A stretch of DNA of 64,000 nucleotides. It comes from Capitulum mitella (Eukaryota; Arthropoda; Thecostraca; Pollicipedomorpha; Pollicipedidae). The notes beneath the pieces are model-generated. The model saw only the letters and a list, made by a program, of their open reading frames with translations. It did not search any database and was not told the DNA's origin. Positions 1-64,000 of the stretch are shown here, piece after piece; within the stretch, counting starts at the first letter, position 1, and each line of letters begins with the position of its first letter. The position numbers and the translations under genes were made by a program. The stretch covers positions 5,008,685-5,072,684 of the forward strand of contig CP099848.1 of NCBI GenBank assembly GCA_030062745.1, written 5' to 3'.

Positions 1-656
1 TTGAAATAGTCAATTCAAATGACTGAAAACGTTTACAGATAATATTAAATGCACACGAGATCATTCCAAGTGACCCCAAGGTCACTGGAGGTCATTTAAG
101 GTCAAAGGTCACAAGTTGATCTAGGGAAACGTGTGACCATGACAGTTCCCCTTTTTCATGTCCCTGGCACCGCCTATGCTAACATTATACGAACATTGTA
201 ATGCGATTTGTACTTCTTTAGTATAACATGACTAGCAGCAGTCAAAAAAAGGTGTTTGCGTCTTTTGTTCATTCAGTTGTTAGAAAACTAATTCTCCTAT
301 TTTTGAAACCCTGTGAACGCCCATGAATTTTCTCAAAATTTCAAATTTGTGGACCCATGGTAAAAGCCCTATCCATAATCTCTCCACTCATACCAGTTTC
401 ATCGAAATCACTCGATAAACAATGGAGTTATAAGAAGTCCAAAATGACCCCCCATTTTGACGTTTTTGCCTCCCTGTATCAACCAATTTCAAAATTTTAA
501 AAATTTCTTTTCATAAAAATGCAGTTCTCGTCACGGCAAATCGATTGCCGTTTGTTGCGATGAAATCGGATGAGTAGTTCTCGAGATCTCAGGGGGGGGC
601 CGAATCCGCCCCTCTGCCGGGAATCGACCATACCGTATAGCCCTCCGGGAATAGGG
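1..656 (+). mobile_element. Short piggyBac-like TTAA element, copy 1 (cut by window edge)
   Basis: This is the right-hand part of a roughly 1.2-kb non-autonomous element found twice more, at 30941-32147 and 36558-37763. It ends in the terminal bases CCGGGAATAGGG and is followed directly by TTAA at 657-660, the usual target of piggyBac-type transposases. The left half lies outside the window. The sequence matches the copy at 36558-37763 almost base for base, starting near position 37105 of that copy. It holds four AGGTCA half-sites starting at 79, 89, 99 and 106, and a G-run/C-run subterminal palindrome near 590-620. It has no credible reading frame, so it would need a transposase made elsewhere. 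Family assignment rests on the TTAA flank and the CCCT terminus and is an inference. Confidence 0.8.
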
Positions 657-2810
657 TTAAGATTGCTTTAATACCATTGGCTTTGTGTCGTTTTATGGTA
701 TCATTTTAATCCTTGTAAAGTAATGATTCCCGATTTTCGGTAGGATCTTAAAACATTTGCTGTATCTTCATTACAGCTTTTTGCTCTATTGCCGGAGGAG
801 AAGTTTCCAGCCCAGAAGGTGATTATTGGCTGTTCGATTAAATCCATGCCCCATTAGTTCCAAGTCACAATTTTCTGGCCGCTGCCACGTACACGCTACT
901 TGGCGCTGACGGATGGGGATTCGATGCCCTTTCAGAAGAGATTTTCGGCAACTTGTTTTGGCAGGAGAGTGTCAGTTCCTAAAATTACTATATTTATGCT
1001 GTCATGTTGACATGGCTTGCAAGAAACACAGGAAAGCGATACGAAGACCAAGTATGTGATCCCGTAAGTCGTAGATGGCCTTCAGTGATACCAACGACGG
1101 TCACGTATTTTTTTCTGTACAGTGTCATTGTAGCATCGATTTTTTGGCCTGTGTAACTGTATCGACCATCGTATTGCGGAAACATGGAAACAAACGTCAT
1201 TTTTCAGCCCCCCGTGAAACTTTACACTGGTTTCATTTACAAGGTCAAAAGTCAAGCCGTGACCTGACGTAACTGCGCTACCTATACTGAACTTCGATCA
1301 TGTTTTGCAAAAAAACGTGGTCTGTCATGATAGAATAAATTCATTCAGGGTTCTAAACTATGGCTGCTGAGGCCACAGCGGGTTCTCCATCTTGCTATGG
1401 TAGGTTCAAAGCAGACCCTTCGAGGGTATAGGAGGCCCCAATTGATTTTCTTACTTCCTTAAGATATATTCATTCCATGTGATATATTGCCATTTCTTAC
1501 CATTATTGTACTGTTAACTTTCTTCTGAAGTGGCGGACAAAGAACCGTCAAATTTTGTCTTGATATGTAACGTCATCAGAAACCTTGAGGTCCGGACTAA
1601 TGGGAATACCTTGGGCATCAAGGTGGCGGGGTATCAAGTGCCGTTTGAATCGTCGAATTCGGGCCATTAGTTTGAAAAACAGTCAGGGGTTAACAAATTT
1701 TCCTAGTAACTGAAAGGTGGGAAAACATCCCAGACAATGGTGGGTCATTATCAAAGAGTGATAATGTATTTTTCTCAGGAGGGTTTCGTATTCAGATGTA
1801 AAGGAATCTCCCTTGTTACGTTTCGCTCGTCACCTAACATGTACAATGGATGGGCGAAATCCGCACCTCCCTTTGGTTTTTCTTCTGCGAGGTTTTTCAC
1901 GTCAGTTCGCTTCAGCTCACCAAGGCAACGGTGCGAAGGGAGCATCGTTTGATGTACCATGAAGCAATTATCTTGCGCTCTGTTTATTGGAAAACGTTTG
2001 CACATGTGGCCTTTTAAGACTCCCCGTCATGGGGGTCAATTTGGCCCCCAGGATAGCTTTTCTTGAATAGAGCGGGACTGCTTACGTTTCTGAAACTCGC
2101 AGTAACTTTCTCAACGTTGTCAGCACTTCGAGAGACGATTTATTTCATAAAATCGGACCGTAACTTGCTGAGATAGTCATGTCTAAAGCCGATGGTCACC
2201 GCGGCGCCGCGTGTCGAAAGGGGCATAACCACCAGCGAGAACCGTGACCCGACATGGCCTCGGGCGACTTTCGGGTGTCTTCTACTTGCCATCGTGTTAC
2301 GTACCTATGAAGAGAATATCTGAACCGTGCTCGAGTTTCTTAGACACTGATAACGACCAAAACGACAAAAATGATGGTCGCTAACGCGTGAGATATCACA
2401 AAATATGTCTCCATTTGACCTGACCTGACTGAAAATGCAACGCGCAAAGCAAACCAAAAAGAGTGGTTTTAGAAACCAAGAACGAAAATGTCCAACGGTG
2501 CTATTTTTAGTCCTTAATTGCAATTAGTTTGGATTTTAGGGGGGAATCAAATTCCCTAACATGATAGCGTGTTCGGGCAAGAGCGCCATGACGGGCCGGG
2601 TTAACGTCGACCGCCCAGTCCGTTGATACCTGGCTGGTGACGAAAAGGCGCGAGGCTGTTCGACGTCTGCGCGTTAATGGGTTACGAAATGCATCGTGTA
2701 GCATACTAGTCGGTTACTAAAATGTTTGCGGTAGATAGTGCACTGCTTAAGTCTATGCTGCACTTTAACCCAGCAGTTGCCGGGGTATATCGTCGCCTTG
2801 TACTTGAGTC

Positions 2811-2829
2811 GGTGGGTGGGTGGGTGGGA
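2811..2829 (+). other. G-quadruplex-type motif
   Basis: Several GGG runs are separated by single T residues. This pattern can fold into a compact four-stranded structure. No gene is placed next to it, so no role is proposed. Confidence 0.5.
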
Positions 2830-2843
2830 GAGGATACATCAAA

Positions 2844-3060
2844 CGCCCCCACTCAATAACTCCTCAACTAGTGGTCCGATTGGGCTGATTCAGAAGGCAC
2901 TCCATTGTCTCGACCCCAGGCTGCGTCACATTTTTGGACGTCACAACTATATCTGGGGCCACGGGCCACGTCAAAGGCCATATGCTCCATTTATGGTATT
3001 TAACGAGAAAATCTCACCGAGCAGGCTGCCTGATAACCAGACATCACAAGCGGCTTCAAG
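2844..3060 (+). repeat. Dispersed repeat, copy A
   Basis: A 20-base block (2844-2863) recurs exactly at 55695-55714, and the following about 200 bases keep a weaker resemblance. A third, more diverged relative starts near 63100. No coding potential is seen. The boundaries are approximate and the class is unknown. Confidence 0.4.
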
Positions 3061-6000
3061 CCTGTAGAGAACATTTCCGCACCAGGCCACTTAATCCTCC
3101 AATCGATTTCATTACGAATGTTATCGCTTTGGTCGAGAATGTTGCGATAGTTTGGTTGTGAATGTCCAAAATATGAATTCAGAATTCAAAAACACGAAAA
3201 AATAAAACATGGCTGTGAATACCCAAAATAAACAGCGTCGCAACTTCATGCAGTACTATGATGGTTTATTGAATACAATCCTCATAACGCTTGCATATTT
3301 TGTACCATAGTAAGCTGTCATAAAATCACAGTCTTTTGATGTTCGTGGTTGTGGGGATGCAATGGCAAAATACTGAAGATAATGTTGTGTTAATGACGTC
3401 AGCTGGTTTAAAGGATATCACTCTTGTTCTGCCATGATGTTCCACACAAAGACCGATAGGAATTAAGCATACGCGAACACATGAACCATTAAAATTGAAA
3501 CATATTCACGTCGTGTGAAAGCGTCCTTGAAGTTCATCTCAGTGCATGGTCCGATAGTCACATGAGTTCCGCACTGTCACCTTTATGGCAAAGGCCAAGA
3601 GATAACGATGCCTCCCGCTAACTTTCCTAGACATGGCCGATAGTAATGCGTCAACTTTGTGGGGCGGACGGGCACCGGAAAACTGTCCGGCCCTGCCCGG
3701 CTCCGCGTCAGCCTCGCACGGCGGAGCCGAGCCGGCCGACGACTGGACCCTCCGGGGCGTTCATCTTCCCACGACTAACGACGCATCTGTCAGCAGGTGC
3801 GCCGAACCGCGCGATGAATTATGCAGAATCATGCGAACTTGGGCCGATGCTGGCGGGCGCTCTGCTACACTTTGCCTGCGACAGGCGGGGTAAGTCCGCT
3901 GTGAGGTACGGTGCGGAGGCGTTCGGTCGACGACGGGAAGCCGGAGGTCGGGCTCCACGGCGCCGCAGGCGTCTGGCCTCGGGTTTGATGGGTGGTTCCC
4001 GCTCGCCGCGGCGACCATTCCGGATTGCCCTCTGAAGTGTTGAAGATGCCTGTGGAGTTTTGATCGACCTTTCAGGAGCCCACGTCTTTTGTCACGTGAC
4101 GCTTTGGGTGGCCGTCTTGCGTGGTTTGGGGACAAGCTTGGTGTTCTCAGTGGCCTGCAGGAATAGAAAACATAGGAACTGCACTTGGTTTTTGAAGAGT
4201 TTTCTCGATTTAAGCGCTATTCTGTCCTCCTCATTTCTTAGAACAAAAAGATAGTGATCATAATTTCAACGTGGTATCTGATGACACGGTTGATTATATT
4301 TTCGTCCGAATTAAAATAGAAACATTTAACTTTGAATAGTTAACGGAACGCTTTCTAATGTCCCTTTCTCTTCCGCCCGATGGTAATGCATTCATTCGGG
4401 TTCGGATAAACCAAAGGATTTGATAACTCGTCTTCGTTAACTTGCGTCCCCTGACCGCTCCATGTAGTTCTGCGCGACTTTATACCGACGATGCACGATC
4501 GACAAAACCACCAGCCAGCGAGCCGACGGAACGGGTCTGCGGACATTGAGGCCGGAGTACTGGATCGTGTCCAATCCCCTGCCGACACCTCCGAGGACGC
4601 CCTCGCCTCTGCCACCTTCCACAGCGGGGAGGGGAGGGGTCTCCGCCTCCGCCGCTGAGGCGCGCTCCAATGTGCGGCCCGGGCCCGGCCGCCGGCCGCG
4701 GCGCCGTCCAGTGCCGTCACGTGGGAGTCGGCGGGTGACCGCCGGCGCGCTTAGTATCGCGTCACGTGCCGTCGGCGACGCGGCGCGGCTGGGAATCGCC
4801 GTCCGTCGCTGAGTCTCATCTCCGCGGCCGGCTCGGAGGGCGGGTCGGTCGCCGGCGGAATTCCGTCGATGATGGCGGGGCCGCGTCTGACGACGCGACT
4901 TAATGAATTGTGTCATCGCTCGCGTCGTAAAAGAGCGAAATCTCCGCGGCTGTCCCACAACTCCGACAGCGGCGCCGGCCACATGTGATTCCACATCGGA
5001 GGTTGTAAACTGCGCTTCGAGGACAGCTCTGCTCGGTCTGTCCCTCCCCGTTCCCCCTCGGAAACGCTCCTGATTAACGTCTGCTCGCCCTTCTTCGCAG
5101 TTCTGCTGAGCAGGCTTCAGCGGACTAGCACAACGGAGCTGAACTAAACGGTTTTCTCGCCGGGCGTGAGCTCTGTTTGTAAATCTCCGGGAACTTCCTC
5201 GAAGTTGCGATGCGATTGTCTTTTGCCGGGAGGGCCTCCCTCGCCACGGATGCGGGAGACGGCGTGCTGTTTTTTGTGATTAACGATGTTTAGGGCTCGT
5301 TAGGCGACGGTCGCCGGACCGGAAGAGAGCAACATCCGCGTGGTTTCCATGGGAACGGCCAGTTGTGTGTCCTCGGCCGGTTGCCCCGCACGGACGGTCT
5401 CCCATGATGTAGTGTGCGCGGAGTATTCCAGAGATGGGCCGCGGGCGGCTGACTCGAGTCTGACTCTCGGGATACGTCGAACGTACTGCCGCCCCGTGGT
5501 CAGCTGCGATGGCTGACTCGAGTCGGACTTTCGAGAGACACACTTCCGTGGGAACACAGCAGGCAGCGGAGCCGTTCGACGCCGACGAAGCTGTCGTTCG
5601 CTGAGGACGAAAGATGCTCCGGCCGGCCTGAAACTGGCCTCCCGGTACTCAAGTTTCAGTTCGATTTATTTCTGGACTGAGCGAAGTGTTCCTTCCACTT
5701 GTTTATTCATCGTTTGGTGTGTACTGTAATTTGCCGGTGTATTAACCTCGTTCATATCACTCGAAAACAACCTATTCGGTAAATGTTTTATGAGTGTAAT
5801 CGATATTGAAGCAAACATTACAATGTCCATGAAAGACATACGTTTTCTTTCAAATTTGAATTTATGTTCCTGTAGGAATTTTACAACCTTCGTTGCATTT
5901 TAGAGCGCTATATGTTAAGTACTTTCAGGCGAAACAAACGGATGATCATGCAGTTGTTTTGGGAGCAAACGCATACTGACTACAAAGTACGGTGACATTT

Positions 6001-7241
6001 TACCAAGGTCATTAGTGTGGTAGGGCCACAGCAACACAACCGTTGTTGTGACAGTTTTCCTGGCTTTAATGAACTGGTCTCGCGATATAATCATCCCGGA
6101 TGTACCCCCGCGCCTCTCAGACACGACTGGAGCCGTTCGTGCCAGCCCGCTTAGCAGGCCGCAGCGGCCCGTGGTGACCTGTGCCGACCTGTGACGACCC
6201 TCGGTGATCTGTGACGGCACGTTCAGGACACGGCGGCACCCCTGGGACGTGGTCGGACGGGCGCCGCAGATGAGTCGCTGATGGCAGCCTTTGACACTCA
6301 CGAGGGTGCTTACCACAAGTGGTGAGCCCCGCAAGGGATTATTATCGTGGCTTTTGTCTGGCTCGGGTCCGTATGACTTGGAGGACTGTCTATGACGAGA
6401 TGGAATCGCGCATCAACGAAATTGAACACCCCGGCCGCTTTTCGACGCCGGAACACGGCACGCTCAAGCGAGCCAGAAGATACTGCTGATGTATCTAGAC
6501 ACATTCAAAGGGTAAACCGTGGAGCGTTCAGCGCTGGCCGGCGTTGCAACGGGGCTGGCAAAAGTGTAACAACAGTGGGCTGCATCAACGCTCAACATAG
6601 TGAAAGCTCACGATGCTTCTCGAGCGTCGGTCGTTGACATCACGGCAGTGTTGTGGGCAGTGGCGAGGACAGAAGTGGAAGCACGAGGGTTATTGGTGAT
6701 GGCGACGACAGCCGGGAAGCGTTGGGATGAACATCGACGCTTTACGGCCGGCTCCGCCGACGACCGAGGTGCCATTTATCTGCAGAGTCGGCCTGAGCCA
6801 CCTCGCCGGACAAAAACGGTGGTCGAAGCTGCCAGACAGCGAGCTTACGGCGGGAGAACTGGGGATTTGACCTAGGCGGTCATCAACGGTACGAAACGTC
6901 ATTTAATTGTCCGCAAGGAAGTCTGCAACGCCGTCGTAGAAGCAACACACTCAAAGGCTCGTGTGTGGCAGCCGACAAAGCTCAGAGTTTTTCAGCTTCA
7001 GAAGACTCTTTATGGTTACAAAGGGATAGGGATGTATCCTGCGCGGCAACTGGTAAACGCGTGAGAAATCAAATGTAGTCATTCACTCGTTAACTGATAC
7101 GTTGTGAAATCTGTATACCTGTACTACAGCGAAGCAGGGTACATCAAGCATATTTTGTGTTTTGCTCGTTTGCATTCATGACAGGACGACGTGAGGAGAG
7201 ATATACACATTTAAACATGCACATATACATATTTAAACGTG

Positions 7242-7242
<1 letters not shown>

Positions 7243-7283
<41 letters not shown>

Positions 7284-7322
7284 CAACATATATATATATA
7301 TATATAACACATACACATATAT
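7243..7322. repeat. AT-rich microsatellite
   Basis: A long TA dinucleotide run to about 7282 is followed by a short break and a second TA run to about 7306. The open frame on the minus strand here, with alternating Ile and Tyr, is only the repeat translated. Confidence 0.9.
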
Positions 7323-9911
7323 AACAACTGTCCAACGAACAGCTGTTATATATGATTTGCATTGCATTATTAGTATGAAATCACGATGTTTTCAAAACAA
7401 AGACTATTTCTGAATACTTTGGTACTCTAGCTGCATGCATAACATCTGTTGATGCATAATCACGCTTATCATCCCATGGTCGTTCAAATAATACCAGCAC
7501 AAATCTTCTGCCATCCAGGTGCCTCGGGAGTTGAACTTTGTCCAGTGCTGATTCTACATTAAAGCCTGTGTGACGGGGGTAGAAGGCATTGCCTCACTGC
7601 CCGAAACGGCCCCCTGTTCTCGGTTTCTTTCAGTCTGGGTCGAGTCTACCAGAGAACAGCTCTGAAGCGTGTTCAGACATATTCAGTTCATCCTACTATG
7701 GCAAATAGTCTGGTACTTTGTCGTGTGAATGTGCACGCGCCATTCACGCGAGCTGCTCAGAGGCTCCAGGGCTTTGAGTCTCGATTCAAATTGTAATTGA
7801 AGGAAAAGTTCCTGGAGCTTCAGCTTAATGGTTTTCCTTTAAGCCGCGTTAATTGGGAACTTCAGCTAAGTGACATGAATGAAACACGGTGATTTTCAGT
7901 TTAAATTAGTTTAGTCTGGTTTTAATGTTACGAATGAGAACCGATTCGGAGCACTCTGCTACACATCAGAAAAAGGTTTAATCGACTTGATGCACAACTT
8001 GCGTGACGAAGTATTTTTGACAATCTCTATGGCCAGAAAACTTTTATCGGCCCAGCCGACCGCGAATCAATCATCATCACCTTTGGAAACCACTATTCAA
8101 AACTGAGAAATCAATTTGGATAGAATTGTAAAGGAGAAGTTCTGGAACCAGGACCGCAACACGTTCCAGTTAGTTGAATTTGTGTAGAGGCGAATAATTT
8201 GCGACTCGCTGAGACGGATGGCTCGGACATTCCCCACTTTGTTTCTCCGCCGGCTAACACCGTAACCGAACGGCTCAGCGTCTGCAAGTTTTCAGTACCC
8301 CTTGGCTCATCATTCGGGCACATTGCAGTGAATCGCGTTTGTTGGCAGCATCCATCCCATGGCTTTGTAGCTTGTTTTCTTTCTCCATCTTCATCGATAC
8401 GCTGGTGCTGACAGATTCTCATAGTGTGCGGTATGCGTTATTATGTCATGGCACGTAATAAAGATCAGTTTTGACCTCACTCAGGGCTATCATCGGTAGA
8501 ATCCATATATCTTATTTAGATTTCGTCTAAATAAAGCGTCACTTTACGCCATGCAGCTACTTGTGAGTGCTGTTTTGAGATTTTATGGCGCAAATAGGGA
8601 CACTGAGAAAACTGTGTGATGCGTATCAAGTTTTATGTCATACAGACATGCTTTAAACTCAAGGACGATGATGACGATGACGATGGATTTCTTAGAATCT
8701 TATGACCTAGCCTGACGTGTATCACAATTTTCCTCACATGAATGTGTATTGACATCGCATCCATACGTCTAAGTGTATTTAGGGCTCAGAACTGCTGTTA
8801 CATCTAGTGCGTACGTAGCAATGTATTTTATCCAAATTGGCTAGACATTCGTCTTTGGCCGAGCCTGTGACCTGAGGTGTTATCCCGAGGTAAAAGGACA
8901 AAACGGCATTGCCAAGGCTTCGTTATCGAGAGCGATCTTTCACGGACTCCGATCGGACCATTGTTTGCTGACTTATTTTGTGGGGACTGTTTGATGTCTA
9001 ACCAGAAGAAGTTCAAGATGCAAGCAGCAAGCAGAAGTCGAGCATCAGAGCTCAGTTTCTGCGCAACTGGGCAATTTGCGTCATGCCAGGTCGTGCATTA
9101 TCGCATAGTTTGATGCTAGAGTCAAATATGTATTATGAGTGATATTGCCGGTGTATTATTTATGTCATCTTTACCGTTAATTTGTTCGCCATCTTGAACA
9201 ACTGGTGAAGACAATGGCGCCAAATATGACGGTCACCTAGTGGAACTGATTTTGACGCAGGGTCAACACAAACGTTTGCTGAGGATACCGAAGCCGTCGG
9301 CTGGTGCCCCCCCCCCCCCAGTCTCAGTCCTGCGAAATGAGCTCCGTCCGTGAGCAGCGAGCGTACATGTCCGCCGTGTCGCATCATGTCAGGTCCGCTG
9401 TGTCACGTTACGTTAGGTCCACTGTGTCACGTTATGTTGGCACGTGCCGTCGGAGCCGAGCGAGCACTGGTCGACCTGCCTGGCTCCGGCTGCCGGTTGC
9501 GGTCGACTCCGTGACTGCCGGCTCCCAGAGGCTGAGCAGTTTTGTGTCCGAGGCTGTTTTGTCGGCTCGAGAAGGCAGCGCCAATGTCTGTCGATGGCAT
9601 GGCGATGATGAAAATGGCGCGATGGACGTTGAAGACTTGTTACAGGCAATTTATGGGAACTGGCCATATAGAGGCCATGTAGGCCATTGGATCCCATGCG
9701 GGCCTGGAACAGCCTCATATTATTAGATGAGGTTTTACGGCGTCTTGGACTTTTTTATTCGAATACCCTATGGTTAAATGACCCCCTAATATAAATCTTT
9801 CGATACAATCCTCGAAATGTTTTCAGTACATCGACACGAATCCGGCACGTCTTGACGGCCTCTGTTGTGTGCCGGCCGCCATCTCACCTCTGACCCATCT
9901 CCCTCCGGCAG

Positions 9912-10049
9912 GTGACGGACGGGGAGCAGGTGCTCTCGACGTTCATCCACCTGCGGGTGAAGCGGCCGCGCGCCGTCATCCAGGGCGCCCCCCGACAGTA
10001 CCACATGGTGCCGGGCAGCACGTTCTCCCTGCGCTGCACTGTCGTTGAG
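9912..10049 (+). CDS. Dpr-like Ig-domain protein, internal exon (end of Ig1, start of Ig2)
   Basis: This exon encodes 46 residues in phase 0. An AG acceptor after a pyrimidine-containing tract ends at 9911, and a GT donor starts at 10050. The first 16 residues (VTDGEQVLSTFIHLRV) read as the last beta strand of a first Ig domain. They are followed by a linker and the start of a second Ig domain, with the pattern GSTFSLRC that carries the first domain cysteine. It then stops at CTVVE. This is the layout of Dpr proteins, two-Ig neuronal surface receptors that pair with DIP proteins in cell recognition and synapse choice. The next exon supplies the Trp and the second Cys about 12 kb away. The donor GTGGGC is weaker than consensus. 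The exon lies in a GC-rich island. Family assignment is from motif memory, not a search. Confidence 0.75.
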
Positions 10050-13000
10050 GTGGGCGACGGCGCGCAGCGGCGACGCCCGTCTCCGTCAAACGGCGGCGGG
10101 CGGCGGCCTCTCTCACCACGCGCCCGTCTGAAAATGGCGGTCTGGTGAGACAAAGAGGCTTCTGGCGACGCTTTTTCGGCAACGGTAGGATCTCGTGGCG
10201 GTGGCGCCGGTGAGGTGAGCATCGGTGTAACCTGGCACGGCGATTGAACATCATTGTCTGACGACCATTGAGTTCAGGTAATTCACTTCGTTCATTGTCG
10301 GCGCCAGGTCGTGGGCGAAGGGAATAGGTCGGCGAATAGGTCACGGTTCGCCGACTTGAGACAATAAAACTAATTCTCGGGAAAATATCTGCCTTATGAA
10401 ACGCTGCCTCTAAAAACGAATTATTCGGCTCGTAAACCTTTCGTGGCGCTCTTCATACACGAACTGTAGTGAGGGCATTTCGTAAGAATTTCGTTTCTGT
10501 TCGGACTGAAACGCGCGGCCAGTGTGCAATCAGTGTCGCATTCAACAGACCACGCGACGTGCCTCATGCCTGTTGCATTTACCAGCCGGGAGAAAACTTG
10601 GCCAGAGCAGCCTGTCAGACGGCAATATCGCCCGGCAAGCCCGGATGGCCCGCGGGCGGATTTCATTTTCCGGCGGCAAAATCTGCTGAGACGATGCAGA
10701 CGTCACGGCGGGGCGTCAGGCGCAGCTCAGCCGTAACGTGTGTTCGGGACTCATTAAAAGCAGACGAATTGGCCGGATTGGGCTCTGCTCGACGAACTTC
10801 CGCGGAATTCGTCGAGCGGTCCGACTTAAACGGCTGCTGTCAGGCGGGCAGTCGATGCGGTCGGCTGGTCGCTGAGACGCGTCTGCTGACGGGGGCGGTG
10901 ACCCGCACCAGGCGCTGTGGTTCCGATGTGGCGATCAGGCCAGCGGGCCTTTTAGGATGGCCTCCAGGGCTTCGAAAGGTGCCTTTCCATGACGCTTAAA
11001 GATAACGTCTTTTCGACATGCTCCTGCCGTAGACTGCTGCCAGACAGTGGGTCAAATGGCCCGGAGGCGCACACGACCTCGGCGGAGTGCTGAGTACGGG
11101 GCCAACGCTGCTGAGACGGATCCGGTTTACTGGTAGGCTGTGCCGCAGTGCCGCCGTGCGGGCGGGACAGAATACCCGCAGGCGCCAGTCTGTGTGGAGA
11201 GTTTCGGACACTAGAGTTTCGGACACAGCGGCCTCCGTTTTGGTGACTTCCAGCTCCGTTCCGGGTGAAGTGCTGTCTACCGGACCAAATCTGACTCCTC
11301 TCAAATGCAAAGTGCGCCATAACGCATGGAACCCTTCATTGGAGCGTGACAACGGACAACGCACGGAAATGTTCTTTATTGTTGGAGTACTTTTTTGGTC
11401 CAATATCGTTGTTTTGGAAATCAGCCCTCATTGTGAAAGGTGCAGTCGTCGATCGTTATGCTAAAAAAGCATAGGGTATCAGTGCCGGCCTGTGAGAGAC
11501 AACCAGAGGACGTTTTCATGTGCCCCAGTCCTTTGCGACATTCGTGGTCAACAAATCTTGAGCCCCGTTTCGAACCAAATCAACAGCCTGTTTGAACCGT
11601 ACCTGGGTATTGCCGTGCAGCCATGGCCTCGCTGTGAGCTGGAATGGCCAAGAACCTCGTCGGGTGGCTATATGACTGTTGCTACCTGAAGCAGCTCCGA
11701 TATTTCGGTTGTTGGTAATTTCAGCACTTGAAAACTTTGGCGTATGTCCAAAATCGTGAATTTTGCCAGCACTTTATACACAACCATGTTTTTCCTTCGT
11801 TGTTAAATTTGCATATCAACATAAGTGCCTCTTCAGGCTAATACCAGATTTTCCAGGCTTGCAGAGGGATTACTATCAAGACGTTTTCAGCCTGAGAGGT
11901 AAGGCTAAAAGGATCGCACAGTTTGGCGTCCGGCGCTCTGAAATGCGCCCGAAGAATACTTCTGGCGCATTGGGAAATCAACGAAGACACCAGAGGCGCA
12001 CGGACTCTCAATGGTGACGCAAGAGACTGCAGTCAGATCATTTTGATCGAGAGCCGGCGTCCGAGAGCACGAGACGGGGCAGGGAGGCGGCATCAACTAT
12101 TCAGCCGGCACATTTGCTACTCTGGGCAGGTCAAGCCCACAGATGCATCATCCGAGTCTGCAATATATTTAGCGCTCGTCGTCTTTGAAAAAGGCGCTCA
12201 TTTCTGTAATGGCCAGTGGTATTTCGGACTGGAAATTGGTTTGGGTCAGAGAGAAATGTGTGAGATCCCAGCTGAGCTTTGTAAGAAAATCGAGCTGACA
12301 GAAGAAGAAACTAGCTCATATTCGCAGCAGTCATATTCGTGTTTCTGATCAGGAAGGGTGGCATAGATTTTAAACCTTGTTTCTAAAAAAAGATCAGCAA
12401 GGTGTGTTCAAGTGATAATGTTGGCATTAAAAACATCTGTATATCTTTTTCATTACATTAAAAAGTAAAGCAAGAATAAAATAGCTTCTCGTTCGTCTGG
12501 TGTTGGCCTTCTAATTTTATGAACAAACGATGGGATGCGCCGGTTGCGATTGAAAACATCGTGATACTCAGAAACGTGGCATTGTATTAAGAAAACGACG
12601 CAAAACATTTGTATCATTTTACATTGATCATCATATTGTACGAGGCGCAAAATTTCCCCTTTCATTTTAGCCCAACGGTCGTTTTCGACCCATGGCTTGA
12701 AAAGTCTATGCAGATTGTCCTTTCTAGGTCACAACCGTCTGGAATGTCTACCTATGTCGGGAATACAGAAGGGTGTGGAAAAGCATTTCAGTTGGATGCA
12801 TATCTCCCCCAGGTGTAAGGGTACACATTGGACGGAAGCTGCATTAGAACTGTTGGACACAACGCCCTTGTGTACAGCAGCTAATGATCTCAGATTGACT
12901 ATTGGTAGTCAGTAGCCGAAACATGTTGCGCTTAGTCAGAATGCAACGGATCATGTCGCACGGTCACATAAGTATGTGTCATGGCGCTGGTACCTTGCTG

Positions 13001-13239
13001 TCTGTTGCCAAAATTCGAGGGGTTCTTTAGACCCACTTGATTCCCCGTAAGCTGAGTGTCCGGGGCGGTGGACGTGGTGCGCGGAGCCGGATGGGGCTGG
13101 GCTGGAACTGGCTACCGGTTCAGTGTATCCATCTGCTTAGCTGAAAATGCTGGGAACGAGCCGCGTGAGCCTTGCCCGGATATTGCATCGTTTACGAGTG
13201 CATCTGCCATGCGGTCCCTGAGGAGGTGTCTTACTGCTC
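10050..13239 (+). other. Intron, left part
   Basis: This is the first part of the 11.85-kb intron between the two Ig exons. A GC-rich segment runs to about 11300 and the rest is mixed. Open frames here (for example 176 codons from 10469 and 141 codons from 11923) resemble no family I know, and the first overlaps competing frames on the other strand, as expected in GC-rich non-coding DNA. Confidence 0.5.
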
Positions 13240-14610
13240 AGAGGCCATAGACATGATGACTGACCTCCATAGTGAAGAAATTCAACCTGCCGTGGTGAAT
13301 TTACCGCCAGAAGAGGTCGTCAGCGATGACAACGAGGCTGATGACAATCTTTGCTAAACCGGCACTGGTTGCTGACGTGCATGTTACCGTGGAAAATCGT
13401 GTGGCCGAAGAACAGTGTGGCGAACAAGAAAACGTAGACAAAAAGGCAACGCTGCGCCGGAAATCTGCCGGGCCGACGCACTCGTCCTTGAGCAAGATGT
13501 CTGAAATCGCCCCGACAGACCGTCAGAGGGATCTCTTAGCGAGTGGGCGCCTATACCCCGGTGCTGCCTTTTGAGGAGCTCTTTGACGCTGATGGCTTGG
13601 AGCACATCCGGCGTAAAACAGTGAGATGCAAACCCGACATCAGGAGCGACGCGCTCTTCTTTCTTGATGGCCGTAAGTTTAATAAGTCTTCGCATATTTT
13701 AGGCGTATGCGACATTGGCAAACCAGAGAATGTATTGGTAAGAAGATGGGGACCTGCGTAGCAACAGCAATTGTCAGTCATGCTCCGGCCCAAAATCAGT
13801 ATATGAAGTTGAATTCGTACCTGCATATCCAAGACAACAGCAATGGTCAGCCGTAAGGCAAAGGCCTCAGTTTCAAGGCTCGCCCGCCCGTCGAGGTGTT
13901 GAACGAGCCATTTGGGAACTTTGGCATCTGTTAGGAAGATGTCGCCGTAGCCCGAACTGTAAAGAATGGTCCGGTGCCACGAGGATCACGGAGTGAAACG
14001 GTTTATCCAGGGAAGCCAATCCGGTTCGGGTACTAGACGTGGGTGATGTATGGAAACGACGGATGCTGTTATCGGCTCGGTCTGTACTGCGGAAGAGAAA
14101 TTCGTCCAGAGCTGCAGGTTCGTCCGCTTGGTAGCAGGATGGTCCTGGTCTTATCCGGAAATTCTGTCGGACCAGGAGTGTTCAAAACAGCTCGTCTGTC
14201 ACCGCCGTCAGGTCTTGTTCGCCAGAGCATGCGGTACGACAGCTCGAAACACTTCCTCTGGTTGAGGGAGGTAAGGCGCCAATGCAGACTCAAGGCCTGC
14301 ACGCTGAGTGTCCAATCAGCCTCCATCTCGAACGGGAGGTTGTCCATGTCTTATTTGAAATATCCCACGAATTAATGTGAATTTCCAGGCGAAGCAATGA
14401 CCTGCTGTGCCATGCCGGGCGGTTTATGCCCTTTGTTGTCGGCTCCCGCAGACTTCAGTGTTTCAACGTTCTGGGTCGCCGAAGCTTTCGGATTTTTCCA
14501 TTTACTTTGTTACGTCAGGGGTGTCGTCTGGTTGCTGTCCGTTTGTAACAACCAGATCGAATGGAGAAAAGAGATGTACAGGAGAAGGGAAAATACGGCG
14601 TGGTTTGGGG
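13240..14610 (+). pseudogene. Decayed piggyBac-type transposase
   Basis: Pieces of a piggyBac (DDE_Tnp_1_7) transposase appear in order across several frames. An acidic N-terminal part ends in SDDNEADDNL near 13323-13352. A segment around EELFDADGLEHIRRKT lies near 13575-13620. The conserved YLHIQDN block lies near 13815. GKPIRFGY lies at 14010-14033, followed by a stop where lysine is expected, and then TWVMYGNDGCCYRLGLYCGRE. Later a RLKAC block lies near 14290, and possible further remnants near 14545-14600. Several frameshifts and stops break the frame, and the segment that normally holds the first catalytic aspartate does not show it clearly. It sits in the big intron of the Dpr-like gene in the same orientation. 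No clear TTAA ends were found, so the element limits are unknown. It is a fossil, not an active gene. Confidence 0.75.
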
Positions 14611-16961
14611 TAAATTTGCTCCCATTCCATTGTTCTTTGCGGCCCCCCAACTGTGGTGACATTCCATCTGGCGATGTATTTGTAATAATTGCACTGAACT
14701 ATGTTTGTTGTGTCTAGATCTTAAAACGTGTTTGTAATCACGTCAGCTCGTCGGATATGTGACATTCTGCGCAGGGGGCACTTTGAGGCCGCTGTACGTA
14801 TAACTGTGACCGAAGTATATCCAAATCATGCTATATGTACATGTAACGTTATTTTGGATGTCCATTGCCGGATGAAAACCCAAATAATGACCTGAGTTTC
14901 TAGCCCAATTTTCCAGCAGCTCGTCCCCTCGTGCCGAAGCAGCTCGGATCCGGTGCCGTTCGTTATCTAGAATCGCCCATCGGGCCGTTACGACTCCTAG
15001 TCCCCGGGCTATATATCACAATCGCCGCAGATTTGGCAAATGCCCGGGCCGAAATCCGACGTCACTCACTCCGAACGGCCCGGCTTCGGGGGTGCTCTAC
15101 CGCTGGCCAGCGACTGGACCCTGTGCCGTCCCCAGATTCCGCAGGCTGTTTCTGCCCCCCCCCCGCCCCCCGCCACTGCGGCGACCGTCCGCCAACCGGA
15201 CCCTGCTCCGTCCCCAGACCCCTCGGGCTATATTAACCCCCATGCCGTGGCCAGCCACCGGCGGCCACGTGGCCACTCCGGTCCCCAGACCTGAGGGCAA
15301 TTTCATCCCCCCGCGCCTTCGGCGACCGGCCGACGGCGGTCGGGGTCACGTGGTCAGGTCGGCGGGGATAACGGTGATTGGCCGGTCGCTAGCTGCTGCG
15401 ACTGACGGGACTTCGGTATCCGGGCCTTCGCCGCTCTTTCTGGCGCTGACCCGACGTCCCATGGAACATCCTTCTCATGAATGGCTTCCTCTTGCTACCA
15501 AGGGGTTAGCCGGTCGATGTCCGTCAGCTGGAAAAATCCTTTTGCGGATGGGAGGAAATGGTTTTGTTGAACAGAATGTTGAAGCAGCACATGGGCGCAT
15601 CACCTAAAATTTGGGTTTACTTAATATCTTTTAGCGCTAAGATAAGAAGGGAGAAAGCAAACGTGTGAAATTTACTCGATAAAGTTGAAGCATATGTTAT
15701 ATGTAATGCAAATTTTCTGAACTGGATGAGATGGTTTTACCGAATAAAATGTTGACAGAGGGAATGACTCAATGAATGTTTTTTCCTGTTCGTTTCCCTG
15801 TGCTTTAACTTTTTCCTTGACCATTTGCTTACGTGCTGGGGTCCCAGCCCCAGTCGGACTGTCAGAGTAAAGCATTTGATGCACAGAATAATCATGTATT
15901 TTAGGGCACCGTGGCTGTTGAACTGAAAGGTATCGTGTCAGCGAACGTGGTATATAAAACCCACACACCGAGACTAGACCAGCATCGGTAAAGATTAACA
16001 CACTAGCTAAATAGCTTTTTACATTGCTATGCGCAAAGAACAGTGTCCGTTAGGCGACAGTTTCTTCCGTCCCGGCCAATCCCAGGATGAAAACGCTATA
16101 AGCACTCTCACATAGTCGAGTTGACACGGTGAGTTCACGCAGAACCAGACGATGGGCTGCCGTTAAATCACAAGACGTAGTCTCAAAACGGAGTCAAGAC
16201 AGAGTCGACTCGAAGGACAGAGAAATATCATTGCTGCCATATCACAGACAGTCATTCCATCCTGACTAATTCGAGACGGAATGCTGTCGACGTATCCTTA
16301 CATGGCTCAGCTGAAGAGCAGTGATGTCCCCCGTTCAAAACGTCGCTGCAGCGAAGAAACACGAGAAGACGAGCTGAGTCCCGAGTGAGTGCCTGAGTCT
16401 GAGTCCTACGACCTGGCGGGGAAGTTTTATACCACTCCCACGGAACCAAACTGAGGTCTGGCCTAGTCCAGGCGGCTACGCATTCACCGCCTCGGCCGCC
16501 TACTGCGTGTGGCTGAAAGTACCGCTACGCACAACGGTCTGCTGGTCGACGGCGGCGCGCGGCGACTGAGTTTGTACAGATCAGCCCGCAGAGCCGCGCT
16601 CGGAAACATCCAGTCATCGAGGATTGCAGTAGGTGGTCATGTGGCTAGCTGAACGGTCGCGTCGCTAGCCGTCGATTGTGCTGTTGCGTGACGCTCTGGT
16701 CGCACCTGCAACGGTTCGATTGCACAACGCGATTGTATCGGGTTGGCCCGATCGCACGCCCCGTTTTGTAGTTGCTGTTGTGGCATGGCGGCTGTGGTGC
16801 CGAGCTGCCGTTCTGCTGAGCTGTCTTCTTAAGACGGTGTAATGTGGCGTGAATTCGCCTCTCCTGTTCGATGATGACACCTTGTCCCGACTTCTAAGAT
16901 TCAAGTGACTTTCCAGCGCACGTCGGTCGGCAGTTCCATGGCGCCGGGGGCGCCGCGCACG

Positions 16962-16986
16962 GTGCACGGCGCATCGTGCCGTGCAC
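16962..16986. other. Perfect 9-bp hairpin
   Basis: GTGCACGGC and its exact complement flank a 7-base loop. It lies in a CpG-rich island in the intron. It may be chance in high-GC DNA. Confidence 0.5.
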
Positions 16987-19900
16987 GAAGGTGCATGGCT
17001 CGCTGGACCTCTCACTGCCAGCGCTACGGCAGGGGTCATGGCCCAGGTGCTCCGTGAGGTGATCCTGGGCCAAGGTCTCGACTCCGGAGACGGTGTACCG
17101 CGGTTACCCGTACCCGCGCGGCGAGCTCATCCTCGGCGGCCTGGACGAAAACGGCGGCGCGCACCTCATTACGACTGTGGAACGCGCCATCCGTCGCCGG
17201 CCCTCGTCCACGTAGCCGACTCGCTGGGAACGCGTGCCGAGCGGATTCGACGGGACGTCGGGCGCTGTCGCTCTGCATGGCGGCTGGTGGACCGCCGCCG
17301 TCGAGAGGATAAATTTGTCCCACATGAGCGCATCAACCAAATGCTGGGTGTTGTGCTCATGTGCCAAAGGAAGGAATGAGCACATTATCACCCAAGTCCG
17401 TGGGAAGCTTTTGTCGCTGATAAGAAGAGAGAAGAAATATGCATGAATCCTATGAGTGTTGGCGTGGTCGTGGCAAATGCCTTCATTTCTACCTATGACA
17501 TGTTATGTCAAAGGTATCTAATGACACTAAAACACGTATTCGAAACCTTAGATGTCACAAAATGTTTTTATTGAACATGTATCTGGAAGATGGTCGCTTA
17601 ACGCTAGCGTTAGTCACGTCACTCCTACCTCGGATGAACTGCAATTGCAAATAACGCTGCACTTGTTTGCCTTACTTATCACGTGATGTCTGCTGTCTAA
17701 AATCATCATTATATGTTGATGCCCCCTAGAAATAACATGGAAACTTTCTGTTTTCCATTTTCACTGCAATGTTCCGTTGAGGAAAGATGCCGCGTCATAT
17801 CCCATCATGGCTGACATGAGACGTTGCTAAGAGCTACTTCCAGTCTATGCTCTGAGAGATAAACAAAACGTTTAGATAAAGCTGTTGTGTTATTCAGCGG
17901 AGGTTCTCTGCGCCGTGCAGATGTTTAAGCGGGCTGTTAAGATGCAGTGACTGACAACACCGCCCTAGTAGGAAAGGTGTTCATCACAATGGCCAGCAAA
18001 AAGCTTGTCATTCATGCCTCTCCGCCTTTGAATGCCGAGGCATTCAAGTTATCTCTGATATGGCACTTCTGTCTTTACCATTAGAGGCTTTCGTTTGTTT
18101 TTTTTTTGTTTTCTGTGTTGCGTAACTGCAGCAGCAATGATAAATTGCGCAAGTCGCACCGCAAACCCCTAGACAGAGATAAACATATCCTATGTACTGA
18201 ACCATTCATCTCCGCGTAGGAGTGTGGCCAAAAACCATATTATGTGTAGGGGGTTATGCCCGATGGTTGGCGATCCCGGGGGGAGGTTGAAGGGTCCAGG
18301 ACACTCCATCCCAATATTCAGGGATTTTAACATTAGGCCTGTGACAATGCCTGGAAAGAACTGATCTGCAATGTTACATGGACCCCCCCCCCCAATTAAT
18401 TTTCGGAAATCTGTAGCCATGTTGTGCCCAAAAACCTTTATATGGTATTGGCGCCATTAAATGGTGGAATACTTACCATGTTTGCTGTTGTATTTTTTAA
18501 AAAGCATTGTCACAAGAAAATCGCATAAATATGTATTTGGTGAGTTTTCTTGGGGGTTGTGCTGTTAACAGATATGCGTAGTTAACAAATGTACCTTGTT
18601 TCGCAAATACGCCCCGAAATACATTTTTCCTGTTTGAAATGTCATCCCGAAAGTCTGCAGTTTAGGAAGGTCAATGGTTTTACCCAATATTAAAGGGATG
18701 AGTTTAACTCTTGTCAACATAACCTCCGAACCCACATTCACCGGGCCGGTATTCATCAGAACCAAGATCTCGAAAATGGTGAGTGCTACAGCAAACGTAT
18801 AAATGCCATTGGAAACGTCCTTGGAGAGACACATTAGTTTTGCGCAGTTAGGTCAATAATAAAGTCGCAAGGGTTCACATTTGGCCAAATTACATGTAAC
18901 TACTTCCCTTCAAAAATCTTTGATAATCATCGACGAAAGTGAAAAGGCGGAAACGTTGCCTCGCCTGATATGTATATTGATGCACGAATCAGGTAAAAAG
19001 TCTCATAATGAATAGGCGGAAGGTCTGTTTAGTGTGAGTTTTTTGCGTGACGAGAATGTTAACATTTTTATCACACGTTGCGCGAGGGCGGACATTTTTG
19101 TTGAACATTCCCTTTTGACCCAGCCAGGCAATTTCTGGGCAGCTACTATGACGGTTTCTAACAATACTGCAGCCGGTAGTCAGGGTCAATAGGAAGTATA
19201 CCAGATACAAATCATTGCGCTTCAGCGAAGATTTGGAGTCAAAATAGACATTCCATGCATTTCTTCTCTGTTGCCTGTTACATCGCTCAGACAGCAGGGG
19301 GAAACACTGATTCTCGCCCGTCATGACCGCTTCCTTGTCATGCTGGCAGAAATGGAACGTGCACCTTCCTGCAAACGGAGGATGCCAAGTCCAACAAGTT
19401 GCACACTGACATGGGAGGCATCTTGCCACTGATTTCCTACGCTTGCCCTGGACAGCGTTTGTGACTGCAGCCCACCACAAAATTTGGCGTCTCCAGCGTC
19501 AACGGTTTCCAAGCAAAGGCCGTAATGGCAACGGGTGCACAAGAGCACGTGGGTCCCGAGCGCACCTGTCTGAAGCTACTGAAAATTACACAGGCTTTCA
19601 AAAATTTACTCAAGGCTGAAAAGATATGTGTTAAAATGCATCCCACGTTTCGCGTTTCTACGTCTCTCAGTGTTGTGGCCATCTTTGAAAGCGGAGAAAG
19701 TTGTTAGTAGCCACTGCTCCAGCGAAGATGAAGAAGAAAATCAATGCAACGTAAGTCATTAATAAATTCAACGTGGCCGCAATAAATACATGTCATATTT
19801 CGAGAGCTCATAGAATCCAAAGCGCCACATGCCCCCCCCCCCCGCCACAGCCACTGGTTTCGTCTCTCTCATCCCTCCTCCCCCGTCGTACCCCACGTGC

Positions 19901-20417
19901 CGCCCAAGACCTGGCTGACCCCGCCAGAGGGAGCGGCCGCCGATATGAACCAATCAGTGCCGGGCCATCTGCGGCGGCGGCGGAGCGCGCGCCACCCGGC
20001 ACCCTTTCATTTCCGTCCGGAGCGCGTGAGCCATCGGGAAACATTCAGATGCTAATGCAGCCAGATCGGCGGCGATTTCCATTCAGTCTCGGCGCCGAAG
20101 CCGATTCACGGTGCAGCGCTGGTCGTCTGTTCTGCCGGTCGGATGGTGCACGTGCGCCTGGGACCGGCGGGTCAGGCCGCCGTCGCGCCGACCGCTGGAT
20201 TCCGTAGGGACGATCTGGCAACCAGGTCACGGCGGGCGCCAGCTGACAGAACTGGGAGTAGGCCGAACGCTTTACGGCGGGCGACGCATTACCTCCGTGA
20301 AGGTTGCCACGAAGCATGTTTGCAGAGTAATGTGGTCTGTCGCAGGATGACTGAACGGCTCACGACGCCAGCCGCTTCGTGGTTTCGAAATCGCCGGGTT
20401 TTGAGAAGTCTCGAGTC

Positions 20418-20439
20418 GGCGAGAGCTGCGGCTCTCGCC
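20418..20439. other. Perfect 9-bp hairpin
   Basis: GGCGAGAGC and its complement flank the loop TGCG. A partial third arm occurs at 20447-20460. It lies inside a GC-rich intron segment and its function is unknown. Confidence 0.5.
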
Positions 20440-21903
20440 GCAGGAGGGCTGCGAGAGCCGACACCGCGACCTCATCGCCCCAGGCCCATTTCCCAGCTCC
20501 TCCCAATCAGTCACGCGTCATGCGCTCTCGACGATGAGAGCGGGCCCGCAGTAAAGCGGCCCGGGACTGACTGGAACAACATTGAAGCCCCCATCGTCCG
20601 ATCGGCAGGCGGTCATGGGCCGCTCCGTCTGCCGCCGCACGTAAGGACTCCCTGGTTCCCCTGTTCCGCCGTGTACTGCTCGTGCGGCGGCTGTGACCTT
20701 TCGCTGAAGGTCAGAGGGCGGCGAACTGTCGGGACTTTGTACAACATGAGTCGCGGGCCGTCTCTAATCTGTTCAACTCATAACCTGGGCGACGAGGAAC
20801 AGGGCAGCTCTAAATCGTTTTATCCCCGAAATGGCAAGGGCAACCAAATAAATGCCATCGATGCATGAAGCAGAGCCGACGCCTCGCATCCAGATCAACG
20901 GGGTGACCGAAAGTTTAGTGCCCTTCCATGGGCGGGTAGCTCATCCCTGCTGCTCTTTCTTTGCCTCCTCCCCCCCCCCTCCCTCTCCCTGGCGCGGATC
21001 TGAACATTGGGTATATACACGTATTTCATGTGCGTGTACTTGTGTTGAAATATAAAGACAAATGCCGGAACCTTTAAAGGCCAGAAGGAAATGGTCCTTT
21101 GGCGCTTGTTTCAATCCAAACCAGTGGAGCTGTGTCTTCAGAAATACCTACGATGTCCTTGAGAAGTAGGTTAAAGGAATGTGTACGTATTTTTCAGTCT
21201 TTTCCTTAATTAAATTTGCGTTGTGTGTATTGCGTCCTAGAAATACACAAAGTCAGATCAATTGATTTATTACTTACATGATGTCTCAAGATTTTGAATG
21301 CGCAAAATTTCAAGGCGACTCCTTCCGGTGACTAAACAAGTTGGCCCCGATCCTCATGGGCCATTAGCAGAAAACGCGTTGAGATTGAGCGTCGGTGGGG
21401 TTGTCGGAACACTTATCACCTAACGGATGCATGCTTGTTGGCAGTTCTCCGAGTCAACAGGTGCTGAAGGCGTCAATAGTAGCGTTTTTTTCTGATCAAC
21501 CGAATCTGTTCCTGAAACATCAAGCAAGGAGGAACGCTTCCTTGAAGTGTTTATGTACCACCAGCGGCCACGAGCCCATAACTTTCTGGTGTGGCAATAA
21601 CGCGGTTTTCTGAGAGACCACAGGGGAAATAACCCAGCTTCGTCTCCATGTTCCGAAATACTCCCATTGGTATTCATTGACTTTTAACTAAACATCCCCA
21701 AATCGTAGAGAATGTGTCCGTATTATCCAATATTTTCGCAAAAGAAATTTCCTTTGTGCTGGTGTGCCCCGGAAACAGTCATCGATTCAGTCCCAGTTTA
21801 CTCTGTTTACAGCCTTGTTTCGGCGTGAAGTATTGCGGAACAGGAAGTGCCTTGAGCCAGGTCGCGTTATCTGACCCGAGCGGCCGCTGTCCGTGCGCCG
21901 CAG

Positions 21904-22117
21904 ACTCGCTACCCGGCGCGGACGGTGTCCTGGAGCCGCGACGGCGTGCCGCTGACACCGGACCCGGACGGCGGCCTCTCTGTGAACACACGGCAGGGCG
22001 AGCAGAATACCACCTCAGAGCTGACCCTGACGGAGGTCAGCGCGGACAACTCCGGCGTCTACGAGTGCCGCGCGAAGGGCGCCGCGCCCGACCAGGTCAA
22101 ACTGTTCGTGGATAACG
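21904..22117 (+). CDS. Dpr-like Ig-domain protein, exon completing Ig2
   Basis: This exon encodes 71 codons plus one base. A CAG acceptor ends at 21903. A strong donor, GTGAGT, starts at 22118 and leaves phase 1. Joined in phase to the exon at 9912, it completes an Ig domain. The first Cys lies in the earlier exon. Here come the core Trp in TVSWSRDGVPL, a GGLSV strand, a likely N-glycosylation site (NTT), and the hallmark end DNSGVYEC with the second Cys. A final strand (QVKLFVDN) follows. The G-G-[IL]-S-V element and the quick end after the last strand are typical of Dpr second Ig domains. The Cys-to-Trp spacing across the junction (13 residues between) fits a normal Ig fold, which supports the splice call. 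Confidence 0.82.
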
Positions 22118-24211
22118 GTGAGTCACGGCGTCGGCGGAGCCGTTGACCTGAGATGTCAGTCCTGGAAAAGTTTGTCATCACGGCGGTCGTCAGTCACCTC
22201 CGATAACCTGCTGGCCCCGGCGCTGTCTTTGCGGCAGATGACCGCATCGTGGAAATGGGCTGTTGGGGTGGTCACCCGTGGGGCGCGTCGTTCGGAGGGC
22301 CGAGCTGGATAAGGCTGCTCCCCCGGCTGCCGTTCTGATGCGAACTGTCGGAATAAACTTTGTGTGCTCATGCATCATGCAGTTGTTCGTTCGTATGGCA
22401 GTGGGTCTCCGTCGTGTGCATAAGCAATGTTGTTCGCGAAAGCTTTCGGTGCACATCATGCTAACTGTGAGTTAAATAAAGCGAATTGGCTCGTAACTTT
22501 CGTTAGCTGAAAGCAAGAGTTGCCATTCTGGAAAACAAACGTCTGTGCTGGGCTTTATAAAACCATGAACTTCATGCAGGAGAACGTGATGTTTCTGTAA
22601 TGGCCATCACTTCAAAGTTGACTGCGAATGCAGCCCATGCTTTCAAACCAGATCATGCTTGGCCTTGGCTGAGCATAGTATCTGATGCTGTCCGTTACTG
22701 TTTGGAACCGTTCTGCAGTCCATGTTGCCAGCAAAATTTTCGAGGGGAAAGGACTGCCACCAAAAATGAAATATTTATTTGTAAAAAAGATGTTTTTCCA
22801 CGTATGACGGCACCTATAGCAGACGCGACTTTTTCACGTGGAAATTTTAAACATCAAACTCATTCTGATTGGCATGGCTTGAAGCAAAGCCGTACTCATT
22901 TACTACCCTGTGCTGTATCACTGAGAAATCAGTTGGTGATCGCAGCCAATTAAGGTCCCATAAAACCGAAATGTTTCCGGCTTTTTGCATTCAAACGGAA
23001 ATCCCTTCCGTCCAAAACCACCAGAAATAGAGCAAGGGTCGCGCGGGCGGAATTTTAAGCACGTGACGCACCCAGCTGGTGTAGATATTCCCGCCTCGGT
23101 CCGTCGATTAACCCGCAGGCCCTGCTTTACGGCTATTTGAACGCATCGCCGCGGCCGGCTCAACGCGCCGCCTCTCGAATCGCGTCCAGCCGACCGGCGC
23201 TCAATGCCGCGGGCCTGGCCAATCTATGTGGAGCCCGATAAGACGGCGGCTAAGTGCCCGGCTAAGTGCACTCGATTATTGCCGCCACACGTCTTTTTGC
23301 GCGGCCGGAGCCGGTGTGGCGTCGGTGTCGGACGCTCGGCATGTTGTCTGGAGCTCATCACGCGGCGGGTGTGCCGGCCGGGGCCGGGGCGCGGCCGGCA
23401 TTTGTCTTCGTTAGCGCGGGCTGATGCGTGTGGCTTGTAGGTCACGACAGGGTGAGAGGCGCCGGTCTGTCATTACCGGGGCAGACCAGTCTTCGCCAGC
23501 TCGGTTTTTGCGCCCCGATGGCGTGTTGGTTAGCGTAATGGGGGAACTACTTGTGTACGTCCCGCTTTGTTGCGATCAGAAATGATGAATGCAAGGTGCA
23601 TGGAAAACGTGCTGTCAGCTGCGCGTAACTGCACCGCCTCTGGCACTGTAGTTCAGACGTGTATCGTGGGCCAACGCTTGCCTGTTTTTGCATAATGGTC
23701 AAGTGGCACATCGCAGTAACAGTGCGCCAGTTTACGCCGGGACAGCCATGTTTCGTTGGATAATGTTTGTTCTAGCTTTAGACAGTCAAAATGTACACTG
23801 CCGAATGATTCTTATGAGCTGCAAAGAAGACGAATTTTAGGAAGATGATATGACTGAAACATTTTCGCCATAAACTTTCTAAACGCTTTTCGGAAATAAC
23901 ACGCATAAACCAAGCAAACTTCAATTTACATGCTCCCACTCTTGTGTAGGGTGTAATTATTGTTGTTAAGCGCGGCGTGCACGTTTCCTGCCACCCTCGC
24001 TGCCGACAGCAGGTGTTTTATGGCTTCCGTAACTGTGCGCTGTCGGTCGGCTGCGCCGGATGGCCCACCGCGCCCGCGGCAGCACCAGGCCAGTTTCCCC
24101 GGCCCGCGACCTCGGCGCCCGAGGTGGGACCCGAGCTGGGACGGAGACGAAGGGGTCGCGGGCCGTCGTGCCCGCTGGGAGGGCTGACGAGCGGTCCGCT
24201 CTCGCCGGCAG
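22118..24211 (+). other. Intron between Ig2 exon and terminal exon
   Basis: This 2094-base intron has a GTGAGT donor and a GGCAG acceptor. The 117-codon frame from 22600 has no recognisable motif. The right end (from about 23000) is CpG-rich. Confidence 0.6.
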
Positions 24212-24318
24212 CTGCCGATAAGACGGCGGCCATCAGCAGGCGGAACAGCACGGCCGGCCGGCCCGGCGGTGGCCCGCTGCCTTGGCTGCTGCCGCTCGCC
24301 TGTCTGCTGGCCAGATAG
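24212..24318 (+). CDS. Dpr-like protein, terminal exon with GPI-type tail
   Basis: The acceptor CTCGCCGGCAG ends at 24211. The first two bases complete the codon left open at 22117 (phase 1, giving Ala), and the frame stops at TAG 24316-24318. The 35 encoded residues start ADKTAAISRRNSTAG, with a possible glycosylation site (NST). Next come small and Gly/Pro residues, and the end is the hydrophobic stretch PLPWLLPLACLLAR. This is the form of a GPI-attachment signal, which is cut off and replaced by a lipid anchor at the outer cell membrane. The ADKTAAIS segment sits where Dpr proteins often carry a His/Glu-Pro-Ala-Ala-Met/Ile-Gln motif. The phase match and the tail make this a good fit, but the exon is short and no transcript confirms it. 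Confidence 0.65.
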
Positions 24319-24937
24319 TGGCGACGCCGCCGCGGGGTGAGTGGTGGCCGTCCGTCGCCGGCGCGGCCCGGCAGGCGTGTTGACGCCGCCCGGCCGCAGA
24401 CGGTGAGTTGTGTTGACACCGGGAGGCGGGGGTGATGCAGTGCTGCAGCGGGCCTGGGCTGTATCGTCACCGGTAGCGCGGTAACCGATTGTTACACGGG
24501 CCTGTGAGTTGCCGCGCCACCCTGCTGAAGCGAGGACGGCATGCACAGCTCACATAAAAAGGCTTCTGCAATGCTCAGACTCCCGGAAAGCTTTCACAAA
24601 TCCTGTGCATACCTCATAATGCCACCACTTTTCACATTTCTCCCATTTTAATGTAGGTTTATCTAGGCACGCGGACTTTTACTCGGTTTTCCGGAGAGTT
24701 TTCCAAGTCTGATATCTTGCTGCCACGCGATCTGCCAATTGCCGGGAAGCACTACTGCAAACAATGAGCGGATGGTGTTCATAGTTGAAATCCAGCGCCG
24801 GAGTCGCAAAACAGCAAATGCCGAACCCGACCTGGAGCTTGTTTTCGTTCTGAACATACGTATCCCATGCTGTTTATGAACGCTAACGTGTATGACTAAA
24901 CGGCCTTAAACTGAACATGGCAGTAAATGTAAATGCG
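24319..24937 (+). other. Possible 3' untranslated region
   Basis: This sequence runs from the stop codon of the Dpr-like gene to the first AATAAA downstream. The first 230 bases stay GC-rich and the rest is AT-richer. No coding signal is seen. The 206-codon minus-strand frame over 23926-24546 is opposite the terminal exon and is regarded as a shadow. Confidence 0.35.
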
Positions 24938-24943
24938 AATAAA
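24938..24943 (+). terminator. Candidate poly(A) signal
   Basis: AATAAA lies about 620 bases after the stop codon of the Dpr-like gene, and T/G-rich sequence follows within about 80 bases. It is the first such hexamer I see on this strand after the stop. Confidence 0.3.
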
Positions 24944-27485
24944 CTAGTAAAATCGCAGTGAACTAGAACAAATGTTAAAGCTGTTTTGAAAACTCTTCTG
25001 TTGTGGAAAAGACGTTTTTGTGGTCGTTTTAATCTGACTGGTGCTGTCGATTGAGATCATCCATATTAAGAACTCATGATTGTTTGAGAAGCCTTGGTTA
25101 CTTAGGATTTCGAAACATGGCCTCCGGCCTATAATAATGGCAGCGACAAAATATCTTGGAACAGCCTTTGGAACGCAGCTTGGCGTGAGAACTTTTCGTG
25201 CGATAACAAACCGAATTTCTACTCTCTCGAAACTCTCCTTTCGGAACACTCCAAATGTCTGTGAAACTAGGAGAATACGTCAATGAGTATCTGCAGGGGT
25301 GAATGATAGAACCATTAGTCATATATGAGTCCCTACAATAGTTTTTTTTCTGCGACTTATGTCCAGCAGGCAGCACATTAAGCAGTCTTCGAGCGTAGGA
25401 TGAGGAGGCGGTTTCTGCAATTGAGGCCCTTCCTTCCTGCTATTCCTATGCTGTCTATTTTCTTCGGACCCGTTGTCTCCTTTCACTTTATGACGCAGTA
25501 CAAATTTTACTGTATGACGCACAAATCGGGACCACTTCCGTGCCCCCTCCCCGCAGCCCTAACCCTTTCCAACCGCGTCTCTAAAGCCTGTAAATATTGG
25601 CTTACTGCGATACGGTAATTACTGTTCTGGTCCGCGATACACGGGGAGAATTGCATGGCTACCGAACGGGAGCTGGTGTGAGCGATTGCAATCTGAGACC
25701 GAGTTGAGGCAGTTCAGACGTTGAGTTAGGTCAACTTTCAAATTGGGCTTTACCGTGAGGAGAAAAGTTGCTGCACCAGGGAGTGGTAGGAAATAGCAGA
25801 CACCCAACCTGTCCATTCAGCAAATCAGTTTACCCCCGGTTTCAGGAGTTTAGTTTGCCCGCACAACCCGTCCTGGCGGGAACATCCGGCGACCTTTCTG
25901 CCGGAGGGGAGGGGCCGGCCGCCGCCTGCGCCGGGCCCGGGCGGCGGATCTCTGTATTCGCTCGCGGCGCAAGGCTCATCGTGCGCGAACTGCCAGGACC
26001 CGACGAGCCATAAGCGAACCGTTCCCAGTCGGTGGCCGTCCGCCTGCGTCCCGGCGGGCTGCCGCCTGATTGGGAAACGCCCGGCCGTCGACAGGGGATC
26101 CGCCGCCGCCGCCGAGGATGACGCGGCGACGGCGCCGGCGCGCGGGCCGGCGGCGCCGTGATGATTGGAATTCCAGCGCTTATGGCCCGACGCGGGGCTG
26201 GCGGGAGTGGCCGCCGGTCGGCGCGGGAAGTGGCCGTCACGGAGGTGTTTGCTTAAGGAAAAAAGCCCACACCGCTGCGGGCTTTTTGTCCGGGGAACGG
26301 TGTCCCGCAGCTGCCGAGCGTGATCCAGAGCAACTTTGCAACACAACGTGGTCCAGCCTTAGCGTTAATTTTCGGCTAATTCGGCGTCCAGCGTAAATTC
26401 AGTGGCAACAAAATGCACCGTTTCGCCAATTGATCCAGAATATTCTCTGGCGATTGTCGAGTTCGTAGGAGGATCAAAATAATGTTGTAACAAAGGAGCG
26501 ATAGGGTGGGAAGGTAAACAAAATAGCGGACACTTTCTCGATCCAACAGATGAATGACACCAAATGATCGAAAAACAGATTCATATCACATGCTTTCCTT
26601 TCTAGATGCCTTTCCCAAAGGTAAACTAGCAGTCAAAGCATATGCTGGTGAATGTGCTTGAATTTGTTTTTCGTTTTCTTTCGTATGTTCATTTTTTACC
26701 CAGAAGGCACTGTAAGCTTAATCGGCGGTAGCTTTTGTGAACGCGAGGTCTTATGAGAAATCGACCAGACCGAAACGCTGTCGTTTATGTCAGCGAGCCC
26801 GATCTATACAACCATAAATCGCACTGCGAACCTTATTCAATTACGTCGCTACCGCCTTTGCATGCTGCATTGTGTGGACCGCTGACTGTCTTGCGGTTCA
26901 ATGCCGGCCAGTACATTATGTTGGTGGTCGCCAGCTAGTCGGTGGCGTGGCAACAAGTGAAGCAAACGCCATGGAAAGTTGTGACCCCTCGGCGCCCGTT
27001 CAGTGCTGGACTGTAACGGAATGCTTCGTCTAGCTTTGCTTTTCAAAAATATGCAGTTTGAGTTGGTCACAGAATGTCGCTGGCCCTGTTCTCAACATTC
27101 GGGTCTCTGACAAGTTCTAGGGGCACGAATATGTCATAAATAAAGGTTACAAAGCTACGGCAAAATGTTACGAGATGATACGGAAGCGCAGATTTCCCAC
27201 AGCACGGTTGATATCGAGCGCGAAGTACTCGCGGTGAACTCAAAGCATTTGTTATCACGGCCAACAAAATTTAGGTTTTGGGCGCAACTGAGCATTGCAG
27301 ATGTGATGAAACCAGAAGGGCAGACTCAGGTGCCAAGGAGAGTGTATGTCAGAGTTCGCCTGCTTTCGTGTTTTTCCTTTCTGCTATCATTCGCTGTCCA
27401 GCGCTGTGCAACGAACACCATTTAACACCATGCAGCTGACACCACCATTTAACACCATGAACACCATGCAGCTGCTGTAAATCGT
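24944..27485. other. Intergenic stretch with one CpG island
   Basis: AT-rich at first, then a CpG-rich island at about 25860-26250 followed by a hairpin. No exon is recognised. Near 27420-27475 a short piece containing AACACCATG and CACCATGCAGCTG is repeated a few times. Confidence 0.4.
26260..26287. other. Hairpin resembling a bacterial terminator
   Basis: AAAAAGCCC is followed, after a 10-base loop, by GGGCTTTTT: a 9-bp stem with an A-run before and a T-run in the arm. In bacteria this form ends transcription. Here the surroundings are eukaryotic and no bacterial gene is next to it, so it is noted only as a structure. Confidence 0.4.
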
Positions 27486-27640
27486 GTTCTGCATAGTCTG
27501 TTGGAAATTGGTTTTATGGTTTCCTTTGTCGTTTGTTTAATGTTTCGCGTCAAGGTTTTCGTGTTTATCGGCCAACTGTAAATTGACTCGCCTATATTCA
27601 TGCCATAGCTCAAGTATATTTTCCACCAACGTTTCAATTG
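27486..27640 (-). repeat. Dispersed repeat, probable Penelope-like element part
   Basis: On the minus strand this encodes INTKTLTRNIKQTTK in one frame. The DNA is clearly similar to 32925-33020 on the plus strand. Both lie downstream of a Penelope-like element copy in the same orientation. They may be the start of a second tandem element, which is an arrangement known for Penelope elements. That role is inferred. Confidence 0.45.
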
Positions 27641-28739
27641 GAGAAATGTGCTTTAACATTGTGGGACAGAATGAATGGATTGCAATACGAACAACTTTGA
27701 AATAAAAGGAGGAGAAAGCTTGGCTTTCTGTACTACATGCCAAGCCAAGCCAATTTCCTCGCGTGTACTGCGATTTATTTGGTAACTTCTGGCCAACCTG
27801 GCCGCGTCTCGCCAGTGTGGCCGCTGGCCAAATCCTGTGATTCACAAAGGCTATGTGCCTTGACAAGGCTGAAAGGTTTTACAGCGAAGACGCTGATTGG
27901 TCGGAGACTGATAAGCTGGAAGCGCAGGAAAAGTGGCTAGGGAGCGGAAAATTCCTTCACTCGTTGAGCACGTGGTCCTTATTTAAGATCGTAGCGTCTG
28001 TGTTTGAAGCGATTTGTGGTTTTCAAAACCTGAAGAAGGTAAGTGGGTTGGTTTGCGGATTTACTTAGCTGTAATTTCATGCAAGCAAGCAAAGGTCGCA
28101 GTGGTGTTTAAAGTGCCATGTCTAACAAGTGAAGTGAACGTGAAGGGAAACCCAGAGCCTCGCGAATGCTTAAACTGGCCAGAAAGGTACACCCTGGCCA
28201 ATCTGGCCGAGAATCTGGCAGCTTTTTAAATGTCCGTATAAACGTGCCGAAGTGACGTTCACCATCTTCAGACTATGTACAGCAGACTTGAGCGCTGAGA
28301 GAGAACATTGCATATACGTAAATACTGTTCTCAGCTGTGACACCCTGGCCTGACACAGCAGCTATCAACCGAAATCGGGCGAGTACAAAAACGAGCTTGT
28401 AATGCCATCATCAGATGCAACAGCTATACAGACTACGTCTCTGCCTGCTAGCTGCTCAGCCTGGAAACGCTGCCCCAGCGCCGTAAAGCTGCTGTCCGCA
28501 AGCTGTCCAGCAAGATATCCTGGCCAGCGCGGCCCACCCACAGTACCCAGCTGGACGGCTCACGAGCGAAGTACGCACCCTGCGCTGAACGCGGTAGTTG
28601 ACTGAGGTCTGAACCAACGCCGAACTTTACAGGAAGTCCCCAGTCATCGTTCTGGTCCATATAATAATCTCTGCGCAATAATTAGACAAATATCGGCACT
28701 GTCGTCCTTTTACAAGCTTTTATTCGCGTGCGTGTTTTT

Positions 28740-30240
28740 TCTCTTGAGTGTTTGGTGTCTTTTCTTCCGCGCGCGCTATCCACGTCACGCGTTTGTTACT
28801 CTCTTAGACCTTGTTACCGGTCCAGGAATGTTACTTGGCTGAATAAAACTGAATGTTTGTTTGTATGCGCTTATGTATACGAGCTCGAACAATGAAATGA
28901 ACGAAACCTTGACCTTATGATAGGTTACTTGGGAAATTACAAAAAACCGCAGGAAGTACGAGAGTATAGAAAGGAAAGACGCGCAACAAGCGCACACAAT
29001 GTTTGATGCAGGCGAACATTCCGCACATGCGTTGCCGGACAAGTCCTAGGTGACCCGGGCATTGGTGTGCCAGTGCCGGTCACGCTGGATGGAGATGGTG
29101 TGATATGTCATGATGTTCCGGCGAGCCGCTGATGGTTTTAAGATGACAGCATTGAAGGCAAAGTCACTTTAGGTGATGTGTGCCCTGTGCTCCTGAGCAT
29201 GTGTTTCTGAGGATCTTCATCTCTGGGGTGCATGGTCAAGCGTCGTAAGAGGGTAGTAGTGGTGACACCAATGTACAGTGCGTGATAAAGCCGGCAACCT
29301 TCATATGGGCAAGTAAATTTATGCACCACATTTGGGTATTTGGAATGGTTGAGATATTCGACATGTTGTTTTTCATGACAGGATGACTGATTTTCTTACT
29401 TTTCTAGTAAATAATGATGGCGGGTTTCTTTTCTTCGTCGGTGGGTAAAACCTTGTTTTTGATGTTTTTGAGTATTTTTTCGCCCACTTTGTATGATGGA
29501 GGTATTTGAATTTTGTAATAAAGCTTGACTGTGTTTTACCTGACCGAGGGCGCAGTTTGTTGAAGATGGCGATCCAGCTATTTCTTACTGCGTTATCATT
29601 GTCAGTGTTGTTTAAGTTGTTCTTAACCAATTTGTTTAGCTCGCCATGAAGGGCTTCCCATTATATGCAATACCTGATTACTCTGCGGACAAAGGAGCGT
29701 ATGACGCTCGCGCAATACCTGTCAAGACATTTACTGAGAACGTTCAGGCACCTGCCATTGTCACCTGGTTTTTGGAGGACTTTGGTCTTCAAAACGCCAT
29801 TTCTGGCGTCATCATTCAGGTGCAAGAAAGCAATACCATGGTGATTGCAGATGTCAGTTGCGAATTTTAAACAGATTCTTCCATCATTCTGGTCTTCAGC
29901 TGGTCGAGCTGTTGGACGTCGCGGCATTGATATATCATCGACGTATTAATAATATATTGATGGTTTTTGGGCGACGTATTCAAGCACTTTGCTCCAGTCT
30001 ATTTTCCAGTCGGTTTTCACTCTGGTTTCCAGTCTGCGCGAATATATGTCTGCAAACAGACGCCACAGAGCAGAGTGATGGCCACGCCAGCGTTTTGCCT
30101 GTAGAAAATATTGCTGGGACCATGGAGGAGGGCTCCCGACATGCAAATATGATGCATTTTCTCCAGGATGGGCCTGGACAGTTTGAGCGGTGACAGAGAA
30201 GGATGGTTGCATATGCAGCTCAGCATCATTTGTATGGTTT
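28740..30240 (-). pseudogene. Penelope-like retroelement, decayed 5'-truncated copy 1
   Basis: Read on the minus strand, this holds the C-terminal part of a Penelope-type polyprotein. It begins with a worn form of the RT block around QNAGVA, followed in another frame by LFADIYS. Next is the RT catalytic motif YVDD (29934-29945), then a block with NGRCLN, then DRYCASVIRSFVRRVIRYC. A region with KFKYLHHTKWAKKY follows. Last comes a GIY-YIG endonuclease piece (cysteine pair CPYEGC, then YIG at 29267-29275, then LLRRLTMH). Frameshifts and stops break it. The last about 350 bases match the 3' region of copy 2. Reverse transcriptase plus GIY-YIG is diagnostic of the class. No intact frame remains. 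Confidence 0.8.
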
Positions 30241-30940
30241 TACAACCACCCTTCTCTGCCGCCGCTCGGACTGTCCCAGCCCATCCTGCAGACAATGCCT
30301 CATGCCTGTACGTCGGAGGTCTCTTCCGTGTTCCCAGGGGTGACCTCTACAGGCAGACGATGGCGTGGCCATCGGCTCTGCTCTGTGGTGCCTGCTTGCA
30401 GACATGAATATGTACAGACCGGAAAACAATGTGAAAATGGACTGGAAAACAGACTGGAACAAAGCGCTTGAAGATGTCGGCTCAAAACTACCGACATGTT
30501 AACGATATGTCGATGATGTATCGTAAGTCCTCAACGTTCAACGGACCAACCAACTGAAGGCCGGAGTGGAAGAGGAATCTGTTTTAAAATTCACAATCGA
30601 CATCAGCAACGATCCATTGCATTGCTTTATTGGAACTGAACATCGAAGCCAGCAGCACCGTTTTCAAGACCAAAGTCCACCGAAAAGCAGTTGACACTGT
30701 CAGGTGCTTGAATGTCATCAGCAAATGTTTTAACACGTATCACCTGAGCGTTATATGCTCCTTTGCCCTCACAGCAATCAAATATTGTACAGACCGGGAA
30801 ACCTTTCATGACGAGCTACAACGGACCAACAAATTCTGGCGGACAACTTATTTCGTGGTTGAAACTAATTCAACAACTAAAACTAATTCCACAACGCAGA
30901 CGTTGATAAAATCAAGAAATAACTGAATCGCCATCTTTAA

Positions 30941-32147
30941 CCCTATTCCCGGAGGGCTAGACGGTATGGTCGATTCCCGGCAGGGGGCGGATTCAGCCCC
31001 CCCCTGAGATCTCGAGAACTACTCGTCCGATTTCATCGCAACAAACGGCAATCGATTTGCCGTCACGTGAACTACATTTTTATAAAAAGAAATTTTCAAA
31101 ATTTTGAAATTTGTGGATACAGGGGGCAAATCTGTCAAAATGGAGGATACTTTTGGACTTCTTATAACTCCGTTGTTTATCGACCGATTTCGATGAAACT
31201 GGCATGAATCGAGAGATTATGGATAGGGTTTTTACCATGGGTCCGCAAATATGAAATTTTGAGAAAATTCATGGGCGTTCACAGGGTTTCAAAAATAGGA
31301 GGATTAGTTTTCTAACAACTGAATGAACAAAAAAGGCAAACACCCTTTTTTGGCTTCTGCTAGTCATGTTATACTAAAGAAGTAAAAATCGCATTACAAT
31401 GTTTGTATAATGTTAGTATAGGCGGTGCCAGGGACATGAAAAAGGGGGAACTGTCATGGCCACACGTTTCTCAGATCAACTTGTGACCTTTGACCTTAAA
31501 TGACCTCCAGTGACCTTGGGGTCACTTGGAATGATCTCGTGTGCATTTAATATTATCTGTAAACGTTTTCAATCATTTGAATTCAGTCTATTTCAAAAAT
31601 TTCATTTTATGGCTATTGCGATATAGTGTACGCGCACTGACATTTTAGGTCATAGCTCCGTGACCCGACCCGATATCAAGCTGAAACTTGGTACACAGTA
31701 GAGGGCACCTTACTACGTCACATATATTCCGGGTTTAGCATTTGAAAAAACGGCACCGAAATTATAGCGAAAAAACAAATTTTGACTTTTGACCTTGACC
31801 TGATCTTGTAAAATGACCTCAGATAAACAACATTATCTCTGCACATTGCCCAACTATTTAGCTATACATCCATATGAAGTTTTAAGTTCTAGCTTTAAAA
31901 CTCTGTTTTTGGCAGATATTTTCCTTTTACCCTCAACATGGCCAAAAATGGCATGAGGTGCCTTCCAAAAACGTTGCCTGGTTCCGCCCCTGAGCAAAAT
32001 AGAATTATGAAATTTTGTCACAGCACGTAGAAAGAATAGCTAGGAAAAGTCATCAAGTTTCGTGAAGCTGCGTCAAAAAGCCTGGAATTGGCAAGCAAAA
32101 AACCCGAGGGGGGCGGATTCCGCCCCCCCCCCCTACCGGGAATAGGG
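30941..32147 (-). mobile_element. Short piggyBac-like TTAA element, copy 2 (complete)
   Basis: This 1207-bp element begins CCCTATTCCCGG and ends with the exact complement. It is flanked on both sides by TTAA (30937-30940 and 32148-32151), so element plus target site form a perfect 16-base inverted repeat. It interrupts the Penelope-like copy, whose sequence continues on each side, and this fixes the limits independently. By eye it is roughly 95 percent identical to the copy at 36558, in reverse orientation. There is no transposase gene. Near each end lies a G-run/C-run palindrome, and an array of four AGGTCA half-sites lies at 31484-31516 (reverse strand). Confidence 0.9.
31484..31516 (-). 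promoter_or_regulatory. Array of four AGGTCA half-sites (DR1 + DR4 + DR4)
   Basis: TGACCT on the plus strand occurs at 31484, 31491, 31501 and 31511. Read on the other strand the spacers are 4, 4 and 1. AGGTCA direct repeats are the classic binding sites of nuclear receptors: DR1 for RXR/USP and HNF4-type, DR4 for thyroid-receptor/LXR-type partners. The same array is present in the two other copies of the element. Whether anything binds is not known. Confidence 0.5.
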
Positions 32148-32875
32148 TTAACAAACTTCACCCACGGTCAAGCAAGACACCATCAAGATTTATTACGACA
32201 GTGAAATATTTCCATCTTACAAAGTGGACGACAGAGTACGCAGAAACATCTTTCACAACAACGTTTTACCTACCGAAAAAAAAAACAAGGAACTCGCCAT
32301 CATCTTCCACAAAAGTATACAAATGGGTCATCTTGGCATACAAAACATGTCGAAATCCCTCAGCCAACTCAAACGCACCAATGCAGTGTATAAATTTGGC
32401 TGCCTGCATGAAGACTGCTGGCTTGACCATGCACATCACATAGATGTCACCGCTATTACGCTCTCACGACGCTTGACTATGAACCTCAGAGATGGAGCTA
32501 CGCAGTAACACATGATCAGGGACGAAGGACTCAGCAATACGTGCACGCAACGCTCACTGACATCAAAAATGATGTGCGTCTGTTTTGCATTCTTCCCTTC
32601 TATATTCCTGCACTTTCTGCATTGTTTTGTTGTTTATCGTCTAAATGTATTAGCCTAATCTCGATTTTCCAGTTGCAACCTCACAGTGTCATTTATTTAA
32701 TTGCTCCAGCCCGTAGTACCTATGTCAAATGTTTGCAATCCGAGATCAACCTACTTTTCATTCCCTGGAAATGGTGAATGTCACTGAAAGGTCAGTGAAA
32801 AATATGATTTAACTATGAGATGAATATAGGCCTGAATACTACGAGATAGGCTAATTATGAGATGGCTATAATATA

Positions 32876-32878
32876 GGA

Positions 32879-32914
<36 letters not shown>
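32876..32914. repeat. AT microsatellite
   Basis: A TA dinucleotide run flanked on both sides by variants of the phrase ATAGGCTAA(T/C)TATGAGATG, i.e. it sits within a short direct duplication. Confidence 0.85.
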
Positions 32915-32918
<4 letters not shown>

Positions 32919-32924
32919 GCTAAC

Positions 32925-33020
32925 TATGAGATGAATATATGAATCTCCGATTTGGCGATAAATACGAAAACCTTGATACAAAACATCGAACAAACGACAA
33001 AAATCACGAAATGTCGACAA
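32925..33020 (+). repeat. Dispersed repeat, probable Penelope-like element part
   Basis: This encodes INTKTLIQNIEQTTK and is similar at DNA level to 27486-27640 on the other strand. It follows the 3' end of Penelope-like copy 2 in the same direction. It may be the front of another tandem copy. Confidence 0.45.
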
Positions 33021-33549
33021 GGCTTGGTATTTAATAAGACATGTATTAATAGAGACAGAGGAGAGAGAGAGGTTCATTATTGTTTAGAAGCATATTCACA
33101 AACATATTTATGCATTCTGTATGTATATATGTATATATATGATATAAAAACTAGCCAATGAGACGTGGCAGAATAAGTGAAATGGCGCTATGGAATCATA
33201 CATTGCAAAGGTATTTACTTGCTTATTGATCAATGTGGAAAACCCTTACTTGCTGACCTCCAAAGCAGACACCGAACCACTTGAGAATGGGTGGTCTTTC
33301 TGAACTAAACAACATACGTGCATTTCCCTCTGGTGTTCACATTAACTACTGAGCACACAAGGATGACTGAATGCCTCAGCGCTAAACAAAATCAGCCCAA
33401 TACTGCCAACTTACCCCCTAGGCAACTGGTCCGCAATACGAATCACCGGCACGTTTCCGACACGGTATTTTTCACAGTTTTTTTTTGTGCGTTAGTTTTT
33501 CGTTATTCACGACATCATGTGCGGCGTTCCGTGACGCCGGCCTCCGTCG

Positions 33550-33662
33550 GCTCGTGACCGCCGCCCCTCCTGCGTCGGCAGTGACTGAGGCAGACGTCCG
33601 GTGACCCCAGCCGCCCTCTGGCTCGTGACCGCCGCCCCTCCTGCGTCGGCAGTGGCTGAGGC
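33550..33662. repeat. Short tandem duplication, 71-bp period
   Basis: A segment of about 40 bases starting CTCGTGACCGCCGCCCC occurs at 33551 and again at 33622 with a single-base change (GTGACTG versus GTGGCTG). Only two copies are seen. Confidence 0.7.
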
Positions 33663-34275
33663 GGGCCGCCAGACCTCGCCTGCAGCCGCCACGTGCCACC
33701 CTGAAGTGATCGTCTGACCCGGCCATGCGGGCGCCGGCAGGCCGATAGCGGCGAGAGGCCGGACCGATCTCGTCAGACCGCCCGCGTCCCGAGACGGGCG
33801 AAAGCTGGCGGTTCCGCCCTCATGACCTGGCGAGGGAGCGTCGACCGCCGGGCGGATGTCGCGCTGCGGCCGGCCGGGCCCGGTGCCGGGCCGGGGCCGG
33901 CCTGCCCCGATTGATGGCGCGGATTTATCATGGGGGCGTGATAAACCCCGCGGGCCCGGTCGGCCGGCCGATAGAGCGATGGGGGGGGGGACGCTGCGGC
34001 GCCCGCCGTTGGCGACGAGCGGCGATCAGGCGCGGGGAGGTGACGAGCCGACCGCAGCCGCCGCTGATGAGAGCCCGGGTGTCGGATCAGGTCGGGGTTT
34101 ACGCGAACGGTAGCGGGATTCCATTTTTGCGCTTGTTTCTCACGAAATGTTGCTGACTTTATCTGTTGGAAGATTCCAGTCATAAACTGTAACTCGACGC
34201 TTTGCTCTTCACGTATTCTGTTTCCTTTCACGTTGCGATCGTGACTAATGCTCCGAATTACTACAAACATAATCG

Positions 34276-34345
34276 AACGAGAAAGAGAGAGAGGGAGAAA
34301 ACGACAGAGAGGGAGGGGAGAGAGAGACCGAGATGACAGAGAAGA
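34276..34345. repeat. GA-rich low-complexity tract
   Basis: An imperfect purine tract made of GAGA and GGGA blocks. The serine/leucine-rich minus frame across it is an artefact. Confidence 0.8.
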
Positions 34346-36557
34346 GTGCATGGCGGAACATAAGATGGCGCTGGTAAATTTCGGAGAAACGAGAGTGTTT
34401 ACGTGGAGGCTGCTTCACCAAAATTGAGCAGCACAAACAAAGCTGTAAATGCCTTCGTCAGCTTCACTTGCCACCTGCAGCTGGGTATTTACTGACGGCT
34501 TAAATATTGAACGCTCGATGCACAAACATCGTGAATCCACACCTCTGTCAAGTCCCTTTCACTCCTGAAAAACGATGGTAAGCCATTGTTTTTAAGGATT
34601 GTTAACTGAGGTTGAGTCCCGGCGCGTGCCGTGCGGAATGAAGAGACATTAGTGAACGGTCTACCTCAAAGCTTTGTACTTCAGGTGTTGTGCGAAACCA
34701 GCGAGCGGGTTAACAGGGTTTCGCGTCAAGGAGGGCTGGGAAAGTACCTGAATGGGACGACAAAGTGCGTGGAGAAAGATAGCCGAAGGTCCGGTTGTTG
34801 CAGTGCATTTTGAGATATACAAGAATCTCTTAGGGGCGAAAAACACTAGTGTAGGCCTGGACCCTCCCAGTCCCGAGGATGACGTCCCTGACGCGATATG
34901 CAAACCCCGTCGTGACTGTAACTGCCCGGGAACGAAGGAAGAATGCTGCTGCCTGAGATGTCAGCGTCGAAATAAGTCGCTTGTTGCTGATGGCCTTTAT
35001 GTCGATATGACGTGTGATATGATATGATAGGATGATCTTTATGTCGGTTGCTGATTTTGTTCCGTAATACGGGACTAATTTAGAGGCCATTTTTATCACA
35101 CAGTGTCATGGATGTAGTGCATGGTGTCATGATGAATTCAGATTGCTTAAGCATCTCCCATGTTGTCCCAAAATGTATGAAAATAACCCTTTTTTTAAGA
35201 GCTATAGTTTATTTATTTCACTGCCTTGGATAATCCACATATTATGTGGGCATTCTCGGCCCATCGTCATGAGCTGAAAATCAGCGTGGTATGACGGGGA
35301 TTCCAGCCATAGTGTTTTACAGGCAGTTGGAATACATTTGGCAACAATTCACGCTTTGTATCATATTAGGCGTTAGGTATCTTACTAGGTAATCTTATGA
35401 GATATTTGGACCATTATTTTTATACGTTTAAGTGAAAAATGTTACCTGTTTCCTCTTTTGCTAAAACCTGTTAGGAGCAAGGCTATTAAGACATTGCTTT
35501 CTGTTTTTTTTTTTTAAGAATATTGGATCATAGTCGCTTTCGTGTTATTTTTCACGAGTGGGTTCCGCCTTTAGAAAAGTACCAGATATCAACTTGAGTG
35601 CAAACAGACATAAGCAAACCTTTTGTGTATCGGTACACTGAGACTATGGTTACTGAAAAAATATTTAACGTATGGCTTGTAAAGTGGCGTCAACAGAATC
35701 ATGTATATAGTGCATCTTGTGAGACAGTTTATACGAGTTGTAGCTTCGAGTTCTTCTTTCTGTGAAAAACAGTATTGCAGGCTTTCAGTTTGTCTCACGT
35801 TTCAGCAAGAAGGGCAGGCGTTCAGGCGGGACAAAGTCACTACTTGCGAGCAGCAAATGAAAGCCAGTCTGGATATATGAATGGCAGCAGACTTTGAGGG
35901 ACAGACTGATATCATGCAGAAGAACACGTATGCTAGCTGACACATTCCAAATGTCCTACGCGGTGAGGTGGATTGTTTCGAGTATTTCCATGGGACGTGT
36001 CCAGATAACTCATCATGAAACGTAAATGGCTGTAGAGCATACGAGTCAGTGAACACAACGGTACACTCATTCCCTTCCATGGCCTCTTATTCGCCAGAAG
36101 TAGTCGTGGGGCAGCGTTTCCCATGAGTCTAAGCACCCGAGGCAAGGCTCACAGGAGTACCTTCAGTCCGTTCAGTTAAGTTCCATCCTGTGGTGCTTCT
36201 TGCTCTTTCCATGGTACAAGCGTTGGGAATTTTCGAACATAAGCCGGGTTGTTCCTTGTTTGATGTATGAGGTTGTCTTGGTGTTCATATTATATCTGTG
36301 GGAACAACAAAAGCCGTGCAAGTTTTTCCTTTTTAGTAAGCCTTGTTTATGAGTACATTTTTCTACCCAACTTCCAGAATGTAATCTTTCTCGTTGCTTC
36401 TCTTCATAAAGCCCTTTGCTTCACCGGCTCATTATCTGTTCGGAGCTGTAAACTTTCGGGAAGATTACGTCACTTTCCTTCTCGCAGAGTAAACGAGTTA
36501 TGCCAAAGTTCTTCTTCACTATATGGAATGTAAAATCTAGTTTTAACACATGTGTAA

Positions 36558-37763
36558 CCCTATTCCCGGCAGGGGGGCGGAATCCGCCCCCCTTGGGTTT
36601 TTTGCTTGTCAATTCCAGGCTTTTTGACGCAGCTTCACGAAACTTCATGACTTTTCCTAGTTATTCTTTCTACGTGCTGTCACAAAATTTCATAATTCTA
36701 TTTTGCTCAGGGGCGGGGCCAGGCAACGTTTTTTGGAGGCACCTCATGCCATTTTTGGCCATGTTGAGGGTAAAAGGAAAATATCTGCCAAAAACAGAGT
36801 TTTAAAGCTAGAACTTAAAGCTTTATATGGATGTATAGCTAAATAGTTAGGCAATGTGCAGATGTAATTTTGTTTATCTGAGGACATTTTACAAGGTCAG
36901 GTCAAGGTCAAAAGTTAAAATTTGTTTTTCCGCCATAATTTCGGCGCCGTTTTTTCAAATGCTAAACCCGGAATATATATGACTTAGAAGGGTGCCCTCT
37001 ACTTGTGTTAAGTTTCAGCTTGATATCAGGTCGGGTCACGGAGCTATGACCTAAAATGTCAGTGCGCTTACCCTGTATCACAATAGCCATAAAATGAAAT
37101 TTTTGAAATAGAGTGAACTCAAATGACTGAAAACGTTTGCAGATAACATTAAATGCACACGAGATCATTCCAAGTGACCCCAAGGTCACTGGAGGTCATT
37201 TAAGGTCAAAGGTCACCAGTTGATCTGAGAAACGTGTGACCATGACAGTTCCCCTTTTTCATGTCCCTGGCACCGCCTATACTAACATTATACAACCATT
37301 GTAATGCGATTTTTACTTCTTTAGTATAACATGACTAGCAGAAGCCAAAAAAGGGTGTTTGCCTTTTTTGTTCATTCAGTTGCTAGAAAACTAATCCTCC
37401 TATTTTTAAAACCCTGTGAACGCCCACGAATTTTCTCAAAATTTCGGATTTGCAGACCCATGGTAAAAATCCTATCCATAATCTCTCGATTCATGCCAGT
37501 TTCATCGAAATCGGTCGATAAACAACGGAGTTATAAGAAGTCCAAAAGTACCCCCATTTTGACATTTTTGCCCCCCTGTATCCACAAATTTCAAAATTTT
37601 GACAATTTCTTGTTATAAAAATGTAGTTCACGTGACGGCAAATCGCTTGCCGTTTGTTGCGATGAAATCGGACGAGTAGTTCTCGAGATCTCAGGGGGGG
37701 CCGAATCCGCCCCCCCCCCCCTGCCGGGAATCGGCCATACCGTCTAGCCCTCCGGGAATAGGG
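36558..37763 (+). mobile_element. Short piggyBac-like TTAA element, copy 3 (complete, GTAA-flanked)
   Basis: This 1206-bp element begins CCCTATTCCCGG and ends CCGGGAATAGGG. Here the flanking four bases are GTAA on both sides (36554-36557 and 37764-37767) instead of TTAA. The left end has a 21-base palindrome, GGGGGGCGGA/TCCGCCCCCC, just inside the terminus. The right end has a second, inner copy of the terminal motif (GATTCCCGGCAGGG on the complement) followed by a similar palindrome. Half-sites AGGTCA start at 37183, 37193, 37203 and 37210. No transposase is encoded. Confidence 0.88.
37183..37215 (+). promoter_or_regulatory. Array of four AGGTCA half-sites (DR4 + DR4 + DR1)
   Basis: Four exact AGGTCA hexamers are spaced 4, 4 and 1, so the first three start exactly 10 bases apart, about one helical turn. 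A reversed TGACCC precedes the array by two bases. It lies inside the TTAA element and is kept in all three copies. Confidence 0.5.
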
Positions 37764-37767
37764 GTAA

Positions 37768-40149
37768 GGCGATAACGTTTTGCGTTTATTTTTGCTTGCC
37801 AATGTGACGTTTACTGTACAGGAAGATCGAGGCGTGTAAGGGAGCATACTTCCGTGGGATGGTGCAGGACTCATGGATTTCACGGCTTTTTGGAATTTAC
37901 TCCCTTACCTTGTTTAGGGCTAAACTTCACTGGGAGACTTATTTGGTCTCCGTAATAATTCAGAAACTGTCATATCTCTCTGAACAATACCCCAGCTGAA
38001 TCTTTGGGACCTAGACAGTAATGCCGAATGATTAATTGAATTCAAACAAAAAAATGCCAATGACGATGCCAGGAACCGCAAAAAGGTTTCACAGAATATC
38101 TGTCGGTCACCTTGCATCGTATATTGTGGGTGTGAAATTAAGGAAGAGTGAGTGGAAATGAGAGCCAAAGGTCACCCGTATTTACCATGAATCTATATCC
38201 AGATGCGTATGAATGCTGGGTCCATGAATCATAGAAGGGAAGGCAATGTACACTGCGTCATTTTTGACGCGTAAACATTACTGTCTGATGAGTCTGCAAA
38301 GAATCATTTACTTTTTATGTGTTTTGCAAACGCAAGTTAATAAAAAGTACCTGCCAGAGATGGTGCCAGGAACCCAGAATGGACGGTTTGCGTTGTGTGA
38401 TTTGTACTGCAAGCGCAGACGTCTAAATCGGTGTTTATGTTGTGATTGTATGCGCCTGAGACATGAGGGTATGAAATTATGTTGACGATATCGTGTACAT
38501 TATGACGCAAATCAATGTCGTTATCAGGAACATCGCATGGGCGAGGAAGGGGGTTAGGCGGGGGGGAGGGCAGTGTTTGCTGCCGTTCTGCCTATGTGCT
38601 TTTACTGACTGGTAGGGTCTAAAACAAACTCAAGGTAATTAGAACAACCAGGCTGGTTACTCCTTATGTGTGAGACTGAAAAAGCGTCGTAGTCTGTTGT
38701 CTGTTCTATAACAGGGTGTTAAGCAGAGCACTTACGTACACGAGTGCTAAACCGAACAAAACTAAACGCATGTTCAGCATGTCAAAAGGTCAGTTGTCTG
38801 ATGAAATTTCGATCTACGTAGCGTTTCGTTTTCTTCTTTTTCTTCCAGATTTTCCGATTTACAGAGCACAGGTGATCCAAAGAACGCAGTAGCAAGAGGA
38901 ATAACGGTAACGTTTGCCGAAGGGTGCATTGTTATGTTTATTTGCACATGATCTGGCGACTTGAGTTTCTACAAGGTCTCATCATCAACACTATGTATAG
39001 GGCAGCTTTTCCATCGATATTCATAATGCATTTTCCCACCACGGTCCGCTCCTTCCCTACTTCCCATTGGTTATTCACATGCATCATGGGATCCTGTTCG
39101 TCTGCAAGACACACGTGGCATGGAACATCGTTAGTGCATTCGAAATTAGTTTTGTTTGGTTGTCATGCTCTGGTTCGTTTCCGAAATATGAATTACATGC
39201 CCTCGGATATGTGATTGCTCCTCAGAAATGTCACGGGCGGCTTGTTTCAGACTGGCCTGTTGTACTGTGCCGGGCTACAGTCACCTTTTGATGTCCGAAG
39301 TTCAGTTTAATTTTCTTTCAATGTTCTCAGCAATTGGTTCTTTGGCTGTTTCTAACGAATGAGCGTATCTTATATCCAACCACTGGAGATGGAATTCAAG
39401 CCCGACATGGACGAAACATCCATTTCGCGTTTCGCATTTCATTAATTGCACTTCCTGTTTACGTCGTCAATCACGTGGTTTAAATCAGCAAGTTTATTGC
39501 TCGAATTCTGCAAATGTCGGTTTTCCTGTTGTTTAAAACTATGTTTTCATTGGGTTTGTATTGTGTTGCTTGTGCAGTCATGGACAGAGGAGGCTTCGCC
39601 TTTTGAAGTCCGCATATACAAATACGCATAATTTACTCTTTAGCTACGTGTAGTTATTGTTGTCCTCGCTTCGTCCTGTCAAGTGGCCATTTCCAGCCTG
39701 ACCGCTGAAGGGCTCCTCCGCGGTCCGACGGTTGCCGTTGTTCTGGATTTCTCCCGGTCCGTTGTCATACCAGACCAGATCCAGCCGCCATCTGGACCCG
39801 CACTGTCTCAGTCCGTACAGTCCACCCTTCGGACACGGCTCAGGGCGGAGAGAACTACTCAGCGGCTCGGCCTCGGCGCAGGAGATTCCCCTGCACCTAG
39901 GCCTCGATGCAGGAGACTCCTCGGCGCCTCGGCCTTGGCGCATGAGACTCCCGGTGGAGCGGCCCGGGCACGGGGTCGCGGCTCCGGCCGCCCTCCGGGG
40001 TGCCGTTTCGTGCCGAGTGGCGCGGATAAATTGGGAAGTGGTGCGCCGGAGCCGCGGGAGCCGGCCGAAATCGCCGATAAGCCGGGCCGGACCGGCTCTT
40101 CCCGCGGCCGCCCGCCGGATGGTCGGCTGTCGTCGCGCCGGGCGGCCCG
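37768..40149. other. Stretch without recognised gene
   Basis: AT-rich to about 39650, then GC-rich into the 51-bp minisatellite. No exon, RNA gene or mobile element is recognised. Confidence 0.4.
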
Positions 40150-40692
40150 GCCTGGTGAGGCCTCGAGCCGTGACTGAGGAGCTGCTCCAGCGCCGGCCCG
40201 GCCTGGTGAGGCCTCCAGCCGTGACTGAGGAGCTGCTCCAGCGGCGGTCCAGCCTGGTGAGGCCTCCAGCCGTGACGGTGGGGCTGCTCCAGCGCCGGCC
40301 CGGCCTGGTGAGGCCTCCAGGCGTGACGGTGGAGCTGCTGCAGCGCCGGCCCAGCCTGGTGAGACCTCCAGCCGTGACGGTGGAGCTGCTGCAGCGCCGG
40401 CCCGGTCTGGTGAGGCCTCCAGCCGTGACGGTGGATTGCTCCAGCGCCGGCCCGGCCCGGTGAGGCCTCCAGCCGTGACTGAGGAGCTGCTCCAGCAGCC
40501 CGGCCTGGTGAGATCTCCAGCCGTGACGGTGGAGCTGCTCCAGGCCGGCCCGGCCTGGTGAGGCCTCCAGCCGTGACGGTGGAGCTGCTCCAGCGCCGGC
40601 CCGGCCTGGTGAGGCCTCCAGCCGTGACGGCGGAGCTGCTCCAGCGCCGGCCCGGTCTGGTGAGATCTCCAGCCGTGACCGTGGAGCTGGTC
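40150..40692. repeat. 51-bp minisatellite, about 10 units
   Basis: Units containing CGGCCTGGTGAGGCCTCCAG and GTGACGGTGGAGCTGCTCCA repeat every 51 bases. A few units are changed by 1 base or by 6 bases. Because 51 is divisible by 3, each frame stays open and gives a 17-residue repeat (for example LEASPGRAGAGAAP). This explains overlapping open frames of up to 394 codons on the minus strand and 243 on the plus strand. Several frames are open at once, and no start context or domain is seen, so no gene is called. Confidence 0.9.
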
Positions 40693-40699
40693 CAATGGC

Positions 40700-42662
40700 G
40701 CGGCAGCACAGCGTCAGACCTGAGACAGCGGGCAGATGGACTAGGTGGTGTCCCACCCGTTTTCCACAACTTGGTGCATCTGTTTGCTGGAATGTCCAAG
40801 AATTATTTTCAACGCAGAAGTTCCTCACATTTGGTTTGCATAGCAGTCCTATCCCGACCTGTCGCTTGCACCGGCAAGAGATGCCCTCGAATGGTTGATA
40901 TTTTCTCCCATTTTTTTGCTACATGGAATACATGGAGCTTTGACATGCTAGCCGTAGGACATTCTTTGAAAGTTATATTTCCATGACTTCGATAACTCCA
41001 GAAAAGCTCAGCTGACTTGCCAGCAACGCCAACAAAAGCCGCGTGGCTGCTTAAAGTGAGAGCGTCGGAAAAAGGAATGGCTGAACCACGATAAAGCATT
41101 AAGCCGCCGCTAAAACGGCCTTGCAGCTGCACTCACACGCCGTCAGGGCTCAGCCGCTGCCGTATTCAATGCAGTGCTATACATCATACACTTAACAACT
41201 TGCCTGCCAGTCGTAGTGTATCTGCTACTTTTTAAAGTGTTTTCCCTCTCTCTCCCTCTCAAGGTTTCACTGCGTCGGAATTTTGAGAGTGGTTTGCACT
41301 TTCGCGGTAAAACCTCGTTGTGCTTCCTAAAAGGCATCCAAAAAGTTTCGGTGAAAGGGCAGTCTGCAACGTTTGTGCGAACTGGCCCGCATGAAACACC
41401 CAAGCGCCATGCTAGGAGAACCGTCTATTTCTAACCAGGTGACTGTCCACAGCAGTTGTTCCAGGACTTTCTCAGGCGCTGATTGAAATGTCGTCTTTGA
41501 CCGATTATGGGCGATATTTTGCACGAGCCTCATTGGGATATGCATTGGCTAAGTTGGTCCCCTGCTGCTATTCAGTCGATTATGGCCGTTGCGTCAGGCA
41601 ACGAGCCACCTCCGCTCAGGACAGTATCATCAACGACTGTGCCGAGAGGCATTATAAATAACGCCTATCAGCCCCTATAAACCGCATTTTTGTGACGCGG
41701 CTTTTCCACTAGCCGGACACGCAATCTCTTAGCGAGCGATTAAACTGGGCGGGGTCCATTTTTAGTTACTCTTCCCGCCGTACCACGCCGAACTACGTAC
41801 ATAACGGGACCACGCGCTGAACTACGCGCATAACGGGAGGCGATGCGCGCTGCGGCGCCGAAGTTCGCGGGAGCTCGGCACCGCCCTGCGATGAGCTCTG
41901 GTCTGGGGCGGCGCCCGCGAGGTTTATTTTGGGGTTTTACGATTCCTGGAAGTCGTGCCGTAGGCCTGTCGATCTTCGGTCAGTCACGTCGATGCACGGG
42001 ACGTTATGTCCAGACAGCTTTTTATGGTTTCGTGTTTATATATTCTCTCTGCGTCGATTTCCCGCACTTTAATCTTCCTTTGTACAGGAGAGCCTGATGC
42101 TACACTTTATAGATGCACCCTGACTGTCGACTCATCGTATGTTTAATAATAATTCGACGGATGACTGACGGCTTCCGCTGCTGGGCTGCTTCATGGGCCA
42201 CATCCAGCATGGTCTGTGTTGTATGGCGAGTCACTTGCTTATAGATTGTTCTAACTCTCCATCGTTCATTTAACGTTCATGAATCGCATTATAATCTGTT
42301 TTTTCAGCATATGGTTACAATATTTGGATTTGTTACTGAAGCGAGTTTGCGACAGTTCCCATCTCAGGCGTGAGGGTGATGGGAGCGAAATGGGCCAGGC
42401 CCCCCATGTTTTGTGATTTTAACATTAACACTATGGCGTTGTACGGAAGGGATTTCTTCAGTCTGCTAATGTGCTCTCGTCTTTTCCGGGTTCCGAGAAC
42501 TATGACTGTCACAAAGGCCAGGAGAAATCAGTACACCTTGAGGAAATCTCTACACGTTTCAGATATAATATACGTCGTTTTAGTGTCGTAGTTACTTGCC
42601 TAAGATGTATTTTTATAGCATTTACACTCAGATGTCTAGCTTGAAATGTTTTTACTATGGGT
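40700..42662. other. Stretch without recognised gene
   Basis: Mixed composition with a small GC-rich patch near 41830-41930. No motif is recognised. Confidence 0.4.
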
Positions 42663-42666
42663 TTAA

Positions 42667-43323
42667 CCCTCGCCGGGCGAGGGGTGGATGCCCCCCCCCC
42701 CAAGCATTGTTTCCGGGACCACGGCAAAACGGCGCACGCCGGCGCCGTGAAATTTGGCACATCTGGCGATACATCTAAAAAAAGTGACCCCAGGTCATCT
42801 CAGGTCCTTACCGAGGGCTTGCAAGGCGATTTTTGCGCCGAATGTCGTTTCTTTTACTGTTTTAGGGCAATACGTATACATAAACGGCAGATGACTGACA
42901 TGAAATCGGTTCAGAAGAGTAGTCCACATGCAAATAGGTCACTTGAAATAGCTCAATGACCTTTTCATTGCCAGATGAGGTGTAACCTATGATAGTTTTT
43001 TTGACCTTAGAAGGTTCCTATACAAATGTTTGGCACTGCTTGTGATAAAGGAAGCGATTTTAGGCGTATTTGGCTCCAAATGTACCGTTTTTAACTCCGG
43101 AAAATCGATTTATATTTCCCAAGCATAAAGTATGACCGAAACCAGGAGGTCACTGGCAGGCATGACAGGATCGACTTGGACACCGTTGGATTCCTTGGTC
43201 ATACAGCCATCGATTCTTTTCTGTTCCGAGGTGCTAGCTCAGTTAGGGGCCAAATGGCATGGGGCACCTATCAAGACCCCTTTGTCATCGGGGCGAGTGA
43301 AAATCCCTCCTGTCCGGCTAGTG
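42667..43323 (+). mobile_element. Candidate second TTAA element family, 657 bp
   Basis: TTAA stands on both sides (42663-42666 and 43324-43327). The left end CCCTCGCCGG and the reverse complement of the right end, CACTAGCCGG, match at 8 of 10 bases. Inside lies a pair of half-sites, AGGTCA at 42792 and AGGTCC at 42802, preceded by TGACCC as in the 1.2-kb family. There is no coding capacity. The limits rest only on the imperfect terminal match and the TTAA flanks. Confidence 0.5.
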
Positions 43324-43327
43324 TTAA

Positions 43328-46300
43328 AACTCGGAATGTTCGGATACTCTTTCGTTTGTGATTCGATGAAGCCTTATATTACACTTTGCTCGTAAACCTG
43401 TTAATTTGGAAACACAACCAGCAAAGGGAATGCGCTTTTGCTCCGTAGTTCTCATATACTTTGCGATTACAAATGTCGCACAGAAAAGGAAATACCGCCG
43501 AATGTCCTCTCAAAATGGCATAACATACCAGGAATTGACGTGGCACCTGGAGTAAGTGGCATGGTAACTGGAATTTTGAGACAGAGCACGACATTCTGCA
43601 AGGTATGCAAGCTTTTCAATGGAACAAAACGATCTCGCCTGCCAAAGTGTGGGGGAAAATTTCGCAAATTTTGCGACATAAAACTTAATTTTGCCTTTCC
43701 ATTGCGTCCCCGTCATTTTACCGACCGGGGAATATCTCGCACATTTGAAAGTAGGAATGACTTCATCAATCGCCGTCCGCCTGACAGTCCGCCTTTCTGC
43801 CGGCTCCAGGCAATGGCCGGAACGGCGTCGACTGCTTTCGCTGGGGATTTTCAATGACGTCACTGTCGCCCGAGAGGCAGGCGAACTATTGATGGTCGCT
43901 GAGCGTATGCGGACTTCGAATCAAAGGCTCTGGGAGTGTATTGCTTGGATTTCGATGCACGCCATCGGCCATGAACAGGGACGTTTGTATTTCGAGTCGG
44001 CTCAGCAAACGTTCAGGACTCGAGCTGCCATTGTACGCTGCGCGAAATGACCGAGAAGGAAACAAATGTGCCATGCGCCGCAAGAGAAGCAGACGTTCTG
44101 CGTTTTGTGCAGCTGGCACTAAAAGCGGAAGCCCATGATCTGAGCCGTCTTAAAACCGCCTAAGCCGCTCGTAGCCCTCCGACTGCTCTGAAATCTCGGA
44201 CTTCAAGGAATGGAGGAAGGGTGGGAGCCAACCCTTCACTCGAAAACCCGTGGAATTATTGCGACCAGGGCAAGATGTACAAGCTTTGTGTCACTGCAGC
44301 GAGATGTGGGTAGTGTGCGTTGTATGATCTCGCGCAAGCAAGACCTCATCGGCAACGCAGTCTTTGGCGAGTCGCGGAAGCATTGCTTTGTGCCTGGATG
44401 TACAGAACACACCGTGTCCTTTTCACCCCGAGGAACCGTTTTCGAGCGAGGTTTTCGCAATGAGCTGCTCGGGAGTGGGCCCGTGCGACAAGAGGATGAC
44501 CCGGTGGCGCCGCTGGAAGAAGGCTGGCTCGCAGCGGACCCTGTCAATCAGCTGTGTCCGGCAGGCCGTGGTCGCTTCTATGAACAGTCGGTGGGATATG
44601 TCCCGGCAGCTCCCCAGGTCAAGCTGTCTGCGGGCGGACCCGTTCGAGTGACCTGGCCTGCACAAGGTCCTCCCAGAAGATGTAACACGATTAACAGCCG
44701 TCTGCTGGCGCAGCGTTACAACCTTGCCTGCATTGTGAACGTTGTGCTGGCTTCCGCCGGACGTAACGATTTTCCTTCACTCGCCAATCGAGGAAGTTGC
44801 CACTCCTTATCCATTTCTGCATTAATCGAGGTGGAGTAGTTAAACAACACGAAGAAAACAAAACAAACGTGTACAGGGATTTAGCCATGGGAGGCATGAG
44901 GGTCATGCCCCCTCAAACCAAACGGTCTACACTAGACCGCTTCAGTTCACACCGAGCTCCGCCCCCTCCCCTTAAGAAAAGCCTGGCTGCGTCCCTGATG
45001 TCAAGTCATAAAGAAAGAGAGCAAAGAAAGAGATGTCCTCCCACTGGGCTCACGCCTATTATACTAGTCCATACCAATTACTTTTAATGCCCTTTCGCTT
45101 ATGAAAATTGTGAAAAATGGCAGACCTTCGCCGAATTACCCTCCAGGGGTTGCAAAATATCTTCAAGGCCAGCCTGGGCTCAGCTAGTACGATTTTTCAT
45201 TGTTGGAGATTTGGGCCATTTAGTCGGCATGTGAGCAGAGCATTTTGGAGTGCGTGACAGAGGATCATCATGTACAGCCACGTACCCCCACGAGCTAGAA
45301 ATTAGTGACCTGACTCCCAGCAAGGTTTTTGCTGCTGCAAGCGTAAGTGCCCTTTCTCGGCCAACACGCAAGCAAAATCACCTGCTCGTGATTATGAAAA
45401 TACCATGCGTAATACGATGTAAAAATGATCGAAGTGATCAGAATACAGTATAAGGTTAATTCGCTTTTCCAGAAAATCTGTATTGATAAAAAGTGATCAA
45501 AACTCATTCTAGATTACGAGGCCAAAATAACGCCCAGGCCTTACCTGTGGCGGTTCGAGGAGTTGGTTTCCTTGTACTCTGCAGGCCTTTAATAAGTTCG
45601 CTGGGAGTAATTTTGCCCCAGCAGAGTCAGTGAGATTACAGATAGTATCAAAACAGCCGTGGCGAGAATTCGCCGTATGGCTTTTTGGTTTGTATTACCA
45701 TATGGGATTTACTTTTCCGGTTCACATTCGCTGAAAATTTGTGGCATCCATATGACCGCTTGCCCAATGTCATAAGTCAAGGAAACAACACGCGCTGGCC
45801 GTTCCATTTGACACCGCCGACTCTCCGGGGCCTTGTTTCGATGCGGTGCCGGCCGCCGTGGCCGACGGCTCCACCAGTCTCCCGGGGTGACCGCCCCTCC
45901 CCGTGACCTGGTCTGTGCCCTCGGGGCGAATCGACCGTCCGCCGGCGGGGGAGGGGGACGTTTGGCCGGACCGCGCGCGGCCGGCGCGGCGGCGCATGCC
46001 AGCTCGCCGTTACCACAGTGCACGGTGCAGTGCACGGTGCACGGATGTGGATCGATTTCAGATTTATCACCGCGCCGTTCTCCGGCGTCGGGCGCTGAAA
46101 CACGGCCGCGAGCCACGCGAGCCGGACCGACGGACGTAGAGCCGGGCGGCTGCGCCGGCTCTGCGAGACCAGAGCGCGGCCGGCGCGGACCTGGTGGGCC
46201 GAGCGCGACGCTGCCGCCACCCCTGCCGCCTCCTGACCGGCGTATCGAGCGAGCGGGGGCCCGCTGTCGCCAGCGTACCCCGGCCGGTCGTCGAACGGCT

Positions 46301-48769
46301 CCGGCACGGCTGGAACCGGTGCGCTACGATGAGGCCGAGCTTGGGGCCGCTGGTATGCGGTCGCCGACCGGCCAGGTGGGCGTGATTGGCGGCGGTGACT
46401 CCAGTATTGACCCGGACCATATCTCTTGCTGGATCAGAATAATGACAGTGGGTCTGGACCGGTCACTGGCTCGTCATCAGTCACAGCGGCTGACATTGCC
46501 TGACGCGAAAACATCGACGCAAACGTGGTGTGGTAGGCAATAAACGTGACGTATGCGTTTACCTGCAGAAATAAAGTGGAATCATTTCGGAAGACTTAAT
46601 AACACCGCGCCTGGGGAGTTATTTATTTTCGTGCATCCGGTCAGAATTACGCACTGGTCGGATATCTCACGTTTGATTTATTTCTGTTGGTTTCGAGTTT
46701 TTTTACTTTGATCACAGGCTCCCACTTTCATCGCTGACCGTTTTCGTGTGGGACATAGCTGCAACACAAAGACGGATTTGCCGATATGACAAGTTACGAC
46801 TCCAGCTACGACTCCGTACGACTCCAAATGACTGTGGCAGATGCGTTAGACATAGCTGCAAAACTGTGCCAAGGACGCCAAGTGCTTTGAAATGAGTCAG
46901 AAATGGCACATGGCTACACTTTTCTTATCCCACCGCCAGCAAACTCATAGTGGTGGCATTGCGCAGGCTGCCTGAATTTCCAAACTTCAAAGCGTGCTAC
47001 TTCGCCTGCAAATTGCCCGAAAACGGATCATGCAAATGCCATTCAATTGCATGTGTCACAAGCATTTCCTGCAGCTCCATTCCAAAGAGTGGGCATGAAC
47101 TGTGACGTGCCGAAATGCTGTTTTTGTGAGCAAAATATCTGCTGTATGCTATTGGGAACCATACAAGTCTCTGCAGTCGGTGTGGAACCGAGCCAAACGT
47201 TAGAGAAAGAGAAGGAATAGTGTGGTTTTCTTGGGATCATAACCGCCTGAAAGTCTGTCTGGCATCGTCATTCTTTGGCATTTCAGGCAAGTGCTGAAGC
47301 ACAATAAGAAGTATACCATGTGGCACTGTAGTTTGTCACATCGGATGATATGTTTCCTTTCGGCAAAGCTGCGCTGCATTTTTTCCCGCTGCTGACATGA
47401 ATGCAGGTGTTGTACACACATCGGTGACATTAAAAGACCTCTGCAACTCAAATCGCGCCCATGACAGTCACTCGCGGTGAGTCCTGGGGAAGAGCTTGAC
47501 GGATAATGTTCGCTCAGAGACAGCCGATGTGCTTATCAGCTGTGAAATGATAACTCGGAGACGACGCGTTTTGTCCGCCGCGTCCGCGGTCCATTTCTCC
47601 GACATTCTCACGCCTGTCTCTCGTTTCAGACGCCGCCGCGCGCGTGCTGGAGCGCACCCCGTCGTCCTCGACGATTAGTGGCGCGGGAGCGGCTGCGGCG
47701 CGCCGGTGACGTCAGCTCTGACGTCACGGAGCTCGTGGCGGCACGGCGGCTCGGTGTCTGGCGCTCCGGTGAGGACGGCCTGACCTTTGCCGCGTCGGTG
47801 CCGGCGGTGTGATGATAAACATTGACACGTGTGGACTCTGGCAGCGTTTGTAGTCTATTTTGTACAGAAATGAACGTCGATTGTGTTTTGTTAACCGCTG
47901 GTTGAAATGGAGCTCACCCGACAAACGATCGCAGAGACGTGTAGCCGATGTTATGTTTGTTTAAGTGTATGATGTTCGCGACGGTTGATATGCGCGCTGC
48001 GCTGCGAGCTGAATGAGGGGTGCATTCACAAACCGTAGCACGGGGACGTGAACATTCGTTTGAAAGATATCTGGTCTGCAAAATCGATATTAGACATGGT
48101 ACACGGAATAGGATTACCCGGCTTGAATGTGCCTCTGTAGTAAATGAAATTAATGATGGTGTGAAAGGATAAAATGGTTGTTCACAGTAGCCACTGACAC
48201 ATATTTCTATGAGATGAAGCTATATGGCACTTTATCGGCTGTTGTGACATGTTGCCCGTTGTGTGATGAGAATATTTTAACTGTTATTATTTTCTTAACT
48301 GTCTTCGGGATAAACGAAACATGATCATGTCGAACGAGTATCGATGGTGTACGGGATGTTTCATCTTCGACATCCGAAAACGGGAAGCCCTTCCCGCCGG
48401 AGTCTCGAGATGAAATCGTGTCGTGTTGTGCCGTATCGACGAAATCCATTTCATCACGGACCCCGCTGGGGGGGGGGCGCACTCGGAGGCGCCCCTTGAG
48501 GACCGCGGTGCTCCTGTCGGGCGAGTGAGTGGTCCCGTGCGCTGGGCGGCCGACTGGCTGGCGGTGTTGACTTCGGGCCGGCGACGGACCGCGGCCGGCC
48601 GGTAATCGAGCTGACGTGCGTGTGATATAGCAGCCGTGTTTTCTAAATACATCGTGGCGTCTGTCCCGTGCTGAGTGTCGCTCGCTGCCACCGTGTGTGC
48701 GTCCGCCTCCGTCAGCGAGGAGATGATGAGCCGGCACCCGCCGCCGCGTCACCAGCGGTCATCTCCCGC
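43328..48769. other. Stretch without a supported gene
   Basis: The longest non-repetitive plus frame (209 codons, 44210-44839) has a start codon and no internal stop, but I recognise no domain. A CpG-rich island at about 45800-46420 gives overlapping frames on both strands. A second GC-rich patch lies at 47570-47800, where a good acceptor-like site ends at 47629. AT-richer DNA lies between them. Confidence 0.35.
46019..46042. repeat. 12-bp perfect tandem duplication
   Basis: GTGCACGGTGCA occurs twice in a row and a third partial copy follows. It lies in a CpG-rich island. Confidence 0.7.
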
Positions 48770-49160
48770 AGTCACCGTCACAGGGCGTTTGCCGCCGTCA
48801 TAGAGCGTTCGCCAGCTTCACGGAGCGTCCATCACCATTTCAGGGCGTCCGTCACCGTCATAGAGCGTGCGCCAGCGTCACGGAACGCCCGTCATCGTCA
48901 CAGAGCGTCTTCGGTGTTACAGAACGTCCGTCATCGTCACAGAGCGTCCGTCGGCGTCACAGAGTGTCCGTCAGCGTTACAGACCGTCAGTCTCCGCCAC
49001 AGAGCGTCAGTCAGCGTCACGGAGCGTCCGTCGTCGTCACAGAGTATCTGTCGGCGTCACAGATGGTCTGCCTCCGCCACAGAGCGCCCGCCAGCGTCAC
49101 GGGCCGTCCGTCAGAGTCACAGAGCGTCTGTCGGCGTCACGGACCGCCCGTCAGCTCCGG
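48770..49160. repeat. 20-bp minisatellite, about 19 units
   Basis: Units close to CAGAGCGTCCGTCRGCGTCA repeat head to tail with single-base differences and an occasional 19-base unit. Because the period is not a multiple of 3, the plus frames across it cycle through the same peptide words. There are no spacers, so it is not a CRISPR-type array. Confidence 0.9.
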
Positions 49161-52100
49161 TCGCCGGACGGGGCCGATGGGTGGCTGTGTCGAGTCGCAC
49201 AGCCGGCGGCTCTAAAATCCGGTGACGCTCGAACCGCCAGCCGGAAGCGCCATAAATGGCGCAGATGGGCCGAAGCGGCGCGTTATTCGAGCTCGTTTCG
49301 CAGAGGATACGGCCAGCCCGTGCGGGCGCACGGTCGGGCCGTATGCGGCGCACTGGGGAGCGTGACGGGCCACTTTACCACGTCCTTTGTCTTCGGCTTG
49401 TTCGTCCTCGCACGGGGTATGGCCCTCCCCCGGCGGCGGCGGCTCAGGCGCCGTCCGGCCACTCCGAGACGGGGCGCAGGTGGCTGATGGTAGCACGTTC
49501 CAGGGACGAAATGCAGCATCGTGTCAAGGTTTAATTTTTAAGCGGCAATTTAATTTCCATCCCTCTGCGGGTCTGCGCTTCCCCGTCTGGAACGGGAGAG
49601 CCGGATGTTCCGTGTTCGGCGTCGTGGCCTCTCGGGAAGTCTCGCGTTGGTTCGGAAAAGTCGCCGTTTCAGAGGCGGAGCTTTACTGGCTGTATGGTCA
49701 GTGACGAAATGGCGATGTTTAAAGCAGCGCAAATAAAGACTCTTCGGTACTCCGTCTCAGAAAACGCTGCGCAATGGTTGGGTGGAGTCAAGACATTGGT
49801 ATGGCAATTACCTCTGCGTAGTGACTTATTTCAGAAGACGTCTGTGCGATGCATGGCAGACAAACGGGTAAAGTGAGAGGGTGGAAGGGAGAGAAAAAGA
49901 AAAACGGTAATGTCTCACAAGAGTCATTCCTAAGTAGCTTACGTATAACGTTCATGTTTGTACGCTAATGAATGCTCCAAACTACCGCGTTGCATTTCGT
50001 GGTTAACTGTAAACATTCCTCAATAAGAATCGCATTGACGAGAAGGTATCGTTTGGTGAGAGTCTGGCTTTGACCAGTAGCCGATGCGGACACCCATGTG
50101 CTCCCTCTCCTGTTCGCATGGACGCGTGAAGGGGCCCAAAGTTGGGGCCTGCGGTGCTCAGTTAGCTTTAGCTGTGCTAAAGAAATGGTTGAAGACACGA
50201 CTGAGCCCAGCGGACGACGGCGGTGGAGATAAATGATACGTTTGGAAAAAAAATATCGACAGCCGGGAACGTTAAAGCATCTGTGTTTAGTGACGTTGAG
50301 ATCGGCTCTGCTCACGAGGCGGCTTACCAAGTGGGATCGTCAGCAGCCACCTCAAACATGATCACTGGTGTCGAGAAAAAGGCAGCGAAATTCCCACAAA
50401 TGCAAAGGGCAAGTTTCATGACGATCACAGGCGGAGATGTGGGCGTTTGCTGTTGTGATTCATTGCTGTGAATAAACGATCTTTGAAAGGGAACACCAAA
50501 AAACAGGCAGCGTTTGTAATTTAGAGTTGAAACTCTGAGTGCATTTTGCTAGAAAAATGGCTGAGATTCTTGAGGCGCGAGAAAACGTTTTCCAACATCA
50601 AGGTTACCTGTGCAAAAGTACTCCGCGCAAAATGCTTCCAAATATTTTTAACGCTGCTATAACCATGTCCTGTCAAACGTTTTCCTTTTATGCAATATCG
50701 TTTCCTTACGAAAGGTGAAGTACGCCTTTGCCCGTTGACAAAGCGGCGTGAGCTGTCCCAGCCGGCACGTCGGCGAACAGAACGCCGGAACCCAGTCGGC
50801 GCACCGGCAAATATCACTGCATGGTATTTCGGCTGAGAGCTGCCGCCGCGTCAGCGCCCCCGAACAGCCGGGATCCTAGTCAAATATTGGATTTCAACTG
50901 CCTCCCCAGCAGTGGAATCAATCTGAAATAGTCGCATATCAAGGAAAGGCATGCAGCCGCGCTCCTCGCTTCGCGACAGGACCCGCAGGTATCTGGCTTT
51001 GTTACTTCTAGTTTCCACGCGTTTGATGCAGCGCAGATTGCGAGCGATCGCTTCACGTCAAATGCGACGACACGGCTCTTCTAGTGGGTGGTACACACTG
51101 ACATATCCAAACCTGACCACTAAAATCCTTACTTTTTCTGTATATTTCCTGAAACCCCCTAAAATCTTCGGGTATTGACCACTTTGTTTCCTGATTCCAG
51201 ATGTGAACAAGTATGGAATAAAAAAGACATTTTAAATCATGTATGTATACATGTGGTGCAGTATGACAGCTATAATCCGATGTCTATACAGTACCGTTTA
51301 ACGCCAGATCCCTCGCTTCATTCAGCTACAAGGTCTTCCGTCTCGCGCTCTCTATTTTCAAGTGGTAAGCGAACTTGTATATCATGTGAGCTTGAGAAAT
51401 TCTCCTTTATATCAGGGACTTTTAAATCGCAAGCCAACCAGGCTTGAAACGCGCCAACGGCTAGGGAGTGCATGAGGGTTCGTTTGGAATCTGTTGGCTC
51501 CTAATAGGAATTCTGTTAAATTCGACAAATTTTAGGTCAGCGAAAATCTAGGATTCCAACCGCTAAAGATGACTCTTTGAACATGGTGTTCTACAATATA
51601 CGACGAAAAAGGCAATGTTTTTAAGTCACTGTAATGGCATTCCTTTTTATGCTGAGATCTCACTTTATCTTTTAAGAAGGAGGGTGAAAATCCAAAACGT
51701 ACCAACAAATCTTTTGGCATACGCGAAGGATGCGCCACTTGCAACAGTCGTCAGCCATCCCCGCCTACCGTTTCTAGAAAAAAGGAATGTACAAGTTGTC
51801 AAATGTGTATGTGTTGCGAAGGATAACATTTTAAAGAGAATTCCGCAAGTTTTTTCAAAAATATAAAACAACAATAAAATGCAAAATAACCGTTGACCTC
51901 CGTGCAAGCCGAATTCGACCATCATTCTCTGACGCTCTAGATCATAAATTTCTTTCCGCCTAGTCACGAGGTGAACGCATAGATTAAGAGGCAGAAAGTG
52001 TGTGTGGGAGGGAGGGGGACAAAAAGATACCCCCCATTCCGGAGAGTGGGCGTCTACATCACATCGCGCCGCATCACTGCGCACATCACAGTCAGCTCGG

Positions 52101-55015
52101 AAGTCGCAATGTCCTGATACCTGTTATCTGGTACCGTTCTGGCGGCCCATCCCATCGCCAGACCACTGTCTGGCCATCTGTATGCGGATTTTTACGGACC
52201 TCCCTGGGACAGAGGCAGTCGCAGCGTTCTATCTCTGGCAGGGCATCTGGCGCTGGGTCGGGTTACATTAGGTCCACTATGCAAATGAGCCCGCCGCCTG
52301 CCCACGACGACCTTCCGCGGTCAGCAACGGCCGGTCGGTGGTGTCGTCGGGTGTTCGTGTCAGGCCTTCTACGAGCGAGGTTCAAAGGGTCGCCGTGACC
52401 GCCGGACCCGGAACCTGCTGGCGTGGTGGGAAGCCGCCAGACAGGACCCGACACAACAAAGGGATCATGGGAAGAGACCGAGCTCTGCTCATGGCACCTT
52501 GACTGGGCGCGGGTCAGGCCTCGGAAATCCCCTGCCAGAAGCACATCGTCGAGTGGGTCAGGCGCCCGCCGGTCCTGTGTGAGCAGCCGGCGGGCACGAC
52601 AAAACGACTAACGGCTGCTGCGGAGCCTTTGATGAAACCAGACTGCTTTGTGTGCTTGCCACGTTTACTCTGCGCGCTAGTTTAGATTTTTACGCTTTCT
52701 GAACGTCATAGTAGCCTTTCGATGTCAAAACTTAGACCATGGATGATTTCCGAAACTGCTAGTCCTCTCTCTCAACACTTCTGATTACTTGGATCAGTTT
52801 TCATCTGTAGCATATGAGCAAGACCCGTCATCGTCTGGTTCCGAGAAAGAGTGGCCTTTCACTAACGAGCTGACGGAGACCATGCCAGCAGTTTATGATT
52901 CAGCGGTGCAATAGATGTGAAATTATGACCCCTGCGGCCGTCCCTTTCGTCTCGCGACCGAGTTCGAACGGTCCGTGTCATCGCCGGTTAACTCCTATTT
53001 CTGAGTGCTGGTGCCCGCAGTCAGCTGTCTGTCTGCTGCATCAGTGATTCCGCGACAGTTGCAGTAGTGACTGATGTCGCGGGCCGGTGGTGAAAGCGTG
53101 TCCAGAGTCGAAATGAATTACAACAGGTTTCAACGTTCCGCACAACTCCGGTGCAGCGGCGAACTTAAACTCCTTACAAAGCCGCGTCGTTGAATTAACC
53201 CTGACATTCCCTCTCCCTGGTGGACGGCCAAGCGTCTGACGAAATCACAGGAGAGTGAACCTGGCATGGAGCAGGGACCTTGTCACATCCCGAATGTTTT
53301 AGGTATTGCAGGCAAGAAAGTTTGACGAAATCAGCTTACAACGCTGATGTATTCACATCAAGCTGGGATGACTGAATGCATTCGTTTGATTTTGAGACTG
53401 TTTTAACCACGAACTTTTAGGCTGGCCACTGTTACAGTGCATAATTCAGGTCTTTGTCGCCGTCGTTGTAGGATGTGCAATTAATTTTTATATAGCTTTT
53501 GGCTTGCATTTTTTTTTTTAACTTTTCGTGTGGAGAGTACTGATTTCCTCTGGACAACATTTTCTTCCTCCAAAATATATTGCGGATTTGCGAGACTTCT
53601 GCTTTTGCTCTTCAGAACCGTCTGCTCTCTGCCCAGATATCTAAAATTTACACCTCCAGGAAAGAAGACAACTGTTTGCAGACTTGCTTGTGAATACGAA
53701 AAGGTAGTCGACGGGAAAATTCAGGACTTTTCAATGCAGCTTCTACATCTAAGGAAGCACACTGGTTTCATCCTATCTCTCCTGTTTTAAGCGTTCTTAG
53801 ACAAGTTTCCTGCGCGCGTGCACGGGTAAACTCCAGGACAGGCTAGGGTTAAATAAATGAGTGGGGGGCACCAGAACAGAACGCCATGGGCTGATTAATC
53901 GAAGCCCGAGGCGCCGCACTGCGGAGGACCTCACTGGCGACAGTCGGCAGCTCGGCGGGCCGACGGCTCCGTCGGCGGTCTCCATTTTCGCGTGACGGGC
54001 GGTCCGTCACAGACGCTGTCAAATGATCGGCCGACCCGTCTGTCAGCGGCTGCGCCGCCAGCGGATTTACGGCGCGGACAGTCGGCCCGGTCGGGGCGGC
54101 CGGTCAGCGGCCGCGGGACGGCCACCCGCGGCTCCTCCCGCGGCATCGATCGGCCCTGCCGGCTGGTTTGGTTCGGGACGTTCCAGTCAAGCGCGGCCAT
54201 TCCAGGACCGGCGGCGGGACGTGAAACAGCTGATCAGGCAGGTTTAATGAATATGGGTCCTATCACGCGCAAAGGTTTTCTGCGCCAGTCGATGTGATTT
54301 CAACTGATAAAATTCCATCTGATCGATTCAGTTGTTGATGGAGAAGGCGTTGATTCGGTTACAGCTATCGGTGTCACGTTGGTCGCGTGACGCTTTTGCT
54401 TGGCACTGGTTCTGATCAAAAGTCGAAGTAAAACGGAAGCATTCTATCCGATCGAAAGTCCATGGCAGCCGCAACATTCATCGAGGCTGATTCTAATCGT
54501 TCGTCTGAATCGCAACATTCAGTCGTCAGGCAGCGACGTTGACAGAAGATACGGCGAACCATACGGCGCTCGGGAAACATCGCGCTCCGCAAACTCTAAC
54601 GTCCCATGAAACGGCCAGTTATACCGAGAACAAACGACTGGCCGCAGCCGGCCCGCTGAGCCGCTGGATCGGCATGTGTGTCACTTCCAAGACCGGCGAT
54701 CCCTCAGGAACCGGTCCCGCCGCCGAGCGGTCGGCGGGGCGCCGGGCAAATTAGCATTTTCATTTCGGGTGAAGGACACCGAGCCATTCGAGTCCGCCCA
54801 CGGCCCCGGACAGGGCGGCCGCCCCGCCTCTCGAGCCGGACCTGCGGGCCCCGGCCTCCGGACTGCCGCAGACCGAGCACGAATATCGTCTGAGGTCGCC
54901 GGTCTAGCGGCGGTTTCTCGTCTTCTATCGACGCTGCCGACTATCGGGGCCGTTTCGTGCCGCTGATCCTCTCCTGCCGGTTACCGCGGGAGGACGAAAC
55001 CTCTCCCTTTCTCTT

Positions 55016-55017
<2 letters not shown>
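49161..55017. other. Stretch without recognised gene
   Basis: CpG-rich to about 49480 and again at 53880-54950. Between these the DNA is AT-richer, with no recognisable exon. A weak TTAA-flanked candidate covers 53199-53848. Confidence 0.4.

Positions 55018-55077
<60 letters not shown>
55018..55077. repeat. CT microsatellite
   Basis: An uninterrupted run of about 30 CT dinucleotides lies inside a GC-rich island. It gives an alternating Arg-Glu frame on the minus strand that is not a gene. Confidence 0.95.
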
Positions 55078-55079
<2 letters not shown>

Positions 55080-55694
55080 GTGAACCCCGCTGCGCGCCGT
55101 CCGTTCCGGTTTCCGGCGGCGCCTCCGGCTCGGGCCGAGTGACGGCCAGAAAATGAGTCGATCAGCGGCGCCGGCGGGCGACCCGCTCCGTCGGGCCGCC
55201 ATTCACTGGGCGTCGGCCGCCGCGTCACGCTCCGCGGACCGGCCCGCCCGGCCGCTCGTAAACGCGGCCTGAGCGTGAGAACGGCCGCCGCAAGAGGCCC
55301 GTATTGCCGTCACGTCCGGCCAGGTAGTTTGGGACGAGGACGTTTAAGTGCGTGCTGTCCGGACCAGACACGCGGACCGACCGTGGAGCGGTCGCCGAGG
55401 CGCTATTCCGCGGACCGAACATGAGCAATAGCGTGGCCATTGGGGAGGTCCGAGCACTTGGGATCCTTGTAAAATAATAATCTTATACTTTGCTTATGAC
55501 ATATCTGGTCGGTCAGTCTTGTTTCCATATAAATTTCGAGTCTGTCATGGCCTTTGCCCGCCTCCTGTTTAGCGAAATGATACCTCGGTGAAGTGTCAAT
55601 ATTTTAACCCGGCACGTGCTGGGACCGTCGTCGGTCGTCGGTCGGTCACGTCAGCACGGTCGTCACCTTCCACTCGCTGCGGGAGGACGTCAGT

Positions 55695-56130
55695 CGCCCC
55701 CACTCAATAACTCCCCAATCGCTTTACTGAATTGGGTTCTTCAGACGGCAGTTTATTTCATTTGATGATACAAACCCGACACGTCATATCATGGACCACA
55801 TTATTACATTTCAGGCTGCAAGTCACGACAAATACCAGTATTTAACAAAGCTGGTGAATACTATTTTTGCATTGCATTTTTGCGGAGGTGGTAGTAAATG
55901 TAAAGCCGAAGTACTTGTGAAGATACGCATGGGATAAAAGTTTACGTCTGTCTGGGGCAAATGCAGACAGGTCAAATTATATCATGCATTTTTAGGAGGT
56001 GAAATAAAGGTTAGTTTCAGGTATGCTTAATAAGACGTATGAAACTCCATAAGCGCCATAAAACTTCATCAAATGCCTCTGAATAGTTATATTCACCAGA
56101 GTACTGAAAATGGCCGCTGCAGCTAGGCTA
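55695..56130 (+). repeat. Dispersed repeat, copy B
   Basis: It starts with the 20-base block shared exactly with 2844-2863. Its distal part (GACAGGTCAA near 55970 and the segment near 56022-56080) resembles 63370-63475 in the same order. It is non-coding and its class is not determined. Confidence 0.45.
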
Positions 56131-57896
56131 TGACCTAACCCCACCATATAATTTCGTTTTGGAACATTTAGTTATATAAATTTGACCTATGATGACAATG
56201 TATTAGGCCATGTGTACCTAAATTACCCTCTCGTCGCATAACACATACTGAACACCATGGACTGTTTCGCAACTCCAGTGCATCGATGAAGATCAAGCAA
56301 GCTCGAAAAAACTGACAAAGCGTTAAAACATGGTGGTCTTTAACATGTCATTTCTGTACAGCCTTGGACGACCATGTCAGTACGATTTATTAAAATGGTC
56401 AGAATTAATGCATTATATTGTATTTCTTTCTTAGGGATAGGGTCATGTAACGATGGTGTTGAAGATTCCACGGCGTAGCGCACCGTTATTGCGGACTTAC
56501 GTGGTGAAAGAGCTGATGAGTTGTTTCATAACCATGACGCCGACCCGAGTTAGTCTTCTGGATAACCAGCCGTCATCATATGTTCATATCCACGGAAAAG
56601 CATTTGTGCTCCAGTGTGAAACTGGGGTGCAGTCATAAACTAACTTCGTCGAGGCATAACGGAAAGTAAAGCCACGCGAATCAGAATCAGTATGCGGTGC
56701 CCTAAGCGCTTGTTTCCCTTCGTGTCGTAGGTAATTTTAATGCTCATAAACAAACCCTGCGTCTAGCTAGCGAATGGCCCTTGCACAAGCCTCGCACTCG
56801 CAAGCCCCGGATACACTGACACCAAGTACTCACGTCGTAGCGCAACCGACAAAACTTCCCATCCGATCCGGCCACGAGGCAATAACTTAGCGTTACCTCG
56901 GTTTCCCGTCACGTTATGGGACAGCCAATTACATGGACATCTGAACCGACGCCCGGTCTTTGGCGTCGATACTGATTCACCGCTCCAAAACAGCTCGCGT
57001 TTGTGTCGATGTCACGGAACTATTTGGGCACATGAAGGGCTTTGTTATTCTACACTTGATGTGCAGCTCCACGAAGGTCGAAGGAATGACGACAATTTAG
57101 CCATAATCAGCGTGAAACGCTTGTTTCTGCAGACACTGAAACGTCCACAATTTGAAATAACTATCATATTCATAAACAAAAACAATTTGTCTGTAACTGA
57201 TGCATTTTAAAATAATATTTCGTTAAGCTCGGGTGACTGGTTCAAATGTCAACCACGTCTTGCATGTTCGGAGCTCAAATGTTCGTAGATAATCTTATCT
57301 TACTAATAATAAACTCTTATCATCGTTTTCTGCCTTTGGGATTAAGTATAGTGTTCTCGATTTTAAAGCTCGCTTGTTCTGCACTTAAAAAAAGACCGGA
57401 CAAGTGGAACTGACAAATTATGACACTGAGCTCATACGCATTATGAAAATAACAAATTTTCCTGTTTTGAGATCAAGTCTGACATTTCAGTCATTCTCAG
57501 CTCCTACTCAGGTTGTACCGAAACCACAGGCGACAAAAATGAACATAATGAACCGTATCTATTTATGTCATCCTTGAAGTATTACGAATGGTCTGGGGTT
57601 GACAACCCGTTAAGCCCTCTTCTCTGAGACGCATGTACGGCTCACCTAGACACCCCCTAAAGCTCGACTCCACTGATTTCGCCGCGAAACCTGATGACCA
57701 GTTCGTGACGTCACTGCGCCCGCCGGGGAGCGACTGCACCCGTCTTGACGCGCTGCTGACGTCACCGTCGTCGGCCGGCGCCGGGTCGAGCCGTCCGTCG
57801 AGACCGACGAAACAGCGGGCCGCCCCGGCCGACGACGGTAACGACGGCAGCCGGGTATTACGAGCGGCGGCCGACGGCGCCGCGCATGTTTCATGA
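56131..57896. other. Stretch without recognised gene
   Basis: AT-rich DNA ending in a small GC-rich patch at 57690-57890. No gene is seen. Confidence 0.4.
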
Positions 57897-59092
57897 CTGC
57901 GCAACGACCCGTCATTTGAGTGGCGCTTGGCCGCGCAGCAATCAGTCATTTAAACGATCTGTGACCGCGCAGCAACCAGTCAATTGGACAGCGCCTGAAC
58001 GCGCAGCAACCAGTCATTCAACACGCGCAGTGGAAAGGGATTTCGCGCTAACGTGTACTGGAAGGGGAAGGGCCCTTTGTGCCCTCCCCCGATCCCGGAA
58101 ACGGAAGCAGCTAAATACACAAAATGTCAAGGGTAGGGCAGAGCCATAAAAGTTTGCATTGTGCGCAATTACTATGACTCCTTCAAGGTCAAATGAGGTT
58201 GAGGTGGTCGGATTTGGTCACTTTTTCGGACCTACAGGCTCTTCTTTGTGGATTTTCAAACGACACGGGCAAAGGGTTCATGTTACAGCGTTAAAACGTG
58301 GAGTACGACAAAGTCCATTTATCTGACGTCTTGAGTAAAGATTTCTTGTCGAGGTCCTGTCAGAGCATTGACCTATGGCGTCATTTTTTATTTCCGCAAA
58401 TCAGATTTCGAACACGGGGCACTGGTGTAGCTTGAGTATAAATAAAGGCGCAAAACGAATCATTTAGCGTGCTTTCAGTGAAGACAGGATGCATGTTCCA
58501 TACAAATCGACATGTTCCGAAGCAAATCTGGATCAGATCACCAGCCGGTCGACCTTGACCTTTCATGTCCTTGACCTTCGCTGACTCTAGCTCTGCCCTT
58601 GGTGCATTAATCATCCTCACTTATCCCCAAATGATGTCTCCTGATAATCTTCAAATGGTAATCTTATGGAGAGCGCCTATCCTCTCGCAAAATCCCCATT
58701 TGTCTGTGACAACCGCTATTTTCATTATTTTGATAATAATGACATTATTACAATCAGTGATTTCAAATGCTTCAAACTTCCAAAATGCCCGGCCGATTTT
58801 CGATTTCTTTGCGTCAATCGACGAGTTATTGAATTTTCTTAAATGCCACAAAGTAGCAGCGGCCAGCCCAGTCCGTTCTTCAGATTTTCAAGAAAAATAG
58901 GAGAGGAGACAAAAGTGACACTCCCCCCTTCGGTGCGCCTGTTAAACGACTTTTGACCGTGTAGTTACCCGACATTTGGACAGTGTCTGACCGCACGGCA
59001 ACCAGTCAGTTAAACGATTTGTTACCGCGCAGCGACCCAACATTTGGACAGGGTCTGGCCGCGCAGAGAACCGTCATTTGGGCGGCATGTGG
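57897..59092. repeat. 34-bp minisatellite split by a mobile element
   Basis: Units of exactly 34 bases, near CCGCGCAGCAACCAGTCATT plus a 14-base tail, start at 57897, 57931, 57965 and 57999. After the insertion they start again at 58957, 58991, 59025 and 59059. The unit begun at 57999 is broken at its TTAA position and finished at 58942-58956, giving 34 bases once the duplicated four bases are counted once. Confidence 0.9.
58022..58941. mobile_element. Third TTAA element family, 920 bp, inside minisatellite
   Basis: The element fills a break in a 34-bp tandem unit. The right flank is TTAA (58942-58945). The left flank is TCAA (58018-58021), which fits a one-base change in a duplicated TTAA. 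The left end CACGCGCAGTGG and the complement of the right end CAGGCGCACCG match imperfectly. The right end of a related copy at 62638 (complement CACGCGCACTGG) matches the left end better. It contains a DR4-like pair, AGGTCA at 58186 and AGGTTG at 58196. The frame of 111 codons from 58565 has no recognised domain. Confidence 0.7.
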
Positions 59093-62000
59093 CAACACCT
59101 GCCGGGACTTCCAGTTCAGACGGGATGCGTAGGTCACAAAGGAACTAGACAGTCCCAACAGTTTCTGTTTTTCTTTTATTCTTTCTTTTTATTTGGCCTT
59201 CTTTCAAGCATGCTTGAAACGCTAAACGAATTCTGAGACTCACTTTAGTTTTGTTAACACTTTTGTGCTGTAAATTTCTTTTTCATCTCATAGGGAAGCT
59301 GCTTCGCCGCCACCAATCCATAATCAATGAACTGTTCCTTCGTGGACAGCCAGGACGACCACTATGTTTTGGGATCTAAGCTCACCTTTCATGCAGCAAG
59401 CATGCAAACGTAAATATCAGACCTGTGAGAGAAGAATGAAGACAAATCTCGAATTACGTGTTTTACGGAGAGCTGAAACCTGTGGAGAACGGTGGTGGGG
59501 GGGGGGATAAGACAGCGTGTTATTTTTATAAGCATGTATGCAATGTTCTTGGTTGTTTGTTTTATTTTGGCCCACGAAGCCCTTGTTCTTCGACAACGAG
59601 CGACGATAAGGTAAAAAGCAGAAGACTATCAAATCCACTTTTTGACAACAACAACTTGACTTTTTCTCAGGGCACGCCTCTAGGAGACCGCATGAGGAGC
59701 TGCCACCGTGACGGTGATGTCAATTCCGGAACATTTGGAATCTCCTTCATTTAAAACCTGCGAAATGGGCTCTAACCGGAAAATCAGAGAATCTGTCTAC
59801 ATCAAAGGCTGCCCGCCACAGCTCAATGCATGGATATCTGCCTGATCCCTGTTGCAATAGCAGTGCCAAACAAGTCAACTAGAGAGCACTGGCTGAATAG
59901 TGGCCAGCGGCCTCGAAGCGGAGAATGACTAAAATATTTTCAAGGCGGACCAGTCGTCCCTAGAGACGGTCGTTACTGGAAAGCCCCTGTCGTCCATCTT
60001 CCCCGAGCACCTGAACGTGGCATAGGGCTGAAATACTGCGCGTGCTTCTTCCCTTCATGATCTTCTCTCCACAGCCTGCGCTGCGCCGAGATATGTCTTT
60101 TCATCTTTTTTTTCGTATCGCCTATCTTTACTGAACAGCTAGGGTTTGTTGAGTCAAAACATAACAAACAACCATGTGCACAAATACGTCACATCCCAGA
60201 GGTCTTCCGAGAATTACACATCTGTTTTTACACAATCTGGGTAGAAGTGTTTGTGGCCCAGCACCATATCTGTATTCTCCATTTTTGGTTCGCTATTCAG
60301 GACCGAGTGCTAAAACTGATTTTTCACTTGCTTAGATCCGTCGTTGCTTTAAAACATGGTTAGGGAGCAAGGCCGTTTTTCCTAGAAGTAAGCGGAAAAC
60401 AGCCTTACTGCAAAAGGCAATTTACAACAAGGACGTAATCTCGTCAGTGCTGTTCGTTAGTTTAACAGCGGGACCCAGGAGATACCTGGTGGGATAAACA
60501 AATGCTTTTTATTGCTATGCTTTCGTGTGGTGTAATGTTTGGCAAGATGCGTTGGCACTGTCTTCCAGTTCTCCACGTCTTTATTCCATTCCCTCCCACG
60601 GTGACAAAAACGGGTAACTGACTAAGCCAAGTGGGCTCGAGGAGGGCTATGACTTACGGATGACGCCAAAGCACCAACTGAGATTTCAGGGTTTGACTTC
60701 CTTGTTCTCAGAACGTGCTGTCTCCGTTACCCCTCAGCCCCCCCCCCTTCCCCCCAATAGCGATACCCGAATGGATTTGAGTCGCCTAGACTCACAGATA
60801 CCCCTGCAATGTTCCAGTGTCATTTTCAGAGCTCCCAGTCTATTTTGCACATCCGAATTCCCACAACGGTCAGGCGGTCTGTCACTGCGGGCCAATCGTC
60901 CTCCTACCAACAGAAGCTGGCCCATGTCAACTGTCCTCCCGCCGAAGAGGTCCTCCCACCAACAGAGGTCCTCCCGCCGACAGAGGCTGGCCCGGTGAGC
61001 CGGCATGTCTCTGCGACATGGCCGTCCTCTCGCCGATAGAAGCCGATCTGAGTTAGCCGGTCTGTTGTCGCGGTGCAGCAGGTGCCGGATGGCGTTAGAT
61101 CCACAGTAGTATCAATGTCGCTCCTAAAAGGCCAGCCGAACACCTACGTGGATATCCAAGTAATACGAGCAGGAGAAAGTGATGCCAGTGAAACAATGCA
61201 AATGAGGCTATTGGAATAATCTCTGCATGCCATGCGAACTGAACACTCGAAGTATGAAAACAGAAAAAAAAAACTGAAATGGATATGATGGATAAGTTTA
61301 GATGAAATCACAAAAAAAGAGGCTTGAGAGAGAAATTCTGAAGACCTGAAAAAGAAATCAAAAATAAAAGAAGACGAGAAAGAACTTTAAAAGGAGGTCC
61401 AAACTTGTATCACTCAACTAGAACTGGAGGGCAGTAGTCTTTAAAAAAGTAACAAGAACGCTTGGTTTGTTGCGAAACAGAACTTAAACCAAGGAAGGAC
61501 GTGAGGCCTTTCGTGTGTCAAATGAGGCACAACAGATCGGATGAGGAGAGGCTGCAGTGCTTATTATAATGCGATCACTGCGCTCGTGCGCCTGGCGTGG
61601 ATTAGGGCCTAATTAGGCGCTGTAACTGTGCGAGCTGTGCAGCGACTACGCCAAGGACAGTGTCTTCAGAACTTCCCTGCAGCTGCTGTCACGCCGAGTG
61701 GAGTGGATCCGGCCGTCAAGAGAGACCGGCTGCTCCAGTGGAGTAAAACAACTAAAACAACCAAAAACAACAACTAAACAAGTAAAAAACAACGTTAACT
61801 GGTGGCTATTTTGTGTTTCGTTATGACACATTTCTGTTTACCCAGTTTCTCTCACGTCAGATGATATGGAAAGAACTGGTGGGCACTACATGTTCCATTG
61901 TCAAGTAACTAATAAGGGGCGGATTACGGAAAGTATCAGTGGGTATATGGAAATGGAAAATACATTGCGAACAGTAAAGAGAATTTCTATGTTTTGTAAC

Positions 62001-62407
62001 CTAAAGGTAAAACTTTCAGCTGTATATCGAACGGCATTGACTGTTGTGTTATGAGTTGCTCTACATCTAGCCACCTGTCCTATTACTTCCCATTCATTTT
62101 TCCCGTCTATTCCGTAATATGGCCATGCGAGATAGTTGTGAAAGTAAGGACGCGATGATGCAAGGCAAAACTCATGAACAGGCAAAGGGTTCTCTGTACG
62201 GAAAATCACCATAATGCATGTTTTATTTGCGCAGTAAACCCACTGGGCAGATAAAACATTCACTACGGCAATTTTCCGTGTACTTGCACAACGGATGTTC
62301 CTCGGAACGGCGGCGCAATGGTACCCTTCTCCCGTCATCTCCCTTACGCCATTTAAGCTGCAAAAAAAAAAAAAAACAAGTCGACTCCTGACTCTGTATT
62401 GGGCAGA
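59093..62407. other. Stretch without recognised gene
   Basis: Mixed composition. A short imperfect repeat around CCTCCCRCCRACAGA occurs near 60900-60990. No gene is seen. Confidence 0.4.
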
Positions 62408-62638
62408 GTGTTTCCCATTTGTCAACGATAACCGCTATTTTTGTTATGTTTGCTTGACTTCAAATGCTTCAAACCTCCAAAGTTTCCGCCAATTTTTTTT
62501 ATTTTTCTAAGTCAGTCGACGAGTTGTTCAATTTCCATAAATTTTGCAAAGTAGCAGCAGCTAGCTCCAATCCGTTCTCGATATTTTTAAGAAAAAAACA
62601 GATGGGGAGCACAAAAAGACTTCCCTCCAGTGCGCGTG
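62408..62638 (+). mobile_element. Partial relative of the 920-bp TTAA element
   Basis: This matches 58690-58941 over about 230 bases in the same direction (for example AACCGCTATTTT, TTTCAAATGCTTCAAAC-like and CAAAGTAGCAGC blocks). It ends GTGCGCGTG-like at the TTAA of 62639-62642. No left end was found, so it is truncated or diverged. Confidence 0.6.
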
Positions 62639-62642
62639 TTAA

Positions 62643-64000
62643 GATGGTAACTATCATGGCGTCCGATCCCTGCCATGTATGGCTTGACTACGCACGTGAA
62701 GTGCATGAGCCCTTATTACCGAAATTTTCCGGAAGGAATTCATTAAAGAAACTTCGTTTCATTTCTTGACGCCCAACGTCAGGCAGATCACATAGTTTTG
62801 TAATTACTGAACTAAGATTCGGGGCATGTAGGTTATTCCGAGAAGTTATAACACCAAGGATAACCGGATAATTAGAAGACCTTACGCTAGACAAACTCCA
62901 TCCGCAGAACTGTATAAATACCCTTATGAAATTGCTTAAGTTTGCCGGATTCACAGTGTGGGAACGCTTACGTGTTGGCGGTAAACCTTAGGAACTTGAT
63001 TTTTGCATTAATTTCATAGCAGAGCTGTTTTCTGACTTGCGTATCTTCTCGGGGTATCTCTCAACTTTGCACTTGCTGGGGGGCGGCCAGATAACCCTGC
63101 CCAATATCCCTTAACTAACAGACCAATGCGGTCGATTCAAACGGCAAAGCGATTGCCATTGGTAACACAACTCCGGGTATACCACATAGTTGGGTACTTA
63201 TGTTATATCTCAGGTCACACATCACGCCAAAAGTCCATATTTAACCATCTGAGACGTGGCTTTTGCGTAGAAATGGGAGATGAGAGACAACCAAAGGTTT
63301 AAATAAAAAGATATTTTAAGGCAAGCATTGAATGTCAATGCAAACATGTATGAGGTCATTTGGGAGACAGGTCAACCCAGTTCACGGAATGCTGAAAAAT
63401 CGGTTATCTGCTAATTTTAAGCATGCCTAATACGGCTCATAAGCTCCATAGACAGCATCAAATTCCAAATACGTCTCTTAGGTACCTGCACTTCTATGCT
63501 GGAGCACGGCAGGCCAAAGTTTCGGGCATGATTCAAGGTAAGAAGGTCCGTTTTCAACGAAAGACATAAAGGGTACATTTTGTTGAGATTTCTTAAAACA
63601 AGCATCCAGCATTGTTTCTTGGAAACCCTAGTTAGTCTCATCTTGGTGACGTCACTTCATTACGCCATATCGTAATGGCAACGTCTGAAAGACTGAAGGT
63701 GCCTCCATTCAGCTGCATGCGAAAAAACTGTCCCTACGGAATTTAGAATTTTGTAAGGAGTTTCATATTAGCAGTCTTGAAAAAGCGGGCCGTTGATTTT
63801 GTCCTCGGTGAGCACTGGCGCTGCTAGCTGCGACCAGATCGGCTACGGACATTAACCTGTGACCTTAATTACCGCCAGCCCTTTCCGCGTTTTCCTCTAT
63901 GGAACAAACAGTACAATTTTCTTCACATTTTCCCTTTTCCAGTATTGATTCCGAAAGTATAACCATGTCGCACAACCGGAAAATAGCCTGATTTATAAAC
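62643..64000. other. Right end of window without recognised gene
   Basis: AT-rich DNA that contains the third relative of the dispersed repeat at about 63095-63480. No exon is recognised up to the window edge. Confidence 0.4.
63095..63480 (+). repeat. Dispersed repeat, copy C (diverged)
   Basis: It shares with copy B the order of a CAATAACTCC-like start (worn here), a GACAGGTCAA block near 63368 and a segment CATGCCTAATAC...CATAAGCTCCATA near 63421-63450. Similarity is moderate, by eye only. Confidence 0.35.

Follow-up and report, generated by a model that had tools for sequence, protein, structure and literature searches.

A receptor-like AGGTCA array spread by a piggyBac-type MITE in a barnacle genome, with apparently neutral decay after insertion

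The window, that is, the whole 64,000-nucleotide stretch of Capitulum mitella DNA analyzed here, contains three copies of a four-hexamer array, AGGTCA-N4-AGGTCA-N4-AGGTCA-N1-AGGTCA, which is probably a nuclear-receptor-like motif inherited and spread by a MITE and left to neutral decay thereafter, the best explanation of the material presented below. The MITE is non-coding and without a transposase gene, and its movement would have depended on a genomic piggyBac transposase; every copy would carry the array because the source copy had it, and once inserted, the array decays as the rest of the copy does. Receptors may bind the array where chromatin is open, and nothing observed indicates that it is retained for such binding.

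The AGGTCA array and its abundance

The array is exact in all three copies, located at positions 79..111 (forward strand; hexamers at 79, 89, 99, and 106), 31484..31516 (reverse strand), and 37183..37215 (forward strand). Successive starts of the first three hexamers are separated by 10 bases, and a TGACCC at 71..76 (forward strand), one base off a reversed half-site, stands two bases 5' of array copy 1, so that the layout given in the earlier note, which had also placed the array within a mobile element, is confirmed on each point. The window has 6 occurrences of the AGGTCAN4AGGTCA pair, whereas 100 dinucleotide shuffles average 0.00. Across the whole genome, there are 6,769 matches to the three-hexamer part and 123 to its reversed control, the corresponding numbers for the complete array being 4,427 and 0; a search for the exact array in viral contigs gave 0 matches. 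The three arrays of the window are not independent events, being copies of one element of ca. 1.2 kb. The majority sequence of 55 copies contains five further exact AGGTCA hexamers outside the array, and copy 3 shows a second cluster at 36894..36910 (forward strand), with hexamers at 36894, 36899, and 36905.

The carrier element

The carrier comprises ca. 1.2 kb of non-coding DNA bounded by 12-bp inverted ends. Copy 1 (1..656, forward strand) is truncated at the window start; its right end, CCGGGAATAGGG, occupies 645-656 and abuts a TTAA, and the entire copy is found in locus L039 at 638-1841, with TTAA flanking both ends. Copy 2 (30941..32147, reverse strand) and copy 3 (36558..37763, forward strand) preserve exact 12-bp ends, the former with TTAA on both flanks and the latter with GTAA, not TTAA, on both. 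GTAA is among the minority target duplications listed for piggyBac elements in PMC10813416, where ends of this type are also described as starting with CCC, as do the terminal inverted repeats CCCTATTCCCGG and CCGGGAATAGGG. Among 52 sampled copies, (i) 37 have an exact left end, adjoined by TTAA in 37 of 37 cases, (ii) 43 have an exact right end, adjoined by TTAA in 41, and (iii) 31 have both ends exact, with TTAA on each side in 30, as in the target duplication of piggyBac-type elements.

The piggyBac type element bears asymmetric inner inverted repeats near its ends. Such asymmetry is seen in the one copy inspected, copy 3, in which an inner repeat of ca. 31 bp (36562..36592, forward strand) starts at a distance of ca. 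5 bases from the left end and its inverted partner at ca. 33 bases from the right end. No ATG-started open frame longer than 117 amino acids was found in 59 copies of the element, and PF13843, the family of piggyBac transposases, is matched 118 times in the genome; the flanks of 2 of these 118 matches were read, and the ends of the element do not occur beside either. Taken together, the ends, the TTAA flanks, the inner repeats, and the absence of a long frame identify the carrier as a non-autonomous piggyBac-type MITE.

The copy number in the 477-Mb genome (16 contigs) is about 8,500-8,700, given that, with up to 3 mismatches allowed, 30-base pieces taken close to the left and right ends match at 8,706 and 8,450 places, respectively, and the reversed controls at 0; if most copies are full length, the element would make up ca. 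2% of the genome. In the window itself, a Pfam search of the 8 long open frames gave 0 families and an Rfam search of the whole stretch 0 matches, and tandem repeats with periods of 51 and 20 occupy 40090-40758 and 48749-49189, respectively. Elsewhere, array copies in mirrored order with common private changes occur at G000:C1:9122299-9141793, which suggests an inverted duplication with arms of ca. 10 kb or an assembly artefact.

Candidate receptors

The genome contains 49 zf-C4 matches. Four host DNA-binding domains, compared with solved chains, find their best counterparts in RXR-alpha (with Drosophila USP close behind), HNF4-alpha, NR5A2, and ROR-gamma, so the host encodes RXR/USP-, HNF4-, NR5-, and ROR-like receptors, of classes that use AGGTCA, and the motif could thus be read. 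Following the usual definitions of the AGGTCA half-site and the NR5-type motif for nuclear receptors, array copy 1 comprises two overlapping DR4 (at 79 and 89), one DR1 (at 99), and an NR5-type site (at 76), in line with the earlier reading of AGGTCA direct repeats as nuclear-receptor half-site arrangements. The spacing of such direct repeats is also described in PMC1785376. The array fits EcR-USP-type DR4, RXR/HNF4-type DR1, and NR5/ROR-type single sites. In addition, an EcR-USP DR4 reporter, AGGTCACAGGAGGTCA, is one spacer base apart from the corresponding part of the array, AGGTCACTGGAGGTCA (PMC5494300), although the reporter is synthetic, seven-copy, and was used in yeast, whereas the array is a genomic repeat. 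The combination of DR4, DR1, NR5-type site, and near-match to this reporter makes binding by host receptors plausible.

The exons that encode nuclear-receptor DNA-binding domains also occur as near-identical pairs across contigs (L009/L010, L011/L012, L013/L014, L015/L016, and L024/L026), which we take to be HR3, FTZ-F1, HR78, Hr39, and HNF4. The pairing of these five types is such as a whole-genome duplication would leave, and a duplication of this kind is reported for barnacles in PMC11331182.

Relation to known repeat-borne receptor sites

The spreading of receptor motifs by repeats is already known from Alu and Tigger elements (PMC1785376 and PMC3252374), and what is new here is the carrier. 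The closest likeness is to the DR2/DR4 retinoic-acid-type elements of Alu, in which AGGTCA-type direct repeats are likewise present in large numbers by way of a mobile element, and in which a CG-to-CA change completes a DR2 half-site (PMC1785376). The two systems differ in that Alu is a retroelement whereas the MITE is a piggyBac-type DNA element, and in that, according to the same text, the Alu change arose mostly copy by copy, whereas in the MITE AGGTCA is the majority state of an expanding family. The HNF4-alpha sites of Alu and Tigger resemble the present case as receptor sites lying in repeats, including DNA transposons (PMC3252374). On the other hand, RAR binding to the Alu elements was observed by ChIP (PMC1785376), and the Alu/Tigger sites are described with binding and reporter effects (PMC3252374), whereas the MITE array is described here by its sequence. 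Among crustaceans, mPok1 and mPok2 of Daphnia Pokey (PMC4912750 and PMC3849761) are likewise non-autonomous and of the piggyBac type, but Pokey inserts in rDNA.

A search of open-licence papers for nuclear-receptor AGGTCA sites in piggyBac or barnacle transposable elements found none, and we know of no earlier barnacle case of repeat-spread receptor motifs. If bound, these thousands of near-identical four-half-site arrays would provide a natural test of repeat-spread hormone-receptor sites outside primates, in a crustacean with hormone-driven metamorphosis.

Decay after insertion

The identity of the three window copies was considered as evidence for conservation and rejected, since they are young copies of one element. 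The genome-wide comparison relies on exact matches under the same 24-of-33 mask for the array and for three controls, all chosen CpG-free and without a common variant in 55 copies, which makes them a fair test of post-insertion decay, not of source-lineage conservation. Intact matches number 4,427 for the array, against 4,506 for a control shifted by 5 bases, 4,925 for one ca. 85 bases downstream, and 4,167 for one ca. 430 bases upstream. Rare variants give a similar picture: in the 55 copies, hexamers carry 0.0205 of them per site, spacers 0.0183, and the other non-CpG sites 0.0181; in 21 copies from loci fetched by the far element end, 0.0239, 0.0161, and 0.0218 in hexamers, spacers, and the rest; and in 33 other copies, 0.0265, 0.0202, and 0.0220. 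When 55 younger copies and 37 older ones are placed on a tree from which the array columns are excluded, hexamers show 4.08 tip-branch changes per site and the remaining sites 4.21. The 55-copy set omits L006-L008, found via the array itself, two relatives of ca. 68% (in L049 and L089), and L040 and L041, which repeat window copies; 20 of the 100 listed places for the left-end piece were fetched, and none for the right-end piece.

By all three measures, the array decays after insertion like its surroundings, with hexamers kept no better than spacers. The earlier note had suggested that the element spreads, and keeps, ready-made receptor modules, and had looked to genome-wide copies for an array conserved above the rest of the element. 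The spreading stands, with thousands of arrays distributed by the MITE, whereas the keeping, in the sense of selection, is not supported, as intact arrays are no commoner than the controls and rare changes fall equally in hexamers; of the two things that the note had named as jointly counting against its proposal, decay at the pace of the surroundings and silence in binding or chromatin data, the first is what the four counts display. The family provides a clean example of a motif whose presence in all young copies of a repeat is no proof of conservation, because its spacers, and parts of the element that have nothing to do with it, survive equally well.

The same counts bear on the alternative that host genes have taken up some copies as enhancers responsive to hormones or to RXR. 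Such recruitment is made conceivable by the receptors encoded in the genome, by the DR4 only one spacer base away that is among the reporters activated via insect EcR-USP in yeast (PMC5494300), and by the Alu copies with DR2 that recruit RARs (PMC1785376), yet intact arrays are not in excess genome-wide, even if the count would miss a handful of such enhancers in a family of thousands; we regard this alternative as quite improbable.

History of the array and hints of constraint in source lineages

Older relatives of the element, whose scored matches to copy 3 of the window have 69-85% identity, retain the layout of the array, which therefore predates the expanding family. Of 39 non-self matches, 35 were fetched and four near-tandem ones on contig C7 left out; on that contig, five old copies, all oriented alike, follow one another at a spacing of ca. 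4.25 kb (G000:C7:13150107-13167625), forming a tandemly repeated segment. Across 37 older relatives, exact AGGTCA is found at hexamer 1 in 18, at hexamer 2 in 24, at hexamer 3 in 17, and at hexamer 4 in 0; the majority letters of these relatives already spell AGGTCA at hexamers 1-3, whereas spacer 1 is variable (TTTG, TTGG, CTGG, and others). Hexamer 4 reads AGGTCG in 20 of the 37, a proportion to be read with a mild bias towards such relatives, as the query itself reads AGGTCG there; the relative in L049, found independently of this query, likewise has AGGTCG. Genome-wide, otherwise intact arrays with AGGTCG at hexamer 4 number 197, versus 4,427 with AGGTCA. Hexamer 4 probably owes its final letter to a CG-to-CA change in the source copy, which would have finished the row in the expanding family; the letters are observed and their direction is our inference.

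Several comparisons give a weak, unproven hint that source lineages may have kept the hexamers. Variants common to at least 4 of the 55 copies affect 1 of 33 array sites versus 12.1% of other non-CpG sites, with as few in 17.8% of 33-base windows. The share of intact masked arrays in the 55 copies is 0.636, versus a median of 0.345 for CpG-free windows, and this share is reached by 4.4% of CpG-free masked windows in the 55 copies, 3.2% in the 21-copy set, and 20.8% in the 33-copy set. Between the majorities of 17 old copies and those of the young ones, 1 of 24 hexamer sites differs versus 37 of 232 elsewhere (P 0.086), and in an 11-copy subset, 1 of 24 versus 44 of 236 (P 0.046); at non-CpG sites, 0 of 22 hexamer positions differ versus 28 of 206 outside the hexamers, and spacer 1 is among the parts that changed. 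The 37 older relatives diverge from the majority at non-CpG sites by 0.106 in hexamers, 0.171 in spacers, and 0.153 in the rest, the divergence of the array ranking at 1.8% of 224 overlapping windows. Internal-branch changes per site are 0.67 in hexamers versus 1.13 in the rest (P 0.033, or 0.055 without CpG-prone columns), a comparison that favours the non-array columns because the tree was built from them. When every control window is treated in the same way and excluded from the columns that build its tree, values no higher than that of the array are seen in 13.6% of 59 controls, or in 19.6% of 56 without CpG, so that the hint is not significant after this control.

These values are where an alternative in which the array serves the element would have to find its footing: at a particular stage, binding of a host receptor would make a copy, or relatives of it, accessible to transcription or excision, with source lineages keeping the hexamers and dead copies losing them. 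The lower internal-branch change of the hexamers, the scarcity of variants common to several copies, and the unchanged 22 non-CpG hexamer sites beside a changed spacer 1 agree with it. Nevertheless, the leave-out control finds windows equal to the array at the frequencies given above, the binomial P is only 0.086 or 0.046 depending on the old copies included, the element has no gene to switch on, and the array lies ca. 540 bases or more from either element end, and we consider the alternative unlikely. A bolder form, that of a receptor-addressed MITE, would have source lineages keep the three ancestral hexamers through opening by EcR-USP, RXR, or HNF4 for stage-set mobilisation, with waves of copies seeding thousands of hormone-responsive sites and the fourth hexamer now added; this form appears distinctly improbable. 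Inheritance of a receptor-like motif with the spreading MITE, followed by neutral decay, remains the preferred reading.

AGGTCA outside the element and the origin of the row

Three background samples comprising the window, L009-L038, and L042-L089, all with the element masked, reveal an excess of AGGTCA, 2.2-3.4 times under a dinucleotide model (rank 19, 8, and 7 of 2,080), which falls to 1.3-1.6 times under a 4th-order model (rank 36, 10, and 76). The excess is partly due to (AGGTC)n arrays of period 5. A last alternative takes the row as a slippage remnant of a short tandem repeat of the AGGTC/GGTCA type, with no link to receptors. It draws on the (AGGTC)n arrays that the genome holds (L001-L005, L016, L029, and L051) and on the AGGTCA pairs outside the element, which peak at period 5 (13 pairs), whereas the array has period 10, unlike spacers, and spacers that vary in the older relatives. 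We judge this origin very improbable indeed, and as it concerns origin, it would be compatible with the inherited motif that the MITE spread.

The short (AGGTC)n arrays are located in L001-L005 (contig C1 near 111600), in L016 at 319, in L029 at 2943, and in L051 at 2688, and in L001-L004 a piece of the left end of the element is found close to the stretch.
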